64,000 bases of DNA from Pseudanabaena sp. FACHB-2040 (GTDB lineage Bacteria > Cyanobacteriota > Cyanobacteriia > Phormidesmidales > Phormidesmidaceae): the NCBI RefSeq assembly GCF_014696715.1, contig NZ_JACJQO010000013.1, positions 62,001 through 126,000 on the forward strand, in the 5' to 3' direction. Positions 1-64,000 of the stretch are shown here, piece by piece. Position 1 is the stretch's first letter. Each line of letters begins with the position of its first letter. The notes under the pieces are model-generated. The model searched no databases. It worked only from the letters and a program-made list of their open reading frames with translations, and was not told where the DNA came from. The position numbers were made by a program, and so were the translations under genes.

Positions 1-1980
1 CCTCTCTACAGCGAAAGCGAAACGGGAGATCAAACTCTCTTTATGGAGGATTCTTCACATTCTGGGGCGCTGCTTGATGATTATGCTGGCGGAGAGGAGG
101 TCGATCTAGCAGCACCAAACCTGTCTGATGAACGGACTATCTTCTCCACTGACGCCGACATGACAGCGGCTACTTTTGACGCTGCCGAGGATGATAGTGA
201 TCGATACTTCAGCAACGGTATTTCCAGTGAACTAGAGTCGGGAGATTCGCAGCCCAACAGCAACATCGATTTCCTAGATGAATTCAACGAGTTTGACGAT
301 TTAGGCAGCCTCCCTGACTTTGAGCTATCTGACAGTTCTGCCGGGTTTACCAGTCCCTCAGTTGGTACCTCCGGATGGGGCGCTACCGACGATACGGGCA
401 ACGGAATTAGCGGCTCGGCCTTTAATCTAAGTGAAGTTGGCGATCAGTCTTCCATCGTAGAAGACGAAATCTTTGGCATGGCCGGTGCCGCAGATTCGCT
501 TCCTGTCTTCGCCCAAGGGGACGATAGTGGAGTTGAAGAAGTCGCAGTCGAGCAGGGCTGGCTGGCCTTCCTAGAAAATGCCCCCCTATCAAGTAAGGAG
601 TGGATGGTAGCCGCAGCGGCTGGGGTTATGTCAGCCTTAGCGGTGGGAGTCGTCAACTTTGTGGCCTCAGCAGCGCTGCCTACAGAGCGTGTGCCCAGAA
701 CACTACATGCCTCTATGGCAGTAGCAGCCGGGGTGACTGGATTTGGCGCTGCCCTAGGCGGCGGTTATCTAGCCCACCGCCGCATTAAGCAGTCAGCGGC
801 GGATCTGCAGAGCCAGTTTGATTCGGTCATTCACGGCAACCTGTCAGCCCGAGCCTCTGTTTACGCAGAAGATGAGTTTGGGCAACTCGCCTCTGGCTTC
901 AACAAGATGGCCCGAGTCATTCTCACGACCACCAGCGAAGCCCAGCGCAAAGCGCAGGAGCAGGAGCAAGCGAAGGAAGACCTGCAGCGGCAGGTGATTC
1001 GCCTGCTAGATGATGTGGAAGGCGCAGCGCGAGGTGATCTGACAGTGCAGGCTGAAGTAACCGCAGACGTGTTAGGTGCAGTTGCAGACTCCTTCAACCT
1101 GACTATTCAAAACCTGCGGGAGATTGTGCAGCAGGTGAGCGTTGCGGCCCGCCAGGTCAGTAAAGGCTCTGCCGAAAACGAAATGTTTGCCCGCAGCCTG
1201 TCTGCCGACGCGTTACGGCAGGCAGAAGAACTGGCTGTCACCCTAAACTCCGTGCAGGTGATGACTGACTCCATTCAGCGTGTGGCCGAGAGCGCCCGCG
1301 AGGCAGAAGAAGTGGCTCGTTCAGCATCTTCTACAGCCCTTCGCGGCGGCGAATCGGTAGAGCGAACGGTGGCTGGTATTCTCGAAATTCGAGAAACTGT
1401 TGCTGAAACCACTCGTAAAGTGAAGCGGCTTGCCGAGTCTTCTCAGGAGATCTCGAAGATCGTGGCCTTGATCTCTCAGATTGCGTCTCGAACCAACCTG
1501 CTGGCACTTAACGCCAGCATTGAAGCGGCCCGTGCTGGAGAGGCGGGACGGGGATTTGCAATCGTGGCTGATGAGGTCCGGCAGCTAGCTGACCGAGCCG
1601 CTAAGGCTTCTAAAGAAATCGAGCAGATTGTACTGCAGATTCAAAGTGAAACCAGCGGCGTGATGACGGCAATGGAGGAGGGCACTCAGCAGGTGATTGA
1701 GGGCACTCGCCTAGCCGAACAGGCGAAGCGATCGCTGGAGGACATTATTCAGGTGTCCAATCGAATTGACGTTCTGGTGCGCTCTATTACCGCCGATACG
1801 GTTGAGCAAACAGAAACCTCTCGAGCGGTAGCCCAGGTCATGCAGTCAGTCGAACTGACAGCGCAGGAAACCTCCCAGGAAGCGCAGCGAGTGTCGGGCT
1901 CTCTGCAGAACCTGGTTGGGGTTGCTCGCGACCTGCTAACTTCCGTGGAACGTTTTAAGGTGGAGCAAAAACACGAGTAG
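1..1980 (+). CDS. Methyl-accepting chemotaxis protein (PilJ/HmpD-like), 5' end outside window
   Basis: Chemoreceptor of the phototaxis/type IV pilus kind; it should control the CheA kinase encoded 80 nt downstream. The reading frame is open back to base 1, so the true start lies upstream; the first in-frame ATG is at 43. Counting from that ATG, residues 1-185 are acidic and Ser-rich with no recognisable sensor fold. Two membrane segments follow (about 187-210 and 219-243), then HAMP (about 246-300 and a second, 320-370), then the coiled-coil signalling domain to residue 640. Its hairpin tip is recognisable by '[20 protein letters not shown]'. The paired Pil/Hmp order receptor then CheA is typical of cyanobacteria. 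The acidic N-terminus resembles in composition the linker of the next gene. Confidence 0.9.
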
Positions 1981-2060
1981 AGACTGTCTAGAACCTGTAC
2001 CCGTACTCCATCCTATTTAGCCAGGATGCTGGAGGAAGCAACACAAGGGGATATACCGCT

Positions 2061-5000
2061 ATGCTGCCTGAAGATCAAAAGCGAATTTTAGGGTATTTCA
2101 TTGAGGAGGCGAAGGACCACCTCAATACGATCGAGCAGGGCCTGCTCAATCTCCAGACCACCATTGAAGACCCCGAAATGGTCAATGAAGTCTTTCGGGC
2201 AGCCCACTCAGTTAAGGGTGGAGCAGCAATGCTTGGCCTAGAGAGCATCCAGCAAACGTCTCACCGCCTGGAAGACTATTTCAAAATTCTGAAAGAATCT
2301 CCAGTTCAGGCAGACCGGGCTCTTGAGTCCATGCTTCTGCAGGTATTCGATGGACTGCAGGAGCAGCTCGAACAGCTGCAGGGGCCTTTCGGTTTGACCG
2401 ATGATAAAGCCCAAGAGATTATAGCGGCGATTGAGCCTGTCTTTGAGCAGGTACATCAGCATTTGGAGCGGTTGGTGCAGACTGCTAGCGTAGTCCCTGC
2501 TAGGCGTTCAGTCGAGCAGCCTGCAGTGCCCACGCCCATAGCGGCTCAACCGGCAACAGCGGTGGCTCATTCGGAAACCAGCGCTCTTCAGCTGGTTTTC
2601 AAGAGTGATGTGCCAGCCTACTTGAGAACCATGCTAGGGCTGTTTAAACGAGCTGATAATGGGGCGACTCGCCAAGAAATTCAGGATATTTGTCAGCAGC
2701 TCTCTAGAATTGGCGAGCAGTTTGAGCTACCCGCTTGGTGTGCTCTAGTTGATGCTGCTAGACGAGTTGTTGGTAATGAGCAACAGACCTTCCGGACCCT
2801 GGCACCGCTGATCATTAAGGAGATTAAGTCCGGGCAGGATCTGGTTCTCACGGGACAGGCTAGCCGCATTACGGTGTCTCTTGTCATGCAGGATCTGCTG
2901 CCGCTGGAGCCGCTCGATAGTGCATTTGAAGAAGAGTCTCTAGATGCACTGCTGGAAGAGGCCTTGAGTGACTCGCTTGAGGAAGCCGATCTGACAGATT
3001 TGTTTGCTACGGCTGAGGCTGAGCAAGAGGTTGACGCTCTGTCTCTGTCCAGCGCGGATAGCTGGCTGGACGCCGTTGGTCAGTCTGACAGTACTGATGA
3101 CTCGGACATGGATCTGGCTTCGGTTTTTGAAGATTTAGGGGCCAGCGAAGCCTCAAGCTTTGCAACAGATGAGCCATCTATGCCGGTCCTAGGCACCGGG
3201 CCTGAGGTGGGTGCAGCTGAACTAAATAGCTTGGCAGATTTGTTTGAAGGAGAAGTATCAGAGCTAGATGATGTCTGGGAAGAGGAAGAAATTGCCGAGA
3301 TAGATTCAGAAGATATCAATAATATGGCCTCGGATACCAGTTCTGAGGGTGAATTTGCTGATTTGCTGCTGACTGAGGAAGATGCTGATGCTTTGGGCTC
3401 AACTGAAGCAGATGATGAACTGGTCAGCCTTTTTGGCAGCACCCTACTGGACGAACAGGCCAATGGCCTGCCTGAGTTGGAGGTAGTGGAGTTTGCGATC
3501 GCATCTCCCCCCCCAAATGCAGTCTCACCAGAAGCAATTTTTGATAGTCGCGATGACAGCACTACAGAAGATTTGTGGGAAGACGCTACAGCAGACACCT
3601 CAAATTCTGATGAATCAGTTACGACAGGGGCAGACGATCTCGACATTTTCTTCGATGCATCAGAGCAGTCCCTAGCCGATCTCGCTCCATTGCCAGAGGC
3701 GGGCGAAGCTGCTTTCGACGATTTCTTTGCAGAAACAAGCTCTCCACAGACATCTTCAGAAGTCGATCTAGAGCCGCTGTCGGCCCTAAATATAGAAGCT
3801 ACTGAGGCCAGCAGTTCCACAGTAGAAAACCCTTTTTCTGATTTAGATGTATCTGCTGACCTTTGGGATGAAGGCAGCAGCGAGTTGCCTAGCACTTCAG
3901 CAGATTTAACGGCAACTCCCCAGGAAATGTCAGGTTCAGAAATGGATCTGGCGTTTGGTGATTTTGACGATTTAGATCCATCAGTTTTAGAAGACGACCT
4001 CACGACCAGCCTAGATTTTGACGAGTTGAGCCTGAGTTCAGAGCCGTTGTCTCCAGCTGACGAGTACGACATTAGCCTGTCAGACAGTCTAGATTTCGGT
4101 AGTTTTGAACTAGATCCTGCCGAAGAACCCCCCTCTACGGGTGATGACCTGTCAGACGCCCTGGGGCTACTTGAATTAGATGAAGACCCAGTCTTAACTG
4201 GCCCAACGGTCGAAATCTCGGACTTTGATTTAGGGGAAGCTGTCGACAATTTAGAATCGGACTCTGCTTCAACTTCATCAGAGTCGCTGGATTTTGGGTT
4301 TGACGATCTCGACCTAGAATCTTCGGAGGTAGAGGGCTCTCTATCTACCGAGGAGGTGCCCGAAACTAGCAGCGATATCAACTTGGGTGCCAGCGCCAAC
4401 ACAGATGAGCCTAATTTTGATCTAGAGGCAGCCCTTACTGATGGTGGGGCCGATAGTTTCGAATGGGAGATAGAGCCAGCTGACGTCGATCTGTTTGAGA
4501 ACCCAGACAACCTAAACCTAGACCTAAACCTCGATGCTGACTCATCTGCATTTGAGCTGGTTGAAGACGCAGAAACGGGACTACCGTCCTCAAACGTCTC
4601 TATGCCTGGAGATCTTAGTGATTTAGATCTGGATTTTGCCTCCAGTGATGATGCTGACGATTTTGCAGGTGCCTTCGGAGTTGAGCCAGCCGCAGCTGAG
4701 ACTGAGGATCGTTCAACCCTGGGTTTAGAAGTCGATGGCCTAGATTTTAGTGGCGGCCTGGACTTTGATTTAGACCTAGACGACGCTAACTCCACAACAG
4801 GCGGTGACTTAGGGGCTGAAACAGACTTCGGTAGCGATTTTGAGGATGCCTTTGAAGTTAAACCAGCCGCGGCTGAAGCTGCCGCTGAGGATCCAATCTT
4901 AGGGTCCAAAGCCGAGAACCTAGACTTTGGCGGTTTAGAATTCGACTTAAGCCCAGGTGAAGCTAACCCCACAACAGACAGTGATTTAGGGGCTGAAACA

Positions 5001-8000
5001 GACTTCGGCGGCGATTTCGAGAGTGCTTTTGGAGCTGAGTCAGCTATGACTGAAGCCGGCACGGAAGATCTTTCGACTCCGGCTCCGGGATTAGAAGCCG
5101 AGGAACTGGACTTTGGTGGTGACTTAGACTTCGATTTGGACCTAGACGACATTACTTCCGCAACAGACGGTGGCTTAGGGGCTGAGACAGACATTAGTGG
5201 CGATTTTGGCAGTGTTTTCGGAGTTGAACCAGCAGCAACTGAAGCTGGCACCGAGGACCGTTCAGCCCTGGAGCTAGAAGTTGATGGCCTGGACTTTGGT
5301 GGTGGCCTGGACCTGGATCTAGACCTAGACGACCCTACCTCCGCAACAGACGGTGGCCTAGGGGCTGAGACAGACTTCAGTGGCGCTTTCGAGAACGCTT
5401 TTGGAGCTGAGTCAGCTCCAACTGAATCCGACACGGAAGATCTCTCAACTCCGGCTCCAGGATTAGAAGCCGAGGAACTGAACTTTGGTGGTGACTTAGA
5501 CTTCGATTTAGACCTAGACGACGCTAACTCCGCAACAGATAGTGGCCTAGAAGCCCAGACAGACTTCAGCAGCAATTTTGGCAGTGTCTTTGGAGTTGAA
5601 CCAGCAGCAACTGAAGCTGAGACTGAGGATCGTTCAGCTCTGGATTTAGAAGTTGATGGTCTGGACTTTGGTGGCTTGGACTTCGATCTAGACCTAGATG
5701 AAGCCAACTCCGCAACAGGCGATGACCTAGGGGCTGAGACAGACTTCGGTAGCGCTTTTGAGAGCGCTTTTGGAGCTGAGTCAGCTACGGCTGAATCCGA
5801 CACGGAAGATCTCTCGACTCTAGGGTTAGAAACTGATGAACTGGGCTTTGGTAGCAGCTTCAACTTAGACCTAGACGACGCTACCTCCGCAATAGACACT
5901 GGCCTAGAGGCTGAAACAGACCTCAGCAGCGACTTTAGCAGTGTGTTTGAAGTTGAACCAGCTGCAGCCGAAGCTGGAGCAGAAGATCTTTCAACTCCGG
6001 GGTTAGAAGCTGATGAACTGGACTTTGATAGCAGCCTGGACTTTGATTTAGGTCTGGATGAAGCCGACCCCACAACAGAGGGTGATTTAGCTATTGAAAC
6101 AGAGTTCAGCCTAGAGCCGGGGCCAGATCTAGGAGATGACTCAGCGTTTAATTTCTCTGAAAGCGATCCATTAGAAGCAGCCTCATCTCTTGAGCTAGAT
6201 CTAGATCTAGAAAGTCAAGGTGATGAAGACTTCTTCCTAGGAGAAATTGCCGATGAGAGCCCTTTAGAATCAGCTGATGGGCTGTCTTGGGAAGACCTCT
6301 CAGCTGAGCCAGCTAACAATTCGGCTCCAGACAGTCTTGTGGTAACCCCTGCCAATAGCGATGGGCTGCCGGCTGACAGTTTATTAAGCGATATTGGTGA
6401 GGATTTGTGGGCCACAAGTGAATCTGTGCCCCAAGCTGACCCTGGTGTTGAGAATTTGGATCTGGTTGATTCTTTCTTCGACGCCCCAGAGGTTGACAGC
6501 GCTGCCACCACCCCAGATTTGACTGAGGACTTTTTGGCAACCGATACAGACCTAGAAAACTTGCTTCACCCGGAGACAGAAACAGAGGAGTCTCTTACTG
6601 AATCGTTTGTAGATGATGGGCAAGCCTTTAGCGAGGCCTTTGCTGAGGAACAACTTCTTGGTTTCCCTGAGATAGAGACCACTGGAGCCGAATATCTCGG
6701 AGCTGAAATCGATTTTCTAGATCAAGATGACCTGTCTGAATTGGAGAGCGAAGCCCCTTCTAGCGACGTTGAAGCTGGGCTCGATGCACCCAATTTTGCT
6801 GCAGACTTTCTCGCTTTGGAGACTGAGACCGATTCGGGCTTTGATGAGCTGGATCTGCTCTTGAACGATGATGAGCTTGCCCTCAACTCAGAGACAGACC
6901 AACCACCCTCGATTGCTATTGAGGAATCTGACAATTTCTCTAACGACTTTTCTGATCTAGATGCCCTGCTAGAGGAAGACAGCAGCAGTAGCAGTTCTAC
7001 AGGCGATTTTCTCGGCTCGACAGAGATGCTGGAATCGCCTCTGGATAACATTGATGATGAGTTTGAAGATCTCGAAAAACTGCTAGAGGAAGCCGACCAG
7101 CTAGGCGGATCTGCGCCTGCCATGGGGCTGCGCCGGTCCCAAGCCGCTGCCGCTCGTCGACTGCCTCGAAGGTCTGGTGTTTTGGCCGACCAGACCATGC
7201 GGGTTTCTGTGAAACACCTAGACAACCTTAGCAACCTGGTAGGGGAGCTGGTCGTCAACCGTAACTCTCTAGAGCAGGACCAGGAACGGCTGCGGCAGTT
7301 CTTGGATAACCTGTTGTTCCAAGTGCAGCAGCTCAATGACGTGGGGCAACGGATGCGGGATCTCTACGAGCGATCGCTCCTGGAGAGTTCCTTAATCTCG
7401 AGCCGACAAGCCTTTCAACCTACAAGAGTCAGCGACAGCAGCCACGCCACTGGGCTCACCTTCGATGCTTTGGAGATGGATCGGTTCACTGGGTTTCACA
7501 CGCTCTCTCAAGAGATGATTGAGCTGATTGTGCGGGTGCGGGAGTCCTCCTCAGATATTGCCTTCACCATCGAATCCACGGATCAGATCACGCGTCAGTT
7601 CCGCCAAGTTACGACCCAGCTTCAGGAAGGGCTAAACAAGGCCCGGATGGTGCCCTTTGCCCAGACAGCTGATCGGCTGCCCAGAGCAGTCCGAGACATC
7701 TCCCTGAAATGCGGCAAAGAGGCCAAGCTGGTAGTTGAGGGACGCGACACCCTGATCGACAAAATGATCCTGGAGCGGCTCTATGACCCTATGACCCACT
7801 TGGTCAACAACGCCATTACCCACGGCATCGAGACTCCTGAGGAAAGGCTAGCTGCCGGCAAGCCGAGGGAAGGCACGATTACAGTGCGGGCGTTCTACCA
7901 GGGCAACCAAACCGTCATTTATATCGCCGATGACGGGGCAGGCATCCATGCTGACATGGTCAAGGAAAAAGCTGTCAAGCGGGGTCTAGTGACTCCAGCA

Positions 8001-9119
8001 GAAGCTCGCGCTATGACCAAGCTGGATGTGTATGAACTCCTCTTTTTACCTGGCTTTAGCACTCGCGACCAGGCCGATGACTTTGCGGGTCGGGGAGTGG
8101 GTATGGATGTGGTGCGAACCACCCTTTCAGAAATCCGGGGGTCGGTGACCATTGACTCTGAGATGGGTAAAGGCACCAGCTTTACCGTCCGGCTACCGCT
8201 GACGCTCAGTATTTCAAAGGCGTTGAGCTGCGTTAACAACCAGGCCCGGATTGCCTTCCCCATGGATGGGGTCGAGGACATGTTCGATGCGCCCCGAGAG
8301 CGGGTTCAGGCAAACGACCAAGGTCAGTCGTGCATTCTCTGGCGCGATACTTTGCTGCCCTTCCGGCCTCTGTCGGACCTGCTGCAGTTCAACCGCACTA
8401 TTGGCCGAGGCCGAGTCTATGGTGGGCATCAGGAGGATGACATTATCTCCATCGTGGTTCTGCGGAGCGCTAATGCTTTTATTGCTCTGGAGGTCGATCA
8501 GGTCATCGGGGAGCAGGAAATTGTGATCAAGCAGTTGGAAGGGCCTGTTCCTAAGCCCACCGGCATTGCTGGCGCAACTGTCCTCGGAGATGGCCGGGTT
8601 ATGCCCATTGCTGACGTGCTGGAGCTAATTGATCTATCAATGGGTCGGGTACGCCGAGATCCTTCGGTTTCTCTATGGGCTCAGTCTGAGGATGACCTGC
8701 CGCCCGTCTCAGAGGCCCCAGCCAAGGCCGATCCTACAGTGCTGATCGTGGATGACTCGATTACGGTTCGCGAACTCCTGTCGATGAGCTTTAACAAGGT
8801 GGGTTACCGAGTTGAACAGGCGCGTGACGGTCAGGAAGCTTGGGAAAAACTGCGATCGGGCCTGCCCTGTGACCTCGTCTTCTGTGACATTGAAATGCCG
8901 CGTATGGACGGGCTAGAGCTGCTTTCTCGCATGCAGAAAGACAGTGCCCTCAGCCATATTCCAATCGCTATGCTGACCTCGCGAGGCGCAGATCGACACC
9001 GGCAAATGGCTGTTGACCTGGGAGCAAAAGGTTACTTCACGAAACCCTACCTAGAAGAAATGTTGCTGGATGCGGCCCAGCGCATGCTGAACGGAGAAGA
9101 CATGGTAGGACCTAAGTAG
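2061..9119 (+). CDS. Giant CheA-type hybrid histidine kinase (PilL/HmpE-like) with acidic repeat linker
   Basis: Chemotaxis-family kinase of 2,352 residues, working with the receptor just upstream to set pilus-based motility. An N-terminal HPt domain carries phospho-accepting His49 ('RAAHSVKGG'). A second helical, HPt-like stretch spans about 175-280. Residues about 285-1690 are almost only D, E, S, T, A, L, F and G. The catalytic half then follows: dimerisation helices (about 1714), ATPase N-box near 1905-1925 and G-boxes near 1955 and 2011, a CheW-like domain (about 2048-2190), and a C-terminal receiver with phospho-acceptor Asp2276 and conserved Lys ('FTKPY'). Ordinary PilL/HmpE kinases are far shorter; the excess is the linker. 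No CheY or CheW gene follows, so the rest of the cluster probably lies upstream of the window. Confidence 0.93.
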   Translation: MLPEDQKRILGYFIEEAKDHLNTIEQGLLNLQTTIEDPEMVNEVFRAAHSVKGGAAMLGLESIQQTSHRLEDYFKILKESPVQADRALESMLLQVFDGLQEQLEQLQGPFGLTDDKAQEIIAAIEPVFEQVHQHLERLVQTASVVPARRSVEQPAVPTPIAAQPATAVAHSETSALQLVFKSDVPAYLRTMLGLFKRADNGATRQEIQDICQQLSRIGEQFELPAWCALVDAARRVVGNEQQTFRTLAPLIIKEIKSGQDLVLTGQASRITVSLVMQDLLPLEPLDSAFEEESLDALLEEALSDSLEEADLTDLFATAEAEQEVDALSLSSADSWLDAVGQSDSTDDSDMDLASVFEDLGASEASSFATDEPSMPVLGTGPEVGAAELNSLADLFEGEVSELDDVWEEEEIAEIDSEDINNMASDTSSEGEFADLLLTEEDADALGSTEADDELVSLFGSTLLDEQANGLPELEVVEFAIASPPPNAVSPEAIFDSRDDSTTEDLWEDATADTSNSDESVTTGADDLDIFFDASEQSLADLAPLPEAGEAAFDDFFAETSSPQTSSEVDLEPLSALNIEATEASSSTVENPFSDLDVSADLWDEGSSELPSTSADLTATPQEMSGSEMDLAFGDFDDLDPSVLEDDLTTSLDFDELSLSSEPLSPADEYDISLSDSLDFGSFELDPAEEPPSTGDDLSDALGLLELDEDPVLTGPTVEISDFDLGEAVDNLESDSASTSSESLDFGFDDLDLESSEVEGSLSTEEVPETSSDINLGASANTDEPNFDLEAALTDGGADSFEWEIEPADVDLFENPDNLNLDLNLDADSSAFELVEDAETGLPSSNVSMPGDLSDLDLDFASSDDADDFAGAFGVEPAAAETEDRSTLGLEVDGLDFSGGLDFDLDLDDANSTTGGDLGAETDFGSDFEDAFEVKPAAAEAAAEDPILGSKAENLDFGGLEFDLSPGEANPTTDSDLGAETDFGGDFESAFGAESAMTEAGTEDLSTPAPGLEAEELDFGGDLDFDLDLDDITSATDGGLGAETDISGDFGSVFGVEPAATEAGTEDRSALELEVDGLDFGGGLDLDLDLDDPTSATDGGLGAETDFSGAFENAFGAESAPTESDTEDLSTPAPGLEAEELNFGGDLDFDLDLDDANSATDSGLEAQTDFSSNFGSVFGVEPAATEAETEDRSALDLEVDGLDFGGLDFDLDLDEANSATGDDLGAETDFGSAFESAFGAESATAESDTEDLSTLGLETDELGFGSSFNLDLDDATSAIDTGLEAETDLSSDFSSVFEVEPAAAEAGAEDLSTPGLEADELDFDSSLDFDLGLDEADPTTEGDLAIETEFSLEPGPDLGDDSAFNFSESDPLEAASSLELDLDLESQGDEDFFLGEIADESPLESADGLSWEDLSAEPANNSAPDSLVVTPANSDGLPADSLLSDIGEDLWATSESVPQADPGVENLDLVDSFFDAPEVDSAATTPDLTEDFLATDTDLENLLHPETETEESLTESFVDDGQAFSEAFAEEQLLGFPEIETTGAEYLGAEIDFLDQDDLSELESEAPSSDVEAGLDAPNFAADFLALETETDSGFDELDLLLNDDELALNSETDQPPSIAIEESDNFSNDFSDLDALLEEDSSSSSSTGDFLGSTEMLESPLDNIDDEFEDLEKLLEEADQLGGSAPAMGLRRSQAAAARRLPRRSGVLADQTMRVSVKHLDNLSNLVGELVVNRNSLEQDQERLRQFLDNLLFQVQQLNDVGQRMRDLYERSLLESSLISSRQAFQPTRVSDSSHATGLTFDALEMDRFTGFHTLSQEMIELIVRVRESSSDIAFTIESTDQITRQFRQVTTQLQEGLNKARMVPFAQTADRLPRAVRDISLKCGKEAKLVVEGRDTLIDKMILERLYDPMTHLVNNAITHGIETPEERLAAGKPREGTITVRAFYQGNQTVIYIADDGAGIHADMVKEKAVKRGLVTPAEARAMTKLDVYELLFLPGFSTRDQADDFAGRGVGMDVVRTTLSEIRGSVTIDSEMGKGTSFTVRLPLTLSISKALSCVNNQARIAFPMDGVEDMFDAPRERVQANDQGQSCILWRDTLLPFRPLSDLLQFNRTIGRGRVYGGHQEDDIISIVVLRSANAFIALEVDQVIGEQEIVIKQLEGPVPKPTGIAGATVLGDGRVMPIADVLELIDLSMGRVRRDPSVSLWAQSEDDLPPVSEAPAKADPTVLIVDDSITVRELLSMSFNKVGYRVEQARDGQEAWEKLRSGLPCDLVFCDIEMPRMDGLELLSRMQKDSALSHIPIAMLTSRGADRHRQMAVDLGAKGYFTKPYLEEMLLDAAQRMLNGEDMVGPK
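4650..6080 (+). repeat. Tandem repeat of about 60 codons inside the CheA linker
   Basis: Eight units can be phased on the motif (V/A)-E-(P/S)-A. Its Val/Ala codon recurs at about 4680, 4857, 5034, 5223, 5406, 5595, 5775 and 5952. The spacings are 177, 177, 189, 183, 189, 180 and 177 nt, that is 59-63 codons and always in frame. From the third unit on, the form with 'AESA' alternates with the form with 'VEPAA', so a dimer of about 370 nt seems to be the amplified unit. Each unit also holds a 'DLDLDDA'-like acidic strip and 'GLGAETDF'. The array is strongly acidic with periodic Phe/Leu and is probably unstructured. Confidence 0.85.
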
Positions 9120-9299
9120 CTAACGCTGACCTGCTCAGCTATAAGTTCTAGGGCCAGATTAGGCTTGTAGAACCTTAATCGATCTAATTCGTGGAGATGG
9201 ACCGGGAGTACTACTTGGGTGCTCGCGGCCCACCCACACAGCTTTGCTGGGATTTCTTAAACACGGTAGGATCACGGGTATCTGTAAGGGAATCGACCT

Positions 9300-10769
9300 A
9301 TGGTAGCTGCGCTCCAAACCCGCCACTGGGAGCCTGTGGTTCGCGACTTTGTCAGGGCTTTGGGAAAAGATCGGGTGATTCGTCGCAAGGAGGAGCTGCT
9401 GGTCTATGAGTGCGATGGTCTGACGAGCTATCGGCAGCGGCCTGCGGTGGTGGTGCTGCCCCGGTCACCGGAAGAGGTAGCAGAGGCCATCAGTATTTGT
9501 CACCGCTACCGGGTGCCGTTTGTGCCTAGGGGAGCTGGTACAGGGCTTTCAGGGGGTGCTCTGCCGCTTGAAGATGCGGTGCTGATTGTGGCGGCAAACT
9601 TGCGGCAGATTCTGGAGATTGATCTGGAGAACCAGCAAGTAGTTGTGCAGCCTGGGGTAATCAATAATTGGGTCACTCAAGCTGTTAGTGGAGCAGGGTT
9701 TTACTACGCGCCTGACCCTTCCAGCCAGTCGGTTTGCTCGGTGGGCGGCAATATTGCGGAAAATTCTGGTGGGGTGCACTGCCTGAAGTACGGAGTGACG
9801 ACGAATCATGTTCTGGGCTTAAAGCTGGTTTTGCCGACCGGAGAGGCAGTCGAGGTGGGCGGTAAAGTGCCGGAAATGCCGGGCTATGATTTGACCGGTG
9901 TATTTGTAGGCTCGGAGGGAACGCTGGGAATCGCAACAGAAATTACCCTGCGTATTCTCAAATCGCCGGAGTCTGTTCGGGTACTGCTGGCAGACTTTAC
10001 CAGCGTGGAGGCGGCAGCAGCAACGGTTTCAGACATCATCAGTGCAGGCATTATTCCGGCCGGGCTGGAGATGATGGACAACTTTAGCATTAACGCCGTA
10101 GAGGATGTGGTGGCGACCCGCTGTTATCCCCGCGATGCCACGGCGATTTTGCTAATTGAAATTGATGGTCTAGAGGCGGAGGTAGCGGCAAATTGCGATC
10201 GCATCACCACCCTTTGCTACCAAAACGGAGCCCGCAACGTCACCAGCGCCACTGATCCCGAAGAGCGGCTGCGTCTATGGAAAGGCCGCAAAGCTGCTTT
10301 TGCAGCCATGGGCAAGCTCAGCCCCGACTACTACGTTCAAGACGGCGTAATTCCCCGTACTCAGCTGCCCTATGTGCTCCAGGAGATTGAGGCGCTGGGG
10401 GAAAAACATGGCTACCGGGTTGCTAACGTCTTTCATGCAGGAGACGGCAATCTGCACCCGCTGATTCTGTACGACAACAGCCAGCCAGGACAGCTAGAAG
10501 CAGTTGAAGCGCTGGGCGGCGACATTCTCAAACTCTGTGTCAAGGTTGGCGGCAGCATCTCTGGGGAGCACGGGGTCGGAGCAGACAAGCGGTGCTACAT
10601 GCCAGAGATGTTTTCTGAAGTGGACCTAGAAACCATGCAGTGGGTGCGGCAGACGTTTAACCCATTAGGATTGGCCAATCCTACCAAGATCTTTCCCACG
10701 CCCCGGACCTGCGGCGAAGCCGCCAGAGCCTCGCTCGATCCCCAGTTTGCTGGAGTCGAGCGGTTTTAG
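9300..10769 (+). CDS. glcD: FAD-linked glycolate dehydrogenase subunit GlcD
   Basis: Oxidises glycolate to glyoxylate in photorespiration, passing electrons to the respiratory chain rather than to oxygen. The 489-residue protein has an N-terminal FAD-binding (PCMH) domain with 'PRGAGTGLSGGALPL' and 'GSEGTLGIATEITLRI', and a C-terminal FAD-oxidase domain with the His motifs 'FHAGDGNLHPLI' and 'GSISGEHGVGADK'. Length matches GlcD of other bacteria (about 490-500). The chosen ATG follows a weak purine-rich site (about 9281-9287). The iron-sulfur partner GlcF is not in this window. The next gene, an ABC permease, starts 57 nt downstream but shows no obvious functional link. A short-chain D-lactate dehydrogenase role is the main alternative. 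Confidence 0.9.
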   Translation: MVAALQTRHWEPVVRDFVRALGKDRVIRRKEELLVYECDGLTSYRQRPAVVVLPRSPEEVAEAISICHRYRVPFVPRGAGTGLSGGALPLEDAVLIVAANLRQILEIDLENQQVVVQPGVINNWVTQAVSGAGFYYAPDPSSQSVCSVGGNIAENSGGVHCLKYGVTTNHVLGLKLVLPTGEAVEVGGKVPEMPGYDLTGVFVGSEGTLGIATEITLRILKSPESVRVLLADFTSVEAAAATVSDIISAGIIPAGLEMMDNFSINAVEDVVATRCYPRDATAILLIEIDGLEAEVAANCDRITTLCYQNGARNVTSATDPEERLRLWKGRKAAFAAMGKLSPDYYVQDGVIPRTQLPYVLQEIEALGEKHGYRVANVFHAGDGNLHPLILYDNSQPGQLEAVEALGGDILKLCVKVGGSISGEHGVGADKRCYMPEMFSEVDLETMQWVRQTFNPLGLANPTKIFPTPRTCGEAARASLDPQFAGVERF

Positions 10770-10826
10770 CGTGCAGCCCAGCAACTCTCATTCTTAAGTC
10801 TCAGCCTACGCCCAACTAGTTTCGCC

Positions 10827-11756
10827 ATGACAGTAACTCCGGCATCGACCGTGCAGGCTCGCTTTTGGCAGCGGCTTCAGCGAGCCTGCACGCCATATCT
10901 GTTTCTTCTGCCTGCCTTAGCCGCCCTAGGGCTAACAGTCTTCTGGCCGGCTCTGCGCGCCTTTTACCTGAGCTTTACCAGCTACGGATTTGATGTAACT
11001 CAGGCCCCAGAGTGGGTGGGTGGGCAAAACCTACAGCGGCTTTGGCGCGATCGCATCTTCTGGCAAACCATCCGCAATACGCTAATTTATCTGGTTGGAG
11101 TAGTACCGGTTCTGGCTATCGTACCGCTGCTGCTGGCAATTTTGGTAAACCGGGCTTGGCGAGGTATTCACTGGTTTCGAGTGGCCTACTATACCCCTGT
11201 AGTGGTTTCTATGGTGGTAGCAGGCATTGCTTGGCGCTGGCTATATGCTGAAAACGGTCTGTTCAACCAGATTTTGCAGGCAAGTGGGCTGTTCCGCTCA
11301 GGACTACCTTGGTTGACCAGTCCTAACCTAGCGCTGTTTAGTGTAATGGTGGTCACCATCTGGAAAGGCCTGGGTTACTACATGGTGATCTACCTAGCCG
11401 GACTGCAGTCCATTCCTGCCGATCTATACGAGGCAGCGACGCTTGAGGGATCTGACGGCTGGCGGCGACACTGGGACATTACCTTACCTTTGATGCGGCC
11501 ATACATCTTGCTGGTTGGGGTGATCTCAGCAATTTCGGCCACCAAGGTATTTGAAGAGGTCTTCATCATGACCCAAGGTGGCCCCCGCAATAGCTCCAAA
11601 ACAGTGGTCTACTACATTTACGAACAGGCCTTTCAGGAGCTTGAAATCAGCTACGCCTGTGCCATTGGTCTAGCGCTCTTCCTAGTCATTCTGGCCTTGT
11701 CTTTGGTACGGCTAATTTTGACGAGGGGTTCTGGTGAAACTACTCCCTATGCCTGA
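10827..11756 (+). CDS. ABC transporter permease, sugar (MalF/UgpA) type
   Basis: Inner-membrane permease of a binding-protein-dependent sugar importer. The 309 residues contain about six hydrophobic helices, the first at 22-42 ('PYLFLLPALAALGLTVFWP'), and the cytoplasmic EAA loop that docks the ATPase ('EAATLEGSDGWRRHWDITLP'). It belongs to the MalF/UgpA group, which normally pairs with a MalG/UgpE-type permease. No second permease, substrate-binding protein or ATPase is encoded nearby, so its partners must lie elsewhere, which is common in cyanobacteria. The substrate cannot be told from the sequence. A hairpin follows at 11780-11819. Confidence 0.88.
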   Translation: MTVTPASTVQARFWQRLQRACTPYLFLLPALAALGLTVFWPALRAFYLSFTSYGFDVTQAPEWVGGQNLQRLWRDRIFWQTIRNTLIYLVGVVPVLAIVPLLLAILVNRAWRGIHWFRVAYYTPVVVSMVVAGIAWRWLYAENGLFNQILQASGLFRSGLPWLTSPNLALFSVMVVTIWKGLGYYMVIYLAGLQSIPADLYEAATLEGSDGWRRHWDITLPLMRPYILLVGVISAISATKVFEEVFIMTQGGPRNSSKTVVYYIYEQAFQELEISYACAIGLALFLVILALSLVRLILTRGSGETTPYA

Positions 11757-11779
11757 GTTGAGCTGCAGTCTTTAAAAGC

Positions 11780-11819
11780 AGCAGCGGCTCCTTCCCAGAG
11801 TAGGGAGAGAGCCGCTGCT
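11780..11819. terminator. Hairpin between convergent permease and BON genes
   Basis: An 11-bp perfect stem, AGCAGCGGCTC (11780-11790) with GAGCCGCTGCT (11809-11819), encloses an 18-nt loop that can pair further (TCCC with GGGA). No T-run follows on either strand. It lies 24 nt after the permease stop and 65 nt before the BON-gene stop, so it can serve both transcripts. Confidence 0.6.
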
Positions 11820-11884
11820 AGAAGGGTATTGGCTGAGCGCCTACCAACTAGAGTTTGGGTCAAAGAAGCTGAGATTAAGAACTG

Positions 11885-12247
11885 CTAAACAGCTGCAGTA
11901 ACCTGAACGCCTCGAACCTCAACGTTGGTCGTACCTTCTACCTGCATAGCCAGCTGAATTAGCTGCTCTAGCAGGAACTGACTACGAATTTGACCATGAA
12001 GAATCACAACCGAACCTCTCTGCTTTACAGAAAGGCTGGCAATTATCTCAGATCCAAAAGCCTCACAATAGTGAAGCCAAACGCGTTTGGCTAAACCATA
12101 GTGGTCATACTCGCCACGAACACCAACCCGCTCAGGGGGAATTGTTTGCAATGGAACACTAGCCTCAGCGTTTCTGAAAGGAGCGGCATAGCAGATGCCG
12201 TTAACGACTGCACCAGTCATGACTAAGGAACTCATAAACGCACCCAT
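11885..12247 (-). CDS. BON-domain-like small protein
   Basis: A 120-residue protein. Residues about 50-115 fit a BON domain: a helix ('GLAKRVWLHYCEAFGS'), a strand with 'VVILHGQIRSQFLLEQLIQL', a second helix and a closing strand 'VEGTTNVEVRGVQV'. BON domains bind membranes or polymers and often act in envelope stress. The N-terminus ('MSSLVMTGAVVNGICYAAP') is mildly hydrophobic but is not a clear signal peptide, so location is uncertain. The ATG at 12247 is preceded by GAGG at a rather long spacing. The upstream region holds two inverted repeats (12356-12376 and 12421-12436) that may control it. Confidence 0.72.
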   Translation of the reverse strand: MGAFMSSLVMTGAVVNGICYAAPFRNAEASVPLQTIPPERVGVRGEYDHYGLAKRVWLHYCEAFGSEIIASLSVKQRGSVVILHGQIRSQFLLEQLIQLAMQVEGTTNVEVRGVQVTAAV

Positions 12248-12355
12248 AGGCGATTACCTCGATGGGAACCTCACAACACAGCAAGCTGATTAGCTAGCCA
12301 GGTTGTCTACCTCGTTGTCGCTAACACCAGGTTGGGAACCACAATCAAATACATC

Positions 12356-12376
12356 AGGCTTAATATACTTAAGCCT
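12356..12376. promoter_or_regulatory. Inverted repeat AGGCTTAA-N5-TTAAGCCT upstream of BON gene
   Basis: Perfect 8-bp arms (12356-12363 and 12369-12376) around the 5-nt spacer TATAC, in an AT-rich stretch about 110 nt upstream of the BON start. On the minus strand it contains GTATATTAAG, which could include a -10 element. An operator or a factor-binding site is plausible; no family is recognised. Confidence 0.45.
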
Positions 12377-12420
12377 TGCATGTAGTGATTTTATATATTT
12401 TTAACATCTTAGGGGGGCCT

Positions 12421-12436
12421 TACGTATTAATACGTA
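12421..12436. promoter_or_regulatory. Perfect 16-bp palindrome TACGTATTAATACGTA
   Basis: Every base of 12421-12436 matches its own reverse complement. Outside it, TTAGG (about 12409-12413) and CCTAA (12438-12442) extend the symmetry imperfectly. The site lies about 175 nt upstream of the BON gene and about 100 nt past the ispF stop, in the most AT-rich part of the intergenic region. It may be an operator for a dimeric regulator. Confidence 0.45.
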
Positions 12437-12533
12437 TCCTAAAAAACTAAATTTAAAGTTTTTGTAGAGTCCGGCAGGGTGAGCAGAGCGCTGGGTTGGG
12501 CCCCCAAATCCGCCCCTCCTAAGCCCCGCTATC

Positions 12534-13016
12534 CTAAGCAGCCTGCACCAACAGCGCTACTGCGTAGGCCGCAATTCCCTCTTCTCGACCTGTGGGGCCT
12601 AGCTTCTCATTGGTTGTGGCCTTGATCCCTACCTGATCAAGGTCGAGCGCTAGAGTCGTAGCCAACTGCGATCGCATTGCCTCAATATGAGGCTTGAGCT
12701 TAGGCCGTTCGGCCACCACCACGGTGTCTAGGTTGCCGATATGCCAGCCCTTTTGCCGCACCATCTGGTTGACCTGGCCCAGCAGCTTAAGGCTATCTGC
12801 CCCAGCCCACTGCGGGTCATCGGGTGGAAAATAGAGGCCAATATCGCCCAGGCTAAGCGCCCCTAGCAGGGCATCCATAATGGCATGAGTCAGCACATCT
12901 GCGTCGCTGTGGCCTAATAGTCCTAGCGAGTGGGGAATGTTTACCCCACCCAAGATTAGGGGGCGATCAGGCACTAAACGGTGAATGTCGTAGCCGTTGC
13001 CAATGCGAATAGTCAT
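12534..13016 (-). CDS. ispF: 2-C-methyl-D-erythritol 2,4-cyclodiphosphate synthase
   Basis: Fifth enzyme of the MEP (non-mevalonate) isoprenoid pathway: it cyclises CDP-methylerythritol 2-phosphate, releasing CMP. The 160 residues are full length for the family. Metal ligands Asp10, His12 ('GNGYDIHRL') and His44 ('[17 protein letters not shown]') are all present, as is the C-terminal '[16 protein letters not shown]' that binds cytidine. It lies 70 nt downstream of trmD on the same strand and is probably co-transcribed. The ATG at 13016 is the natural start. Confidence 0.96.
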
Positions 13017-13086
13017 GGTAAAGCTTACGTAAACTTGTCAGTGAATCTACGGAGAACCCAGGAATATATAACATTGAATTGCCTGA

Positions 13087-13845
13087 TCAATCGTCTGTGC
13101 AACTGATCCCAGCGTCAACTGGGTCGGCCTGCTGAGCCCGCCACTGGGCATAGAGATCAGGTCGGCGCTCCTGGGTGCGCTGGATTTGCTGCTCGCGTCG
13201 CCACTGTTCAATTGCCTTGTGATTGCCTGACAGCAACACTTCTGGCACCTGCCACTGCCGAAACATCGCAGGCCGAGTGTACTGAGGATAGTCCAGTAGC
13301 CCAGCCTCAAAACTCTCGTACTTGAGCGAGTCTTCCTTACCCACTGTGCCGGGCAGCAGCCGAATGACGCCATTCAGCAGCGCTAGGGCCGGAATTTCGC
13401 CACAGGTGAGCACAAAGTCGCCCAGAGAAACCTCCCGCGTCACCAAATTGAGCACACGCTCATCTACGCCTTCGTAGTGACCACAGATCAGCACCAGCTG
13501 ATCAAAGTTCTGGGCCAGTTCCTGAAACAAGCTCTGGGTCATTGTCTGGCCTTGAGGCGTCATCAGGATCACCTGCCGTCGGGGCAGCACCGGCAGCGCC
13601 TCTACCGCCGCAAAGATGGGCTCAGCTTTCATTAACATGCCGACACCACCGCCGTAGGGCTCGTCGTCAACCTTGTGGTGCTTGTCGGTCGTAAAGTCTC
13701 TGGGATTGGTCAGATGGACAGTGGCAATTTGACGGGCCAGCGCTTTTTCGAGCAGGCCAGAAGCCAAAGGAGAGGTAAAAAAGTCAGGAAATAGCGTAAC
13801 GACGTCAAACCGTAGGCGGGGATGAGAGAGAGTGGCTCCTGTCAT
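13087..13845 (-). CDS. trmD: tRNA (guanine-37-N1)-methyltransferase
   Basis: Methylates G37 next to the anticodon using S-adenosylmethionine, which prevents +1 frameshifting. The trefoil-knot SPOUT fold is recognisable from 'FDVVTLFPDFF', 'DEPYGGGVGMLMK', 'CGHYEGVDERV' and 'SLGDFVLTCGEIPALALLNG'. The open frame begins at a TTG at 13878, but the first ATG (13845) leaves only a short lead before the conserved core, so it is preferred. Length from there is 252 residues, with a slightly extended C-terminus ('RTQERRPDLYAQW' and beyond). The gene precedes ispF in the same direction. Confidence 0.95.
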   Translation of the reverse strand: MTGATLSHPRLRFDVVTLFPDFFTSPLASGLLEKALARQIATVHLTNPRDFTTDKHHKVDDEPYGGGVGMLMKAEPIFAAVEALPVLPRRQVILMTPQGQTMTQSLFQELAQNFDQLVLICGHYEGVDERVLNLVTREVSLGDFVLTCGEIPALALLNGVIRLLPGTVGKEDSLKYESFEAGLLDYPQYTRPAMFRQWQVPEVLLSGNHKAIEQWRREQQIQRTQERRPDLYAQWRAQQADPVDAGISCTDD

Positions 13846-14207
13846 GGGATTTTTACATTGGCTTCCATAGGGGTACAAGACAGGAGACAGCCTGTTCTGA
13901 AATAATTAACCCTTGGTTAATCTTGGGTCAGACCCTCGACTCAAGAGGGTACCAGCCAGTTGAATAGAAATGTCCCCCTGGGCAGCCTTAGGAACCTGGA
14001 TGCTATTCACAACAGATTCCTGGGGTCGTCGGGTTTTGTCTTTCTCAACCGGACTTAATTCTAGCCCTGGCAGCAGGTGCGATCGCGACTGACCACTAGC
14101 ATGGTGATCACCATCTTCCTCCATACTGTTAACAGGGGAGGAAAGGTCCCGACGAGCACCCGGCATTAACTGGGAACGTGATTTACTGGGGTCACAAGGA
14201 CTTACCA
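13846..14207. other. Region between trmD and cphB with one doubtful minus-strand ORF
   Basis: Divergent promoter region for trmD (minus) and cphB (plus). A minus-strand frame runs from an ATG at 14166 (TTG at 14208) to 13906. It would encode about 86-100 residues with a curious internal duplication, 'SRSQLMPG' and 'SRSHLLPG', some 33 residues apart. It has no Shine-Dalgarno site, overlaps the cphB leader and resembles no family I know. It may still be a small gene (confidence about 0.2). An HIP1 octamer lies near 14080. No convincing promoter could be read. Confidence 0.5.
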
Positions 14208-15059
14208 ATGCAGCAATTAGAATCCCTCTCCCTAGAACAACAAATGCCTCTGGTCAAAAATAACGCCATCCTGGTGATTGGCGGCGCTGAAGACAAAGTG
14301 CATGGGCGAGAAATTCTCTACACTTTCTTTCAACGTGCGGGCGGGCAGGCAGCCCACATTGGCATCATTCCTTGCGCCTCGCGCGATCCGGTGGCCATCG
14401 GCGCTCGCTACCAGCAAATCTTTGAGGAAATGGGAGCGCAGGCCATTGAAGTAATGGATATTCGTGAACGCGACCAGAGCGAAGATCCGGCCTGGAAGAC
14501 CTCTTTAGAACAGTGCAGCGGTGTCTTTATGACCGGTGGAGATCAGGTGCGGCTGTGCGGGCTGCTGGCCGATACGCCCTTAGTTGAATTTCTGCGGCAG
14601 CGAGCCCAAATCGGAGAACTCACCCTGGCAGGCACCAGCGCTGGAGCAGCTGTTATGGGTCACCACATGATTGCCGGGGGCGGCAGCGGCGAGTCCCCTA
14701 ATCGATCATTGGTAGATATGGCAACGGGTTTGGGCATTCTACCCAACGTCATCGTCGATCAGCACTTCCATAACCGCAACCGCATGGGCCGCTTAATGAG
14801 CGCCATTGCCACCCAACCCGACCGCATCGGCATTGGCATCGATGAAGACACCTGTGCCCTCTTCCAGAGCGACGAAGCCTTCCAGGTAATCGGCAAGGGC
14901 ACTGTTACCGTTATCGACCCCAGTCAGGTAACCCACACCAATGAACCCGACGTCGAAGCTACACAGCCCATCAGCATTCATGGTCTACGGGTTCATGTGC
15001 TAATTCACGGAGACAGCTACGATCTACGGCATAGCCGAGTGATCCCAGCCACTACCTAA
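14208..15059 (+). CDS. cphB: Cyanophycinase (serine-type exopeptidase)
   Basis: Degrades cyanophycin granules to beta-Asp-Arg dipeptides in the cytoplasm. Counting from the internal Met at 14244, the sequence is collinear with the Synechocystis enzyme and keeps its triad: Ser132 ('GTSAGAAVMG'), His174 ('VDQHFHNRNR') and Glu201 ('GIDEDTCALF'). The frame opens at a GTG (14178). The ATG at 14208 has AAGGA at 14196-14200, at good spacing, and is preferred; the Met at 14244 is the start by homology. The synthetase gene cphA follows 262 nt downstream on the same strand, the usual cyanobacterial order. Confidence 0.96.
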   Translation: MQQLESLSLEQQMPLVKNNAILVIGGAEDKVHGREILYTFFQRAGGQAAHIGIIPCASRDPVAIGARYQQIFEEMGAQAIEVMDIRERDQSEDPAWKTSLEQCSGVFMTGGDQVRLCGLLADTPLVEFLRQRAQIGELTLAGTSAGAAVMGHHMIAGGGSGESPNRSLVDMATGLGILPNVIVDQHFHNRNRMGRLMSAIATQPDRIGIGIDEDTCALFQSDEAFQVIGKGTVTVIDPSQVTHTNEPDVEATQPISIHGLRVHVLIHGDSYDLRHSRVIPATT

Positions 15060-15321
15060 CTGATCACAGACTATTCGACAGGCTGTCTAGTGGACTATTC
15101 GGTCGGGCCTGCCACTGCCCCCTCCTGACTTCTGCCGTTGCCCATCCTTGAGCAGGCCGTTGCGATACCGAATTAAATCATTCCGTGTGGTTTAAATCTA
15201 AGGACTAGCCCCATAAACTGTTGTTAAACACCGCTTACCTTCCTAGTCTGCTGTTCGCCCGCCGCAATTTTCCTCGTTCTGACTTGCCGACATCCACCCA
15301 TCACTGGTCAAGCAACCACCC

Positions 15322-18036
15322 ATGAGAATTCTGAAGACCCAAACCTTACGGGGTCCTAACTACTGGAGTATCCGCCACAAGAATCTGGTCCTGGTGCGGC
15401 TGGATTTGGAAGATTTAGAAGATCGGCCCTCCGACACCTTGCCTGGATTTCATGAAGCGCTAGCGGCAACCCTTCCCAGCCTGATTGAACATTACTGCTC
15501 TCCTGGGGTACGGGGCGGGTTTCTCAGTCGGGTACGTCAGGGGACCTACATGGGCCACATCGTCGAACACGTCGCCCTAGAACTTCAAACACTGGCAGGA
15601 ATGCCAGTCGGCTTTGGCCGCACTCGCAGCACCAAGGATGCCAGCATCTACCAGGTCGTCTTCGAGTACATGGATGAACAGGCCGGACGCTATGCGGCTC
15701 GCGCTGCCGTGCGACTCTGCAACAGCCTGGTCGAAACTGGGCACTATCCGGCTGAAGAGCTAGAAAAAGATCTGGCAGATCTGCGGGAACTTGGAGCCGA
15801 CGCCTCCCTCGGTCCCAGCACCGAAACCATTGTGAAAGAAGCCGAAATTCGCGGCATTCCTTGGACCCAGCTGCGAACTCGGGCCATGATTCAGCTGGGC
15901 TACGGCGTCTTCCAAAAGCGAATTCAGGCGTCGCTCAGCAGCCAAACCGGCATCTTAGGGGTAGAACTGGCCTGCGACAAGGAAGGCACCAAGCAAATCC
16001 TCCGGGATGCGGGCATTCCCGTTCCCCGTGGAACAGTTATTTATTTCCTAGATGAACTAGAGGCCGCCATTGAGTCAGTCGGTGGCTTTCCAGTCGTCAT
16101 CAAACCCCTGGACGGCAACCATGGTCGGGGGATCACCATCAATATCACTGGCTGGCAAGACGCAGAAGACGCTTACGATGCTGCCCGTGAAGTATCGAGT
16201 GGTGTGATTGTAGAGCGTTATTACACAGGCCGGGACCACCGGGTGCTGGTGATCAACGGCAAGGTTGTTGCTGTAGCTGAGCGCGTCCCTGCCCATGTTG
16301 TCGGGGATGGTCGATCCACTGTTGAGGAGCTGATCGAGCTGACTAACCAGGACCCCCGACGCGGTGAGGGGCATGCCAACCTGTTAACCCGCATCATCGT
16401 AGACCGCACGACCTGGCAGCTCCTCGAACAAAAGGGATATACCCTAGATACGGTACTGCCTAAGGGAGAGGTCTGCTATCTGAGAGCCACCGCCAACCTT
16501 AGTACTGGCGGTATTGCTATCGATCGCACCGACGAAATTCATCCTCACAATATCTGGCTGGCAGAACGGATCGCCAAAATCATTAACCTAGATATTGCCG
16601 GGATTGACATTGTTACCTCTGACATTTCTCGCCCACTGCGGGAGGTCGATGGTGTGATTGTCGAGGTCAACGCGGCTCCCGGTTTGCGGATGCACTTTTC
16701 CCCTAGCGAAGGGATTGCCCGCAATGTCGCTGAACCAATCATGGACATGCTGTTTCCGCCAGGCGCGTCTACCCGCATTCCTGTGATATCAATCACAGGC
16801 ACAAACGGCAAAACCACTACAACTCGACTCACTGCTCACATTTTCAAGCAGACCGGCAAAGTCGTTGGCTACACCACTACTGACGGCATCTACATGGGGG
16901 ATCATCTAGTTGAGCCCGGCGATACCACAGGCCCCCAAAGTGCCCAAGTCATTCTGCAAGACCCCACTGTAGAGCTGGCCGTTTTGGAGACTGCCCGAGG
17001 GGGCATTCTCCGGTCGGGACTAGCGTTTGAAACCTGTGATGTGGGAGTAGTGCTCAACGTCGCTGCCGACCACCTAGGTCTGGGAGACATCGAAACGATT
17101 GAGGACATGGCTCATCTCAAGAGCGTTGTCGCTGAAACGGCTCATCCCAGCGGTTATGCGGTTCTGAATGCTGATGACCCGATGGTGGCAGCTATGGCAA
17201 AACGGGTCAAGGCCCAAATTGCCTACTTCTCTATGAACCCCCACAGCGAACTGGTGCAGGCCCATACTCAGCAGGGGGGCTTAGCTGCTATTTATGAAAA
17301 TGGCTATCTGTCGATCCTGAAGGGCGACTGGTTGCTGCGAATCGAGCGGGCCGAAGCTGTGCCTTTGACAATGGGGGGGCTGGCTCCTTTTCAAATTGCT
17401 AATGCCTTAGCGGCTAGTTTGGCCGCTTTTGCCCAAGGGATCAGCATTGAGCATATTCGGCAGGCACTTAGCACATTCCAGGCCTCCGCCGACCAGACAC
17501 CAGGCCGCATGAACCTATTCAACCTGGGTAAGTTTCATGCGCTAGTGGATTATGCCCACAATGCTGCGAGCTACGAAGCTCTGGGTGGTTTTGTCCGCAA
17601 CTGGCCGGGCAAACGGATTGGCATCGTTGGCGGACCTGGGGATCGCCGCGATGAGGACTTTATCACCCTAGGCAAACTCTCGGCTCAAATATTTGATGAG
17701 ATTCTTGTCAAAGAGGACGATGACACCCGAGGCCGCCCTCGCGGCGATGCGGCTAAATGGATTGTCCGAGGACTTGAGGAGGTGGACAGCCCATGTGTTT
17801 ACCAAACTGTTCTAGATGAGACTGAAGCCGTTAACCGGGCACTGGATGAGGCCCCTGCCGATAGTCTGGTCGTTATCTTACCGGAGAGCGTTAATCGGGC
17901 GATTCAACTAATCAAGGCGCGCAACCCGCTGCCGAATCCTCAAATCAGCACCAACGGGCTAGCCGGGGCGGAGCGTCCAGAAACAACCGAAACCGCTACG
18001 GACACCTCTACTCCCTACGTTGAAGCTAGGGGCTAG
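15322..18036 (+). CDS. cphA: Cyanophycin synthetase
   Basis: Makes multi-L-arginyl-poly-L-aspartate, the nitrogen store of cyanobacteria, adding Asp to the backbone and Arg to the side chain with ATP. The 904 residues show the N-terminal domain (1-160), an ATP-grasp domain (about 218-475, 'VVIKPLDGNHGRGI', 'VEVNAAPGLRMHF') and a Mur-ligase-like domain from about 490 with P-loop 'GTNGKTTTTRL' and 'DYAHNAASYEAL'. Usual length is 870-900, so the C-terminal Thr/Glu-rich tail is a small extension. It follows cphB. A very strong hairpin terminator lies at 18068-18111. Confidence 0.97.
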   Translation: MRILKTQTLRGPNYWSIRHKNLVLVRLDLEDLEDRPSDTLPGFHEALAATLPSLIEHYCSPGVRGGFLSRVRQGTYMGHIVEHVALELQTLAGMPVGFGRTRSTKDASIYQVVFEYMDEQAGRYAARAAVRLCNSLVETGHYPAEELEKDLADLRELGADASLGPSTETIVKEAEIRGIPWTQLRTRAMIQLGYGVFQKRIQASLSSQTGILGVELACDKEGTKQILRDAGIPVPRGTVIYFLDELEAAIESVGGFPVVIKPLDGNHGRGITINITGWQDAEDAYDAAREVSSGVIVERYYTGRDHRVLVINGKVVAVAERVPAHVVGDGRSTVEELIELTNQDPRRGEGHANLLTRIIVDRTTWQLLEQKGYTLDTVLPKGEVCYLRATANLSTGGIAIDRTDEIHPHNIWLAERIAKIINLDIAGIDIVTSDISRPLREVDGVIVEVNAAPGLRMHFSPSEGIARNVAEPIMDMLFPPGASTRIPVISITGTNGKTTTTRLTAHIFKQTGKVVGYTTTDGIYMGDHLVEPGDTTGPQSAQVILQDPTVELAVLETARGGILRSGLAFETCDVGVVLNVAADHLGLGDIETIEDMAHLKSVVAETAHPSGYAVLNADDPMVAAMAKRVKAQIAYFSMNPHSELVQAHTQQGGLAAIYENGYLSILKGDWLLRIERAEAVPLTMGGLAPFQIANALAASLAAFAQGISIEHIRQALSTFQASADQTPGRMNLFNLGKFHALVDYAHNAASYEALGGFVRNWPGKRIGIVGGPGDRRDEDFITLGKLSAQIFDEILVKEDDDTRGRPRGDAAKWIVRGLEEVDSPCVYQTVLDETEAVNRALDEAPADSLVVILPESVNRAIQLIKARNPLPNPQISTNGLAGAERPETTETATDTSTPYVEARG

Positions 18037-18067
18037 CCAATTTGGGAATCAGCCCTCAACCCAGTAC

Positions 18068-18111
18068 GAGCCGTACAGTTTGATGGCCTTGGCCATCAAA
18101 CTGTACGGCTC
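18068..18111 (+). terminator. 21-bp perfect hairpin terminator after cphA
   Basis: Positions 18068-18088 are perfectly complementary to 18091-18111, with TT between, so the real loop is only a few bases. TTCTTTCCT follows on the plus strand. It lies 31 nt past the cphA stop and 30 nt before the stop of the convergent TPR gene. It most likely ends cphA transcription and may also act on the minus strand. Confidence 0.85.
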
Positions 18112-18141
18112 TTCTTTCCTCAGACTGTTGGCTGCTGCTGG

Positions 18142-19167
18142 CTATCTAAGCTGAATCAGACGGTTGGTTAGCCCAACGGCCTGTGTTTGCATGTCGAGCG
18201 AACGAGCCAGGGCTAGTGCTCGGCTGTAGGTTTCTTGAGCCGCCGCCACTGCGCCTGTGCGCTCATAGTATTCGCCCAGCCAGGTCAGATTAGTAACGGT
18301 CTGTTCGTCAGGTCGCTGCCTGTCTGCGGTGAGGGCGGTGCGCTGGTCAAGGTGGGTGCGGAAGTTGGCCCAATCACCCTGTTTGAGGTAAACGGCCAGC
18401 AGCCCATCAAGTGCTCTTATCTGAATGGGGCGATTGTTGGATTCGCTGCCCAGGCGAAGGGCAACGCGGTAGGCTCCAATAGCGTTGCGATCGCGATCCA
18501 AAGCCCGATAGACATCCCCAAGCCCATTAGAAGAGTTGGCTTCCCCCAGCGTATCGCCAGTCAAAATGCGGTAGTTGGCCGCAGCCTCAAGATATTGAGT
18601 GGCAGACGCTAGATCACTGCGGAGTGCTGCAATCAGACCCAAATTGCTAAGAGATAGCCCTATGCCTGTGGGAGAAGGGATAGCCTCAGCAATTTGTAGC
18701 CCTTCGGTGAAAAAGGTTTCGGCGGCAGCAACCTGGTTGTCGCGAATCAGGAGCGTGCCTAGGTTGTTTAGGCCGTAGACGACACCGAGCAGATCGCGGT
18801 TGTCGCGTGCGATCGCAATTCGCCGCCGCAAAAGCGGCTCAGCCTCCCGATACCGGCCCAACTCAATGTAGCTCAAGCCAATAGCGTCATAGATTTTGCC
18901 CTCAGCGACCGTATCCCCTAAGGCCCCATAGATCTCTGCAGCTCTAAACCACGAGGCTGTTGCCTGGCTGGGCTGCCCCGCCGCCGCCTGTTGCTGGCCC
19001 AACTGGTTCCACTGATCAGCCACATCGCGAGCCTGTCCGCCCGTAGCATTAAAGGGGCGAATATCTAGCTGCTGCTCTAGCTCCGCCCCCCTAGCAGGCC
19101 CAAAGCCACTACCCACCAGAGAAGCTGTCAGCACACAGCCCCAAGCCAGATTCTTGACAATTTTCAT
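18142..19167 (-). CDS. Secreted TPR-repeat protein
   Basis: A 341-residue protein with a Sec signal peptide ('LAWGCVLTASLVGSGFGPARG' region, cleavage near residue 27) and tetratricopeptide repeats over most of the mature part, for example 'AYGLIYDAIG'-type helices at 'GKIYDAIGLSYIELGRYREA', 'YGLNNLGTLLIRDNQVAAAE' and 'LSNLGLIAALRSDLASA'. TPR proteins are scaffolds; a periplasmic role is inferred. AGGGAG precedes the ATG at 19167 at good spacing. It starts 28 nt after the stop of the sigma-like gene on the same strand, so the two form an operon. The partner is unknown. Confidence 0.85.
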   Translation of the reverse strand: MKIVKNLAWGCVLTASLVGSGFGPARGAELEQQLDIRPFNATGGQARDVADQWNQLGQQQAAAGQPSQATASWFRAAEIYGALGDTVAEGKIYDAIGLSYIELGRYREAEPLLRRRIAIARDNRDLLGVVYGLNNLGTLLIRDNQVAAAETFFTEGLQIAEAIPSPTGIGLSLSNLGLIAALRSDLASATQYLEAAANYRILTGDTLGEANSSNGLGDVYRALDRDRNAIGAYRVALRLGSESNNRPIQIRALDGLLAVYLKQGDWANFRTHLDQRTALTADRQRPDEQTVTNLTWLGEYYERTGAVAAAQETYSRALALARSLDMQTQAVGLTNRLIQLR

Positions 19168-19195
19168 AGCACACGCTCCCTAAGGAAGACTCAAA

Positions 19196-19981
19196 TTAGC
19201 TCAGTTCCCGATCTGAAGTCGCTGTCATCAGGTCGGGAACGGCCAACAAACTGTCAAGACTATCGTCTGAAAGATCTGCCATCGGCTGTAATTCTGCCCA
19301 TTCACCCAGGTAGATCGCTCGAATATCCTGGGGCAAAACCGCTTCCAGGTTGCGGTAGGCAACTTGAAGCCGCTCCCGCACCTCTGCTGGCGAAATTTGC
19401 TCACCCTCAGCCTGTAGATAAGCTGCAATGCGCGTCTCGCTCCAGCGAAAGGTTCGCGACATAAGAACTATTAACCGCTCAACTGGGGGAAGCTGGTCTA
19501 GAGCCTGCTCAACATAGCACCAGAAGGGCGGCGAAGCTTCTTGAATGGAATAGTGGATGGACTCAACATCAGGTATGGCCGCCTGATTTATACAGAGGGC
19601 AGTGACATTGATAATCCAACTCTGCAGTGAGGCAGGCCGCTGGCCTTCGGTCGCCTGCTTAGCGTGATTCTCTGGGTCTTGAGGTTCAGGAGCGACATCT
19701 AGCCAGTCTAGGCCCCCTAACTCATGCAGAATGTGCCGCCAAGTCAGTGCAAACAGATAGTCTGCCTGTACAGGCGAGCGAGCCGAATGGCGAATCAGGC
19801 TGTAGACAATGGGGCTGTAACGGCAAAAAATCGCCGTGAAGTAACGACCTGAGCCAGGATGGCGCTTGAACAGGCTGACCAGTTCCTGATCATTTAGATG
19901 AAACAGGGACTGAACAATTTCGTGATCACATTCTGGGAAGTTAGGAATTTGCACAGTACCGCACGGGGGATTGTGCCCCAA
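19196..19981 (-). CDS. Sigma-70-family-like protein (divergent ECF type)
   Basis: A 261-residue protein with the two-part layout of a small sigma factor. Residues about 40-85 ('YFTAIFCRYSPIVYSLIRHS', 'ADYLFALTWRHILHELGG') resemble region 2. Residues about 165-240 ('LDQLPPVERLIVLMSRTFRW', then a helix-turn-helix-like 'RIAAYLQ' and 'PAEVRERLQVAYRNLE') resemble region 4. A C-terminal extension of about 30 residues follows. The start is uncertain: the frame opens at TTG (19981), GTG at 19954 is an alternative, and no Shine-Dalgarno site is visible. It is followed by a secreted TPR protein. No anti-sigma gene is recognisable beside it. Function as a true sigma factor is inferred. Confidence 0.72.
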   Translation of the reverse strand: MGHNPPCGTVQIPNFPECDHEIVQSLFHLNDQELVSLFKRHPGSGRYFTAIFCRYSPIVYSLIRHSARSPVQADYLFALTWRHILHELGGLDWLDVAPEPQDPENHAKQATEGQRPASLQSWIINVTALCINQAAIPDVESIHYSIQEASPPFWCYVEQALDQLPPVERLIVLMSRTFRWSETRIAAYLQAEGEQISPAEVRERLQVAYRNLEAVLPQDIRAIYLGEWAELQPMADLSDDSLDSLLAVPDLMTATSDRELS

Positions 19982-20344
19982 CAGGGACGGTTAAATTAGT
20001 TCTTACTATACCCACAGTGTCTATGCTTAGACACTCTTTTTTACAAAAAACTGCTCAACGGGCCGGACAAGTACCCAAATTCTGATCAGACACCCCTTGC
20101 GCTCACTTAAAGCTGAGCTGTTTTCCTTTGCCCTAGCCTTTGTCCCTCTAGGATCCCGTTAGTATCTTGTCAGTATACAGATCTGAGCTTTACATGCACT
20201 AAAAGAGTCTTTATCAGCCGCTCAAATGGAAGTTGGTACACTAGATTTAAAGTATTGCTTTACCTCCAGCAGGAGATTCTTTTACAAGCGGGTTCTTCCA
20301 GACTCGTTTAGGTACTCGGTCTATTGAAGTAGGTGTTGCTGTCT
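19982..20344. other. Divergent intergenic region, sigma-like gene and glyoxalase-fold gene
   Basis: About 360 nt without a gene. The left part holds the promoter and inverted repeat of the minus-strand sigma-like gene. The right part is the leader of the plus-strand gene at 20345. It is AT-rich around 20210-20270 (for example ACTAGATTTAAAGTATTGC), where a promoter is likely, but I could not choose a convincing -35/-10 pair. Confidence 0.5.
20005..20035 (-). promoter_or_regulatory. Predicted promoter with overlapping inverted repeat, sigma-like gene
   Basis: On the minus strand a good -10 box, TATAGT (20005-20010), lies 24 nt upstream of the TTG start. Immediately upstream is a perfect inverted repeat, AGTGTCTA (20016-20023) with TAGACACT (20028-20035), loop TGCT, which covers the -35 position (20028-20033). 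On the plus strand the same repeat is followed by a T-run (20037-20042), so it could also be an intrinsic terminator for antisense transcripts. Confidence 0.5.
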
Positions 20345-20959
20345 ATGCTGACTGTCCCTATGATGGCTGTTCATACAATGACTGGTTTCTCGCTGCCTGT
20401 CATGGGTGCCTTTTGGCCAGGGCTTCCCCTCGACAGCCTGCTGTCTACCCAGGGCATCATGGTGCTGCTGCTGGTAGCCTATGCAGGGGCAATGTGGATG
20501 TTTCTAACCAGTGCCCCTAAAGTACACACGGTTATGGTTTCAGACCTAGAGTCAGCCCGCCAGTTCTATGAGGGCATTTTGGGTATGCCAGCAGCCGATG
20601 TGCCTCTGCATTATTACTACAGCTACGAGCAATCCCTGGGCACTGCAGGCATCGACCCGCTTTACATGTCCAACTACATGTCTGGCGGCGGCGGTTTGGC
20701 CACCCGGCAGACGACCATGCCGGATGGGATGTGGTACCAGATCAAAAAGAACACGCAGCTCCATGTCATCTCTGGAGCTAGTTTGGGCCACCACGACCGG
20801 CAGCGGCATGTGTGCTTTGACCACGACTGCCTGGAGCAAATTTTGATGCGAGTGCAGATGCGTGGCGTCAAGCATAAGATTCGCCGCGACAAGCCTTTGA
20901 ACTTTCTGGTCAAGGATTATGACGGTCAGGTAATTGAGATGGCTGAGGTGTCTAGTTAG
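20345..20959 (+). CDS. Membrane-anchored glyoxalase/VOC-fold protein
   Basis: About 204 residues. A single hydrophobic helix ('GIMVLLLVAYAGAMWMFL', about residues 38-55) is followed by a vicinal-oxygen-chelate fold: 'VHTVMVSDLESARQFYEGIL' at the first strand-helix, and the second module with 'RQRHVCFDHDCLEQIL' and 'LVKDYDGQVIEMAE'. The His residues in 'KVHT' and 'RHVCFDH' and the Glu in 'VIEM' are at usual metal-ligand positions, so an enzyme is possible, but the substrate is unknown. The frame opens at GTG 20333; ATG at 20345 is preferred. A long hairpin follows the gene at 21066. Confidence 0.75.
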   Translation: MLTVPMMAVHTMTGFSLPVMGAFWPGLPLDSLLSTQGIMVLLLVAYAGAMWMFLTSAPKVHTVMVSDLESARQFYEGILGMPAADVPLHYYYSYEQSLGTAGIDPLYMSNYMSGGGGLATRQTTMPDGMWYQIKKNTQLHVISGASLGHHDRQRHVCFDHDCLEQILMRVQMRGVKHKIRRDKPLNFLVKDYDGQVIEMAEVSS

Positions 20960-21065
20960 GGTTAGGCAAGAGGTAAAGGGTAGAGGGGAAGAGCCCTCAC
21001 CTAACTGGCTGTAGGATGCGTTTTGCGATCGCTTGCAGCAGGCTGAATCAACAGTCAAATCAGAT

Positions 21066-21109
21066 AAATCAAAGGGCAAGCTCAGTTAGCTGGGCTTGCC
21101 CTTTGATTT
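21066..21109. terminator. 20-bp hairpin terminator between convergent VOC and Fur-family genes
   Basis: Positions 21066-21085 pair with 21090-21109 around the tetraloop TTAG; only one pair is a G-T wobble. There is no long T-run on the plus strand, and a few T's follow on the minus strand. It lies 107 nt after the VOC stop and 26 nt before the stop of the Fur-family gene, so it probably serves the latter and possibly both. Confidence 0.8.
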
Positions 21110-21134
21110 GGAGACTTCCTTCAATCAGAAATCA

Positions 21135-21536
21135 TTAAGAGGGGCTGGTGGAGGGCTGGCTTTGGCACTGGGGACAAAGGCCAAAAAACTCTAGGGTGTG
21201 ATAGAAAATTCTAAACCGGTGAGCGCTGTGTAGCTGGGTTTCCAGTTCGTGCACAGGGCACTCATCAATGGCAATTGACTCGCCACACTGGAGACAGGTC
21301 AAATGATGTCGATCTTCTTGAGGCAAGCTGTAGAGAGACTCCCCAGAAGATAGGGTGCGCACCTGGACAGCCCCCTCCAGCTTCAAGCCCTCTAGGGCCC
21401 GGTATACTGTAGCTAGCCCCATCGTGTGCTGTTGCTGCCTCAGCTCGACATAGAGATCTTGGGCTGAAATCGGATGATTAAGGCCTTTTAAGATCTGGAG
21501 AATCTGTTCCTGGCTACGCGTTCTTCGAACCTTCAT
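21135..21536 (-). CDS. Fur-family transcriptional regulator
   Basis: A 133-residue metal-dependent repressor. The N-terminal winged helix ('RSQEQILQILKGLNHPISAQ', 'TMGLATVYRALEGLKLEGAV') binds DNA. The C-terminal dimer domain has two CxxC pairs, 'CLQC' and 'CPQC', for structural zinc, and the His-rich 'EDRHHLTC' sensing site. The Fur, Zur and PerR branches cannot be separated safely; the short N-terminus and strong CxxC pairs would suit Zur or PerR. It is divergent from purS with only about 90 nt between the starts. No canonical Fur or Zur box was recognised in that gap. Confidence 0.88.
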   Translation of the reverse strand: MKVRRTRSQEQILQILKGLNHPISAQDLYVELRQQQHTMGLATVYRALEGLKLEGAVQVRTLSSGESLYSLPQEDRHHLTCLQCGESIAIDECPVHELETQLHSAHRFRIFYHTLEFFGLCPQCQSQPSTSPS

Positions 21537-21628
21537 AAATCTCAGGCGAGTACCTTCCTATTTTATCAACCTGGCCATACGGTAGGATGAAAGGGTTCGC
21601 ATCCTTCCGACTGCGTAATTTACGAGCT

Positions 21629-21895
21629 ATGCAGACTTACCAGGCCCAGATCTATGTAACCCTTCGCCCGTCGGTACTTGATCCGGCAGGCACGGCTGTA
21701 CGGTCGGGCTTAACCCATATGGGCTACAACAACGTTGAACAGGTCCGCATTGGCAAGTACGTAGAGGTCACCCTGACGGCTGAGGATGAAGCCTCTGCTC
21801 GGCAACAGTTAGACCGTATCTGTGACCAATTGTTGGCTAACCCAGTGATTGAGAATTACCGATTTGATTTGAAGGCGGCTGTGCCTGCCGCTTAG
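21629..21895 (+). CDS. purS: Phosphoribosylformylglycinamidine synthase subunit PurS
   Basis: Small structural subunit of the FGAM synthase complex (PurLQS), fourth step of purine synthesis; it bridges PurL and PurQ. The frame opens upstream at 21587, but homology begins at the ATG at 21629 ('MQTYQAQIYVTLRPSVLDPA'), giving 88 residues, the normal PurS size. The conserved core 'GYNNVEQVRIGKYVEV' and the C-terminal 'NPVIENYRFDL' are present. purQ follows 112 nt downstream on the same strand. purL is not in the window. Confidence 0.95.
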   Translation: MQTYQAQIYVTLRPSVLDPAGTAVRSGLTHMGYNNVEQVRIGKYVEVTLTAEDEASARQQLDRICDQLLANPVIENYRFDLKAAVPAA

Positions 21896-22007
21896 TGAGT
21901 AGGCTTTTATGATAGATAGAAGGGCTTTTTAGCTTTGACGCTAAGAAGCATCCGAAGACTTGTAATGTACCGTTCTCTGTGGGCAGTTGCCCATTTTCGC
22001 GTCAGCC

Positions 22008-22703
22008 ATGAAATTCGGCGTTATTGTTTTTCCCGGTTCAAACTGCGATCGCGATGTGGTCTACGTCACGCGGGACGTGCTGCAACAGCCCACTCGCATG
22101 ATCTGGCACGAGGACAGCGACCTGTCTGACATTGACGTGGTGGTGGTGCCGGGTGGCTTTAGCTATGGTGACTATCTACGCTGCGGGGCAATTGCTCGGT
22201 TTTCTCCGGCCATGCAGGCAACGGTCGAGCATGCTAAACAGGGCAAGCAGGTTCTAGGGATTTGCAACGGCTTTCAGATTTTGACTGAGATGGGGCTGCT
22301 GCCAGGGGCGCTGGTGCGCAACCGCGATCTCAACTTTATTTGCGATCGCGTTCCCCTACGAGTCGAGCGCACCGACTTGCCTTGGACTAGCCAGTACCAG
22401 CTCGGCCAAGTCATTACCCTACCCATTGCCCACGGCGAGGGTTGCTACTATGCCGACGAGGCCACTTTGGCCGAACTAGAGGCCAACCGCCAAATCGTGC
22501 TGCGTTACAGTGATGCCGATGGCGAGGTGTCTGAAGCCAGCAACCTCAACGGATCGCTGCAGAACATTGCAGGGATTTGTAACCAGCAAGGTAACGTCAT
22601 TGGCATGATGCCCCACCCAGAGCGAGCAGCAGACGCGCTCCTCGGCGGGACAGACGGCCTAGGCATCTTTGAGAGTGTTTTAAGGGTCGCGGTAGCTGCG
22701 TAA
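22008..22703 (+). CDS. purQ: Phosphoribosylformylglycinamidine synthase, glutaminase subunit PurQ
   Basis: Class I glutamine amidotransferase that supplies ammonia to PurL for FGAM formation. From the ATG at 22008 ('[16 protein letters not shown]') the protein has 231 residues, with nucleophile Cys86 ('GICNGFQIL') and triad partners His203 and Glu205 ('[10 protein letters not shown]'). An upstream in-frame ATG at 21987 would add seven residues and is less likely. It follows purS on the same strand and is probably co-transcribed. Confidence 0.96.
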
Positions 22704-22769
22704 TTCTACAGTTTCGCTAAGAGAGCATCAAGAGGGTATCTCAGAATGCCCTCCAGACTCTTGTAAGCC

Positions 22770-23546
22770 TTACTGGGCTCCATCAATACGCAGTCTTCGG
22801 GTTTCGACGGTAATGCCGTCTTCCCGCACGATAATCGCTGAGATCCAGCGATTGTCGGGTTGCTCAGGGGCTTGGCCCACCTTAAACAGCCCACCAGCAC
22901 TCAGTGACTCCAATAGCAGCGGTCGAGGCGCAAGAAAATCTTCAGCAGTGACGCCCTCATCTAGAGCAACGCCTAAGAGAGAGCGGTTTCTCAAAGGTTC
23001 TTGCACGATGGCGTCAAAGCTATACTTTGCCCCCGGAGCAATCTGGTTTGGCAGGTTAACCGTGAGGGAGGGGGGATTTGCCCCCGTTGTGAGCTGACTT
23101 TGCTCCGCCAGAACTTCTTGATAAACAATCTGGCCATTCTCGAAGCGCTGACGCGATCGCACCTCCGCAGTCAGCTCTAGCTGGCGATTGGGCTGGGCTT
23201 GAGTGCCCTGGATGCGAGTAATGGTTTCAGCCGTAAACCCACCGTCGCTAGGCTCCCAGGCAACTAGCTCAATGTCGTAGTCGAGCGTGGCGTATTGCTG
23301 CCAGAACTGCTGCAGCGTCTGCTCAAACTGATCCCGGCTAAAGCCATCAGCGGTGGTAAAGCTGGGTCCGTAGGTAGCCATCACCGCTGCCATGTCACGA
23401 GCATCAGAGGCAGCTTCAATTTGGCTGAGAACCTGCACCAGTTCGCCAGGAGCCGTTTCTGGGGGAGCCGCAACCGCTGGAGACAGTCCTCCAGCCAGGG
23501 CAAGCCCGAGCGTAAGCAGGGGTAAGGATAGGGGCAAGGGGCGCAT
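22770..23546 (-). CDS. Exported NTF2/SnoaL-like hypothetical protein
   Basis: A 258-residue protein with a clear Sec signal peptide ('LPLLTLGLALAGGLSPAVAA'). Residues about 35-140 look like a SnoaL/NTF2-type cone fold ('LSQIEAASDARDMAAVMATY', 'TTADGFSRDQFEQTLQQFWQ', 'VAWEPSDGGFTAETITRIQG'). The C-terminal half is strand-rich and unassigned. It is conserved-looking, but no function can be stated. It is convergent with purQ, whose stop is 66 nt from its own. Confidence 0.75.
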   Translation of the reverse strand: MRPLPLSLPLLTLGLALAGGLSPAVAAPPETAPGELVQVLSQIEAASDARDMAAVMATYGPSFTTADGFSRDQFEQTLQQFWQQYATLDYDIELVAWEPSDGGFTAETITRIQGTQAQPNRQLELTAEVRSRQRFENGQIVYQEVLAEQSQLTTGANPPSLTVNLPNQIAPGAKYSFDAIVQEPLRNRSLLGVALDEGVTAEDFLAPRPLLLESLSAGGLFKVGQAPEQPDNRWISAIIVREDGITVETRRLRIDGAQ

Positions 23547-23643
23547 GACAGAGAGTCCTCCTCAGGTACAGACATTATGGCCTGTATCGGCGGGCTCTAG
23601 CCACCTTACCTGCTTAGCACCAAAAGGCAGCAGTAACAGCCGC

Positions 23644-24168
23644 CTAGAGACCAGAAAGCCAGCTAAAGAAACGATTAACGGCCCGCTTTACCTGCTTTTT
23701 CCGCCGCCAGCGCTCAAACTCCTGGGCATAGGTGTAGTCATTGTGCTGGTAAATGCGCCAAGCATCCCAAACCAGCTTCAGCGCCCAAGGACCAAAAATG
23801 AGATAGATAGGCCAGATCAGCCAACCCCCCACCAAAAAATTGAGGCCGAGGGAAAACCCGCCAAAGATGACAAACTGAGACAGGCCATGCTGAAACCGCT
23901 GCCGCCGCTGCTGGTCAAACAGCTTTTGGTCGGCTAGCTCAAACTTACGAACTTTCCACTCCTGCTCAGCTGCCAGCAGGGTTTCAGAAGCAATGCCCAG
24001 TTCTGCCGCAATCTCTAGCAGTTGGGTGCGAGAAAGCTCACCCGATTCAGTTTCATGCGCGATCGCAATTTGCAAAATCTGCTGGGCCTCTTCTGCCGGA
24101 TAAAGCAGCGCATCATCGCCTACATACCGTTCTGTCATGAGCCCTGTCATCCTTTGTGCCTTCCCCAT
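23644..24168 (-). CDS. 2TM-domain cyanobacterial protein
   Basis: About 165-174 residues. The N-terminal half is helical ('YPAEEAQQILQIAIAHETES', 'TQLLEIAAELGIASETLLAA') like a DNA-binding-style or SHOCT-like helical region. The C-terminal half carries the two closely spaced membrane helices of the 2TM family ('FVIFGGFSLGLNFLVGGWLI', 'IYLIFGPWALKLVWDAW') and ends in a basic tail. The best start is the ATG of 'MTERYVGDDALL' (24138) or the upstream Met at 24168. Role unknown. Confidence 0.78.
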   Translation of the reverse strand: MGKAQRMTGLMTERYVGDDALLYPAEEAQQILQIAIAHETESGELSRTQLLEIAAELGIASETLLAAEQEWKVRKFELADQKLFDQQRRQRFQHGLSQFVIFGGFSLGLNFLVGGWLIWPIYLIFGPWALKLVWDAWRIYQHNDYTYAQEFERWRRKKQVKRAVNRFFSWLSGL

Positions 24169-24299
24169 CAGATCTCCAATTCTGTTATAGACAAAAATCT
24201 GAAGGGTTTACCAATGTAGAAGGTGCGGAAACCCCACTGGCAGTAGGGGGGAACCTGGCTAGTGACGAGTCTTCTCAGCATTTGGGCACCCTACAAGAA

Positions 24300-24327
24300 A
24301 ATCAACGCATCTTAATCAACGCATCTT
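24300..24327. repeat. Perfect 14-bp tandem duplication upstream of the Trypco1 gene
   Basis: AATCAACGCATCTT occurs twice head to tail (24300-24313 and 24314-24327), ending 20 nt before the ATG at 24348. It sits in the leader or core promoter, just ahead of a GGAG ribosome site. Confidence 0.8.
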
Positions 24328-24347
24328 AACCATCGGAGTGCGCAGCT

Positions 24348-24755
24348 ATGACCCAACTCGTTCCCATTCGCCTGGAAGACGGCACCGAAATCTATATTGA
24401 AGCCACAGAAGACGTGGTAGCCCCGACAGCAGACATTTACAACAACGGAAATGGCTCTGAGCCTCTAGAACCCACCCGCACTGCCAAGGGAATTCCCTTC
24501 CCCGGCAATACCGCTCAGGTGCAGATGGCGCAAAGTTTCAAAGCCATCGAAGGCACAATTCGGGCTTACACCAACCACACCATGAATGCCTTCAAAGATA
24601 TGGCCTGCGCCAACGTGGAAAAAGTAACCCTAGAGTTTGGCCTGAAAGTCGGCGGCGAAGCAGGCGTACCCTACGTCACTAAAGGCACAGCAGAGAGCAA
24701 TCTGAAGATCACGGTGGAGTGTTCTTTTCCGCCTAGTTTAGACGCGGAGAAATAG
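24348..24755 (+). CDS. Trypco1-domain (CU044_2847 family) protein
   Basis: A 135-residue protein with the conserved start 'MTQLVPIRLEDGTEIYIE' and the C-terminal beta-rich core 'VEKVTLEFGLKVGGEAGVPY' followed by 'LKITVEC'. This is the trypsin-co-occurring domain 1 pattern, found beside trypsin-like proteases and in predicted conflict-type cassettes. No trypsin-like protease is encoded here. The neighbour is a convergent cyclase-kinase gene. GGAG lies nine bases before the ATG. A 14-bp tandem repeat lies just upstream. Function unknown. Confidence 0.8.
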   Translation: MTQLVPIRLEDGTEIYIEATEDVVAPTADIYNNGNGSEPLEPTRTAKGIPFPGNTAQVQMAQSFKAIEGTIRAYTNHTMNAFKDMACANVEKVTLEFGLKVGGEAGVPYVTKGTAESNLKITVECSFPPSLDAEK

Positions 24756-24942
24756 AGACGTAGGGGCGGAGGGACGCGGGGACACGGGGACGTGGAGAGG
24801 TCGAAGAGATGGGGGAGATGGGGGAGAAGAAGGCAAATTTGCCCCACTCCCACGGCTAAAGCCGATGGGATTTGGGGCTGAGGTAAAGTCTCCCGCACCC
24901 CCTCACCTCTATTTCTTCGCGTCTCCCCTCCCTGCGTCTCCT
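24756..24942. repeat. Purine-rich/pyrimidine-rich inverted element between convergent genes
   Basis: The left arm is G-rich (GATGGGGGA occurs twice in tandem near 24808-24827, and four runs of three or more G's precede it). The right arm (24893-24935) is C/T-rich and imperfectly complementary. The palindrome GGCAAATTTGCC (24832-24843) and a short CCCAcGGCT/AGCCgaTGGG hairpin sit between. It probably ends transcription of both convergent genes. The G-runs could form a quadruplex. A similar element lies at 46321-46446. Confidence 0.55.
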
Positions 24943-27021
24943 CTACTTCAGCTTCTGCTGAAACTCAGCCGCTTTACGCGCATCAGGGATCTCAGCGGCC
25001 AGCCGAAAAACCAGATTCTGCGCATCCAGATTGGGATAGTCGGCCAAGGTTTCTTCAATGACATACTCGGCCATCGGGCCAATGCAGCGGGTCAGCTCCT
25101 GGCGGCAGCGCTGCAAAAACTCAGGCGCGATACTTGGGCGGTCTTGAGAAATGGGGGCGCGGGGGTGAGTACCGCTAGAGATAGGATTGCTACTGGGGGT
25201 TTCGCCGGTCGGCTCTGGTAGGGTAATGCGGCTGACAAAGTCTGTCATTTGCTGACCGTCGGAAATTTGGGCGGCTAGCAGATCGACCAGTTCCTCTGGA
25301 GTGGCCTCGGGGTGTTGATCCAAAGCATCTTCAATCACCAAGCTGGCCATGGGGCCAATGCAGCGGGTCAGCGCTTGCCGGCATTGCTCGATAAAGGCCG
25401 GATCGCTCAACCGGGTTGGCAAACGGGTCAAGGAATGGTCTGGGGCAGAGTCGATTCCTGCAGGAATAGCCGCAAAGCCCTGTCCCACCGGGACTGGTAT
25501 TGTCCTTGCCTGGGGTAATGGAGAGGTATAAGCAGAGAGATCAGACAGTGCCTGCATAACCTCCCAGGCGCTCTGATAGCGCTCTCTGGGCTTCTGCCGC
25601 GTAAGCCGGTTGAGCACGTTAGTTAGGGGTCGGCTCAGCGTTACGTGAGCTTGCCACCGCCACTCCAACGAGTCACGGTCCATCAGCTCACGGGGATACT
25701 TGCCGGTCAGCAGCACCAGGGCGGTCACGCCCAGGGCATACAGATCGCTGCAGGGGTAGCACTGGCCCAGATGCATTTGCTCCGGCGGAGAGTAACCAAA
25801 CTTGCCGACCATCGTGGCAGGCTTGGCCTCGTCTTTGTCCTCTTCGTCGCTTTCATCCTCATCGCCCCCCACCAGCAGATTAGAGACTGTATTATTGACC
25901 AAGCCAAAATCGATTAGAACCGGCAGTTGGCGATCGCGCGAATAAATGATGTTGTCGGGCGAAATATCCCGGTGTACGATCTTTAGCTGATGCAGATGGT
26001 CGAGCACCTGAAGCATCTGCACTAGCCATTGAGTCACCTCAGTTTCGGAAAACCGCTGCCCCTGCTGCTTGCGCTGCCTCAGCAGTTGGGAGTAGGTAAC
26101 GCCATCAATGTACTCCTGCACAATGAACAGCCGCTGTCCCTGGGTGAAGCAGGCTAAAAACTTAGGCACCTGGGGATGGTTAAGCTGATAGAGTGTCTTC
26201 GCTTCTCGCTTGAATAGGTCCAGGGCCTTTTGTAGCGACCGAGCTGACTTGCTAGCCGGGAAAAACTCTTTTAGAACGCAGGGTTCACCAAACCGCTGGG
26301 TGTCTTCTACTAAATAAGATCGACCAAACCCGCCCTGCCCCAATACTCGCTGTACCGTGTATCGGCCACCCACGCGAATGCCGGAGTTCAATCGGTCGCG
26401 CGAAGCCGTCGGAACTAGGGCTGGAGCCGGAGTTTGCTCAGGCTGAGCGCCGGTTTGTACTAGGTGATAGGCCGGAACCGCCTCCTGGATGTTTTTGAGC
26501 TGCAGCGGTCCGGCAAAAGTGGCATTCAAAGCGAGGCGTGATTTCACAACATCGTAGACGACCTGGGAAATGCAGATGCCCCCAGGCTGAGCTTCGGTTT
26601 GCAAACGAGCAGCAATATTGACCCCGTTACCCATAACATCTGACTGGCTGAAAAACACGTCCCCTAGGTGCACCCCAATGCGGTGCAGCAACACCTTGTT
26701 GGGTTCCATGTCGCCATTGATGCGGGTCAGTTCCTTCTGAATTTCCAGCGCGCAAGTTACGGCCTGCACCGCACTGACAAAGTACAGCAGCAGCCCATCC
26801 CCTGTAGACTTGAGCACCTGCCCCTCAAACTGCTGGCAGAGCTGCTGCATAAGCTGCTGGTCCCGCTGAATCAGGGTTAGGGTGAGTTCTTCATCCTGGG
26901 ACATGCGGGCGCTAAAGCCGACAGCATCCGTCAGCACAATTGCGGCCAGGGTGCGGTGTCCTCGGTTCACCTCGGGAACTCCGTGCGGTATGACAGGTTT
27001 AAAGGCAGGACTGGGAGGCAT
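24943..27021 (-). CDS. Adenylate cyclase - Ser/Thr protein kinase fusion with duplicated C-terminal module
   Basis: A 692-residue signalling protein. Residues about 25-190 are a class III cyclase domain with metal ligands Asp32 ('VLTDAVGFSARM') and Asp75 ('KSTGDGLLLYF'), adenine-type Lys71 and 'SDVMGNGVNIAARLQ', so cAMP synthesis is likely. Residues about 215-490 are a Hanks kinase: glycine loop 'GQGGFGRSYLV', 'CVLKEFFP', catalytic 'HRDISPDNII' and 'LIDFGLVN', with a DE-rich insert after the DFG motif. The C-terminus holds two copies of a module of about 45 residues, each with 'RCIGPMA' and 'LAA.I'. No membrane segment is visible. Cyclase-before-kinase order is unusual. Confidence 0.88.
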   Translation of the reverse strand: MPPSPAFKPVIPHGVPEVNRGHRTLAAIVLTDAVGFSARMSQDEELTLTLIQRDQQLMQQLCQQFEGQVLKSTGDGLLLYFVSAVQAVTCALEIQKELTRINGDMEPNKVLLHRIGVHLGDVFFSQSDVMGNGVNIAARLQTEAQPGGICISQVVYDVVKSRLALNATFAGPLQLKNIQEAVPAYHLVQTGAQPEQTPAPALVPTASRDRLNSGIRVGGRYTVQRVLGQGGFGRSYLVEDTQRFGEPCVLKEFFPASKSARSLQKALDLFKREAKTLYQLNHPQVPKFLACFTQGQRLFIVQEYIDGVTYSQLLRQRKQQGQRFSETEVTQWLVQMLQVLDHLHQLKIVHRDISPDNIIYSRDRQLPVLIDFGLVNNTVSNLLVGGDEDESDEEDKDEAKPATMVGKFGYSPPEQMHLGQCYPCSDLYALGVTALVLLTGKYPRELMDRDSLEWRWQAHVTLSRPLTNVLNRLTRQKPRERYQSAWEVMQALSDLSAYTSPLPQARTIPVPVGQGFAAIPAGIDSAPDHSLTRLPTRLSDPAFIEQCRQALTRCIGPMASLVIEDALDQHPEATPEELVDLLAAQISDGQQMTDFVSRITLPEPTGETPSSNPISSGTHPRAPISQDRPSIAPEFLQRCRQELTRCIGPMAEYVIEETLADYPNLDAQNLVFRLAAEIPDARKAAEFQQKLK

Positions 27022-27196
27022 GGGCGAAGCACCCTAAGGTCACTGTAAAGCGCTTCATCTTGATTTCTGTAGTTTCCTGATCCCAGCCTATGGGCCAATT
27101 GAAAAAGTGCACCCAGCTCAAAGAGCTTATTTATTAGTGTAGAAGTTCCCTTGACAAAGGGCACTCTTTTGGGACGGCAGTCAGCTAAATGGCGGT

Positions 27197-28087
27197 CTAG
27201 CTGGCTTCTTCCGGCTCCAGGGTTAAAATTGCAGGCTGCTGACGGATATTTGCCTCTAGGGGCCTGACTTTTTCTACCAGCTGAATCAGCTGATCAAAAT
27301 CGGGGATAGCAGCCGTGGAGACGTACCCAGCGTCGGCACTGATATTGGAGGGGGCTTCTTTCATGGCAGCTTCGATCAAGCGCTGCTGGTTGCGGTCTAC
27401 CAACGGGCTCAGCAACACTGCACCCATCGGGATAGCCCGGCTCTGGTGCAGAATGCGGAAAGAGGTATCGGCAAATTCTCGTCGGTGCGCCTGAAAGTCA
27501 TCCTCAGACATCGCTCCGGCTGCAACGCTGCCGTCCTGTAGCCAGGCCAGAATGGTTTTTGGGGTCGGGGCAAAGCGGACTTCTTTGAGGGTGAGCCCAT
27601 AGAGGTCGTACAGCGGCAGATAGTACCCTGTTGCCGATCCGGGCTGCCCTAGGGCCAAAGTTTGGTTGGTCAGGTCAGTTCGAGACTGGGCCGGACTGTC
27701 TTCTCGCACCACCAGGACGGATTTTAGATTGGGCGTACCCTGCAGGGGAAAGATGGGAACATACTGCGCCTCGGCCAGTGCGATCGCAGCTAGCCCCGCC
27801 GGAGCAAACACCAGTGACCACGTGCCCGCCTGAATTTGCTCTACCGCTCTTAGCTCATTAAAAGCCGGATCTAGCTCTACCGTTGCCTTCAGCCGCTCTG
27901 CCAGATAGGCTTGAAACCGCTCGTACTTCTCAACCAAGCCCGAGTCAGCATCGTAGCTGACCAAGCCAACGGTGAGGCGGGTCGGTGGTGCGGCCGAAGG
28001 GCTCTCGCCACAGCCAGCCAGCGCCAACACCCAAGCGACCAGCAGTCCTAGCAAAGCGATCGCAAACAACCGACGCAGGCGTGCCAT
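27197..28087 (-). CDS. PhnD-like phosphonate/phosphate-type binding lipoprotein
   Basis: Substrate-binding protein of the PhnD family (periplasmic binding protein-like II). A lipoprotein signal peptide ends in the lipobox 'LALAGC' (Cys26). The mature part has the family pattern: 'LTVGLVSYDADSGLVEKYER', 'AYLAERLKATVELDP', 'WSLVFAPAGLAAIALAE', 'LALGQPGSATGYYLPLYDL'. Phosphonate, phosphite or another oxyanion is the likely ligand, but PhnD-like proteins also act as sensors. No permease or ATPase gene is adjacent, so it is an orphan here. Confidence 0.83.
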   Translation of the reverse strand: MARLRRLFAIALLGLLVAWVLALAGCGESPSAAPPTRLTVGLVSYDADSGLVEKYERFQAYLAERLKATVELDPAFNELRAVEQIQAGTWSLVFAPAGLAAIALAEAQYVPIFPLQGTPNLKSVLVVREDSPAQSRTDLTNQTLALGQPGSATGYYLPLYDLYGLTLKEVRFAPTPKTILAWLQDGSVAAGAMSEDDFQAHRREFADTSFRILHQSRAIPMGAVLLSPLVDRNQQRLIEAAMKEAPSNISADAGYVSTAAIPDFDQLIQLVEKVRPLEANIRQQPAILTLEPEEAS

Positions 28088-28144
28088 GTATTTTCTTAAC
28101 CCCTACGGACAGACTCTCCTTTTATCGAGCCTAACCCGGGCGGC

Positions 28145-29104
28145 TTAGTAATCCAATTCTTCTTCGTATTCCGTGACTTTCTTTTTCTGGGGGATGTTTA
28201 CAGGAGGAGCCTGGTAGGGTTCAGCCTGATCCTCTGACCAAACATCTTCAGTGACTTCTTTGTAGTCGGCTTCAAAGGCGTTGTAGTCGGTTTCACCAGA
28301 AGCGTCGTTCCAGTTGGACTCTTCTAGGGGAGCTTCCCGGTACATCTCCATCTGCCGCCGTACAGGCTCAGCTTCTAGAGAAATGGGTTCGGGCTCACCC
28401 CAGTCGTCGTCACTCCAGCGCTCTTCTACCACGGGGGCTCGACTACGAATCGGCTCGGCGGCAGGCTGGGTGCCCGAGGGCAGCTGATTGGCCGTTGAGA
28501 CCGGCATGATGTATTCACTAGCGTCACCGCGATCCCACGGGGGGCTGCCTACCCCTAAGCGCTCTAACAGGCCGACGCTGAGCTGCACTAGCTTTTCTTC
28601 AGCGCCTTCAAATACAATCAGCCGATCTGGGCCGCTGCTGACAATCTCATCAATCGGCAGTTCATAGGTGCTGATCACCTGATCAGGAATCTGGGGCAGC
28701 CCCAGAGAGGCAATCACAATGGACTCCAGCTTGCCCGTGGTGACATCAAATTTGAAGCCGCGCACTCGACCCAGCATTTCACCGGTTTCGGTGACGACCT
28801 CACAGTTGACCAGAGTGCTGAAGGGAAGCACGTTGACGTCGTCATCTACAGCCGCCTCATCGTCTACCAGAATGACGTCGCCAATCTGGCGAATGCTGCT
28901 GAGCGGCATGATCTGCTGGTCGCCAGACATCACTCCAGACAGAATATTGTCCCGCAGCCCAAAGGCTACAACCTCACCTCGATCCACATCTACCCAGATC
29001 TGACTCACTACCCCCAGGCGCTTGCCCGCGTTACGGGTGATTACCTGGGTGCCCAGAAAATCGGAGCGAAGACGATACTTGTCGAGGGTCATGTCAGAGT
29101 CCAT
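28145..29104 (-). CDS. PRC-barrel domain protein
   Basis: A 319-residue protein with two PRC-barrel modules, at about 10-85 ('DFLGTQVITRNAGKRLGVVS', 'GEVVAFGLRDN') and 90-165 ('STLVNCEVVTETGEMLGRVR', 'LESIVIASLGLPQ'). The rest (about 190-319) is acidic and low-complexity, ending 'KKKVTEYEEELDY'. PRC barrels occur in photosynthetic reaction centres and in RNA-processing or partner-binding proteins. This twin-barrel type is common in cyanobacteria and of unknown function. The start may be Met1 or Met5. Confidence 0.85.
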   Translation of the reverse strand: MDSDMTLDKYRLRSDFLGTQVITRNAGKRLGVVSQIWVDVDRGEVVAFGLRDNILSGVMSGDQQIMPLSSIRQIGDVILVDDEAAVDDDVNVLPFSTLVNCEVVTETGEMLGRVRGFKFDVTTGKLESIVIASLGLPQIPDQVISTYELPIDEIVSSGPDRLIVFEGAEEKLVQLSVGLLERLGVGSPPWDRGDASEYIMPVSTANQLPSGTQPAAEPIRSRAPVVEERWSDDDWGEPEPISLEAEPVRRQMEMYREAPLEESNWNDASGETDYNAFEADYKEVTEDVWSEDQAEPYQAPPVNIPQKKKVTEYEEELDY

Positions 29105-29300
29105 CTCGCGGGTCGAGAAAGTTTAGCTTATACACCTATTAGATGTCCATCTTAACCAGAATAGAGCAAATTAACAGACCCAGGTTGCCGAAGCCTAGCC
29201 GGGGAATCGCTCTGTTCTAGTTTTGGGTACGCGCCTTGAGACACCAACTGTCTAGCCGGAGTACTCCAGCAGACTCGCAGTTGCGGCCAGCGTCAGCAGT

Positions 29301-32300
29301 TTACACTGTAGCGGCGCTCTTGGACTGAAGATCAATGCCCAAAACCTGGGTATAGGCCCCCCGAGCCTGGGTGACGCCGATAGTGCGCTGCGACGACTCA
29401 ATCATCGGACGGCGCAGACTGACCACAATGAACTGGGCCTGTTTCGCCTGGTGCTTGATCATGCGAGACAGCCGCTCGACGTTGGCTCCATCTAGGAACA
29501 TATCGACCTCATCGAAGGCGTAGAACGGCGAGGGTCGGTAGCGCTGTAGCGCAAAGATAAAGCTTAGAGCCGTCAGGGATTTTTCGCCCCCTGACATAGA
29601 AGCCAATCGCCGCACAGGCTTGCCCTTCGGGTGGGCCACTAGGTTTAACCCGCCATTGAAAGGATCTTGGGAGTCATCGAGCTGGAGGTGTCCGTCGCCA
29701 TCTGAAAGTTCGGCAAAGATGGCCTCGAAGTTTTTGTTGACCGCATTAAAGGCTTCCTGGAAAGCCTGCCGTCGCAGGGTGGTAAAGTTTTCGACCCGCA
29801 GCAGCAGTTCGGTGCGCTCTTCTTCTAGGGTGCCAAGCTTCTGGCTCAGGTCTTCTAAACGCTCCTGGGTGCGGTTGTATTCTTCTAGGGCCAGCATGTT
29901 CACTGGCTCCAGGGCTTCTAAACGGCGCTGGAGCGATCGCAACTCTTTCTCTAGCGTTTCTAGATCGAGCTCTACCGGAATTTCAGGTAGAGGGTCGGGC
30001 AGTTCTGCAGCTTGGGCCTCTAGCTGGGCCTGCAGAACTGTCTGCTGCTGCCGTCGCTCCTGCTGCACCTCTAGCAACTTTTGCCGCTGCCACTCCTGCT
30101 GTTGCTTGGCATTTTGCCGTTCGCGCAGCTGGTACTCGATGCGATCGCGATTGGCCTTTTCTGTCGCCAGGGTTTGGTCGAGCACAGCGATGGCCTGCCG
30201 GGACTGGTCTGCTGCCGCTGCCAGCTCAGTCTGCTGAGCCTCTAGCGCCTCTAGCTGGGTTTGCTGCTGCCGCTGCTGCTGCCGCAGGGTATCTAGCCGC
30301 TGCTGGTTCTGCTGAATGGCAGATTCTAGGCGCTCCCGCTGAGTCTGGCGCTCCTGGAGGTGCCGTTCTGCGACCTGTAGAGTCTGCTGTCGTTCGCTTA
30401 ACTGCCCTTCTAAGCCCCGGATCTGGGCTTGGGCCTGCTGCCACTCACCGTGGCTCTGGGACTGCTCTAGCTCAGCTAGGGCCTGCCGCTTTGCTTGAAT
30501 TGCGCTCTCCTGGGCTGGCAGAGTCGCGGCTAGGGCCTGCAGCCGTGCTTGAACGGCAGTCAGCTCTTGCTGGCAGCGATCGAGCTGAGACTGCGACTGG
30601 GATTGGCGCTCATGCAGCTGCTGGTGTTGGGTCTGGTTTTGTTTGACCTGCAGCTCCAGCTCTCGGTGGCGCTGACGGGCCTCCACCAAAGCCTGGGAGG
30701 TCTGGCGCAGAGTTGACGTGGCCTGCTCAATAGTTCTTTCGCAACGAGCCAAAATCATCTCGATTTCCTGCAGTCGGTTGCGCAGCGCTTTGGCTTCATC
30801 CGACTCGGCCGGTTCAACGGTGCCGAAATGCAGCCCACCCTGCCGGCGCAACAGACTCCCGCCGGTCATCGCCCCGCTAGTCTCCAGCATTTCCCCATCC
30901 AGTGTGACGATGCGAAACTGACCCAAGTGTCGACGAGCTTCCTCCAGCGTCTCAAACACCACCGTATTGCCAAAGACGTAAGTAAAGACTTCTTGGTAAC
31001 GAGGTTCGCAGTCGATCAGGTTAACAGCGTAGTCAATAAAGCCATCGGGTCGCTGCCAGGCCGAGATGGGGGTGAACTTGGGCGCTCGAATGGCGTTCAG
31101 CGGTAAGAAAGTGGCCCGTCCGGCTCGGCGCTGCTTAAGCAGCTCAATGCCGCGAGCGGCAATGCTGTCGTTTTCGACCACTAGATAGCCCAAACGACCG
31201 CCAGCCGCAATCTCTAGCGCCATCTGATAGCGAGGCTCTACTTTGCCTAGCTGCGCTATTAGCCCACAAATGCCTTTTAGGCCGCTATCCAGCAGAACCT
31301 TGGTGGACTGGGTGCCCTGGCTTTCCTGCAGGGCCTGCACCTGGGCCTCTAGCTTATCGAGCTGGCGCTGGCTGTCTCGCTGCTCTCGCAAGAGCCGGGT
31401 CTGGGTCTCGCGCTGGACATTGAGTTCCTGCTCAAGCTCTGTCAACTGTTGGGCCAGAATTTGCACCGTTTTTTCAGCCGCAGCCAGTTCCCGAGTAGCG
31501 AGGGTTTGAGCCTGTTCTTCTTGGCTGTTGGCTTCTGCGGTTAGGGCTTGTAGGGTGTCTGTGTGGCTCTGAATCTGCTGCTCTAGTTGGGAAAACCGCT
31601 CCTGCAAACGAACCTGCTCGGCCCGCTGTGGCTCTAGCGAGGTCAGTAGGGCTTCGACCTGATGCCGCAGCTGGGTCTGCTCCTGCACCCAGGCTTCGGA
31701 GGCAGATGCGATCGCACTAGCCGCCTCTCGCCGCTCATTTAGCTCTCGCTGCACCGCATCTCGAGCCTGAGCCAGCTGGATCAGCTCCCCAGTTTCTAGG
31801 TCTGCGATTTCCTGAGCCAGCGCCTCCAGATCTCGCTGGTGATTCTGAATGGCGATCTGAGCCTGGCGCAGCCCCTCTGTTGTGCCATAGCTGGCCTGCT
31901 TGAGCTCCTGTTCCTGCCGCTGGAGCTGGCGCAACTCTGCCTCTTGAGTTGCCAACTTGGCCTGCAGGGCTAGGTGCTCATCTTCACCCAGAGCTTTGAC
32001 CCGAGCATTCAGCGTTTCTAGCTCAGCCCCCAGGGTAGTCAGGGCCCCGCTAGACTCGGCAATAGTTTGAACTAGCTGAGCGGCTTCTCGCTCGCCCTCC
32101 TCAATTTGCTGCAGTAGCGCCTGTAGCTTGGTCTGCTGACTGCGCCATACCAATACCCGCTCCCACTGGCTTTTTTCCTGAAACTGGGCCTTTAGCTTTT
32201 GATAGCGTTCAGCCTTTTGTCGGTCTTGGGCCAAGCGCTCTAGCTGGCCCTGCAGCTCGCGCTCTACAATCCGAAAGCGCTCCTCGCGGTCTTTGACCAC

Positions 32301-32966
32301 TTCTAGCTTTTCTCGGGCCTGATTGATCTTGCGGTCAAAGGAGGCAACTCCGGCCAGTTCATCAATAATTTCTCGCCGCTCCCGAGGGTTCATCGAGATG
32401 ATGCTGGTCACATCTCCCTGCAGAACGACGTTATATCCTTCGGGGTAAATGCGGAAGCGCTGTAGCTGATCATGCAACTCGTTGAGGGTGCAGGCTTCGC
32501 CGTTAATAAAATAGTTGGAGGTATAGGTGCCCTGAGGAGTTACCCGCAGCCGCCGAGTCACGGTCCATTCTTGGGGAGTTGCGGCTAGGGGCACAACCTT
32601 GTCAGCCACGGCCACCGTTCCCTCTGCCCCGACCTGAGATCCTGCCACCGCAGCCGTAATGGAGTTGTCAAAAGCCTCGCCCTGCAGCAACTCTGGGGGC
32701 ACATCGCTGATGTCGAAGGTAACCGTCACACTGGCCTCGGAGGTGGAGCGGCGGTTGGCCTGATTTTGGTTCACCAGGTCAGGCAGACGATCTGCCCGCA
32801 TCCCCTTAGAACTGGCTAGGCCTAGGGCAAACAGGAGAGCGTCTAGAATGTTCGACTTACCGGAACCATTAGGCCCAGAAATCACCGTAAACCCAGGCAT
32901 TAAAGGAACCTGAGTCGTGCCGCCGAACGATTTGAAGTGGGACAGTTCAACGCGCTTGATGTGCAC
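29301..32966 (-). CDS. smc: Chromosome segregation protein SMC
   Basis: Structural-maintenance-of-chromosomes ATPase that compacts and helps separate replicated chromosomes as a dimer with ScpA/ScpB. The 1,221 residues contain Walker A 'GPNGSGKSNI' (31-40), a first long coiled coil, a hinge at about 555-700 ('GLKGICGLIAQLGKVEPRYQ', 'GGRLGYLVVE'), a second coiled coil, the ABC signature 'LASMSGGEKSL' and Walker B 'FYAFDEVDMFLDGANV'. Residues about 100-140 carry a hydrophobic insertion near the N-terminal head, which may be lineage-specific. It is transcribed alone; scpA and scpB are not here. Confidence 0.97.
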   Translation of the reverse strand: MHIKRVELSHFKSFGGTTQVPLMPGFTVISGPNGSGKSNILDALLFALGLASSKGMRADRLPDLVNQNQANRRSTSEASVTVTFDISDVPPELLQGEAFDNSITAAVAGSQVGAEGTVAVADKVVPLAATPQEWTVTRRLRVTPQGTYTSNYFINGEACTLNELHDQLQRFRIYPEGYNVVLQGDVTSIISMNPRERREIIDELAGVASFDRKINQAREKLEVVKDREERFRIVERELQGQLERLAQDRQKAERYQKLKAQFQEKSQWERVLVWRSQQTKLQALLQQIEEGEREAAQLVQTIAESSGALTTLGAELETLNARVKALGEDEHLALQAKLATQEAELRQLQRQEQELKQASYGTTEGLRQAQIAIQNHQRDLEALAQEIADLETGELIQLAQARDAVQRELNERREAASAIASASEAWVQEQTQLRHQVEALLTSLEPQRAEQVRLQERFSQLEQQIQSHTDTLQALTAEANSQEEQAQTLATRELAAAEKTVQILAQQLTELEQELNVQRETQTRLLREQRDSQRQLDKLEAQVQALQESQGTQSTKVLLDSGLKGICGLIAQLGKVEPRYQMALEIAAGGRLGYLVVENDSIAARGIELLKQRRAGRATFLPLNAIRAPKFTPISAWQRPDGFIDYAVNLIDCEPRYQEVFTYVFGNTVVFETLEEARRHLGQFRIVTLDGEMLETSGAMTGGSLLRRQGGLHFGTVEPAESDEAKALRNRLQEIEMILARCERTIEQATSTLRQTSQALVEARQRHRELELQVKQNQTQHQQLHERQSQSQSQLDRCQQELTAVQARLQALAATLPAQESAIQAKRQALAELEQSQSHGEWQQAQAQIRGLEGQLSERQQTLQVAERHLQERQTQRERLESAIQQNQQRLDTLRQQQRQQQTQLEALEAQQTELAAAADQSRQAIAVLDQTLATEKANRDRIEYQLRERQNAKQQQEWQRQKLLEVQQERRQQQTVLQAQLEAQAAELPDPLPEIPVELDLETLEKELRSLQRRLEALEPVNMLALEEYNRTQERLEDLSQKLGTLEEERTELLLRVENFTTLRRQAFQEAFNAVNKNFEAIFAELSDGDGHLQLDDSQDPFNGGLNLVAHPKGKPVRRLASMSGGEKSLTALSFIFALQRYRPSPFYAFDEVDMFLDGANVERLSRMIKHQAKQAQFIVVSLRRPMIESSQRTIGVTQARGAYTQVLGIDLQSKSAATV

Positions 32967-33315
32967 TGGGCAGCATAACCTTGAGGCGCAAAAACAAATG
33001 TACTACAAACTTATCACCTAGATCCAGTTTTGGATAGGTAGAGGTTACACAGACCGCCTGTCAACATTCCCAGCCTTAACCTTGCTAAATCTAGACTTTC
33101 CTTTATCACAGACAATTTAGTCCCTGATCTTTTAACAGAGGTCGCTAGGCACTGTCTCTTGCGATCGCAAGCCGCCCAGCGTTGCCGCCTAAGTGTAGTG
33201 CAAATATCGGCACTTGAATCAAAAAATTCCTTCTATTGGCTGAACTGTCTGGTTTGTGTCAGTAAACCTAGTCAGGGAGGCAATAATGGAGGTAGGTGTC
33301 TCCTAAACCAAAACC
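32967..33315. other. Intergenic region between smc and the YqgF-like gene
   Basis: About 350 nt without a supported gene. It holds the candidate smc promoter (33035-33064) and an extended HIP1 palindrome, CTTGCGATCGCAAG (33158-33171). A plus-strand frame (33159-33368) crosses it but has no family resemblance and runs into the next gene in another frame. No terminator-like hairpin was seen. Confidence 0.5.
33035..33064 (-). promoter_or_regulatory. Candidate smc promoter
   Basis: On the minus strand a perfect -35 box TTGACA (33059-33064) is followed after 18 nt by TACCTA (33035-33040) as a weak -10. It lies about 70 nt upstream of the smc ATG at 32966. The -10 match is poor, so the call is tentative. 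Confidence 0.35.
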
Positions 33316-33753
33316 GTGCCGTTAAGCCCTGTCAGAGTACTCTCGCAGCCCGCTATTTTGGGGTTTGATCCGGGGCGACAGAAATGTGGTCTGGCCATTA
33401 TGGGGCTAGATCGAGTGTTGCGCCATCAAGAAGTGGTTCAGGCCGAATCCGCTCTCGACACTATTCAAACCCTACGCCAGCAATACCCCATTTCTATCAT
33501 CGTGATGGGCAACCAGACCACGGCTAAGACCTGGAAGACAAAAATCGAGACCCTGCCCGACTCCCCTCGGGTCATGCTAGTAGACGAGCGCTACAGCACC
33601 CTTGAGGCCCGCGATCGTTACTGGCAGATGTATCCGCCCAAAGGGGTTGGACGCTTGCTGCCGCAGTCTTTACGCAAAATTCCCCGCCCCATCGACGACA
33701 TTGTGGCGATCTTGCTAATTGAGCGTTATTTAAACCGGCTCACGGCTAATTAG
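33316..33753 (+). CDS. YqgF/RuvX-like RNase H-fold nuclease
   Basis: A 145-residue member of the YqgF/Holliday-junction-resolvase-like superfamily. The three acidic sites of the RNase H fold are visible: Asp in 'GFDPGRQKCGLA', Glu in 'VDERYSTLEARDRYW' and Asp in 'PIDDIVAILLIE'. True YqgF matures 16S rRNA; this cyanobacterial subfamily has more divergent sequences, so the substrate is not certain. The start is GTG at 33316; no ATG is available upstream in frame. It ends 7 nt before the stop of the convergent DUF3146 gene. Confidence 0.82.
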   Translation: MPLSPVRVLSQPAILGFDPGRQKCGLAIMGLDRVLRHQEVVQAESALDTIQTLRQQYPISIIVMGNQTTAKTWKTKIETLPDSPRVMLVDERYSTLEARDRYWQMYPPKGVGRLLPQSLRKIPRPIDDIVAILLIERYLNRLTAN

Positions 33754-33760
33754 ACCGGCT

Positions 33761-34024
33761 TTACAGCTTGGCTCGAATGGTGAAGGAATAGTCGCCGCCG
33801 GGCTCTAGCTGGTAGTCAAACTGCTCTAAAAATCGGCTGAGAGGTTCTCGAATTAGGGCTCGCCCTAGGGAAGGCTCGACTTTAAGCTGACCCTGACGAA
33901 AGCGCCATTGAAATTGCCACTCATAGTCGTTGGCTCGCACTTCCCCCTCAATCCTGCCTTGGCTCCAGGACTGGTGGGTGATGCGGACGTATGCAGTGGT
34001 TCTGGGCAAGCGGTTAGCGGTCAC
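33761..34024 (-). CDS. DUF3146 family protein
   Basis: Small soluble cyanobacterial protein of unknown function, recognisable by 'LPRTTAYVRITHQSW', 'GEVRANDYEWQFQWRFRQGQ' and the C-terminal 'LEPGGDYSFTIRAKL'. The open frame extends to a TTG at 34096, but the conserved part begins just after the GTG at 34024, which gives 87 residues, the usual family size; that start is preferred. It is convergent with the YqgF-like gene. Confidence 0.82.
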   Translation of the reverse strand: MTANRLPRTTAYVRITHQSWSQGRIEGEVRANDYEWQFQWRFRQGQLKVEPSLGRALIREPLSRFLEQFDYQLEPGGDYSFTIRAKL

Positions 34025-34459
34025 GGAATCTCGGATATAAGTTGCAAAGGGTGTTTTACCAATTTTTAACGACTGAGCCCCAGCAGTTGATAACAATACC
34101 CCCTCTCTAGGTAAGATAACGGGACGGTCTTCGTCGGTCTACCCCTTTGGGGGTTCTTTGAGCGGTCCCTTTATTGCCCTTGTAAATAGTCCGTAATAAA
34201 TAGTCCCCGTTAAAAGTTCCTAATTAAAAGTCCCTAGTTAAGGTGCCAACTAAAGTTTCCGGCAAAGAGCCCTTTGCCTCTAGCTGTTCAAGCAAGGCTC
34301 AAAAACGGTAGCCTAAGATCAAGACAAGGTCAGCGATGGTTAAAGATCGGCCCCCAGGTGCGATCGCATTCGCCAAACTCGGTCTTTGGGCTTGACAGCT
34401 TCAGTCTGGCCCTCTAATTCTGTAATTGTCCTGCAACTGTATAGAGTTGGAAACTGAGC
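34025..34459. other. Divergent intergenic region upstream of nadK
   Basis: About 435 nt between the DUF3146 gene (minus) and nadK (plus). It contains a small ACCCC/GGGGT hairpin (34141-34154), the 14-bp repeat array (34183-34263), the hairpin 34261-34278 and one HIP1-like site near 34361. No further gene is supported. The array and hairpin would lie in or before the nadK leader. Confidence 0.55.
34183..34263. repeat. Degenerate 14-bp tandem repeat upstream of nadK
   Basis: Successive 14-mers start at 34183 (TAAATAGTCCGTAA), 34197 (TAAATAGTCCCCGT), 34211 (TAAAAGTTCCTAAT) and 34225 (TAAAAGTCCCTAGT), then a shortened 34239 (TAAGGTGCCAAC) and 34251 (TAAAGTTTCC). The consensus is about TAAAAGTCCCTAAT. 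A GGCAAAG-AGCC-CTTTGCC hairpin follows directly at 34261-34278. Confidence 0.75.
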
Positions 34460-35377
34460 GTGCCCAAGGTCGGCATTATTTACAACGACGTTAAGCCATT
34501 GGCGTGTCAGGTAGCGCACCACTGGCAGGAGAAGCTGACCAGCCTTGGCTATGATATCCACCTGACAACAGGGATGGGTGGGCTCCTCGGCTACTCCAGT
34601 CACGAGCGACCCATTTGCCACACCCCGATCGAAAGCCTGGCCCCCCCCCACTTCGATACCGACATGGACTTTGCGGTCGTACTGGGAGGGGACGGCACCG
34701 TTTTATCTGCCTTCCGGCAGCTGGCCCCGGTCGGTGTCCCCCTGCTAACGGTCAACACTGGCCATATGGGATTTCTGACAGAAGCCTATCTTAACCAGCT
34801 CCCTCAAGCCATGGAGCAAGTTCTGGCAGGCGACTACGAAATTGAGGAGCGGGCGATGCTCTCAGTTCAGCTCTTTCACCAGGAGGAGCTAATGTGGGAA
34901 GCTCTCTGCCTTAACGAGATGGTGCTGCACCGAGAACCACTGACCAGCATGTGTCACTTTGAGGTTGAGGTCGGCAAGCACGCTACCGTAGACATCGCTG
35001 CCGATGGCATTATCATCTCCACCCCTACTGGCTCCACCGCCTACTCTCTGTCGGCAGGTGGCCCTGTAATCACGCCAGGGGTACCGGTTATGCAGCTGAT
35101 GCCGATTTGCCCTCACTCTCTCGCCTCACGGGGCCTGGTCTTTCCTGACACCGAGCGGGTCACCATTCGCTCAGCCAATCCTGACCCACTCGTGATGGTC
35201 GTCGATGGCAACGCTGGCTGCTATGTCCTGCCCAAAGACTGGATCTGCACCTGCCGTTCCCCTTATACAGCTCGCTTTATCCGCCTTCAGCCGCCCGAAT
35301 TCTTTAAAGTGCTGCGGGAGAAATTGGGCTGGGGCCTGCCTCACATTGCCAAGCCCAGCTCTGTTGAGCTGCCTTAG
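34460..35377 (+). CDS. nadK: NAD kinase
   Basis: Phosphorylates NAD to NADP with ATP or polyphosphate. The 305 residues include the signature '[14 protein letters not shown]', 'LNEMVLHRE' and '[20 protein letters not shown]', all conserved. The start is a GTG at 34460, just ahead of '[11 protein letters not shown]'. Cyanobacteria usually have two NAD kinases; which of the two this is cannot be told. nblR follows 72 nt later on the same strand. An unusual 14-bp repeat array lies upstream. Confidence 0.95.
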
Positions 35378-35449
35378 CGTCACCAGGATCGGCATCGGTT
35401 AGGATATGAAGGCTTTGCAGAGACATTCTTTTACAGAGACGTTCCAAGA

Positions 35450-36136
35450 ATGATCGCTGATTCTGGCCCTCAGGTTCTGTTGATTATCTCAAACGAGGAT
35501 CTAGCTCGACAAATGAGCCTGGATCTCAAAGAGGCTGGCTATACGCCGACAGTCGCCCTGATCGCTGCCCAGGGTCTGGAAATTGTTCAAAAGATTCAGC
35601 CTGCCCTGATCGTGATTGACCGCATGCTGGGAGGAGATTCGGGTCTAGCCCTGTGTCAAACCCTGCGTAACCAGAGTCTGCGAACACCGATAGTGCTGTT
35701 AATGGCCCGCGATACGCTAGAAGATCGGGTCGCCTGCTTAGAAGCAGGGGCCGACGACTACTTCCTTAAGCCCTACCGCAGCGATGCCTTTCTCAAGCTG
35801 ACCCAGCTTTATTCACAGCCTCGCCAAACAGGCGGAGAACAAATCCGCTTTGGTGACCTTGCCCTGGACTTAATCAACCGGACAGCCAGCCGCAATGGCC
35901 GCACTATTGACCTGACCATGAAAGAGTTTGAACTCTTGAAGTACCTGATGGAGCATCCCCGTGAGGTGCTGACGCGAGAGCAAATTCTGGAAAACGTCTG
36001 GGGCTACGACTTTATGGGCGAGTCTAACGTGATCGAGGTCTACATCCGCTATCTGCGCCTGAAAATTGACGGGGAAAATGAAAAGCGGCTGATTCAAACC
36101 GTTCGAGGCGTAGGTTATGTCTTGAGGGAAAGTTAG
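35450..36136 (+). CDS. nblR: OmpR-family response regulator, NblR type
   Basis: DNA-binding regulator of 228 residues. NblR controls phycobilisome breakdown and survival under nutrient or light stress. The receiver (about 8-120) keeps the phospho-acceptor Asp ('LIVIDRMLGG') and Lys ('FLKPYR'), but the acidic pair after the first strand is replaced ('LLIISNED') and the Thr/Ser switch is Met ('LLMARD'). The winged helix (about 130-227) has 'LTMKEFELLKYLMEHPREVL' and 'YIRYLRLKI'. NblR of Synechococcus elongatus is known to act without canonical phosphorylation, which fits. A near-perfect 11-bp direct repeat lies just before the ATG. Confidence 0.83.
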   Translation: MIADSGPQVLLIISNEDLARQMSLDLKEAGYTPTVALIAAQGLEIVQKIQPALIVIDRMLGGDSGLALCQTLRNQSLRTPIVLLMARDTLEDRVACLEAGADDYFLKPYRSDAFLKLTQLYSQPRQTGGEQIRFGDLALDLINRTASRNGRTIDLTMKEFELLKYLMEHPREVLTREQILENVWGYDFMGESNVIEVYIRYLRLKIDGENEKRLIQTVRGVGYVLRES

Positions 36137-36215
36137 AAACTCTAAGGCATCTCTCTCCGTCTAAATATCCTGTTTGAGCGTTTCAAGCAGAGCCTCAAGA
36201 AGCCAATAATTTGGG

Positions 36216-36902
36216 ATGACCTTCCAGATAGACAGCATGATGAACAGAAAATCCAGGACTTTTCTGCACCTAGCAGAGCTGCCTAGTGCCCTTGGCTATG
36301 GTATGGCTCGACTAGGACAATTGCCCAAGTCCATCAGTCAGGGAAAGCTGTCAGCGCTGGTGGGTCTAACAGTGGGGGTTTGTCTTTTGGGGGTTACTAG
36401 CTGTACGACCCCCCCTGCTCCCAATGCTGAAACCAGTTCTCCACCTGCCGAATCTCCTATGATGCCAACGTCTGACCCTGAAGTGCAGGCCAATCAGTCT
36501 CAGGGTCAACAGCTGCCGATCTCGGCCAAAGCTGAGCTGGGCGGTCAAGAAATCCTGCTAGAGGTAGCTGAGACACCAGAGCAGCAGGCTATGGGCCTGA
36601 TGTATCGCCCGGCCCTAGCCGATGACCGGGGAATGCTCTTTCCGATGACGCGGCCTCGGCCTGTAAGTTTTTGGATGATGAACGTGCCGGTACCGTTGGA
36701 CATGGTTTTTGTCTATCAGGGCAGAATCAGAGGAATTGCAGCGAGTGCTCCGCCCTGCACAGCCTCCCCATGCCCAACCTATGGTCCCGGCAATCAACTT
36801 GTAGACCATGTAATTGAGCTGCGCGGGGGCCGCGCTGCTGAACTAGGGCTGGCGGTAGGCGACCCAGTAGCCATTACTCGGTTAGCAGAGCCGGTGCCTT
36901 AA
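36216..36902 (+). CDS. DUF192-domain lipoprotein
   Basis: A 228-residue protein. A hydrophobic segment ending in 'LLGVTSC' looks like a lipoprotein anchor but sits unusually far (about residue 62) from the first Met, so the real start may be later than the ATGs at 36216, 36237 or 36240. After a Pro/Ser-rich linker comes a DUF192 domain ('PEQQAMGLMYRPALADDRGM', 'FWMMNVPVPLDMVFV', 'VIELRGGRAAELGL'). Function unknown; the fold binds small hydrophobic or metal-related ligands in some homologues. Confidence 0.8.
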   Translation: MTFQIDSMMNRKSRTFLHLAELPSALGYGMARLGQLPKSISQGKLSALVGLTVGVCLLGVTSCTTPPAPNAETSSPPAESPMMPTSDPEVQANQSQGQQLPISAKAELGGQEILLEVAETPEQQAMGLMYRPALADDRGMLFPMTRPRPVSFWMMNVPVPLDMVFVYQGRIRGIAASAPPCTASPCPTYGPGNQLVDHVIELRGGRAAELGLAVGDPVAITRLAEPVP

Positions 36903-37285
36903 GGGCTAATTGAGCCTGCAATTGCTTGCTTAGAGCTATCTGAAGGTAAAAGAGCGAAAAGCAAGATGGCCTCAGAGAATTCTGCTTAAATTTCGTTAAA
37001 TCTCTCAGTCAGCCTAGGCAATCATCGGTGTAATTTGATACAGTTATCTCCACTCTGCGAGATAACTGTATCATTCCAAACAAATTTTCTGGGTTTCTAC
37101 TGGCTTTTTAAGGGTTTAAAGGATTGGGAAGTTGTAATTAGTTCCTGGTCTTTTGAGTTATGCCGTACCCCCACGGAAAAAAGTTTGCTTAACTCACAGA
37201 AAAATTGGTGCGTCTACTGAGGAATCCTTTTGTAGAATCGGGTGAATTGCAGGTAACCAGCTACCAGCAAAGGAGGTGAGCATCT
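36903..37285. other. Intergenic region with a 15-bp inverted repeat
   Basis: About 380 nt. A perfect inverted repeat (37036-37050 with 37059-37073, 8-nt loop) lies in its first third; the arms read TGATACAGTTATCTC and the reverse. It may be the terminator of the DUF192 gene or a regulator site for the DUF2949 gene. A 61-codon plus-strand frame at 37035-37220 crosses the same hairpin and is not believable. The end of the region holds a very strong ribosome site for the next gene. Confidence 0.55.
37269..37279 (+). promoter_or_regulatory. Near-perfect Shine-Dalgarno site of DUF2949 gene
   Basis: AAAGGAGGTGA complements almost the whole anti-SD end of 16S rRNA. It ends six nucleotides before the ATG at 37286. 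Most genes in this window have weak sites, so this one suggests high translation. Confidence 0.8.
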
Positions 37286-37477
37286 ATGGCAACAAAAACC
37301 CACACGAATTTGATTCGTTTTTTGCAGGAAGAACTGTCGATTTCGACTTCGTCGATTGAAGTGGCTCTGCGGCACAGTGAACAAGATCCCGGCCCACTAC
37401 CCATGATTCTTTGGCAGTATGGCCTAATTACTCTTGAAGAACTCGAGCAAATCTATGACTGGATGGAAGCTGCTTAA
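37286..37477 (+). CDS. DUF2949 family small protein
   Basis: A 63-residue acidic helical protein, recognisable by 'LIRFLQEELSISTSSIEVAL' and the C-terminal 'LPMILWQYGLITLEELEQIY'. The family is restricted to cyanobacteria and has no known function. It has the strongest ribosome site in the window and its own intrinsic terminator at 37503-37536, so it is a highly translated monocistronic gene. Confidence 0.88.
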   Translation: MATKTHTNLIRFLQEELSISTSSIEVALRHSEQDPGPLPMILWQYGLITLEELEQIYDWMEAA

Positions 37478-37502
37478 TCCACCGAACTCACAGCTAACTT
37501 GG

Positions 37503-37536
37503 AGAGAGGCGTAGTGGTGGCTGCGCCTCTCTTTTT
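37503..37536 (+). terminator. Intrinsic terminator of DUF2949 gene
   Basis: Stem AGAGAGGCG (37503-37511) with CGCCTCTCT (37524-37532) and a 12-nt loop, followed by a T-run (37532-37536) and GCTTT. This is a textbook plus-strand terminator, 26 nt past the stop codon. Confidence 0.88.
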
Positions 37537-37561
37537 GCTTTGCTGTTAGTGCCGCAATCGC

Positions 37562-38716
37562 TTAGCCTGCCTTAAAGACCTGGCTAGCAGCAGCAATGCC
37601 AGCACCGGAGGTGAACTGGTCGTAGCCCAACGCCACAAGGGAGGCTTCTAACGCTGCAACAGCGGTGAGAATGTCGCGATCACAAACAAAGCCCAGGTGC
37701 CCAATCCGGAAGATCTGGCCCTTGAGATGGTCCTGACCGCCCGCCAAAATCACGTCATACTGCTTTTTCATGACCGAGCGGATCTGCTCAGAGTCGACTT
37801 GCTGGGGCATGACAGCAGTGATGGCTGGGCTACCACATTCGTCGGCGGTATATAGCGGCAGGTTGAGCGCCCGCATGGCTGCTCGCGTGGCTCGCTTGTG
37901 GCGATCGTGGCGGGCAAAAATTGACTCCAGCCCCTCTGCCTTCATCATGCGCAGGGCTGTCTGGAGGGCAAAAAACAGGTTAATAGGTGGGGTAAACGGC
38001 GTGCTGTTTTTAGCCGCATTTTTCTTGTAGGGCATCAAGTCCAGGTAGAACTTGGGCAGCGTCGCCGTTTCGTAGGCCGCCCAAGCTTTGGCGCTAACCG
38101 AGACAAAGGCTAGACCGGGCGGGATCATGTAGCCTTTTTGAGAACCGGAGGCAACGACATCAAGACCCAACTCGTCTACTGGGACATTGCTGGCCCCGAG
38201 GCTGGTTACGGCATCGACGATGATCAGCGCCTGACCGTGGGCTTTGACGTGGCGGTTAATGGCCTCTAGGTCGTTGAGCACCCCGGTTGACGTTTCGCTG
38301 TGGGTGATGATGACGGCCTTGATCTGCTTCTCGGCGTCGGCTTCGAGCGCTGCCTTAAAGTCTTCTGGGTTAAGGGGTTTGCCCCATTCAGCGACAATTT
38401 CTTGGGTATCGAGGCCAAAGGCGCGAGCCACTTTGCCCCAGCGCTCACCGAACTTGCCGTTGTTGCCGACCAGCACGCGATCGCCCGCACTTAGGAAGTT
38501 GATGATGCCTGCTTCCATTGCACCTGTACCGCTGGCAGCAAGGATCAGCACATCGTTTTGGGTCTGGTGCAGCCACTTGAGGTTTTCGGTGACTTCTGCC
38601 ATAATTTGGCCAAATTCGCCGCTGCGGTGACCCATGGGATGTTTGGTCATCGCCAAGAGTACCTGCTCCGGTACAGGTGTGGGCCCCGGAATCATCAGCA
38701 TCATCTTGTTGTCCAT
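37562..38716 (-). CDS. Class V aminotransferase (alanine/serine-glyoxylate type)
   Basis: PLP enzyme of 384 residues that transfers an amino group to glyoxylate, giving glycine. The fold-type I signature shows the Schiff-base Lys194 ('VASGSQKGYMIPP'), Asp168 ('IIVDAVTSLG') and 'LPLYTADE'-type C-terminal domain. The N-terminal 'LMIPGPTPVPEQVLLAM' is typical of the alanine/serine-glyoxylate group. Members were once mis-annotated in cyanobacteria as soluble hydrogenase small subunits. It may work in photorespiration with GlcD (9300-10769), though the two genes are far apart. Donor amino acid is not certain. Confidence 0.9.
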   Translation of the reverse strand: MDNKMMLMIPGPTPVPEQVLLAMTKHPMGHRSGEFGQIMAEVTENLKWLHQTQNDVLILAASGTGAMEAGIINFLSAGDRVLVGNNGKFGERWGKVARAFGLDTQEIVAEWGKPLNPEDFKAALEADAEKQIKAVIITHSETSTGVLNDLEAINRHVKAHGQALIIVDAVTSLGASNVPVDELGLDVVASGSQKGYMIPPGLAFVSVSAKAWAAYETATLPKFYLDLMPYKKNAAKNSTPFTPPINLFFALQTALRMMKAEGLESIFARHDRHKRATRAAMRALNLPLYTADECGSPAITAVMPQQVDSEQIRSVMKKQYDVILAGGQDHLKGQIFRIGHLGFVCDRDILTAVAALEASLVALGYDQFTSGAGIAAASQVFKAG

Positions 38717-38881
38717 GACGGCGCTACCAGTCTTGAAATTAGGTGCAAGATCCTAGATTACACAACAATTGTTAACAACGGCACCGAATTTTTTCGGTCA
38801 TGCTGCTTGTGTCAGCAGGTCTTAAAAACCCAGTGAGAACACGCTGCAGAGACGCGATCAATCGACGTTTCTATAGTGTGT

Positions 38882-39862
38882 TCACAGGTCTAAGAGCAAA
38901 TCGCCTCGTCGTTCTACGGTTTGACGGATTTTCTGCCACAGGCGCTCGTCTTCCTTATAAATGCTGAGGGCTTTTAGGGCATCCTTGGCGTCTCGCAGCG
39001 AACCGTCTGCAATCAAAGCGAGAAGAAATTCTAAAGCGGGGTCTTGGCGTAGGGTTGCGATCGCAAGCAGCCCCGTCCTCCTCAGGTCTGAATTAGTGGT
39101 TTGCTGCCACCACTCCCGCAAAATTGGAAAAGCCTCTGGCAAGCGCGACTCTCCCAGAGCTAGGGCGGCCACTTCTGCCCGTTCTCCCAAGTCATCCGGT
39201 GCTGACTTTTTACTAAGCTGCAGCAGTTCCTGCACCAGGGGCAACGACTCCATCGGAGCCAGTTCGAGTAGGGCTATCAGGCATTCTCCCAGCACGGGTG
39301 GCGTATCTCCGACTTTGACGCGCAGGCGTAGCAGAGCTACGCCCAGTTCGTGTTCGCTGTAGGCAATGGCCCGAGCAGCTCCAATTCTGGCTTCCGGTTC
39401 TGGGTCTGCTAGCAAGTCCGCTAGCTCAATCATGGCCGCAGGATAGTGCATTCTCACCAGTCCCAGGGCACAAGTACCTCGCAGCTTAGGAGCTGCATCG
39501 ACCTGCCCGCCCCAGATTGGCTCCCACTGCACATGACGAATGCCCTTGAGAAATAGGGTTTCGTCACTGTGCTCAAGGCGGTAGAGGGCTTCTGCGATCG
39601 CTTGTTTGGCCCGACACCCCGGATCGCTGTCTTTGGGGTTGATCAGAAAGCGATCAAAGGCTGTGACCAGTTCTGGCAACAGTAGGTAGATTTCAAATTG
39701 GGCAATTAGATGTGCAGCTTGAGCAGCGACGACCCCATACCGACTGGTGATTGCCTGCCGCAGCGTAATGAGGCCCAGTTCAGAAGTTGGGTTGCTCCGA
39801 ATCTGATTGAGAGCATCTATAAGCTCCTCCAGTTTGCGAGACTTTGCCATAGGTTTAGCCAT
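38882..39862 (-). CDS. HEAT-repeat protein
   Basis: About 326 residues of alpha-helical repeats, for example 'GTCALGLVRMHYPAAMIELA', 'ARIGAARAIAYSEHELGVAL' and 'EAFPILREWWQQ'. HEAT proteins in cyanobacteria are often protein-binding scaffolds or phycobilin lyase-like; this one lacks the E/F-type lyase features I would expect. The open frame runs up to 39961, but the ATG at 39862 ('MAKPMAKSRKLEELIDAL') has AGGTGG at good spacing and is preferred. Confidence 0.82.
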   Translation of the reverse strand: MAKPMAKSRKLEELIDALNQIRSNPTSELGLITLRQAITSRYGVVAAQAAHLIAQFEIYLLLPELVTAFDRFLINPKDSDPGCRAKQAIAEALYRLEHSDETLFLKGIRHVQWEPIWGGQVDAAPKLRGTCALGLVRMHYPAAMIELADLLADPEPEARIGAARAIAYSEHELGVALLRLRVKVGDTPPVLGECLIALLELAPMESLPLVQELLQLSKKSAPDDLGERAEVAALALGESRLPEAFPILREWWQQTTNSDLRRTGLLAIATLRQDPALEFLLALIADGSLRDAKDALKALSIYKEDERLWQKIRQTVERRGDLLLDL

Positions 39863-39968
39863 GTTGCTGCCACCTGAGCCACTCGCCCCTTTTTGAATAT
39901 AGGACATTTGTATCAACTGCCCTGCCAGATAGCAAGCCCTAAATTGACCCTTTTTTGACAAGTAGCAG

Positions 39969-40008
39969 GGCAGGAGGCAGGAGAGACCGTCTGCTTCTGC
40001 CTCCTGCC
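39969..40008 (-). terminator. Hairpin downstream of the 64-residue gene
   Basis: GGCAGGAGGCAG (39969-39980) pairs perfectly with CTGCCTCCTGCC (39997-40008), loop 16 nt. It begins immediately after the stop of the minus-strand gene at 40010-40204 and lies upstream of the HEAT gene, so it probably separates the two transcripts. Confidence 0.6.
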
Positions 40009-40009
40009 T

Positions 40010-40204
40010 TTAAAAGGAACGCCGCTCTAAGTAATGCGTTTGGTGCAGTTGGCGCAGCGATTGGATGTGCTGTTGCGATCGCAACGCTTCCCGATTTTGG
40101 CTGACGGGTTCATCCCAAAGCTCAGCAGGCAGGTGCTGACGGTTGCGGGAGCGGAACTCTGAAATTCTTTGGAAATAGTTGGATTGAGAAGTGGGGGTAG
40201 TCAC
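40010..40204 (-). CDS. Small basic hypothetical protein
   Basis: A 64-residue polar protein ('SNYFQRISEFRSRNRQHLPA', C-terminal 'THYLERRSF') with no recognised domain, membrane segment or signal. It starts at a GTG (40204) with a strong AAGGAG six bases upstream and is followed by its own hairpin, which supports a real gene. The promoter region holds repeated ATACTACAA motifs. Confidence 0.6.
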   Translation of the reverse strand: MTTPTSQSNYFQRISEFRSRNRQHLPAELWDEPVSQNREALRSQQHIQSLRQLHQTHYLERRSF

Positions 40205-40273
40205 AGGAGGCTCCTTGCAAGTTCTAAGTCCTTGCAGTTTTTTAGAACATTGGGGTTGCCAGTTGCTTGCCCA

Positions 40274-40390
40274 ATACTACAAGTATACTACAAAAATGTT
40301 ACTTATCGCCAGTTCATACTACAAATTCTTTCTATCAGTGCTTGTGAAGCGCCAAGCCTGTTTCCTTGAAGGAATCTCAGCTTGTAGTAT
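40274..40390. promoter_or_regulatory. Four copies of the 9-mer ATACTACAA, helically spaced
   Basis: Direct copies start at 40274, 40285 and 40316; an inverted copy (TTGTAGTAT) is at 40382-40390. Spacings of 11, 31 and about 66 bp are near whole turns of DNA. The array lies between two divergent genes (40010-40204 minus, 40467-40964 plus) in an AT-rich region, as expected for a regulator that binds several sites on one face of the helix. Confidence 0.6.
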
Positions 40391-40466
40391 AGACCTCTAT
40401 ATTTAAAAGCAACTCTGCCGCTAGGCCTCCAGCAGATAATGGAAGAGTTAGTCGCTTTTCCTAAAT

Positions 40467-40964
40467 ATGAGCCAGCCCGCTATAGTTCAATCTCTGCTTG
40501 CTCAGCACCTTACCCCTGAGCAATTTGCCCCATTTGGTCAGGTCATTTACCCTAGCCCAGACGGTCTACCGTTTGGCCCTGAAGATGCACAGCTGCAGCT
40601 GCAAAACGGCATTCCTCGGTTCTACATCATGCAGCTAGGGCATCACGGAATGCGCTTCCATAAGATCACTCGGCACCAGCAATGTACCCAGTGCTTAGGG
40701 GCTTTAGAAGGCAAGGAGTGGCTGATTGCCGTAGCTCCTCCCGGCTCTGCTTCGACCCCTGAACCTGAGGCCATTCGGGCCTTTCGCATTCCCGGCAGCT
40801 GCTTTATCAAACTAGAGGTTGGCACCTGGCATGCTGGGCCTCACTTTGAGGCAGAAACTGTCAGTTTCTACAACCTGGAGTTGAGCGATACCAACATTAG
40901 CGACCACGAAACCTGCGATTTAATCAAAACTTTTGGCTTAGCTTTTGAGCTGACTACGCTCTAG
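40467..40964 (+). CDS. Ureidoglycolate lyase-like protein (AllA family)
   Basis: AllA cleaves ureidoglycolate to glyoxylate and urea, the last step of one allantoin pathway. The 165-residue cupin keeps the family core: 'FAPFGQVIYPSPD', 'ITRHQQCTQCLGALEGKEWL', 'FRIPGSCFIKLEVGTWHAGP', with His and Glu at metal positions. No other purine-degradation gene is nearby, so substrate assignment rests on family alone. Its last 11 nt overlap the end of the convergent GH51-like gene. Confidence 0.85.
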   Translation: MSQPAIVQSLLAQHLTPEQFAPFGQVIYPSPDGLPFGPEDAQLQLQNGIPRFYIMQLGHHGMRFHKITRHQQCTQCLGALEGKEWLIAVAPPGSASTPEPEAIRAFRIPGSCFIKLEVGTWHAGPHFEAETVSFYNLELSDTNISDHETCDLIKTFGLAFELTTL

Positions 40965-42684
40965 GAATTTCAAGAATGCTGACAGAGCGTTGGGGCAGCT
41001 TCACCTGAAGCTTCTGTCCTTGAGTGGGCAAGGATTTGGCGGTGATTTCTCCAGCGTGCAGGCGCTGACTGGCCGGGGCAGCAGGCTGCCGTTCGCTAAA
41101 GAGATGATGAGTCACCGCACTACCGATTGCTGGAAAGTCTGATAGATCAAGGGCAATTGACAAGTCCTGGTTAAAACTGCGGTTGATGGCGTGAACGTAA
41201 ATCATGCGTTCATCCGCCGTTGCCACCAGATCGATGAGGGCAATGTCTGAGCCAGGGCTTCTGGCCCAGCCCATATCAAAGGGCTGACGGTAGCGAGGAA
41301 CCTCTGACGACTCTACGCTCAGCAGGTTAGCGCCGTGATGATTGCTGTAGAACTGCGTGATCTGGCCTTGAGGCAAAAAGTAAGGCGGCGTTTGGGCGGT
41401 GGGGTCAACGCGAATGCTGGTAATGTCCCAACTGGCTCCCACCAGCATGGACTGACATGCGATCGCAACCTCATTGCCATGCCGCATCAGCCCATTTAAG
41501 AATCCCGCTGCCCCCAAGCCCGACGCTAGAGGCCAGTCGATGGTGGGCGGTGGCTCTAGGTCCTCAAAACCCCAACCGTTCCAGTTCCACTCGGTAACGG
41601 CAACCTGGTAACCCAGCGATTGAGCAAACCCAGTGTGATTAGCCACTGCCTGATTTACGCCTGACTCGGAGAAGTAGCCTGGCATTGCCACCCAAGCCTT
41701 CCACCAGTCAGCAGCTCTCAAGTCACCGCTAGCGACAGGCTCTCCCTCCCGCTTCACATCTCGAATGTGCCCCGGCGCATAGCTGTGAAAGGCAACATAC
41801 TTCACCCGGCTGCGGATTATGGGATCGGCCAAGACAATCCTTTCCATGCCCTGCCCCAGAGTGCCGTCGATAATCAGCTCAACTCTCGGATCCACTGCGT
41901 CGATAGCCCGGATGTAAGCTTTCAGGCATTGCAAGTACCACTCGGCCAAATCGGTAGGGTCAGACAGCTCTGTTCCTTCCCGCACTCGCTTGCGAAAACC
42001 TCCTAGCCAGGTCTCGTTACCGATTTGAATGTATTCAACTTGATACGGTTCAGGGTGACCATTTGCTCGCCGCACCGCTGGCCAATCTGGCATTCCCGCA
42101 GGCAAAGTTGAACCGACCGGAGCATTGGCATAGGCTAAGAGTCCGGCGGCCCTGAGTGCGGCCTCTTCTAGGGGCAGCTTGCGAGAGACGGCATCTAAAA
42201 AGTTGACAACCAAGATCGTTTCGACTTCCAGCAGATCCCGCAGCTGAAAGTACTCATCTAGGCCGAACTGGTTGGTAATTTCCTCCCCGGTATAGCCAAT
42301 TGTCACCGGGCGATCAGCGTCTCGACCTGGCACATTGCTGATCAAATCGCGCCAATCAATGTAGTCTACATCGGTCCCCCCTGGAAAACGGAGTAGGGGG
42401 ATTTTCATTTGTCTCATCAGATCCACCGCTGCCGGTTGAATCTGATCAGTTCCCGGTTCTAGGGAAGTTTCAGGGCCAGGTTCTCCCCAGCTTGCCCGCT
42501 CTAGGAAGTGACCAAACAGGCGATTATCAATTCGAGTAACCGACTGATTACGAACCACGAAGTTGATCGATTCCTGAGCCTCGAACCGAACCCCACTTAG
42601 GGAAAGCAAGCCAGAAACCACTAGGGCTAGAAAAAAACACAGCCCCAAAAAAGGAAGTCGCTTTCGGGCAATGAATCGCGTCAA
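40954..42684 (-). CDS. GH51-like alpha-L-arabinofuranosidase, membrane-anchored
   Basis: A 576-residue glycoside hydrolase with an N-terminal signal anchor ('FLGLCFFLALVVSGLLSL'). The (beta/alpha)8 core has 'PLLRFPGGTDVDYIDWRD', the acid/base Glu224 ('IQIGNETWLG') and the nucleophile Glu365 ('VTEWNWNGWGFED'); a beta-sandwich C-terminal domain follows. GH51 enzymes release arabinose; GH39/GH79-like specificities are possible. It probably acts on exopolysaccharide in the periplasm. The start is a TTG at 42684 that directly follows the TAG of the upstream gene, so translation is likely coupled. Its 3' end overlaps the AllA-like gene. Confidence 0.83.
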   Translation of the reverse strand: MTRFIARKRLPFLGLCFFLALVVSGLLSLSGVRFEAQESINFVVRNQSVTRIDNRLFGHFLERASWGEPGPETSLEPGTDQIQPAAVDLMRQMKIPLLRFPGGTDVDYIDWRDLISNVPGRDADRPVTIGYTGEEITNQFGLDEYFQLRDLLEVETILVVNFLDAVSRKLPLEEAALRAAGLLAYANAPVGSTLPAGMPDWPAVRRANGHPEPYQVEYIQIGNETWLGGFRKRVREGTELSDPTDLAEWYLQCLKAYIRAIDAVDPRVELIIDGTLGQGMERIVLADPIIRSRVKYVAFHSYAPGHIRDVKREGEPVASGDLRAADWWKAWVAMPGYFSESGVNQAVANHTGFAQSLGYQVAVTEWNWNGWGFEDLEPPPTIDWPLASGLGAAGFLNGLMRHGNEVAIACQSMLVGASWDITSIRVDPTAQTPPYFLPQGQITQFYSNHHGANLLSVESSEVPRYRQPFDMGWARSPGSDIALIDLVATADERMIYVHAINRSFNQDLSIALDLSDFPAIGSAVTHHLFSERQPAAPASQRLHAGEITAKSLPTQGQKLQVKLPQRSVSILEIPRA

Positions 42685-43338
42685 CTACTGAGGCTCTGCC
42701 TGAGCCAGCGGGGGACGCCAGCAAAGATAGCACAATGGGCCTAGCAGCGGCACTAGCGCCACGGCCCAAAAGACAGCTGGGCTATGAATACCGCGTCGGG
42801 CCATGTCATCATCCAGCAAATCTGTCAGCGGGAAAAACAGGCACATGAGGCAGAAATCGAGGGAAATCAGATGGACAAAATGCCGAGTCTGGAACTGCTG
42901 CACGTAGTCGCCCCAGTCTCCAGCAATAACTGCATAGGCGATCAGTGCGATCGCAACTCCCAGCAGCGTAACTCCGGTTGATCGCTGATCAAGCTTACTG
43001 ATCACCTTATCTTTCTGTCCGTCAAATGCCTGATTAGGCTGGCGCAACAGCAGATAAGGCGTCAGGCAAATGACGCCTGTAAAGTTAGATCCTAAAAAGG
43101 GCGGCCAAGCCCGTATCGGCTGCATCTTGCCATCGGCAAACATGAGGCAGGCATAGATCATCGGCCATACCCCCATCAGGCTAAAAATGGCCGGGAGATA
43201 GGCATTCAAGTCGCCCCACTGTAGGGTCAGCAGTTTACGCGCAACGAACCAGGTGTAGGCCCGATCAAGCGGAGCTAGCCAGATGGTGTAAACCACAAAG
43301 CTCAGCCAGATTAGCCCCAGCACAATTCGCCTAGCCAT
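42685..43338 (-). CDS. Integral membrane protein of unknown function
   Basis: A 217-residue protein with about five or six membrane helices, among them 'IVLGLIWLSFVVYTIWLAP', 'LPAIFSLMGVWPMIYACLMF', 'GVTLLGVAIALIAYAVIAG' and 'AVFWAVALVPLLGPLCYLCW'. It resembles the conserved cyanobacterial/plastid proteins with a 'DFCLMCLFFPLTDLLDDDM' segment, whose role I do not know. The stop is immediately followed by the TTG start of the GH51-like gene, so the two form an operon. Confidence 0.8.
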   Translation of the reverse strand: MARRIVLGLIWLSFVVYTIWLAPLDRAYTWFVARKLLTLQWGDLNAYLPAIFSLMGVWPMIYACLMFADGKMQPIRAWPPFLGSNFTGVICLTPYLLLRQPNQAFDGQKDKVISKLDQRSTGVTLLGVAIALIAYAVIAGDWGDYVQQFQTRHFVHLISLDFCLMCLFFPLTDLLDDDMARRGIHSPAVFWAVALVPLLGPLCYLCWRPPLAQAEPQ

Positions 43339-43423
43339 GAGCCGATGTCCTCAGAGTCTTACTCTTCAGCTTCTAGGCAACCTGCATGAACAACCTCTAT
43401 CAGCAGGGCAATCGTGGGAGGGG

Positions 43424-43780
43424 TTACTGCAACTCACTGCTTAAGAGCTGTTCTAGCTGAGGTATCAGCGGGACTAAATCCTCCTGGACGGTTGCCCAAA
43501 CTCTCGCTAAATCCACCCGGAAGTATTCATGGGCCATAACATTACGCATTCCAATCATGAAGCGCCACGGAATATCAGGATGGCGTCTCTGAATAGTCTC
43601 CGGAACGTTTACAGAGGCTTCGCCAATGACAATAAAGTCATACAAAACCGCCTTAATGATCGTTTCATCCTCCTCAAAGTCTTCAAGGGTCATCCCATAG
43701 ATGCGCTGCTGAATACTTGAAATCGCATCCAGAACATCCTGAACTCTCAGGGGCGATTCTCTAGTCGAAGACACGAACAA
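43424..43780 (-). CDS. hepT: HepT-like toxin (DUF86, HEPN ribonuclease family)
   Basis: A 118-residue HEPN-domain protein. The family motif Rx4HxY is intact: Arg79, His84 and Tyr86 in 'RNVMAHEY'. HepT cuts RNA and is kept inactive by its partner nucleotidyltransferase MntA, which modifies the Tyr of this motif with AMP. The gene overlaps the upstream mntA by 20 nt on the same strand, the usual antitoxin-first order. The pair is a type VII toxin-antitoxin module. Confidence 0.9.
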   Translation of the reverse strand: MFVSSTRESPLRVQDVLDAISSIQQRIYGMTLEDFEEDETIIKAVLYDFIVIGEASVNVPETIQRRHPDIPWRFMIGMRNVMAHEYFRVDLARVWATVQEDLVPLIPQLEQLLSSELQ

Positions 43781-44054
43781 TATCCTTGGAAACAGGTTCT
43801 CTTAAATGCTCTCTTAAGGCTTCGCGGGTACCAAGATCAATATCTTTTTGAAGCAAGTCCTCAAGATAATGCTGAACCCGGAAAAGCTGAAAATAGCCGC
43901 CAGGCTCTAAAAATTCAACTAGAAAGTCTACGTCGCTGTCGGGGCGGGCCTCGTCGCGGGCAACAGAGCCAAAGAGATCAAGGGATTTTACGCCTAGAGC
44001 TTCTAGATTGTCACGGTGGGCTTCTAGTAAAGCCAGTACTTCATCGCGGGTCAT
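43761..44054 (-). CDS. mntA: MntA-like minimal nucleotidyltransferase antitoxin
   Basis: A 97-residue nucleotidyltransferase with the GSX10DXD motif complete: Gly29-Ser30, then Asp41 and Asp43 ('FGSVARDEARPDSDVDFLVE'). In this family it transfers AMP to the Tyr of HepT and so neutralises it. It overlaps hepT by 20 nt. The ATG is at 44054. A housekeeping role is possible, but the pairing with hepT argues for a toxin-antitoxin function. Confidence 0.9.
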   Translation of the reverse strand: MTRDEVLALLEAHRDNLEALGVKSLDLFGSVARDEARPDSDVDFLVEFLEPGGYFQLFRVQHYLEDLLQKDIDLGTREALREHLREPVSKDIVRVFD

Positions 44055-44208
44055 GGTGCAATGGCCCTTCTGGCCGGTCTAACGTCTTTGGAGAGGCTGC
44101 GCCAGAGACCAACGCAACTCACCTCCCCCATTATGATCTAGACCCACTATCCAGGGCTGGTGCTGCTTCTGATACCATCGGCTAGGTGTTTAGAAGGCGC
44201 TAACAACG

Positions 44209-44478
44209 ATGGCAAAGTATGTGATGTGGGGCAGCTATTGCGACAACGTGCTGGAGCAGCGAGCGCCCTATCGGGAAGCCCATTTGCAGGGATTGCAGGC
44301 GCAGAAAGAAAGCGGCATTTTGGTAGCGCTGGGTCCTACGGCAGACGTGACCAAGGTATTTGGCATTTACGAAGCTGACAGCGAAGAAGCCGTTCGCCAA
44401 GTGGTTGAGGGCGACCCCTACTGGCAGAACGGCATCTGGACAGAATATGAAGTGTATGAGTGGAACCAGGTGTTTTAA
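44209..44478 (+). CDS. YciI-like protein
   Basis: An 89-residue dimeric ferredoxin-like fold protein of the YciI family, with the catalytic-type His25 ('YREAHLQGLQAQ') and the family Asp in 'VVEGDPYWQNGIWTEYEV'. YciI proteins are small hydrolase/dehydrochlorinase-like enzymes of mostly unknown substrate. The stop at 44478 abuts the stop of the convergent ftsY at 44479, leaving no room for a terminator between them. Confidence 0.85.
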   Translation: MAKYVMWGSYCDNVLEQRAPYREAHLQGLQAQKESGILVALGPTADVTKVFGIYEADSEEAVRQVVEGDPYWQNGIWTEYEVYEWNQVF

Positions 44479-46251
44479 CTAGCCGCTCAGCAGGGCTTCT
44501 ACAAACTCGTAGCTAGAGAAGGGGCGGAGGTCTTCAATACCTTCGCCTGCGCCAATGAAGCGAATGGGCAGACCCAGCTGTTGCACAATGGCTAGAGCGA
44601 CGCCGCCTTTGGCAGTGCCGTCTAGCTTGGTCAGCACGACACCGCTCAGGTTTGCAGCCTGGGAGAAAACTTCGGCCTGACGCAGACCATTTTGGCCCAG
44701 GGTAGCGTCTAGCACTAGCAGGGCTTCAACGTTTGCGCCGGGGGCTTTTTTATCGACAATGCGGCGAACTTTAGCCAGTTCGTCCATCAGGTTTTTCTTG
44801 TTTTGCAGGCGACCCGCTGTATCTACCAACAGCAGGTCAGCCCCTCGGGCTTGGGCGGCTGCGATCGCATCATAGACCACCGCTGCTGGGTCAGTATTTT
44901 TGCCGGGGTTGGCGATCACTTCAACATCGCTGCGGGCTCCCCAGGCTTTGACCTGCTCCACGGCAGCGGCTCGGAAGGTATCAGCGGCGGCAATTAGGCA
45001 GGTGTAGCCCGATTTTGTGGCGATGTGGGCTAACTTGCCGATGGTCGTGGTTTTTCCGGCCCCGTTAACGCCGGTCATCAGCCAAATATTGAGGGTGTCT
45101 TTTTCGGGGGTAAAGACTAGGTTGTGGGAACCTTCCAGGGGTTTGTCGAGCATATCCCGCAGGATGGACTTGAGGTAGGCAATGGCCTGGTCGGGAGGCA
45201 GCGCTTCTTCTCGCAGGCGGGCCTGCAGAGAGCCAATGATGTAGTCGGTCGCTTCAACGCCGACATCGGCCTGCAGCAGCAGCGACTCGATCTCGACTAC
45301 CGCATCTTGGTTAAGCGGCCCCTGACCCACGATCGCCTTGAGCTGGTTGATCAGGCTGCGGCGAGTTTTGCTCAGGCCCTGGCGCAGGCGGTTGAGCCAA
45401 GTAATTTCCTCTAGAGAGATCTGGTCAGGGCGGCGGCCTTGCCCCGCCAAGACCTCAGCAGACCAGAGGAAGGCTTCATCTAGGTTGAGATCAAGAGCAG
45501 GCTCTTCTGTGGGGGTAAAGTCCCGAGTAGCCAAGTCTCTAGAGGTAGGCTCAAGTTCGGGTTCGGGAGCTGCGATCGCATTTTCCTTCAGCCGCTCTAG
45601 TCGCTCTAGTCGCTCTGCTTCAGCTTTGGCCCAAAAGGGCATAGGGGGGGCAGGCGTCGAGACTTCCTCTGTAGCGGCAGCCATCACCTCAGCCGCTACG
45701 GGTGTAGGCATAGGAGCAGGCATGGGTGACGGCGTGGGCTGCGGCAGAGGCGGAATGGGAGTCGGATCGGGAAAGGGCTGCGGCTCAATAGGTGGGCTTG
45801 GCTCTGGCGGCGCGATTTCAGGAACCGCATCTGGCGTGGAGGGAACCGGTTGCGGCTCTGGAACTGCAGGCACTGGAAAGGGGTCTGAATCCGGCTCAGG
45901 ATCTAGAGGAGGAATTTCGGGAACCGGTTCTGGCTCTGGCTCTGCAGGTACCGGAAACGGTTCGGGATCTGGCTCAGGATCTAGAGGAGGAACTTCAGGC
46001 ACCGGTTCGGGGTTCGGCTCGGGAGCAGGCTCCGGCTCTGCCGCTTTAGCGGTCGGTTCTTCCTGCTGGCGCTTTTGGATGTTTTGATAAGCCGCTTTTG
46101 CCCACTTCAGGTAATCTTCTGGAGAGAGCTGTTGGGCGTCTTCTGTCGTAGTCTCAGCAGGTTTTTGCTCAGTAACAGCTTCTTTGCTTGCCTCAGCCTC
46201 TGAGCCTTGAGATTTGTTGTAGCTGCGTTGAAACCAGTTAAAGCCAGCCAT
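44479..46251 (-). CDS. ftsY: Signal recognition particle receptor FtsY with Pro-rich repeat N-terminus
   Basis: Receptor for SRP that delivers ribosomes to the membrane; GTPase of the SRP family. The 590 residues are long because residues about 60-200 are Pro/Glu-rich repeats. The NG domain begins near 270 and holds P-loop 'GVNGAGKTTTIGKLA' (near residue 393), 'DTFRAAAVEQ', 'DTAGRLQNK' and 'TKLDGTAKGG'. The acidic N-terminus of FtsY normally mediates membrane contact; here it has expanded. It lies downstream of nusB on the same strand. Confidence 0.95.
   Translation of the reverse strand: MAGFNWFQRSYNKSQGSEAEASKEAVTEQKPAETTTEDAQQLSPEDYLKWAKAAYQNIQKRQQEEPTAKAAEPEPAPEPNPEPVPEVPPLDPEPDPEPFPVPAEPEPEPVPEIPPLDPEPDSDPFPVPAVPEPQPVPSTPDAVPEIAPPEPSPPIEPQPFPDPTPIPPLPQPTPSPMPAPMPTPVAAEVMAAATEEVSTPAPPMPFWAKAEAERLERLERLKENAIAAPEPELEPTSRDLATRDFTPTEEPALDLNLDEAFLWSAEVLAGQGRRPDQISLEEITWLNRLRQGLSKTRRSLINQLKAIVGQGPLNQDAVVEIESLLLQADVGVEATDYIIGSLQARLREEALPPDQAIAYLKSILRDMLDKPLEGSHNLVFTPEKDTLNIWLMTGVNGAGKTTTIGKLAHIATKSGYTCLIAAADTFRAAAVEQVKAWGARSDVEVIANPGKNTDPAAVVYDAIAAAQARGADLLLVDTAGRLQNKKNLMDELAKVRRIVDKKAPGANVEALLVLDATLGQNGLRQAEVFSQAANLSGVVLTKLDGTAKGGVALAIVQQLGLPIRFIGAGEGIEDLRPFSSYEFVEALLSG
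45840..46030 (-). repeat. 26-codon repeats in the ftsY Pro-rich region
   Basis: A 78-nt unit recurs in tandem: GGCTCAGGATCTAGAGGAGG begins at 45893 and again at 45971, and the neighbouring CCGGTT.GGCTCTGG block repeats at the same offset. In protein this is 'PEPDPEPFPVPAEPEPEPVP' with small changes, followed by 'EIPPLDP'. About two to three units are present. Confidence 0.7.
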
Positions 46252-46320
46252 ACCCGTTAATCAGCCTGAAAGTTTTAGACAGTGAGAGCTTTTCTTTAGA
46301 ACACTCTACTATTTTTGCCG

Positions 46321-46446
46321 AAGGTTCAGGGAGTGGGAGGGGTGCAGCGGTGCGGGGGAGATAGGGAGAGACGCAGATAGAGAGCATGGAGTGATGGGAG
46401 TAGACATCAACACGAAATCTCCCCCTACTCCCTTGCTCCCCTGCCC
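46321..46446. repeat. Purine-rich/pyrimidine-rich inverted element between nusB and ftsY
   Basis: GGGGGAGAT (46354-46362) pairs with ATCTCCCCC (46418-46426), and the G/A-rich flank of the left arm faces the C/T-rich end of the right arm (to 46446). It lies just past the nusB stop and may terminate it. It resembles the element at 24756-24942. Confidence 0.5.
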
Positions 46447-47115
46447 CTAAAAAGTGCTGTCAGCCTGAGGACTCACAACAGGCGGCGGAGCCTCTTTTGC
46501 AGAGATCTTGCTGCGTTCGACGACGCGACGCAGGACGCCGTTGATAAAGCGGTAGCCTTCTTCACCGCTGTAGCGTTTGGCCAGTTCGACGGCTTCGTTG
46601 ATAGCGACGCGATCAGGTGTGCCTAGATACTGCATTTCGACTACGGCGGTCCGTAGGATATCGCGATCGATACGGGCTAGGCGCTTGAGCTGCCAGGCGA
46701 CCATCGCCTCTTCCAAAATTTCGTCTACCTCTTTCAGGTAGCGAACGGTGTGACTGAGGATCTCCAGAGAAAAGGCGCGCACCTCTTGCTGGTTGGTGAT
46801 CTGGACAAACTCGGGCAGCTCTAGGGCGCTACCGAGGCGGTTGATCGCATTTTGGGTGAGTGCGATCGCATCTTCGACCATCGTGCGCGCGCTGGTCACA
46901 TCGGGAGCACGGGTTTCACTGTCCATGATTCGGTTGCTGCCCCGCTTTAGCTCATCGGCAGCGGTTTCTAGCGCGTCCTTAGCTTCTACGGTTAGCGTTC
47001 GCACAGCAGAGGAAATCAAGCCCTCTAGGTCTTGCTGCTCCAACTTTTGAGGCTTATCTGAAAACTGGCTCATGCCCAGCACAGCCAGTTCCCGACCAAT
47101 TCTACGGGCCTGCAT
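46447..47115 (-). CDS. nusB: Transcription antitermination protein NusB
   Basis: RNA-binding partner of NusE in rRNA antitermination. The 222 residues start 'RRIGRELAVLGMSQFSDKP' and end with 'RDILRTAVVEMQYLGTPDRV', 'INEAVELAKRYSGEEGYRFI', 'GVLRRVVE', all typical. Between them sits an insertion of about 60 residues that is usual in cyanobacterial NusB. GGAGGG precedes the ATG at 47115. A DUF502 membrane gene ends-to-start upstream on the same strand. Confidence 0.94.
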   Translation of the reverse strand: MQARRIGRELAVLGMSQFSDKPQKLEQQDLEGLISSAVRTLTVEAKDALETAADELKRGSNRIMDSETRAPDVTSARTMVEDAIALTQNAINRLGSALELPEFVQITNQQEVRAFSLEILSHTVRYLKEVDEILEEAMVAWQLKRLARIDRDILRTAVVEMQYLGTPDRVAINEAVELAKRYSGEEGYRFINGVLRRVVERSKISAKEAPPPVVSPQADSTF

Positions 47116-47153
47116 TCGCTACCCTCCTATTCGGAGACAATTTTCTATCTTAA

Positions 47154-47984
47154 CTAATCTTCTTCCAGCGGCAGCATCGACAGCTGTCGGTTTCGGTCAG
47201 CTAGGGGCTGATTGGGCGGTAGGGTTGACGGCTGACGTCCCTCTTCCAGGCCCCGCAGCGTACGTTCGGGGGGCACAGCAGCGGCCAGATCAGGGCCAAC
47301 AATGCCTCCTGAGAGCAGTACCTTAAAGGCGTCTTCAATGGAAATCGAGAGGTTGATCACATCGCTTTCTGGCACGACTGCGTACCATCCAGTCGTGGGA
47401 TTAGGCGTAGTGGGAATGAAGACGCTCAACATCTGATTTGCGGCGGGCGCAGCCGTTACCGAGCCAGTGACAAAGGCCACGGCCCACAGGCCACGGCGCG
47501 GGTACTCGATCAAGATGACGCGGCGGAAACGGTTTTTGGAGTCTTGCAGCAGCGTTTGCAGGAGCTGCTGCAGCGTCTTGTAAATTGCTCCGGCCAAAGG
47601 AATGGCCTGTAGGGTGCGCTCTCCCAAATCGAGCAGCCAGCGGCCAGCAATGTTACGGGCCATCAGCCCCATTACCAAAATCACTGCCAGCGGCACAGCC
47701 AACCCAATAGACAGATTAATAAAGTCTGTCAGAAGGGGATGCATCCCCGTGAAGGGGTTGAGCTGTTTGGGAAACCGAGTGAGCAGACGGATCACCCAGG
47801 ATGCGATTGTGATCGTTAACCAGATTGTGGTTGCTAGGGGAATAATCACCAGCAGACCCGCAATCAAATCGTTTTTCAGATCTTGTTTGAGCTTTTGCAA
47901 CACAGGCAACTCGTGAGGCAACTCGTGTTTGTCGTTTCCCGATTTTTGACCAGTCGTCCAGGTTTGTGACCCGTTTAGATCCAT
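47154..47984 (-). CDS. DUF502 membrane protein
   Basis: A 276-residue inner-membrane protein with two membrane helices ('DLIAGLLVIIPLATTIWLTI', 'LSIGLAVPLAVILVMGLMAR') and the DUF502 body ('GERTLQAIPLAGAIYKTLQQ', 'RRVILIEYPRRGLWAVAFVT', 'FIPTTPNPTTGWYAVVPESD'). The family occurs in cyanobacteria and plants and is linked to membrane transport or signalling without a settled function. It precedes nusB by 38 nt on the same strand. Confidence 0.9.
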   Translation of the reverse strand: MDLNGSQTWTTGQKSGNDKHELPHELPVLQKLKQDLKNDLIAGLLVIIPLATTIWLTITIASWVIRLLTRFPKQLNPFTGMHPLLTDFINLSIGLAVPLAVILVMGLMARNIAGRWLLDLGERTLQAIPLAGAIYKTLQQLLQTLLQDSKNRFRRVILIEYPRRGLWAVAFVTGSVTAAPAANQMLSVFIPTTPNPTTGWYAVVPESDVINLSISIEDAFKVLLSGGIVGPDLAAAVPPERTLRGLEEGRQPSTLPPNQPLADRNRQLSMLPLEED

Positions 47985-48254
47985 TGTCCTGTAGCGCCTT
48001 ATCGTATGGTGCCAGATTTACAGCTCAGGCCCTTCTCAAAGAACCTAGTGGCAGAGGAATCGGGCTGTTTAAACCTTCGGGCTGAGCTGTCAGGGGTTGG
48101 AACTTATGGAGCTTTTTACTGCATTGTAAACATTTGTTTCGGAGATGCGATTTTGGCACCGCTTTACTAGGCTGCCCAATGCGGGAGGTGGTTAACCTAT
48201 CCTAGAGCAAATTCGTATCCTGCTTTACCATCCTTGCAAAAACCTGATAAAACC

Positions 48255-49649
48255 CTAGAGTTTTAGGACGTAGCGGGCCAAATTGAGATAAATCAAGACG
48301 CCTAAGACATCTACAACAGTGGTAATGAAAGGGGCAGACATGAGAGCCGGGTCAAACCCCAGGCTGTCGAAGACGATAGGCAGAGCACCGCCAGCGGTAG
48401 AAGCCAGCACCGAGATCGCCACCAAACTAATGCCTACAACTACCGCAACTTCAAGATTGCCCTGCAGCACGTAGGCCCAAATAGTCACAGCAACCCCCAG
48501 CATGAGCCCGAGGAAGGCACCTGCGATCGCTTCTCGCCAGATCACGCTTAGGGCCTTCTTAGAATTGATTTCCTTAGTGTTAAGGCCCCGGATCACGACG
48601 GTGGACGACTGGGCTCCCACGTTGCCACCGCTGCCAATCAACAGAGGAATGAACGCAGCCAGCAGCACCACCTCCTGCAAAATTTCCTCCTGGCTGCTGA
48701 TTACGGCCGTTGTCAACGTGTTGGTTAACAGTAAGACCGAAAGCCACACCACTCGCTTACGGGCCACGGTTAGCAGGTTGGTCTGAAAATAGCTGTCGCC
48801 TCCTGCCTGTACGCCGCCCAGCGCATAGATATCCTTAGTCGTTTCTTCCTCAAGGATGTCGATCACATCATCGACGGTGACAATACCAACGAGCCGCTGC
48901 TCTGTGTCTACCACCGGCACTGCCAAAAAGTCATAGCGCTGGATCAGGCGGGCTACTTCCTCCTGCTTAACATCGGTCTGAACGGAGATTACCTCCCGCG
49001 TCATCAGAGCGCCAATGGTGTGGTCTGGTTCACCTGTCACCAGATCTCGCAGCGAGAGAATGCCGGTGAGACGGCGGGCCACGTCGGTGACATAAAGGTA
49101 GTAGATGGTTTCGCTGACGTCGGCGCGGCTGCGGATGTACTCTAACGCCCGAAAAACCGTCCAGTTTTCCTTAAGGGCAATGTACTCCGGCGTCATGATC
49201 CGTCCAGCAGTACCGGCTTCGTAGCCCAGCAGCAGAGCGGTGGCTTCTCGCTCTTGGGGGCTGAGCTGAGTCAGCAGGCGGCGCACTACCTTGGCGGGCA
49301 GTTCCTCAAACAGTCGGGCCCGATCATCGGGCGACATTTTATCGACGATATCCAGCACGTCTTGGCGCTTAAACTCCTCGACTAGCGCCTGCTGCACGCT
49401 GGAGTCGAGGTTTTCGTAGACCTCAATTGCTTCGTTTTTAGAGAGCAGCCGAAAGGCGATGGCCTGCATAGTTTCGGGCAACCCTTCAATGGCCTCAGCA
49501 ATATCGGCCGGCTGAACGGGCACCAGCAGGGCTTTAGCCCCTTGATAGTTGCGATTTCCCAGCAGCATTTCTAGCTGCGATCGCACCAGTTCCTGCAGCT
49601 CATGCCGGTCTACGGTCTTTATTGCTGTTGGGTTCTGTGCTTCAGTCAA
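48255..49649 (-). CDS. mgtE: MgtE magnesium transporter
   Basis: Mg2+-gated magnesium channel of 464 residues: N-domain (1-135), two CBS domains (about 140-260, 'TTDIYYLYVTDVARRLTGIL'-like 'LYVTDVARRLTGILSLRDL' and 'VPVVDTEQRLVGIVTVDDVI'), connecting helix, then five membrane helices with 'LIGSGGNVGAQSSTVVIRGL'. The likely start is TTG at 49649 with AGGTGG upstream at good spacing; a tiny ATG frame (ATGGGCGTTGACTGA) overlaps it in another phase. No M-box riboswitch was recognised. Confidence 0.95.
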   Translation of the reverse strand: MTEAQNPTAIKTVDRHELQELVRSQLEMLLGNRNYQGAKALLVPVQPADIAEAIEGLPETMQAIAFRLLSKNEAIEVYENLDSSVQQALVEEFKRQDVLDIVDKMSPDDRARLFEELPAKVVRRLLTQLSPQEREATALLLGYEAGTAGRIMTPEYIALKENWTVFRALEYIRSRADVSETIYYLYVTDVARRLTGILSLRDLVTGEPDHTIGALMTREVISVQTDVKQEEVARLIQRYDFLAVPVVDTEQRLVGIVTVDDVIDILEEETTKDIYALGGVQAGGDSYFQTNLLTVARKRVVWLSVLLLTNTLTTAVISSQEEILQEVVLLAAFIPLLIGSGGNVGAQSSTVVIRGLNTKEINSKKALSVIWREAIAGAFLGLMLGVAVTIWAYVLQGNLEVAVVVGISLVAISVLASTAGGALPIVFDSLGFDPALMSAPFITTVVDVLGVLIYLNLARYVLKL

Positions 49650-49742
49650 CGCCCATCCACCTGAGATACTGAATATCCGCTGCCTATAGTCTAGTGGGCT
49701 AAGTTGCGAGAGAGAAGAGGAAGAGATGGCTGAAATTGTTCT

Positions 49743-50312
49743 ATGGCTGATTTAATGGCTGATTTAACCGCAAATCGGATTGTTTTGGTGACTGGGCCGA
49801 CCCGTTCCGGAAAAAGTGAATGGGCCGAGCATTTGGCGGTCAGCTCCAGTAAGCCGGTGCGCTATGTGGCCACGTCGCAGATTGACCCAGCAGACGGGGA
49901 GTGGCTGGCCCGCATCGAGCAGCACCGACAGCGGCGACCCCAGGGCTGGCAGGTGCAGGAGGTGCCGGTAGCGCTGCCTGAAGCGATTGCAGAGGCGGAT
50001 GCAGAGGTGTGTCTGCTAGTGGACTCTCTGGGAACCTGGCTAGCGAATTTGCTGGAGCAGGATGCAGCAGCATGGCAACAGACCTGTGATCGGCTGGTTG
50101 TTAGCCTGGAGCAAACGCCGGCTCAGGTGATTTTGGTGGCGGAGGAGGTGGGCTGGGGCGTGGTGCCTGCCTATCCGATAGGGCGGCTGTTTTGCGATCG
50201 CATGGGGCAGTTGACGCGAAGTGTGGGTGCGATCGCACAAGCCGTCTACTTAGTTACTGCCGGATATGCCGTAGACGTTCGCCAACTTGGACATCCTATC
50301 CCTAAGCCTTAG
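49743..50312 (+). CDS. cobU: Adenosylcobinamide kinase / guanylyltransferase
   Basis: Cobalamin lower-ligand pathway enzyme that phosphorylates adenosylcobinamide and then transfers GMP to it. The 189 residues have the P-loop 'GPTRSGKSEWAE' (18-29), the GMP-accepting His61 ('ARIEQHRQRRP'), 'LLVDSLGTWLANLL' and 'VAEEVGWGVVP'. The first four codons are an exact duplicate (ATGGCTGATTTA, 49743-49766), so two in-frame ATGs are 12 nt apart and the start is ambiguous. No cobalamin riboswitch was seen upstream. Confidence 0.93.
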   Translation: MADLMADLTANRIVLVTGPTRSGKSEWAEHLAVSSSKPVRYVATSQIDPADGEWLARIEQHRQRRPQGWQVQEVPVALPEAIAEADAEVCLLVDSLGTWLANLLEQDAAAWQQTCDRLVVSLEQTPAQVILVAEEVGWGVVPAYPIGRLFCDRMGQLTRSVGAIAQAVYLVTAGYAVDVRQLGHPIPKP

Positions 50313-50344
50313 GTAGGTAGGCAGAGGGCAGACATCCTTAAAGC

Positions 50345-50374
50345 TTTCTGGAAACCTCGCTAGAAAGAGGTTTT
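50345..50374 (+). terminator. Overlapping alternative hairpins after cobU
   Basis: AAACCTC (50352-50358) pairs with GAGGTTT (50367-50373), followed by TT. CTTTCT (50345-50350) can instead pair with AGAAAG (50363-50368), which uses part of the first stem. The element lies about 35 nt past the cobU stop and may be a weak terminator. Confidence 0.4.
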
Positions 50375-50492
50375 GCCCACCTCAGAACGCTAGGATCAGG
50401 TCACTTCAAGATGCATTAAGGCTTGCACTGGACGCAGGCCTCGGTGCTCTCACTTCTTCTAGCGTTAAACACTGCGGTTTTTCCCTTTCCCT

Positions 50493-50990
50493 ATGGCTTC
50501 TCCAGAACAGGTTCGTGAATACTTAGCCCACTGGTTTCAGCTGGGTAAGCCCGTCGTTCTTGAGAACGGTAAGGCTGAGTGCTTGCCCTACCCTATTTTT
50601 GTCGGCAGCCGCTACAGCCAAGCCTTTGAGGAGTGCTGGCAGCAGATTCTCCATAAAGAGGGCAGCGACTGTTACCTCAAGGGCACAGACCAAACGATTG
50701 CAACGCTGCTGTCGCCGGCGTGGGAGGTGGTTTCTTGTGCCCGCTGCAGTTTGCCCATTCCCCTGCCAGATATGGGCTACTCTCCCTATCCTTGTCCCTG
50801 CCACGACCTGACGATCTGGCCGAACGACGAGATTCCAAAGCCGCGCATGGGGGTCGATACCAACCAGCATCTCAGCGTGCTTCAGAGCCGACTGGCCCAG
50901 GTGCAGGGAGTTGATCAACCGGCCACCCGACCATCCTACGATCCGGCAGACGCCGCTAAAATCGCCGCTTCTTGGCGAAGCACTTCATAG
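50493..50990 (+). CDS. Conserved-looking Cys-rich hypothetical protein
   Basis: A 165-residue soluble protein. The middle holds '[14 protein letters not shown]' and '[12 protein letters not shown]', a Cys pair plus 'CPCH' that could bind zinc or an iron centre. The N-terminal '[20 protein letters not shown]' is helical. No family is recognised. The last 55 nt overlap the 3' end of the convergent rnz gene, so both proteins use this DNA. Confidence 0.65.
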
Positions 50991-51916
50991 GTAAAGAAGT
51001 CTTGGGCCATCAGCGTCGCGGGGAAAATGGCCTGAGCTTCGGCCAACAAATCCGAGAGCTGAATGTCGTTACCTGGCGCATAGCGGGGGCTAAAGTGGGT
51101 CATGATCAGCCGCTTGACTTGAGCCGCCAGCGCTACCTGGGCTGCCATTGTAGAGGTAGAGTGGAGCCGCTGGTAGGCCAAGTCGGCATCTCGATGAGAA
51201 AAGGTAGCTTCGTGAATGAGTACGTCGGCCTTTTGAGCTAGCTCGACGGAGCGCTCTGTGAAAATAGTGTCAGTGCAGTAGACTACCTTGCGACCCACTA
51301 GCGGCGGCCCACACAAGTCGGCCCCGTTAACGCGGCGGCCATCGGGCAGGGTGAGAGCTTCTCCCTGCTTCAGCCGCCCATAGATGGGGCCGGGGGGGAT
51401 GCCCAGGGCCTTAGCTCGCTTGACATCGAAATGACCAGGCCGATCGACTTCTTCAATGCGGTAGCCATAGGCTGGTACCCGGTGCTCTAGCAGTGTGCAA
51501 AACACCCGGAACTCGTCGTCTTCAAAGACAAGTCCCGGCTCTACCGTGTGCACTTTGATCGGCAGCGAAAAGTGGGTTTGGGAATAGCGGCGGCTGGCCT
51601 GCAAATACTCGTTCAGCTTGGGTGGACCATAGATATCGATGCGCTGCTGGGGGTTGCCTGCTAGACCGCAAGTAGCCAGCAGCCCCATCAAGCCAAAGAT
51701 GTGATCGCCGTGCATATGAGTGATAAAGATGCGGCGAATTTGGCTAGATTTAAACTCGCTTCTGAGAAACTGGTGCTGGGTGCCCTCACCACAGTCAAAC
51801 AGCCAGACTTCTGCCCGCTGAGGCAGTCGCAGCGCCACACTCGACACATTGCGCGATCGCGTTGGCACCCCTGAACTTGTTCCCAAAAACGTGATCTGCA
51901 AAGATGTCTGCCCCAA
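50936..51916 (-). CDS. rnz: Ribonuclease Z
   Basis: Endonuclease that removes 3' trailers from tRNA precursors, of the metallo-beta-lactamase fold. The 326 residues begin '[15 protein letters not shown]' and contain the metal motif '[15 protein letters not shown]', 'GDTIFTERS'-type 'YCTDTIFTE', '[10 protein letters not shown]' and C-terminal 'MTHFSPRY'. The frame opens at TTG 51916; a second TTG at 51901 would start at 'LQITF' and may be the real start. Its 3' end overlaps the convergent gene by 55 nt. Confidence 0.94.
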
Positions 51917-52039
51917 TCACTGATGTCTTCTCACCTATCTTGACATGGCCCACTCAGAATGGGGCGGTAGTCTGGTATGGAGCAGCGGCGGAGCAAGATC
52001 GCTTAGACTGGGAGGCAAAAATGAAGGGACTTAACCTGC

Positions 52040-52378
52040 ATGGCACTTTTACATCGGATTACTTCAGCCGCACTGGGCCTGGGGATTTTGAGCGTAGCGA
52101 CGGCAGCGCAGGCAGAAGCGCCTGGCGTTTACTACTCCTGGCGAGCGCTGGATGTGAACGTTTCTCAGTGTCTAAGCCGGGCCAGTCAGGCCCTCGCTGG
52201 CCAGGATTTGGAGGATGTTCAGACTGACCTCAATAGTGTGGGTGGGCGAACTGAGGAAACCACCGCCATTTTCGTTTGCTTGGAAGACCAGCAGAGCACT
52301 ACGGTTATGGTGATCGTGTCGGGTGCAAATGAAGAAGCGGCTGTTAGCCTGAGGGAAGCCCTCAAAGCTGGCTTTTAG
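52040..52378 (+). CDS. Small exported hypothetical protein
   Basis: A 112-residue protein with a good Sec signal peptide ('ITSAALGLGILSVATAAQA', cleavage near residue 26). The mature part (about 86 residues) has two Cys residues ('VSQCLSR' and 'FVCLED'), which could form a disulfide. It is followed 19 nt later by the recombinase-like gene on the same strand. No family known to me. Confidence 0.65.
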   Translation: MALLHRITSAALGLGILSVATAAQAEAPGVYYSWRALDVNVSQCLSRASQALAGQDLEDVQTDLNSVGGRTEETTAIFVCLEDQQSTTVMVIVSGANEEAAVSLREALKAGF

Positions 52379-52397
52379 AGCAGTATGAAAACAGCCC

Positions 52398-53795
52398 ATG
52401 CGGGTGATTGCCTATCTCTATAGCGATCCGCTTCTAGAAACGCCACCTGCAGCCGATATTTGGGGGTGGGAAGTGGATCGCGTTTATCAAGATTTTGCTG
52501 CTGTCGCCCAACCCAGCCAGCGGCCCCAGCTAGAGGCTCTCCTGGCAGACAGTGGGGTAGTCGAAGGCTGCCCTCTAGAGGCTACCGCGCCTCCAGACTA
52601 CGTGCTGCTGCGGCGACTAGATGAGCTGGGCGAGTCATTAGATGAGGTCAGCCAACGGCTCAGTGCTTTGGAGTCGCTGGGCTGTGTGGTACTAGCGGTT
52701 GAGCAGGACTATGTCAGCTATCGGGTGAGGGAAGCAAGACCTGATGACCCCAACCCAGACATCATGCACACCACTTGGCGCACTGCTCTGATGCGGCTCT
52801 CTAGCGAAATTCAGCAGCAGCAGCGGAGCCGTCGCTTGCGACAGGGCCACGCCCGCAACCGAGTAAAGGCGCTGCCCCCACCGGGCAAGGCTCCCTACGG
52901 CTACCGCCGAGGCAAAGACCGCTACGCCCTTGATCGCACTGCTGCCCCTGTTGTTAAAGAATTTTTTGAGCAGTTTTTGCTGTTTGGTTCCCTGCGCCGC
53001 GCTGTGCGGGTGCTGGAGAAGAAATACGGCAAGCGCATCTCTGTCTCTACCGGCAAACGTTGGCTAACCAACCCGGTATACCGGGGCGATTTGGCCTATC
53101 AAGATGGCGGCATTGTGCAAAATACGCACGCAGCCATTTTGTCTCGCGACGAGGCGGCTCAGATCGATCGGCTGCTGCGCCGCAACAGCCGTTTGGCCCC
53201 CCGCACAGCCAGCGCGCCTCGCTCTCTAGCCGGTCTTGTGAAGTGTCAGGCCTGCCAGTCGGGGATGAAGATTTCGCGGGTCACGGTGCCCCGGCAGCAG
53301 AAGGAGTATCTCTATCTAGCCCCCACCCACTGCGCCCAAGCCCCCAAATGTAAGTCCCTAGCCTATGAAGCAGTTTTGGCAGAGGCGATTGAGGCGATCT
53401 GCCGGGACTTGCCGAATGCGATCGCACGCCTAACCCAGCAGATGGCTCCAGCAGGCGCACCGTCCCCCCATCCCTTCAATGCTCAAATCCAGCAGAAAGA
53501 ATCTGCCCTAGACCAGCTTCCCGATCTCGTCACCAGCGGCATTCTTGACCAAGACACCGCCGATCTAAGAGCCTACAAGCTGCAAACCGAAATCGCACAG
53601 CTGCAGCAGCGGCTGGCCCAACTGCCCCCTGTCAACCTGCAAGAAATCGCGCAGACCGTCGCCATTTCCCAGTTCTGGCTTGACCTATCAGAGCCAGAGC
53701 GACGATTTTTCTTCCGAGAATTTTTGCGAGAGATCAAGGTCATTCGAGCTGATGGCGAGTGGCACATCGAGCTAGACTTTATTTTCTTTGGATAA
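52398..53795 (+). CDS. XisF-like large serine recombinase with degraded active site
   Basis: A 465-residue protein with the three parts of a large serine recombinase: resolvase-like N-terminus (1-100), recombinase domain (about 150-270, 'PPPGKAPYGYRRGKDRY', 'RWLTNPVYRGDLAY') and zinc-ribbon ('KCQACQSGMK ... HCAQAPKCKS') with a coiled coil. XisF excises the fdxN element in heterocysts. Here the resolvase part keeps Ser9 ('YLYSD'), Arg42 ('QRPQLEALLAD') and Asp75, but the DRLxR motif reads 'DELGE' (Glu76, Glu79) and no Arg precedes the Ser. It may be inactive or act as a regulator. No attachment sites or element ends are visible. Confidence 0.83.
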   Translation: MRVIAYLYSDPLLETPPAADIWGWEVDRVYQDFAAVAQPSQRPQLEALLADSGVVEGCPLEATAPPDYVLLRRLDELGESLDEVSQRLSALESLGCVVLAVEQDYVSYRVREARPDDPNPDIMHTTWRTALMRLSSEIQQQQRSRRLRQGHARNRVKALPPPGKAPYGYRRGKDRYALDRTAAPVVKEFFEQFLLFGSLRRAVRVLEKKYGKRISVSTGKRWLTNPVYRGDLAYQDGGIVQNTHAAILSRDEAAQIDRLLRRNSRLAPRTASAPRSLAGLVKCQACQSGMKISRVTVPRQQKEYLYLAPTHCAQAPKCKSLAYEAVLAEAIEAICRDLPNAIARLTQQMAPAGAPSPHPFNAQIQQKESALDQLPDLVTSGILDQDTADLRAYKLQTEIAQLQQRLAQLPPVNLQEIAQTVAISQFWLDLSEPERRFFFREFLREIKVIRADGEWHIELDFIFFG

Positions 53796-53869
53796 TGCCA
53801 AGAATAGAGAATCCCGAACAGAATCAGCCAGCCGTGACAAGGTAAAAGCAAAGACTACTGACAGGCATC

Positions 53870-54220
53870 GTGACCCATTCCGACTCCAATACCCCGCCCC
53901 GCCGCCGCTTCGTTGCTATTTGCCAGAACCGATCCTGCCTGCGCAGTCGCTCTGACCAGGTGCTGGCCGCCTTTCAACAGCACCAGTCCGACACCCTCAT
54001 GGTGGCAGGCAGTGGCTGCATGGGGCAATGCGGTTCGGGGCCGATGGTCAGAGTCATGCCCGACGGCACCTGGTACTGCCGAGTGAGCCCAAAGGATGTA
54101 CCCAAAATCGTCACCGAGCACCTTGAGAACGATCGGCCCGTCAAGCGATTGCTTCACCCCCGATTTCATCCTCAGTTCGATGCCTCATCCTTTCCCCAAC
54201 CCCCTCTGTCAGACCAGTAA
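53870..54220 (+). CDS. Thioredoxin-like 2Fe-2S ferredoxin protein
   Basis: A 116-residue protein of the (2Fe-2S) ferredoxin domain family. The four Cys ligands are in 'AICQNRSCLR' and 'GSGCMGQCGSGP'. Homologues occur beside or within hydrogenase and NADH-dehydrogenase subunits, and free in cyanobacteria. The start is GTG at 53870. It lies 74 nt downstream of the recombinase-like gene on the same strand. Redox partner unknown. Confidence 0.88.
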   Translation: MTHSDSNTPPRRRFVAICQNRSCLRSRSDQVLAAFQQHQSDTLMVAGSGCMGQCGSGPMVRVMPDGTWYCRVSPKDVPKIVTEHLENDRPVKRLLHPRFHPQFDASSFPQPPLSDQ

Positions 54221-54246
54221 ACTGACTTGAGCCTCAGGGAAAAAGA

Positions 54247-54777
54247 CTACCGCACCATATAGGTGCCAAACATGATGTACTCATCACTCTGAGCTTTTTG
54301 CTCGTTTTCGTAAAAGGCAACTTCTACCTCAGTCACCGCTCCTGCTGGGTTGGTCTGGGGAATGAGCTTGATGTAGGGGTTGGCCGTATCGAAAAAGACC
54401 GGCACCGGGTCTAGCCTCAGCAGGTATCCGTTATCTGTTCCCACCACAGAGTAGTCGCTAGTCTGACCACTGCTCCAGGTGATCTGATCAGGCCCAACGG
54501 TCATTGGCCCAAACTCAAACAGCACATTGCTGAGCGGGTCCCACTGCTGTACAAGGGTTACGGGTAACTGACTGGTGTTGGTTGCCACCGTATCAGGAGC
54601 CGCAACTGGCACCTCCGGCTGAGGCGGCGCAGTCTCCACTACCGGATCGGGCACAGGGCTAACAGCTGACTCTGGAGCTGCTGCCAGACTTGGCTCCGGG
54701 CTGCTAGTCTGCTGGCCCCGGCATCCTGATACCAGAAAAAGGGTAGCGACCATTAACCCCAAGGCCAACTGGTTCAT
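54247..54777 (-). CDS. Lipoprotein of unknown function
   Basis: A 176-residue protein from the ATG at 54777. The lipobox 'LFLVSGC' ends a signal peptide starting at 'MNQLALGLMVATL'; the longer frame back to 54867 adds 30 residues before this signal and is unlikely. After a Pro/Ser/Ala-rich linker comes a strand-rich domain ('LVQQWDPLSNVLFEFG', 'VEVAFYENEQKAQSDEYIMF'). It is convergent with the 2Fe-2S gene. Function unknown. Confidence 0.75.
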   Translation of the reverse strand: MNQLALGLMVATLFLVSGCRGQQTSSPEPSLAAAPESAVSPVPDPVVETAPPQPEVPVAAPDTVATNTSQLPVTLVQQWDPLSNVLFEFGPMTVGPDQITWSSGQTSDYSVVGTDNGYLLRLDPVPVFFDTANPYIKLIPQTNPAGAVTEVEVAFYENEQKAQSDEYIMFGTYMVR

Positions 54778-55131
54778 TTGGCTGCTACGCCTACCAGCAG
54801 GGTTGTTTGTTTTGAAAGAAAGGTTGGATGTCAAATCAACAGTCCAGGTTCGCAGGTTCAGCATCATTCACTCCGTGAGCAGTCCTCAAAGACTTGACTG
54901 GCCGCAATGCCAATTCATTCTCACGACTTTTGTCTTGAGGATCAATTAACTTAAGGATTTAGGCAAATTCTGCCATCGGTTCTAGTGGTTGAAGCGAGAA
55001 CTGCTGGCAAGAACCCATTGCCCAGGGCCACTGTCAACTAAATCCTATAACTCCATGGTGAAGACCCAGACAGAAATTGCGGGCCTAAGTGGACCGCTTG
55101 CCAAACCGGCTATCTTCTTTTTGACCAATCG

Positions 55132-56573
<1,442 letters not shown>

Positions 56574-56858
56574 ATGTTATCTCTGCCATATGTCGAGCCG
56601 TCCGGCTTCCCAGCCGAGACGGCAAGTCCTCTATTGCTTGCTGCGCCAACCCTTCGGGCCGGACACGATCCGCTGCGCCATATTTTGCTGGGGTCACCCG
56701 CTGCGGTGGAGCAGGCGATCAATCGTCTGCATGTTGTGCAATATGCAGAGCAGTTTCGCTGGAGCCGCATTATTCAGGTGCCGCCTACGGGCCTGGTGAT
56801 TTCGCCCCGCCAAGGGGAGGTGATGCGCTACCTAATTTGCGACCCACCGCAAGGTTAG
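56574..56858 (+). CDS. Small conserved cyanobacterial hypothetical protein
   Basis: A 94-residue protein with 'DPLRHILLGSPAAVEQAINR' and 'LHVVQYAEQFRWSRIIQVPP', a pattern I recognise from small cyanobacterial proteins whose role is unknown. A good ribosome site (GGAGGA, about 56561-56566) lies seven bases before the ATG at 56574, which decides this start over the TTG at 56559. A HIP1-built hairpin follows at 56878-56923. Confidence 0.7.
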   Translation: MLSLPYVEPSGFPAETASPLLLAAPTLRAGHDPLRHILLGSPAAVEQAINRLHVVQYAEQFRWSRIIQVPPTGLVISPRQGEVMRYLICDPPQG

Positions 56859-56877
56859 GCTAGGGCTGAATAGAGGG

Positions 56878-56923
56878 GTGCGATCGCAAGCCAGAGTTGA
56901 GGTGAACTGGGTTGCGATCGCGC
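56878..56923 (+). terminator. Hairpin formed by two HIP1 copies
   Basis: GCGATCGCAA (56880-56889) pairs perfectly with TTGCGATCGC (56912-56921); the flanks extend it by two more pairs, one a G-T wobble. The loop is 22 nt. TTTATT follows on the plus strand. It starts 19 nt after the stop of the small gene at 56574-56858, so it is a likely terminator. Confidence 0.65.
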
Positions 56924-56969
56924 CTTTATTGATACGAAAAAATGAAGTTCCAGCATAAGAGCTAGTGGC

Positions 56970-57113
56970 ATGTCAGATAGATTTTGGCAGGTCTACAGTG
57001 CAAAGAAATCTGTGCCACCTGAATCAGATCTAGAGAAAAGCAACATAGCTCAAGCCCTAACACAAGAGAAACTTAGCGAGAACTGTAAAGCAAGTGACAG
57101 CAAATATATATAG
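56970..57113 (+). CDS. Possible 47-residue small protein
   Basis: A short open frame in an otherwise empty region, with a possible Shine-Dalgarno site (AAGAG) eight bases upstream. The product would be charged and helical, with one Trp and one Cys. There is no family match, and chance occurrence is quite possible. Confidence 0.25.
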   Translation: MSDRFWQVYSAKKSVPPESDLEKSNIAQALTQEKLSENCKASDSKYI

Positions 57114-57219
57114 ACAAAGCAAAGATTACTAGGAATTTGGTATGGCCTGATTGCTAAACCGAATGCTTCTGCATTTTGTAGAGGTGTGGTAATCCCTGTT
57201 TTGTATAAGACTTAGAGAA

Positions 57220-58944
57220 ATGACAAATCAGTTCTATAGGGTGTTTACTGGTTCAGCATGCTTGCTTGTGCTGTCACCATTTTTTCTGCCAGCCGCTGCA
57301 CTAGCTGCAACTTTCAAGTTAGAAGATGCCTCCGTAAGAAGTATCAACGATGCCTTTAGTTCAGGTGCATTGTCCTCGGAGAGCTTAACTCAACTTTACT
57401 TAAACCGAATTGATGCGTACGAAGGACAACTCAATAACTTTGCCTACATCAATCCTAATGCTTTGGAAGAAGCAAGATCCCTTGATATAGAACGGCAAAC
57501 CTTTGGGCCACGTAGCCCTTTGCATGGTATTCCTGTGCTTCTGAAAGACAATATTGATACTTTTGATATGCCCACGACGGCGGGTTCTCTTGCCCTTGAA
57601 GGCTCAACTCCATCGGATGATGCCTTTATCACTACGCTCTTAAGAGAGTCTGGAGCAGTCATTTTAGGTAAGGCAAGCCTGACTGAGTATGCTAACTTCC
57701 TAGCCAATGGCATGCCCGCTGGCTACTCGTCGTTAAACGGTTACACCTTCAACCCCTACAACCCATTTCCGCTACCTGAAGGAGATGGCAGACCAGTACT
57801 CTCCCCAGGCGGCTCTAGTGCAGGATCAGCAGCGGCTGTTGCAGCGAATCTGGTTCCCCTTTCCATAGGAACAGAAACTTCGGGCTCTATCCTCAGCCCA
57901 GGCAACCAAAACTCCATTGTTGGCATCAAACCAACCGTTGGCCTGATCAGCCGGGATGGAATTATCCCCATTGCCGCAAGTCAAGATACGGCTGGCCCCT
58001 TCGGCAAAACTGTCGAAGATGTAGCGTACCTCTTAGGCGCTCTCACAGGCGTTGATCCAAGTGATCCTGCAACAGCAGCAAGTGAAGGGCTATTTTTTGA
58101 AGACTACACCCAGTTTCTAGATAAAACGGCTCTCAAGGGTGCTCGCATTGGAATTCCCAAAGAGTTCTTTTGGGAGGGACTTTCGGAAGAGCAGATTGGG
58201 ATCGCTGAAGAAGCCTTAGCTACAATGCAAAGCCTCGGTGCAGAACTTGTATTCGAGGAAATTGAAACAGTTGATGAGCTTTCTAACTTTAGCTCCTCTG
58301 TTCTTTCCTATGAGTTCAAGCGCGACTTGAACGCTTATTTGGCTAGCTTAGGGCCAGATGCTCCTGTCAAAACCCTAGCAGACGTAATCGCATTTAATGA
58401 AGCCAACGCAGAGGTCGCTTTAAAGTACGGACAAGCTCGTGCTCTGGCGGCCGAGGAGAAAGACTTAGCACCAGGAAGCGAGGATACCCTACAGTATTTA
58501 GCCGATAGAGCAACTGATTTACTGTTGGCTAAAGAACAAGGGATCGATGCCTACATCGACACCTACGACCTTGATGCTGTTCTATTCCCGGCTACTCGGG
58601 GAGCTTCTATCGGAGCCAAAGCCGGATATCCAAGCATCATCGTGCCAGGCGGCTACCTAAGTGATGGAACACCCTATGGCATTACCTTCTTAACCAAAGC
58701 TTATGAGGAGCCAACTCTGATCAGCTTTGGATACGCTTATGAGCAGGCTTCCCAAAAGCGGGTTTCTCCATCTCTGTTCCCTGCACTCCCAGGCGAGACA
58801 ATTGACTACGAAAAAGTGCCCGAGCCAGGTTTCATTCCGGCACTCGTGGGAATTGGCACTGTGCTAATAGCAACGAGGAGACTGCGGCGTAAGCAGTTGG
58901 GCTATGCGGTTTGTAACGAGACCGTCAGCGCATCTGACGCTTAG
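57220..58944 (+). CDS. Secreted amidase-signature enzyme with PEP-CTERM tail
   Basis: A 574-residue amidase-family hydrolase with a Sec signal peptide (cleavage after 'AAALAA', about residue 30). The Ser-cisSer-Lys triad is complete: Lys109 ('LLKDNID'), Ser199 ('SPGGSSAGS') and Ser223 ('TETSGSI'). Near the C-terminus, residues 533-536 are 'VPEP', followed by a hydrophobic helix and 'RRLRRK', the pattern of PEP-CTERM sorting to the exosortase; about 16 residues follow it. Substrate unknown (peptide amide, glutamyl-amide or similar). A hairpin terminator lies at 58952-58987. Confidence 0.88.
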   Translation: MTNQFYRVFTGSACLLVLSPFFLPAAALAATFKLEDASVRSINDAFSSGALSSESLTQLYLNRIDAYEGQLNNFAYINPNALEEARSLDIERQTFGPRSPLHGIPVLLKDNIDTFDMPTTAGSLALEGSTPSDDAFITTLLRESGAVILGKASLTEYANFLANGMPAGYSSLNGYTFNPYNPFPLPEGDGRPVLSPGGSSAGSAAAVAANLVPLSIGTETSGSILSPGNQNSIVGIKPTVGLISRDGIIPIAASQDTAGPFGKTVEDVAYLLGALTGVDPSDPATAASEGLFFEDYTQFLDKTALKGARIGIPKEFFWEGLSEEQIGIAEEALATMQSLGAELVFEEIETVDELSNFSSSVLSYEFKRDLNAYLASLGPDAPVKTLADVIAFNEANAEVALKYGQARALAAEEKDLAPGSEDTLQYLADRATDLLLAKEQGIDAYIDTYDLDAVLFPATRGASIGAKAGYPSIIVPGGYLSDGTPYGITFLTKAYEEPTLISFGYAYEQASQKRVSPSLFPALPGETIDYEKVPEPGFIPALVGIGTVLIATRRLRRKQLGYAVCNETVSASDA

Positions 58945-59259
58945 CAGAATCAGTTTGATGCGTTGTGCTAGCGCAACGCATCAAACTCTTACAGAAAAAA
59001 TGCTTTACAACTTAACCTGCACATCCTGCGATCGCAATCCTCAAAGCAGAACAAGCCCTGAGCGATCGCGTCCGATTCATTTCCACCACCCTGCACGAGC
59101 CCCCCAAGAGCCTCGTCCTGAGTTTTGAAGACTGAGCTAAGCCGTTGCAAAATTTTACAAAACTTGCGGCAGAGCTAGTCTGAAATTTATCACTCCGCTG
59201 GGGTACTCTCTCTTATACCCTAAGGAAGACGGCAGACCCCGTCGTCAGGAGCGATCGCA
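58945..59259. other. Intergenic region with terminator and HIP1 copies
   Basis: About 315 nt. It holds the amidase terminator (58952-58987), two HIP1 octamers near 59028 and 59080, and the ribosome site of the next small gene. A 74-codon frame (58904-59128) crosses the terminator and is not supported. Confidence 0.55.
58952..58987 (+). terminator. 14-bp hairpin after the amidase gene
   Basis: AGTTTGATGCGTTG (58952-58965) pairs perfectly with CAACGCATCAAACT (58974-58987), 8-nt loop. It lies 7 nt past the stop codon. CTTAC follows without a long T-run. Confidence 0.75.
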
Positions 59260-59481
59260 ATGAAGCTAGAAAGAATCGGTGATGACATGATTCTGTTTTG
59301 CGGCAACATCCGAGATGTGAAGGATGAAGTTGCGACCGCAGCCCAAGCCGCCAGAGAGGCGGGGGCCAAGTATTTGACGATCTGGCCGACCGATGCGGTT
59401 GCGATCGCAAAGGGACAGCGACCTTTGACAATGGAGGCTAACCTGCCCCAAAAGCTCCGAGACGCCCGCGAGGCGATCTAA
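59260..59481 (+). CDS. Small hypothetical protein
   Basis: A 73-residue soluble protein ('MKLERIGDDMILFCGNIRDV', then a helix with Ala/Glu repeats and 'TIWPTDAVAIAKGQRPL'). A clear ribosome site AGGAG (59247-59251) precedes the ATG at 59260, with a HIP1 octamer between them. No family recognised. It is convergent with the methyltransferase gene, 10 nt away. Confidence 0.6.
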   Translation: MKLERIGDDMILFCGNIRDVKDEVATAAQAAREAGAKYLTIWPTDAVAIAKGQRPLTMEANLPQKLRDAREAI

Positions 59482-59491
59482 AGGTCAGAAA

Positions 59492-60253
59492 TTAAGCGGC
59501 TTGAAGCACATAAAACGAATAGCCGTACGTGTCGCTGTAGTGCCGAAAGATATCCATTTCGGCCTCAACTTCTTGAATGACCGATCCCATCGCCTCATCT
59601 GCGTCTGCTTTGATAAAGGCTATCTTCTCTTTGAGCGGATTGTAGTAGTTCTCCCACCAAGCAGACGCGGGCAGCCGATGGATAGCCAGAACCCTAAAGC
59701 CAGCCGCCACAGCTTTTTCAGAGTTCTCTGCTTCGGTTGAAATGGCCGGGTAGGCATTCGTCCAATAGTTCCAAACTGGTTCGGGAATATCTTTTGAAAA
59801 CCAGCTAATCTCTGATATTACCGCCAGGCCATTGCTAGCCAGCAGTGGCCTCCAAGCCCTCAGTGCGCCAAAAAAAGTCAGGTTGTACGCTGCCCCTTCA
59901 GACCACAAAAGATCGATAGAGGCTGGCGGCCAGTTCAGACTGCCCATATCGCCCTGCACCGTCTGAACCCGATCTCGCAGGCCTCGCGCCTCAGCATGCG
60001 CCTCAAGCTCATCGAGAAAGGCTTGAGAAAAGTCAACGGCACAGACCTTGGCTTTGAACCACTCAATTAGGACAAAGGTTCCGGCCCCAGTACCACTTCC
60101 AAGGTCTGCAATGCGCGGTTTTTGGGGCAATTCTGGCAGCAGCGAAAGGATATGCTTTGAGAAAGCTGCATCCCCTGGCCCTTGACGATCCAAACTCCGG
60201 TGTAGGTCGATCAGCGCAGCAATGTGCTTGTCAGATTCTTTCATGGCTGACAT
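59492..60253 (-). CDS. Class I SAM-dependent methyltransferase
   Basis: A 253-residue methyltransferase of the Rossmann type. Motif I is 'IADLGSGTGAGTFVLIEWF', followed by acidic strand-2 'VCAVDFS' and 'VQGDMGSLNWPPASIDLLWS' (motif II/post-I). The substrate is unknown. The two Met codons at 60253 and 60244 are possible starts. It lies 120 nt downstream of the PAD gene on the same strand and may share its transcript. Confidence 0.87.
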   Translation of the reverse strand: MSAMKESDKHIAALIDLHRSLDRQGPGDAAFSKHILSLLPELPQKPRIADLGSGTGAGTFVLIEWFKAKVCAVDFSQAFLDELEAHAEARGLRDRVQTVQGDMGSLNWPPASIDLLWSEGAAYNLTFFGALRAWRPLLASNGLAVISEISWFSKDIPEPVWNYWTNAYPAISTEAENSEKAVAAGFRVLAIHRLPASAWWENYYNPLKEKIAFIKADADEAMGSVIQEVEAEMDIFRHYSDTYGYSFYVLQAA

Positions 60254-60373
60254 CTTAAAGAAGCATTAGCCATCAGTGTCTACCCAGAGGGGCACCCAGC
60301 GCTAGACTTCGCGCGGTTGTTGCGTTCTCAAAGTTTAATTGGGGCAAAAAACTGAAAAACGAGGCATTAGCAG

Positions 60374-62374
60374 TTAGGGTTGCGCCAGGTATTCTGGCTC
60401 TACCTCCCACCAGTTTTGGGCGAAGGGTTGACGGTTGGCATTAGTGCCACAATGAATTTCTCCACCTTCTCGAAAATAGGGGTCCCAATCATCGATAAAG
60501 TGACAGGCTAAACCCAAAGGCCCCAGAACCCTTTCAACGTAAGCCTCAAACTGGCACTGACCCTCAACCTGGGGGCCGAATGGTTTAGGAATAGCCAGAT
60601 GCTGCTTGAGAACAAGCATGTTGACCATGTTGGGGAAGAAAGCCTCTGCTCGCCCGTCATCGTCGTCATACAGAGCGGGCAGCTCGATAATGTCGTCTTC
60701 CTCTAGCCCCAGCTCTTGTTGCAAAGCCTCTCGATTCCAGTTGATGCATTCCTGGAAGCGCTGATTGTGGCTTGCTAATTCTGAGTTGTCGAGAACGTCT
60801 GCCACGCTGATGTCAGCCGGTTTTTGGTAGAGGCATTTGCCCTGCCGTAATAGGGTCTGGGAATGGCCTTTATCACGTAACTGCTTAAGCAGGTCGTAGC
60901 ACTTGTTAGGGCTAGCAAGAAGCAGCTTGAACCCTTTGCCATCGGGAGCCGGGACGAAGTTCATAAACTCGTCAATATGACCTACGCTCAGCCAATCGGA
61001 GAAGATTTCAAAGGGGGCCTGGATCTTTTGAGCATAGAAAAAGTCCCGCAAAACCTTTAACTTGCGGCGCGGGTCTTCAACCACTTCTGGCCGAGTTCCC
61101 CCAAATATCAGACGACCGAAGGGATACTCTACACCGTTTACGGTTACGGGCGGAGAGACCTCTAGATTGCCGAAGGAGTCTAATTTGGTGACAGGGTGGC
61201 AGCTCTTGCGAATCACGTAGCCGAAGTCGCTGCCGATTAGCTGTCGGTTAGTTAGGTGATCCAATCCACGATCGCGCGGTGAATCTAGCACGACGTGAAT
61301 GAATTTGCCGGGTGCCTGGGCGTATCCAATCTCAATTTCATCGCGCATCCAGGGATCGTCCTTATGGAATTCATAGGGAACCGGATCGATCTGCACGTTA
61401 GCCTGGCTAGCAACCTTTCTTAGATCCTCAATAAATCCTTCGTTTTTTGCCTTAGACAGGCGAGAGACAAAGACTGTGATGGGGTCTAAGGTATTGGGCG
61501 TTACTATCCAGGGGGCAATTCGAAAGACAACGCGATCGCTATGGATAGTTTCCCCGCCTTTGACTAGGTCTAGATAAACCTCGACCAGGCCATCAAAATC
61601 GAAGTCAGGGTAGCTTATTCCCTTGATAGCCAGAAGAATGTCTCGATCGGTATCTCTAATTTTGGCGCGTAATCGGTTTGGGCTAATTAGCTCATAGCCA
61701 GTCTTGGCAAGGTCGTCATAAATGCAGATTCTTTGAGCCGTATCCCTGCTTACTGATAGGTAGACCTCGCAGCCAGAGGGCAAGTCTCTTAAGCCAACTC
61801 TGCGAACAATCATAAAGCTAGAGTCTTTTAGATCCGGTAGTCCCCTTAGCTGTTTATTTGAGTCATACCGACTGTCAGAGTGCACATGGTCACGGTCAGT
61901 ACTGGTAATTAGAATTGCGCCATGACCGCTAGTTCCCCAGCGCCAATCGCCTTTGTGAGGGTTATTATCGTCGACAATTCCATCGCGGTTGGCGTCTACA
62001 TCTAAACAGACTCGCAGACAGGTCAGATCAAGCTGTACCTGGCTCAGTTCATGGCCCGAATCGTCTTGAAACGTGATTTCTAATGATCGATCTTTTAGCC
62101 GGTCGCTAAAGGTTCTTGCTAGCAGAGCAATTTCTGGCAGTTGTGCGAGCGGAACTGCCGTTTGTGTATCAATCTGCTGATTTAGCTCAAGGTCAAAGTA
62201 GAGCTCAATCTCTCCCCAGGTTTTGAAGCTGACAACTGCATCTTCGGTAGGGGCCAGATCTTTTAGGGAAATTTGTAGGGGCTGGCCGACAACTAAAATA
62301 TCCTCATAACTTCTGCTTTTCTCCCGGCTTAGACGAAGCTCGTTTGAAGTATCGAGCTGAAGTAGATTTCTCAT
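60374..62374 (-). CDS. Peptidylarginine deiminase (animal PAD type)
   Basis: Converts protein-bound arginine to citrulline, needing calcium in animals. The 666 residues are close in length to human PAD4 (663) and similar along most of it. Catalytic residues equal those of the animal enzymes: Asp345 ('PWMRDEIEIGY'), His466 and Asp468 ('SVGHIDEFMNFVPAP'), Cys642 ('GEIHCGTNANR'). Substrate-site Arg367 and Arg369 ('DSPRDRGL') and Trp342 are kept. The calcium-binding middle region is recognisable ('DVDANRDGIVDDNNPHKGDW', 'GHGAILITSTDRDHV'). The N-terminal domain is shorter and divergent. A SAM methyltransferase follows. Confidence 0.96.
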   Translation of the reverse strand: MRNLLQLDTSNELRLSREKSRSYEDILVVGQPLQISLKDLAPTEDAVVSFKTWGEIELYFDLELNQQIDTQTAVPLAQLPEIALLARTFSDRLKDRSLEITFQDDSGHELSQVQLDLTCLRVCLDVDANRDGIVDDNNPHKGDWRWGTSGHGAILITSTDRDHVHSDSRYDSNKQLRGLPDLKDSSFMIVRRVGLRDLPSGCEVYLSVSRDTAQRICIYDDLAKTGYELISPNRLRAKIRDTDRDILLAIKGISYPDFDFDGLVEVYLDLVKGGETIHSDRVVFRIAPWIVTPNTLDPITVFVSRLSKAKNEGFIEDLRKVASQANVQIDPVPYEFHKDDPWMRDEIEIGYAQAPGKFIHVVLDSPRDRGLDHLTNRQLIGSDFGYVIRKSCHPVTKLDSFGNLEVSPPVTVNGVEYPFGRLIFGGTRPEVVEDPRRKLKVLRDFFYAQKIQAPFEIFSDWLSVGHIDEFMNFVPAPDGKGFKLLLASPNKCYDLLKQLRDKGHSQTLLRQGKCLYQKPADISVADVLDNSELASHNQRFQECINWNREALQQELGLEEDDIIELPALYDDDDGRAEAFFPNMVNMLVLKQHLAIPKPFGPQVEGQCQFEAYVERVLGPLGLACHFIDDWDPYFREGGEIHCGTNANRQPFAQNWWEVEPEYLAQP

Positions 62375-62460
62375 CAGTTGTGGCCATCGCCTATTGCACC
62401 TTTTCTAGGGTCTCATGCCTGATTTTGCAGGTATATCCTCCCTAGTAGAGAGAGCGGCTA

Positions 62461-63222
62461 CTAATCTTGTTCGACCCAGCGAGGCACGTAGCGCCAGGCT
62501 TCGCGCAGCTCGTCGCGGCTGTGGCGGTACTCCGGCAGCTTTTCGCCCACCAGCCGCCAGAAGTTGCGGGAGTGGTCCATGTGAATGGTGTGGCAGAGTT
62601 CGTGGACAAAGACGTAGTGCACCAGCGGCGGCGGCAGAAACAGCAGCTTGTAGTTGAGGCTGATGTTTTTATCGGTAGAGCAGCTGGCCCAGCGGGTTTT
62701 TTGGCCCCGCACTGAGATGCGGCTAAAGGGCAGGTTAATGACAAAGCTCAGCTCTCGCAGCCAGGGGGCGAACTCGGCGCGGGCTTTGCGGGTGAGCCAC
62801 TGGCGCAGTAGGTCACTACAAAGTGCGGGGTCGTCTACGGGGCCTTTGAGGGTGAGGGTGAGGGGGGCGGTTTGGGTCAGCGTGAGCTGGTTGCGAAGGG
62901 TCGATTGATAGAGGATATGCCAGGTTTCGTGGCGCGATCGCAACTCAATCGTGCTGGGCTTTTCGTCAAAATGGTCGGGCTCTAGGGCAATTTGCTGGCC
63001 CTGTACACGCTGCACCGTTTTGAGAATCCACTCGCGCCGTCGCTGGATAATGTCGGGCACCCGCTTGGGGTCGAAGCCTTGGGGCACGACAACTTCGACC
63101 GCGCCCTGCAGCGAAATTTTAATCGAGACATGGCGGGCGCGGGCGCTCTCGCGAATTTGATAATCAGGCAGCGCCTGGGGGCGGGCAGAAAATAGGTTTA
63201 GCTGCTCTGTAGAGTCAGCCAT
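62461..63222 (-). CDS. YgjP-like (M48/DUF45) zinc metallopeptidase
   Basis: A 253-residue metal-dependent hydrolase of the YgjP/WLM-type M48 group. The zinc motif HExxH reads 'HELCHTIHMDHS', with a further Glu downstream ('LVGEKLPEYR'). The N-terminal 'YQIRESARARHVSIKISLQG' and 'VPQGFDPKRVPDIIQRRREW' are family features. The start is the ATG at 63222, or GTG at 63231, one base from the end of the nudix gene region. It lies in the same direction as and just downstream of the NUDIX gene. Confidence 0.88.
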   Translation of the reverse strand: MADSTEQLNLFSARPQALPDYQIRESARARHVSIKISLQGAVEVVVPQGFDPKRVPDIIQRRREWILKTVQRVQGQQIALEPDHFDEKPSTIELRSRHETWHILYQSTLRNQLTLTQTAPLTLTLKGPVDDPALCSDLLRQWLTRKARAEFAPWLRELSFVINLPFSRISVRGQKTRWASCSTDKNISLNYKLLFLPPPLVHYVFVHELCHTIHMDHSRNFWRLVGEKLPEYRHSRDELREAWRYVPRWVEQD

Positions 63223-63232
63223 AGGCAGCACG

Positions 63233-63676
63233 TTAGGACGCCTGTTCTATCCTACGCTGCTCCAGAAAGGAGAGCAAAATCTTTTGGTGAGGCGGGCCAA
63301 GGGGCCGCTCTTCCCCGGCCCGTTCGGAATAACGCTGACCCCGCTGAATGTCCTCGATGCTCCATAGGCCCAAGTCCCAGCCCTCGTTTAGCTCCAGGTT
63401 GGCAACGGGAACTAGCAGCGGCCCATGAAAGACATTGCGGATCACTTGCTCTGTCTCAAGGCGTTCAAACAGCTCTAGATGGGGGGCCTGGTAGCCGATC
63501 TCTTCCTGTAGCTCTCGATAGGCAGCGGTCAGGGGGTCTTCTCCCGGCTCTAAATGGCCGCCAAAAAAAGCCCAGTAACCAGGGAAGAAAATGCCGGGAA
63601 TGTTGTCGCGCAGCTGCAGCAAAAACTGGTCGTCTTGGTAGAGGATTGCGATCGCAACCTCAGGCTTTTGAGCCAT
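63233..63676 (-). CDS. NUDIX hydrolase
   Basis: A 147-residue pyrophosphohydrolase with the complete Nudix box, GX5EX7REUXEEXGU: Gly-His-Leu-Glu-Pro-Gly-Glu, then 'RELQEEIGY'. It acts on nucleoside diphosphate-linked substrates; which one is not told by the sequence. The ATG at 63676 is clear. It precedes the M48 gene, with no more than about 10 nt between them, so the two are probably co-transcribed. Confidence 0.9.
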   Translation of the reverse strand: MAQKPEVAIAILYQDDQFLLQLRDNIPGIFFPGYWAFFGGHLEPGEDPLTAAYRELQEEIGYQAPHLELFERLETEQVIRNVFHGPLLVPVANLELNEGWDLGLWSIEDIQRGQRYSERAGEERPLGPPHQKILLSFLEQRRIEQAS

Positions 63677-64000
63677 ACAGAAATCCCGATACTGCCGTTA
63701 GAGCTGATTATGCCTGTATTTCGGCCTAGCTTGCGTTGTTAACCACATTTCTCTGCACCTAGAATCACCCAATAGAATCTGCGGATCTGTCTCTCTAGCG
63801 CCTGACTCGGTTTCAGGAGCCTCAGCAGGGCCAGTACCGAAATGAAACGGTTCTCACAACAGGAAGCATTACCCCACTGGCCTTTCCAAATATCTCGGTT
63901 TCTCTAGACGGACTGCTAACGTAAAGATTTCTATCGCAGGCGGTATCCTGCCCTCAGCGAAAAACCCTAGCGAGATAGAGCATGGCCCTTTAGGAGTTTG
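63677..64000. other. Window end: no gene, possible promoter
   Basis: About 320 nt without a supported gene. A possible plus-strand promoter is TTGTTA (63736-63741), an 18-nt spacer and TAGAAT (63760-63765). It would transcribe a leader of at least 230 nt leaving the window. Two short frames, including a 21-codon one at 63843, are not convincing. The region could be the leader of a gene or a small RNA beyond the edge. Confidence 0.35.

Follow-up and report, generated by a model that had tools for sequence, protein, structure and literature searches.

We report that the peptidylarginine deiminase (PADI) gene in the window, i.e., in the whole analysed stretch of 64,000 nucleotides of contig NZ_JACJQO010000013.1 of Pseudanabaena sp. 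FACHB-2040, adds a member to an enzyme family that is already known, the animal/cyanobacterial three-domain PADIs, and that it belongs to a clade of 20 intact sequences (the Arg clade, window PADI included) having arginine at the position of the glutamine ligand of calcium site 1 (Ca1). Based on the evidence laid out below, we think it probable, if short of assured, that the gene encodes an active, horizontally acquired PADI of this derived subclade, with eroded Ca3 and Ca5 sites and altered calcium control. It is noted that a PADI in a cyanobacterium as such is already known, because PADIs have been published in 11% of cyanobacteria; the statement made in an earlier reading of the letters alone (the sequence-only reading), that these enzymes are known mainly in vertebrates, understates the published occurrence, with carriers making up about 11% of the cyanobacteria, 2.8% of the actinobacteria and 16% of the fungi (PMC8826395, table 1). 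The change of the Ca1 ligand in this subclade is apparently undescribed.

It was shown by Cummings et al. 2021 (PMC8826395) that the three-domain PADI occurs in the SPM/NX cyanobacteria and in animals, and a cyanobacteria-to-animal transfer was argued; in the same work no species had both PADI types, the cyanobacterial gene tree mirrored the species tree, and the PADI of Cyanothece sp. 8801 was active, citrullinated protein arginine and was strictly Ca2+-dependent. The features of the window on which our analysis draws are collected in Table 1.

Table 1. Features of the window (positions are those of the 64,000-nucleotide stretch; residue numbers are those of the window PADI unless another protein is named)
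Feature	Position	Strand	Evidence
Three-domain PADI gene, 666 aa: PAD_N-like 1-119, PAD_M 121-271, PAD_C 277-657	60374..62374	-	ORF, Pfam, AlphaFold model
Ca6-type loop, residues 127-135: D127, N129, D131, D135	61970..61996	-	alignment
Ca3/Ca4/Ca5 loop, residues 158-186: S158 (PAD4 N153), D160, D162, N173 (PAD4 D168), D181, D184	61817..61903	-	alignment; PMC3559651
Block W342-M343-R344-D345-E346-I347; Arg344 at Ca1 Gln position (PAD4 Q349, PAD2 Q350), Asp345 catalytic	61334..61351	-	alignment
His466-Ile467-Asp468 codons (catalytic; PAD4 H471, D473)	60971..60979	-	alignment
Gly637 codon; Arg in 9/9 readable Gln-type three-domain cyanobacterial PADIs, Gly in 21/21 Arg-type	60464..60466	-	alignment
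Catalytic Cys642 codon (PAD4 C645)	60449..60451	-	alignment; position computed from ORF start 62374
Insertion of about 6.2 kb between tocopherol cyclase and YgjP	56233..62460		empty sites in G020, G008, G012
Tocopherol cyclase, left edge of insertion site	55132..56232	-	Pfam; empty sites
99-aa protein of dispersed family	56559-56858	+	several 93-aa relatives in same genome, ~68% DNA identity
Amidase inside inserted segment	57220..58944	+	Pfam
SAM-dependent methyltransferase, directly downstream of PADI, 120-bp gap	59492..60253	-	Pfam; neighbour comparison
YgjP-like metallopeptidase, right edge of insertion site	62461..63231	-	Pfam; empty sites

The PADI reading frame, which runs on the minus strand from the ATG at 62374 to the stop at 60376-60374 without internal stops, is intact where the sequence-only reading had placed it. 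Pfam matches the protein with PAD (E = 7.2e-151, residues 277-657) and PAD_M (E = 2.2e-39, residues 121-271), among proteins of solved structure human PAD2, PAD3 and PAD4 come closest (E = 1e-152 to 1e-137), and the identity is 43.6% to human PAD2 (560 positions), 38.2% to PAD4 and 37.4% to PAD1, the human PAD1 and PAD4 sequences having been checked against PDB chains. The AlphaFold model (mean pLDDT 84.3) can be superposed on human PAD4 from residue 19 to residue 660 (Z 53, rmsd 3.0 A), and in all the window PADI has in common with human PAD2 and PAD4 the fold over 19-660 (Z 43-53), the catalytic tetrad and 38-44% identity. The close likeness to PAD4 that had been claimed is thus real, and the two blocks quoted for it, DSFGNLEVSPPVTV and EAFFPNMVNMLVL, are both found in the protein. 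In the alignment the catalytic Asp345, His466, Asp468 and Cys642 are all present and correspond exactly, as had been said, to PAD4 D350, H471, D473 and C645; for the substrate arginines, also said to be present, R367 and R369 correspond to PAD4 R372 and R374, while PAD4 R639 has no exact counterpart in the loop before Cys642 (YFREGGEIHC). The gene is a catalytically complete animal-type PADI in a cyanobacterium, related, as had been proposed, to the published transfer story (PMC8826395).

The N-terminus had been thought shortened; it is of full length (666 aa vs 663 in PAD4), with residue 19 of the model pairing with PAD4 residue 11 and the alignment to PAD1 starting at residue 3. Pfam gave no match to PAD_N in the window PADI, a miss that is general for cyanobacterial PADIs (PMC8826395). 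As judged from the model, a PAD_N-like domain is present although missed by Pfam, because the model aligns with PAD4 over residues 19-660; when profiles were compared, residues 1-119 matched human PAD_N with E = 0.006 (control segments 0.16-0.43). The protein begins with MRNLLQLDTSNELRLSREKS, has no hydrophobic leader and is soluble, without signal peptide. Concerning its class, only PAD and PAD_M were matched in Pfam and no PPAD/agmatine deiminase family, which sets it apart from the Porphyromonas-type PPAD; nor does it have the features of the two-domain (fungal/actinobacterial) PADIs, namely a missing PAD_N and Thr and Gly-type residues in the Ca2 motif. The two-domain PADIs of other cyanobacteria and of actinobacteria have the PAD_C catalytic domain in common with it (24-28% identical), but they are without the PAD_N-like region, have another Ca2 motif and, in many cases, a hydrophobic signal-like start. 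PAD_C, PAD_M, PAD_N, the catalytic residues, the Ca2 and Ca4 ligands with the switch Asp, and the grouping in the tree are all those of the three-domain 'clade Ai' PADIs.

We turn to the calcium sites, with the ligands assigned from PMC3559651, PMC5445078 and PMC13023937. At Ca1 the window PADI has Arg344 instead of the Gln ligand of the human PAD2/PAD4-type switch, so that it is not filed as a PAD2/PAD4-type regulated enzyme. The replacement of Gln by Arg is a single change on the PADI tree. Gln is the residue in the outgroup two-domain PADIs, in humans and in the cyanobacterial PADIs that branch early, so that, on the sequences compared, Gln is the ancestral state and Arg344 the derived one; the calcium-site traits (Arg344 and the lost Ca5 ligands), which had been thought to bear on the ancestral enzyme, are thus derived. 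Five positions (Tyr59, Pro331, Arg344, Ala594 and Gly637) are fixed in the 20-member clade and absent from humans and from the other cyanobacterial three-domain PADIs. Among them, Gly637 is the site of a lost Arg five residues before the catalytic Cys, and the pairing of the two positions is without exception, with Gln and Arg637 in 9 cyanobacterial sequences and Arg344 and Gly637 in 21. In PAD2, Ca1 and Ca6 are permanently occupied, activation fills Ca3-5 first and Ca2 afterwards, and in the inactive enzyme the active site is plugged by R347 (PMC8599989); the position of PAD2 R347 is Pro341 in the window PADI. For PAD2 Q350A crystal structures exist (4n2k/4n2l), and among the papers listed by a literature search for its kinetics none names the mutant.

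The Arg type of the window PADI is found in the PADIs of Calothrix, Chlorogloeopsis, Nostocales LEGE 11386 and Leptolyngbya FACHB-60 (L009-L017), which are 69-77% identical to the window PADI and all Arg344/Gly637-type, but which lie in other gene neighbourhoods and in some cases keep the Ca5 ligands. The Cyanothece 8801 cyanoPADI is 53% identical and agrees with the window PADI in its three domains, its length, its catalytic residues and its Ca2 ligands. It differs in that Ca1 is Gln-type, that Arg occupies the positions of both Gly637 and Pro341, and that the Ca3/Ca5 ligands are kept. Our Gln-type reference genome (G177) was identified by two small contigs, which match the plasmids NC_011721.1 and NC_011727.1 of Rippkaea orientalis PCC 8801 at 100%; by established synonymy this is the strain formerly called Cyanothece sp. 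8801, from which the published enzyme came. As the published Ca2+ dependence was measured on a Gln-type member, it cannot simply be assumed for the Arg clade.

Concerning the remaining sites, the window PADI retains the Ca2 ligands (E346, D364, D368), all four Ca4 ligands (D160, D162, D184 and the switch Asp D383, which is PAD4 D388 and PAD2 D389) and the EF-hand-like Ca6 loop. The human PAD2/PAD4-type ligands of Ca3 and Ca5 are incomplete: besides Gln to Arg344 at Ca1, the window PADI differs from human PAD2/PAD4 by Asn153 to Ser158 at Ca3 and by Asp168 to Asn173 and Glu252 to Lys251 at Ca5, where the Ca3/Ca5 loop alignment is gapped and uncertain at about residues 163-173 and the model confidence is low at 163-173. 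On the tree, the Ca3-5 ligand columns underwent 27 changes in the Arg clade (tree length 3.0) vs 2 in the human plus Gln-type part (4.9); the Arg-clade mean of the 191 other equally conserved columns was 0.64 changes (Mann-Whitney p = 5e-5 vs Ca3-5), the comparison with other conserved D/E/N columns gave p = 2e-4, and the nine catalytic, Ca1 and Ca2 columns tested had no changes in the Arg clade, these tests being not fully independent of the choice of the clade, which was spotted in the alignment before testing. Close PADI pairs have dN/dS of about 0.1-0.2, i.e., purifying selection. The erosion goes further in most of the Leptolyngbya-type relatives, which differ from the window PADI in being also without the Ca4 switch Asp, four having it replaced (by Arg in G458, G459 and G437, and by Gln in DLM2.Bin27).

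These changes could also belong to an ordinary Ca2+-dependent PADI, in which Arg344 is accommodated, Ca1 is bound via Glu348, Glu405 and backbone oxygens, and the regulation is like that of Cyanothece 8801. The retention in the window PADI of all the Ca2 and Ca4 ligands, of the switch Asp D383 and of the Ca6 loop is consistent with this account, and on these ligands full calcium dependence is possible; moreover, Ca5 is dispensable in PAD4 (PMC3559651), and Chlorogloeopsis fritschii, Arg-type here, is among the sequences behind the statement 'calcium site 1 conserved' in PMC8826395. By contrast, a positive side chain has replaced a neutral oxygen ligand, coupled to the loss of the Arg in the active-site loop, the significant Ca3/Ca5 erosion is confined to the Arg clade, and Ser stands at the position of PAD4 N153, where Ala costs 98% of kcat (PMC3559651). 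We thus regard the ordinary enzyme as a doubtful explanation, though one to be taken seriously.

It is noted that the Ca1 and Ca3 changes resemble PAD4 mutants of low activity, the Q349A/E353A/E411A triple mutation of Ca1 leaving 0.1% activity (PMC5445078) and N153A leaving 2% of kcat (PMC3559651), a point against altered control, as the window enzyme could simply be poor. Taken to the extreme, the same resemblance leads to a pseudoenzyme like PADI6, the natural inactive member of the family and named so in the PDB, in which the fold is kept, the activity is lost via calcium-site decay and the protein serves, if anything, for binding; broken PADI copies in two genomes (G043, G649) are also in line with it. 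If this were true, however, the catalytic residues would be expected to be lost first, and the catalytic Cys, His, Asp and Asp and all the Ca2 ligands are invariant in 20/20 clade members, with synonymous changes predominating. The pseudoenzyme is therefore in our opinion improbable.

Our prediction is that the window enzyme is active as a deiminase and that its calcium control is altered and probably reduced. According to this reading, protein-bound arginine would be converted to citrulline by the standard Cys642/His466/Asp345/Asp468 chemistry, as the residues and the fold suggest. The PADI entered the Leptolyngbya-type lineage within the 6.2-kb segment between YgjP and tocopherol cyclase, as the empty sites and the tree conflict described below show; in its subclade, as the sequences show, the Ca1 Gln changed to Arg and Ca3/Ca5 then eroded, with the Ca2 and catalytic residues frozen. 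Arg344 most likely stands in partly for the Ca1 ion, pairing with Glu348/Glu405, which would explain both the invariant acidic partners at Ca1 and the permitted decay of Ca3/Ca5. Activity would then require fewer Ca2+ ions or less Ca2+, and the calcium control would differ from that of the human PADs and of the tested Cyanothece 8801 enzyme. A stronger form, a 'wired-in cation' lineage, is put forward tentatively and is less than likely: here Arg344 would replace the permanent Ca1 ion, Arg637 would be lost, and the enzyme would be freed from the Ca3-Ca5 switch, which would then decay.

The PADI tree places the window PADI with the cyanobacterial three-domain and animal PADIs, apart from the two-domain ones (100/100 and 100/99); a group of human PADs and the Arg clade is rejected (AU p = 0.0018). 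The clade that holds the window PADI is nested deep among Cyanobacteriales PADIs, and humans branch outside all the cyanobacterial three-domain PADIs or near their base, with long branches joining the outgroups and the human rows, and with the animals of this tree being human sequences only. It might be supposed, as the sequence-only reading implied, that the window PADI is a direct remnant of the line from which animals received their enzyme; its general likeness to human PADs and its three-domain layout speak for this. With the rejected grouping, the position of humans, the ancestral Gln and derived Arg, and the insertion of the gene in the window's lineage all against it, this idea is very improbable, and the claim that the window copy sheds light on the ancestor of the animal enzyme is not supported. 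Nor is there support for the suggestion that the copy reveals what was missing in the ancestral enzyme, since it sits in a derived clade and was inserted.

The host is cyanobacterial, as had been read from the sequence: in the rpoB tree the window genome (G000) falls together with two named members of its order, Leptolyngbya sp. FACHB-60 and Leptolyngbya sp. DLM2.Bin27, and the order stays together, away from the Nostocales-type and Rippkaea groups. The PADI tree is different. The six PADIs of the window's order form with those of G498 and G046, from another order, an 8-row clade (100/100), and the AU test rejects (p = 3.7e-5) the topology expected under vertical descent, in which the other cyanobacterial three-domain PADIs stand apart from those of the window's order. 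The test does not reject the six as a monophyletic group (p = 0.057), so that the order may have received the gene once or more than once. At the locus itself, nothing separates tocopherol cyclase from YgjP in three PADI-less relatives, G020 (where NUDIX is also in place), G008 and G012, and the insertion in the window holds a 99-aa repeat-family gene, the amidase, the methyltransferase and the PADI. The empty sites together with the conflict between the gene tree and vertical descent show that the window gene reached its lineage by horizontal transfer via insertion. The GC3 of the PADI gene (0.52 vs 0.64-0.74 in the flanking genes) is consistent with transfer, not decisive.

Around the gene, the methyltransferase is not conserved next to PADI at other PADI loci, PADI gene neighbourhoods differ between lineages, and an all-against-all comparison of about 8-kb flanks at 25 three-domain loci gave no conserved neighbour beyond close relatives as a clue to the substrate. 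No RNA family was found in the PADI region. Carriage by a mobile element or plasmid was rejected, with no phage matches and with plasmid matches to four actinobacterial records, all below 31% identity. Likewise, the repeated stretch 56361-56840 was considered as a transposon remnant and rejected, as it belongs to a small multi-copy protein family with the motif RHILxGS...YAEQFxWS...GEVxRYLI and with no Pfam or NCBIfam matches. The amidase starts with a leader and ends in a PEP-CTERM-like tail, VPEPGFIPALVGIGTVLIATRRLRRK; judging from these ends, it is probably exported or surface-anchored.

Any PADI match was found in 25/386 genomes of the phylum-wide sample, and the three-domain PADI in 6/65 sampled genomes of the window's order; the sister genome G001 (same genus), an incomplete assembly (78% complete), gave no PADI matches and for its incompleteness is not counted as proof. 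Two genomes of one family (G513 and G634, f30) group with Rippkaea by rpoB, the PADI of G513 being Arg-type and nested in the derived clade and the partial copy of G634 being Gln-type, which is a further sign of PADI transfer between cyanobacterial lineages. Broken three-domain copies (L027 in G043, L102 in G649) suggest frequent loss of a dispensable gene; the PADI is split in Calothrix rhizosoleniae (L018/L019) and fragmentary in Calothrix sp. NIES-4105 (L020), where assembly effects are possible. PADI gives the impression of a stand-alone gene with frequent gain and loss. Note also that G534 (L135/L147) and G642 (C68, C168), of family f29, have a three-domain PADI and in addition a long divergent PAD-domain protein of about 1000-1100 aa, which may be a third PADI type. 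In G003, of the window genome's family, a 1129-aa protein (L146:6827-10213) has, besides a divergent PAD domain, one of the ubiquitin carboxyl-terminal hydrolase type, so that a cyanobacterium has here a eukaryote-like domain pairing.

For citrullination biology and for the design of drugs, the calcium gating of PADIs is a central question, because human PADs require more calcium than is normal in cells. The Arg clade is a ready-made comparison set for it, in which the ligand studied in PAD2 Q350A is changed, the regulatory sites are relaxed and the active site is frozen, and a single tested cyanobacterial enzyme cannot represent all the cyanobacterial PADIs. The three-domain PADIs move between cyanobacterial orders, and this bears on the published argument that they are SPM/NX-only and follow the species tree (PMC8826395). 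If the wired-in cation is true, cyanobacteria would present an evolutionary series in which one catalytic core serves protein citrullination that is fully calcium-gated at one end and weakly or not calcium-gated at the other. The subclade makes the long-standing question of how calcium gates the PADs testable.
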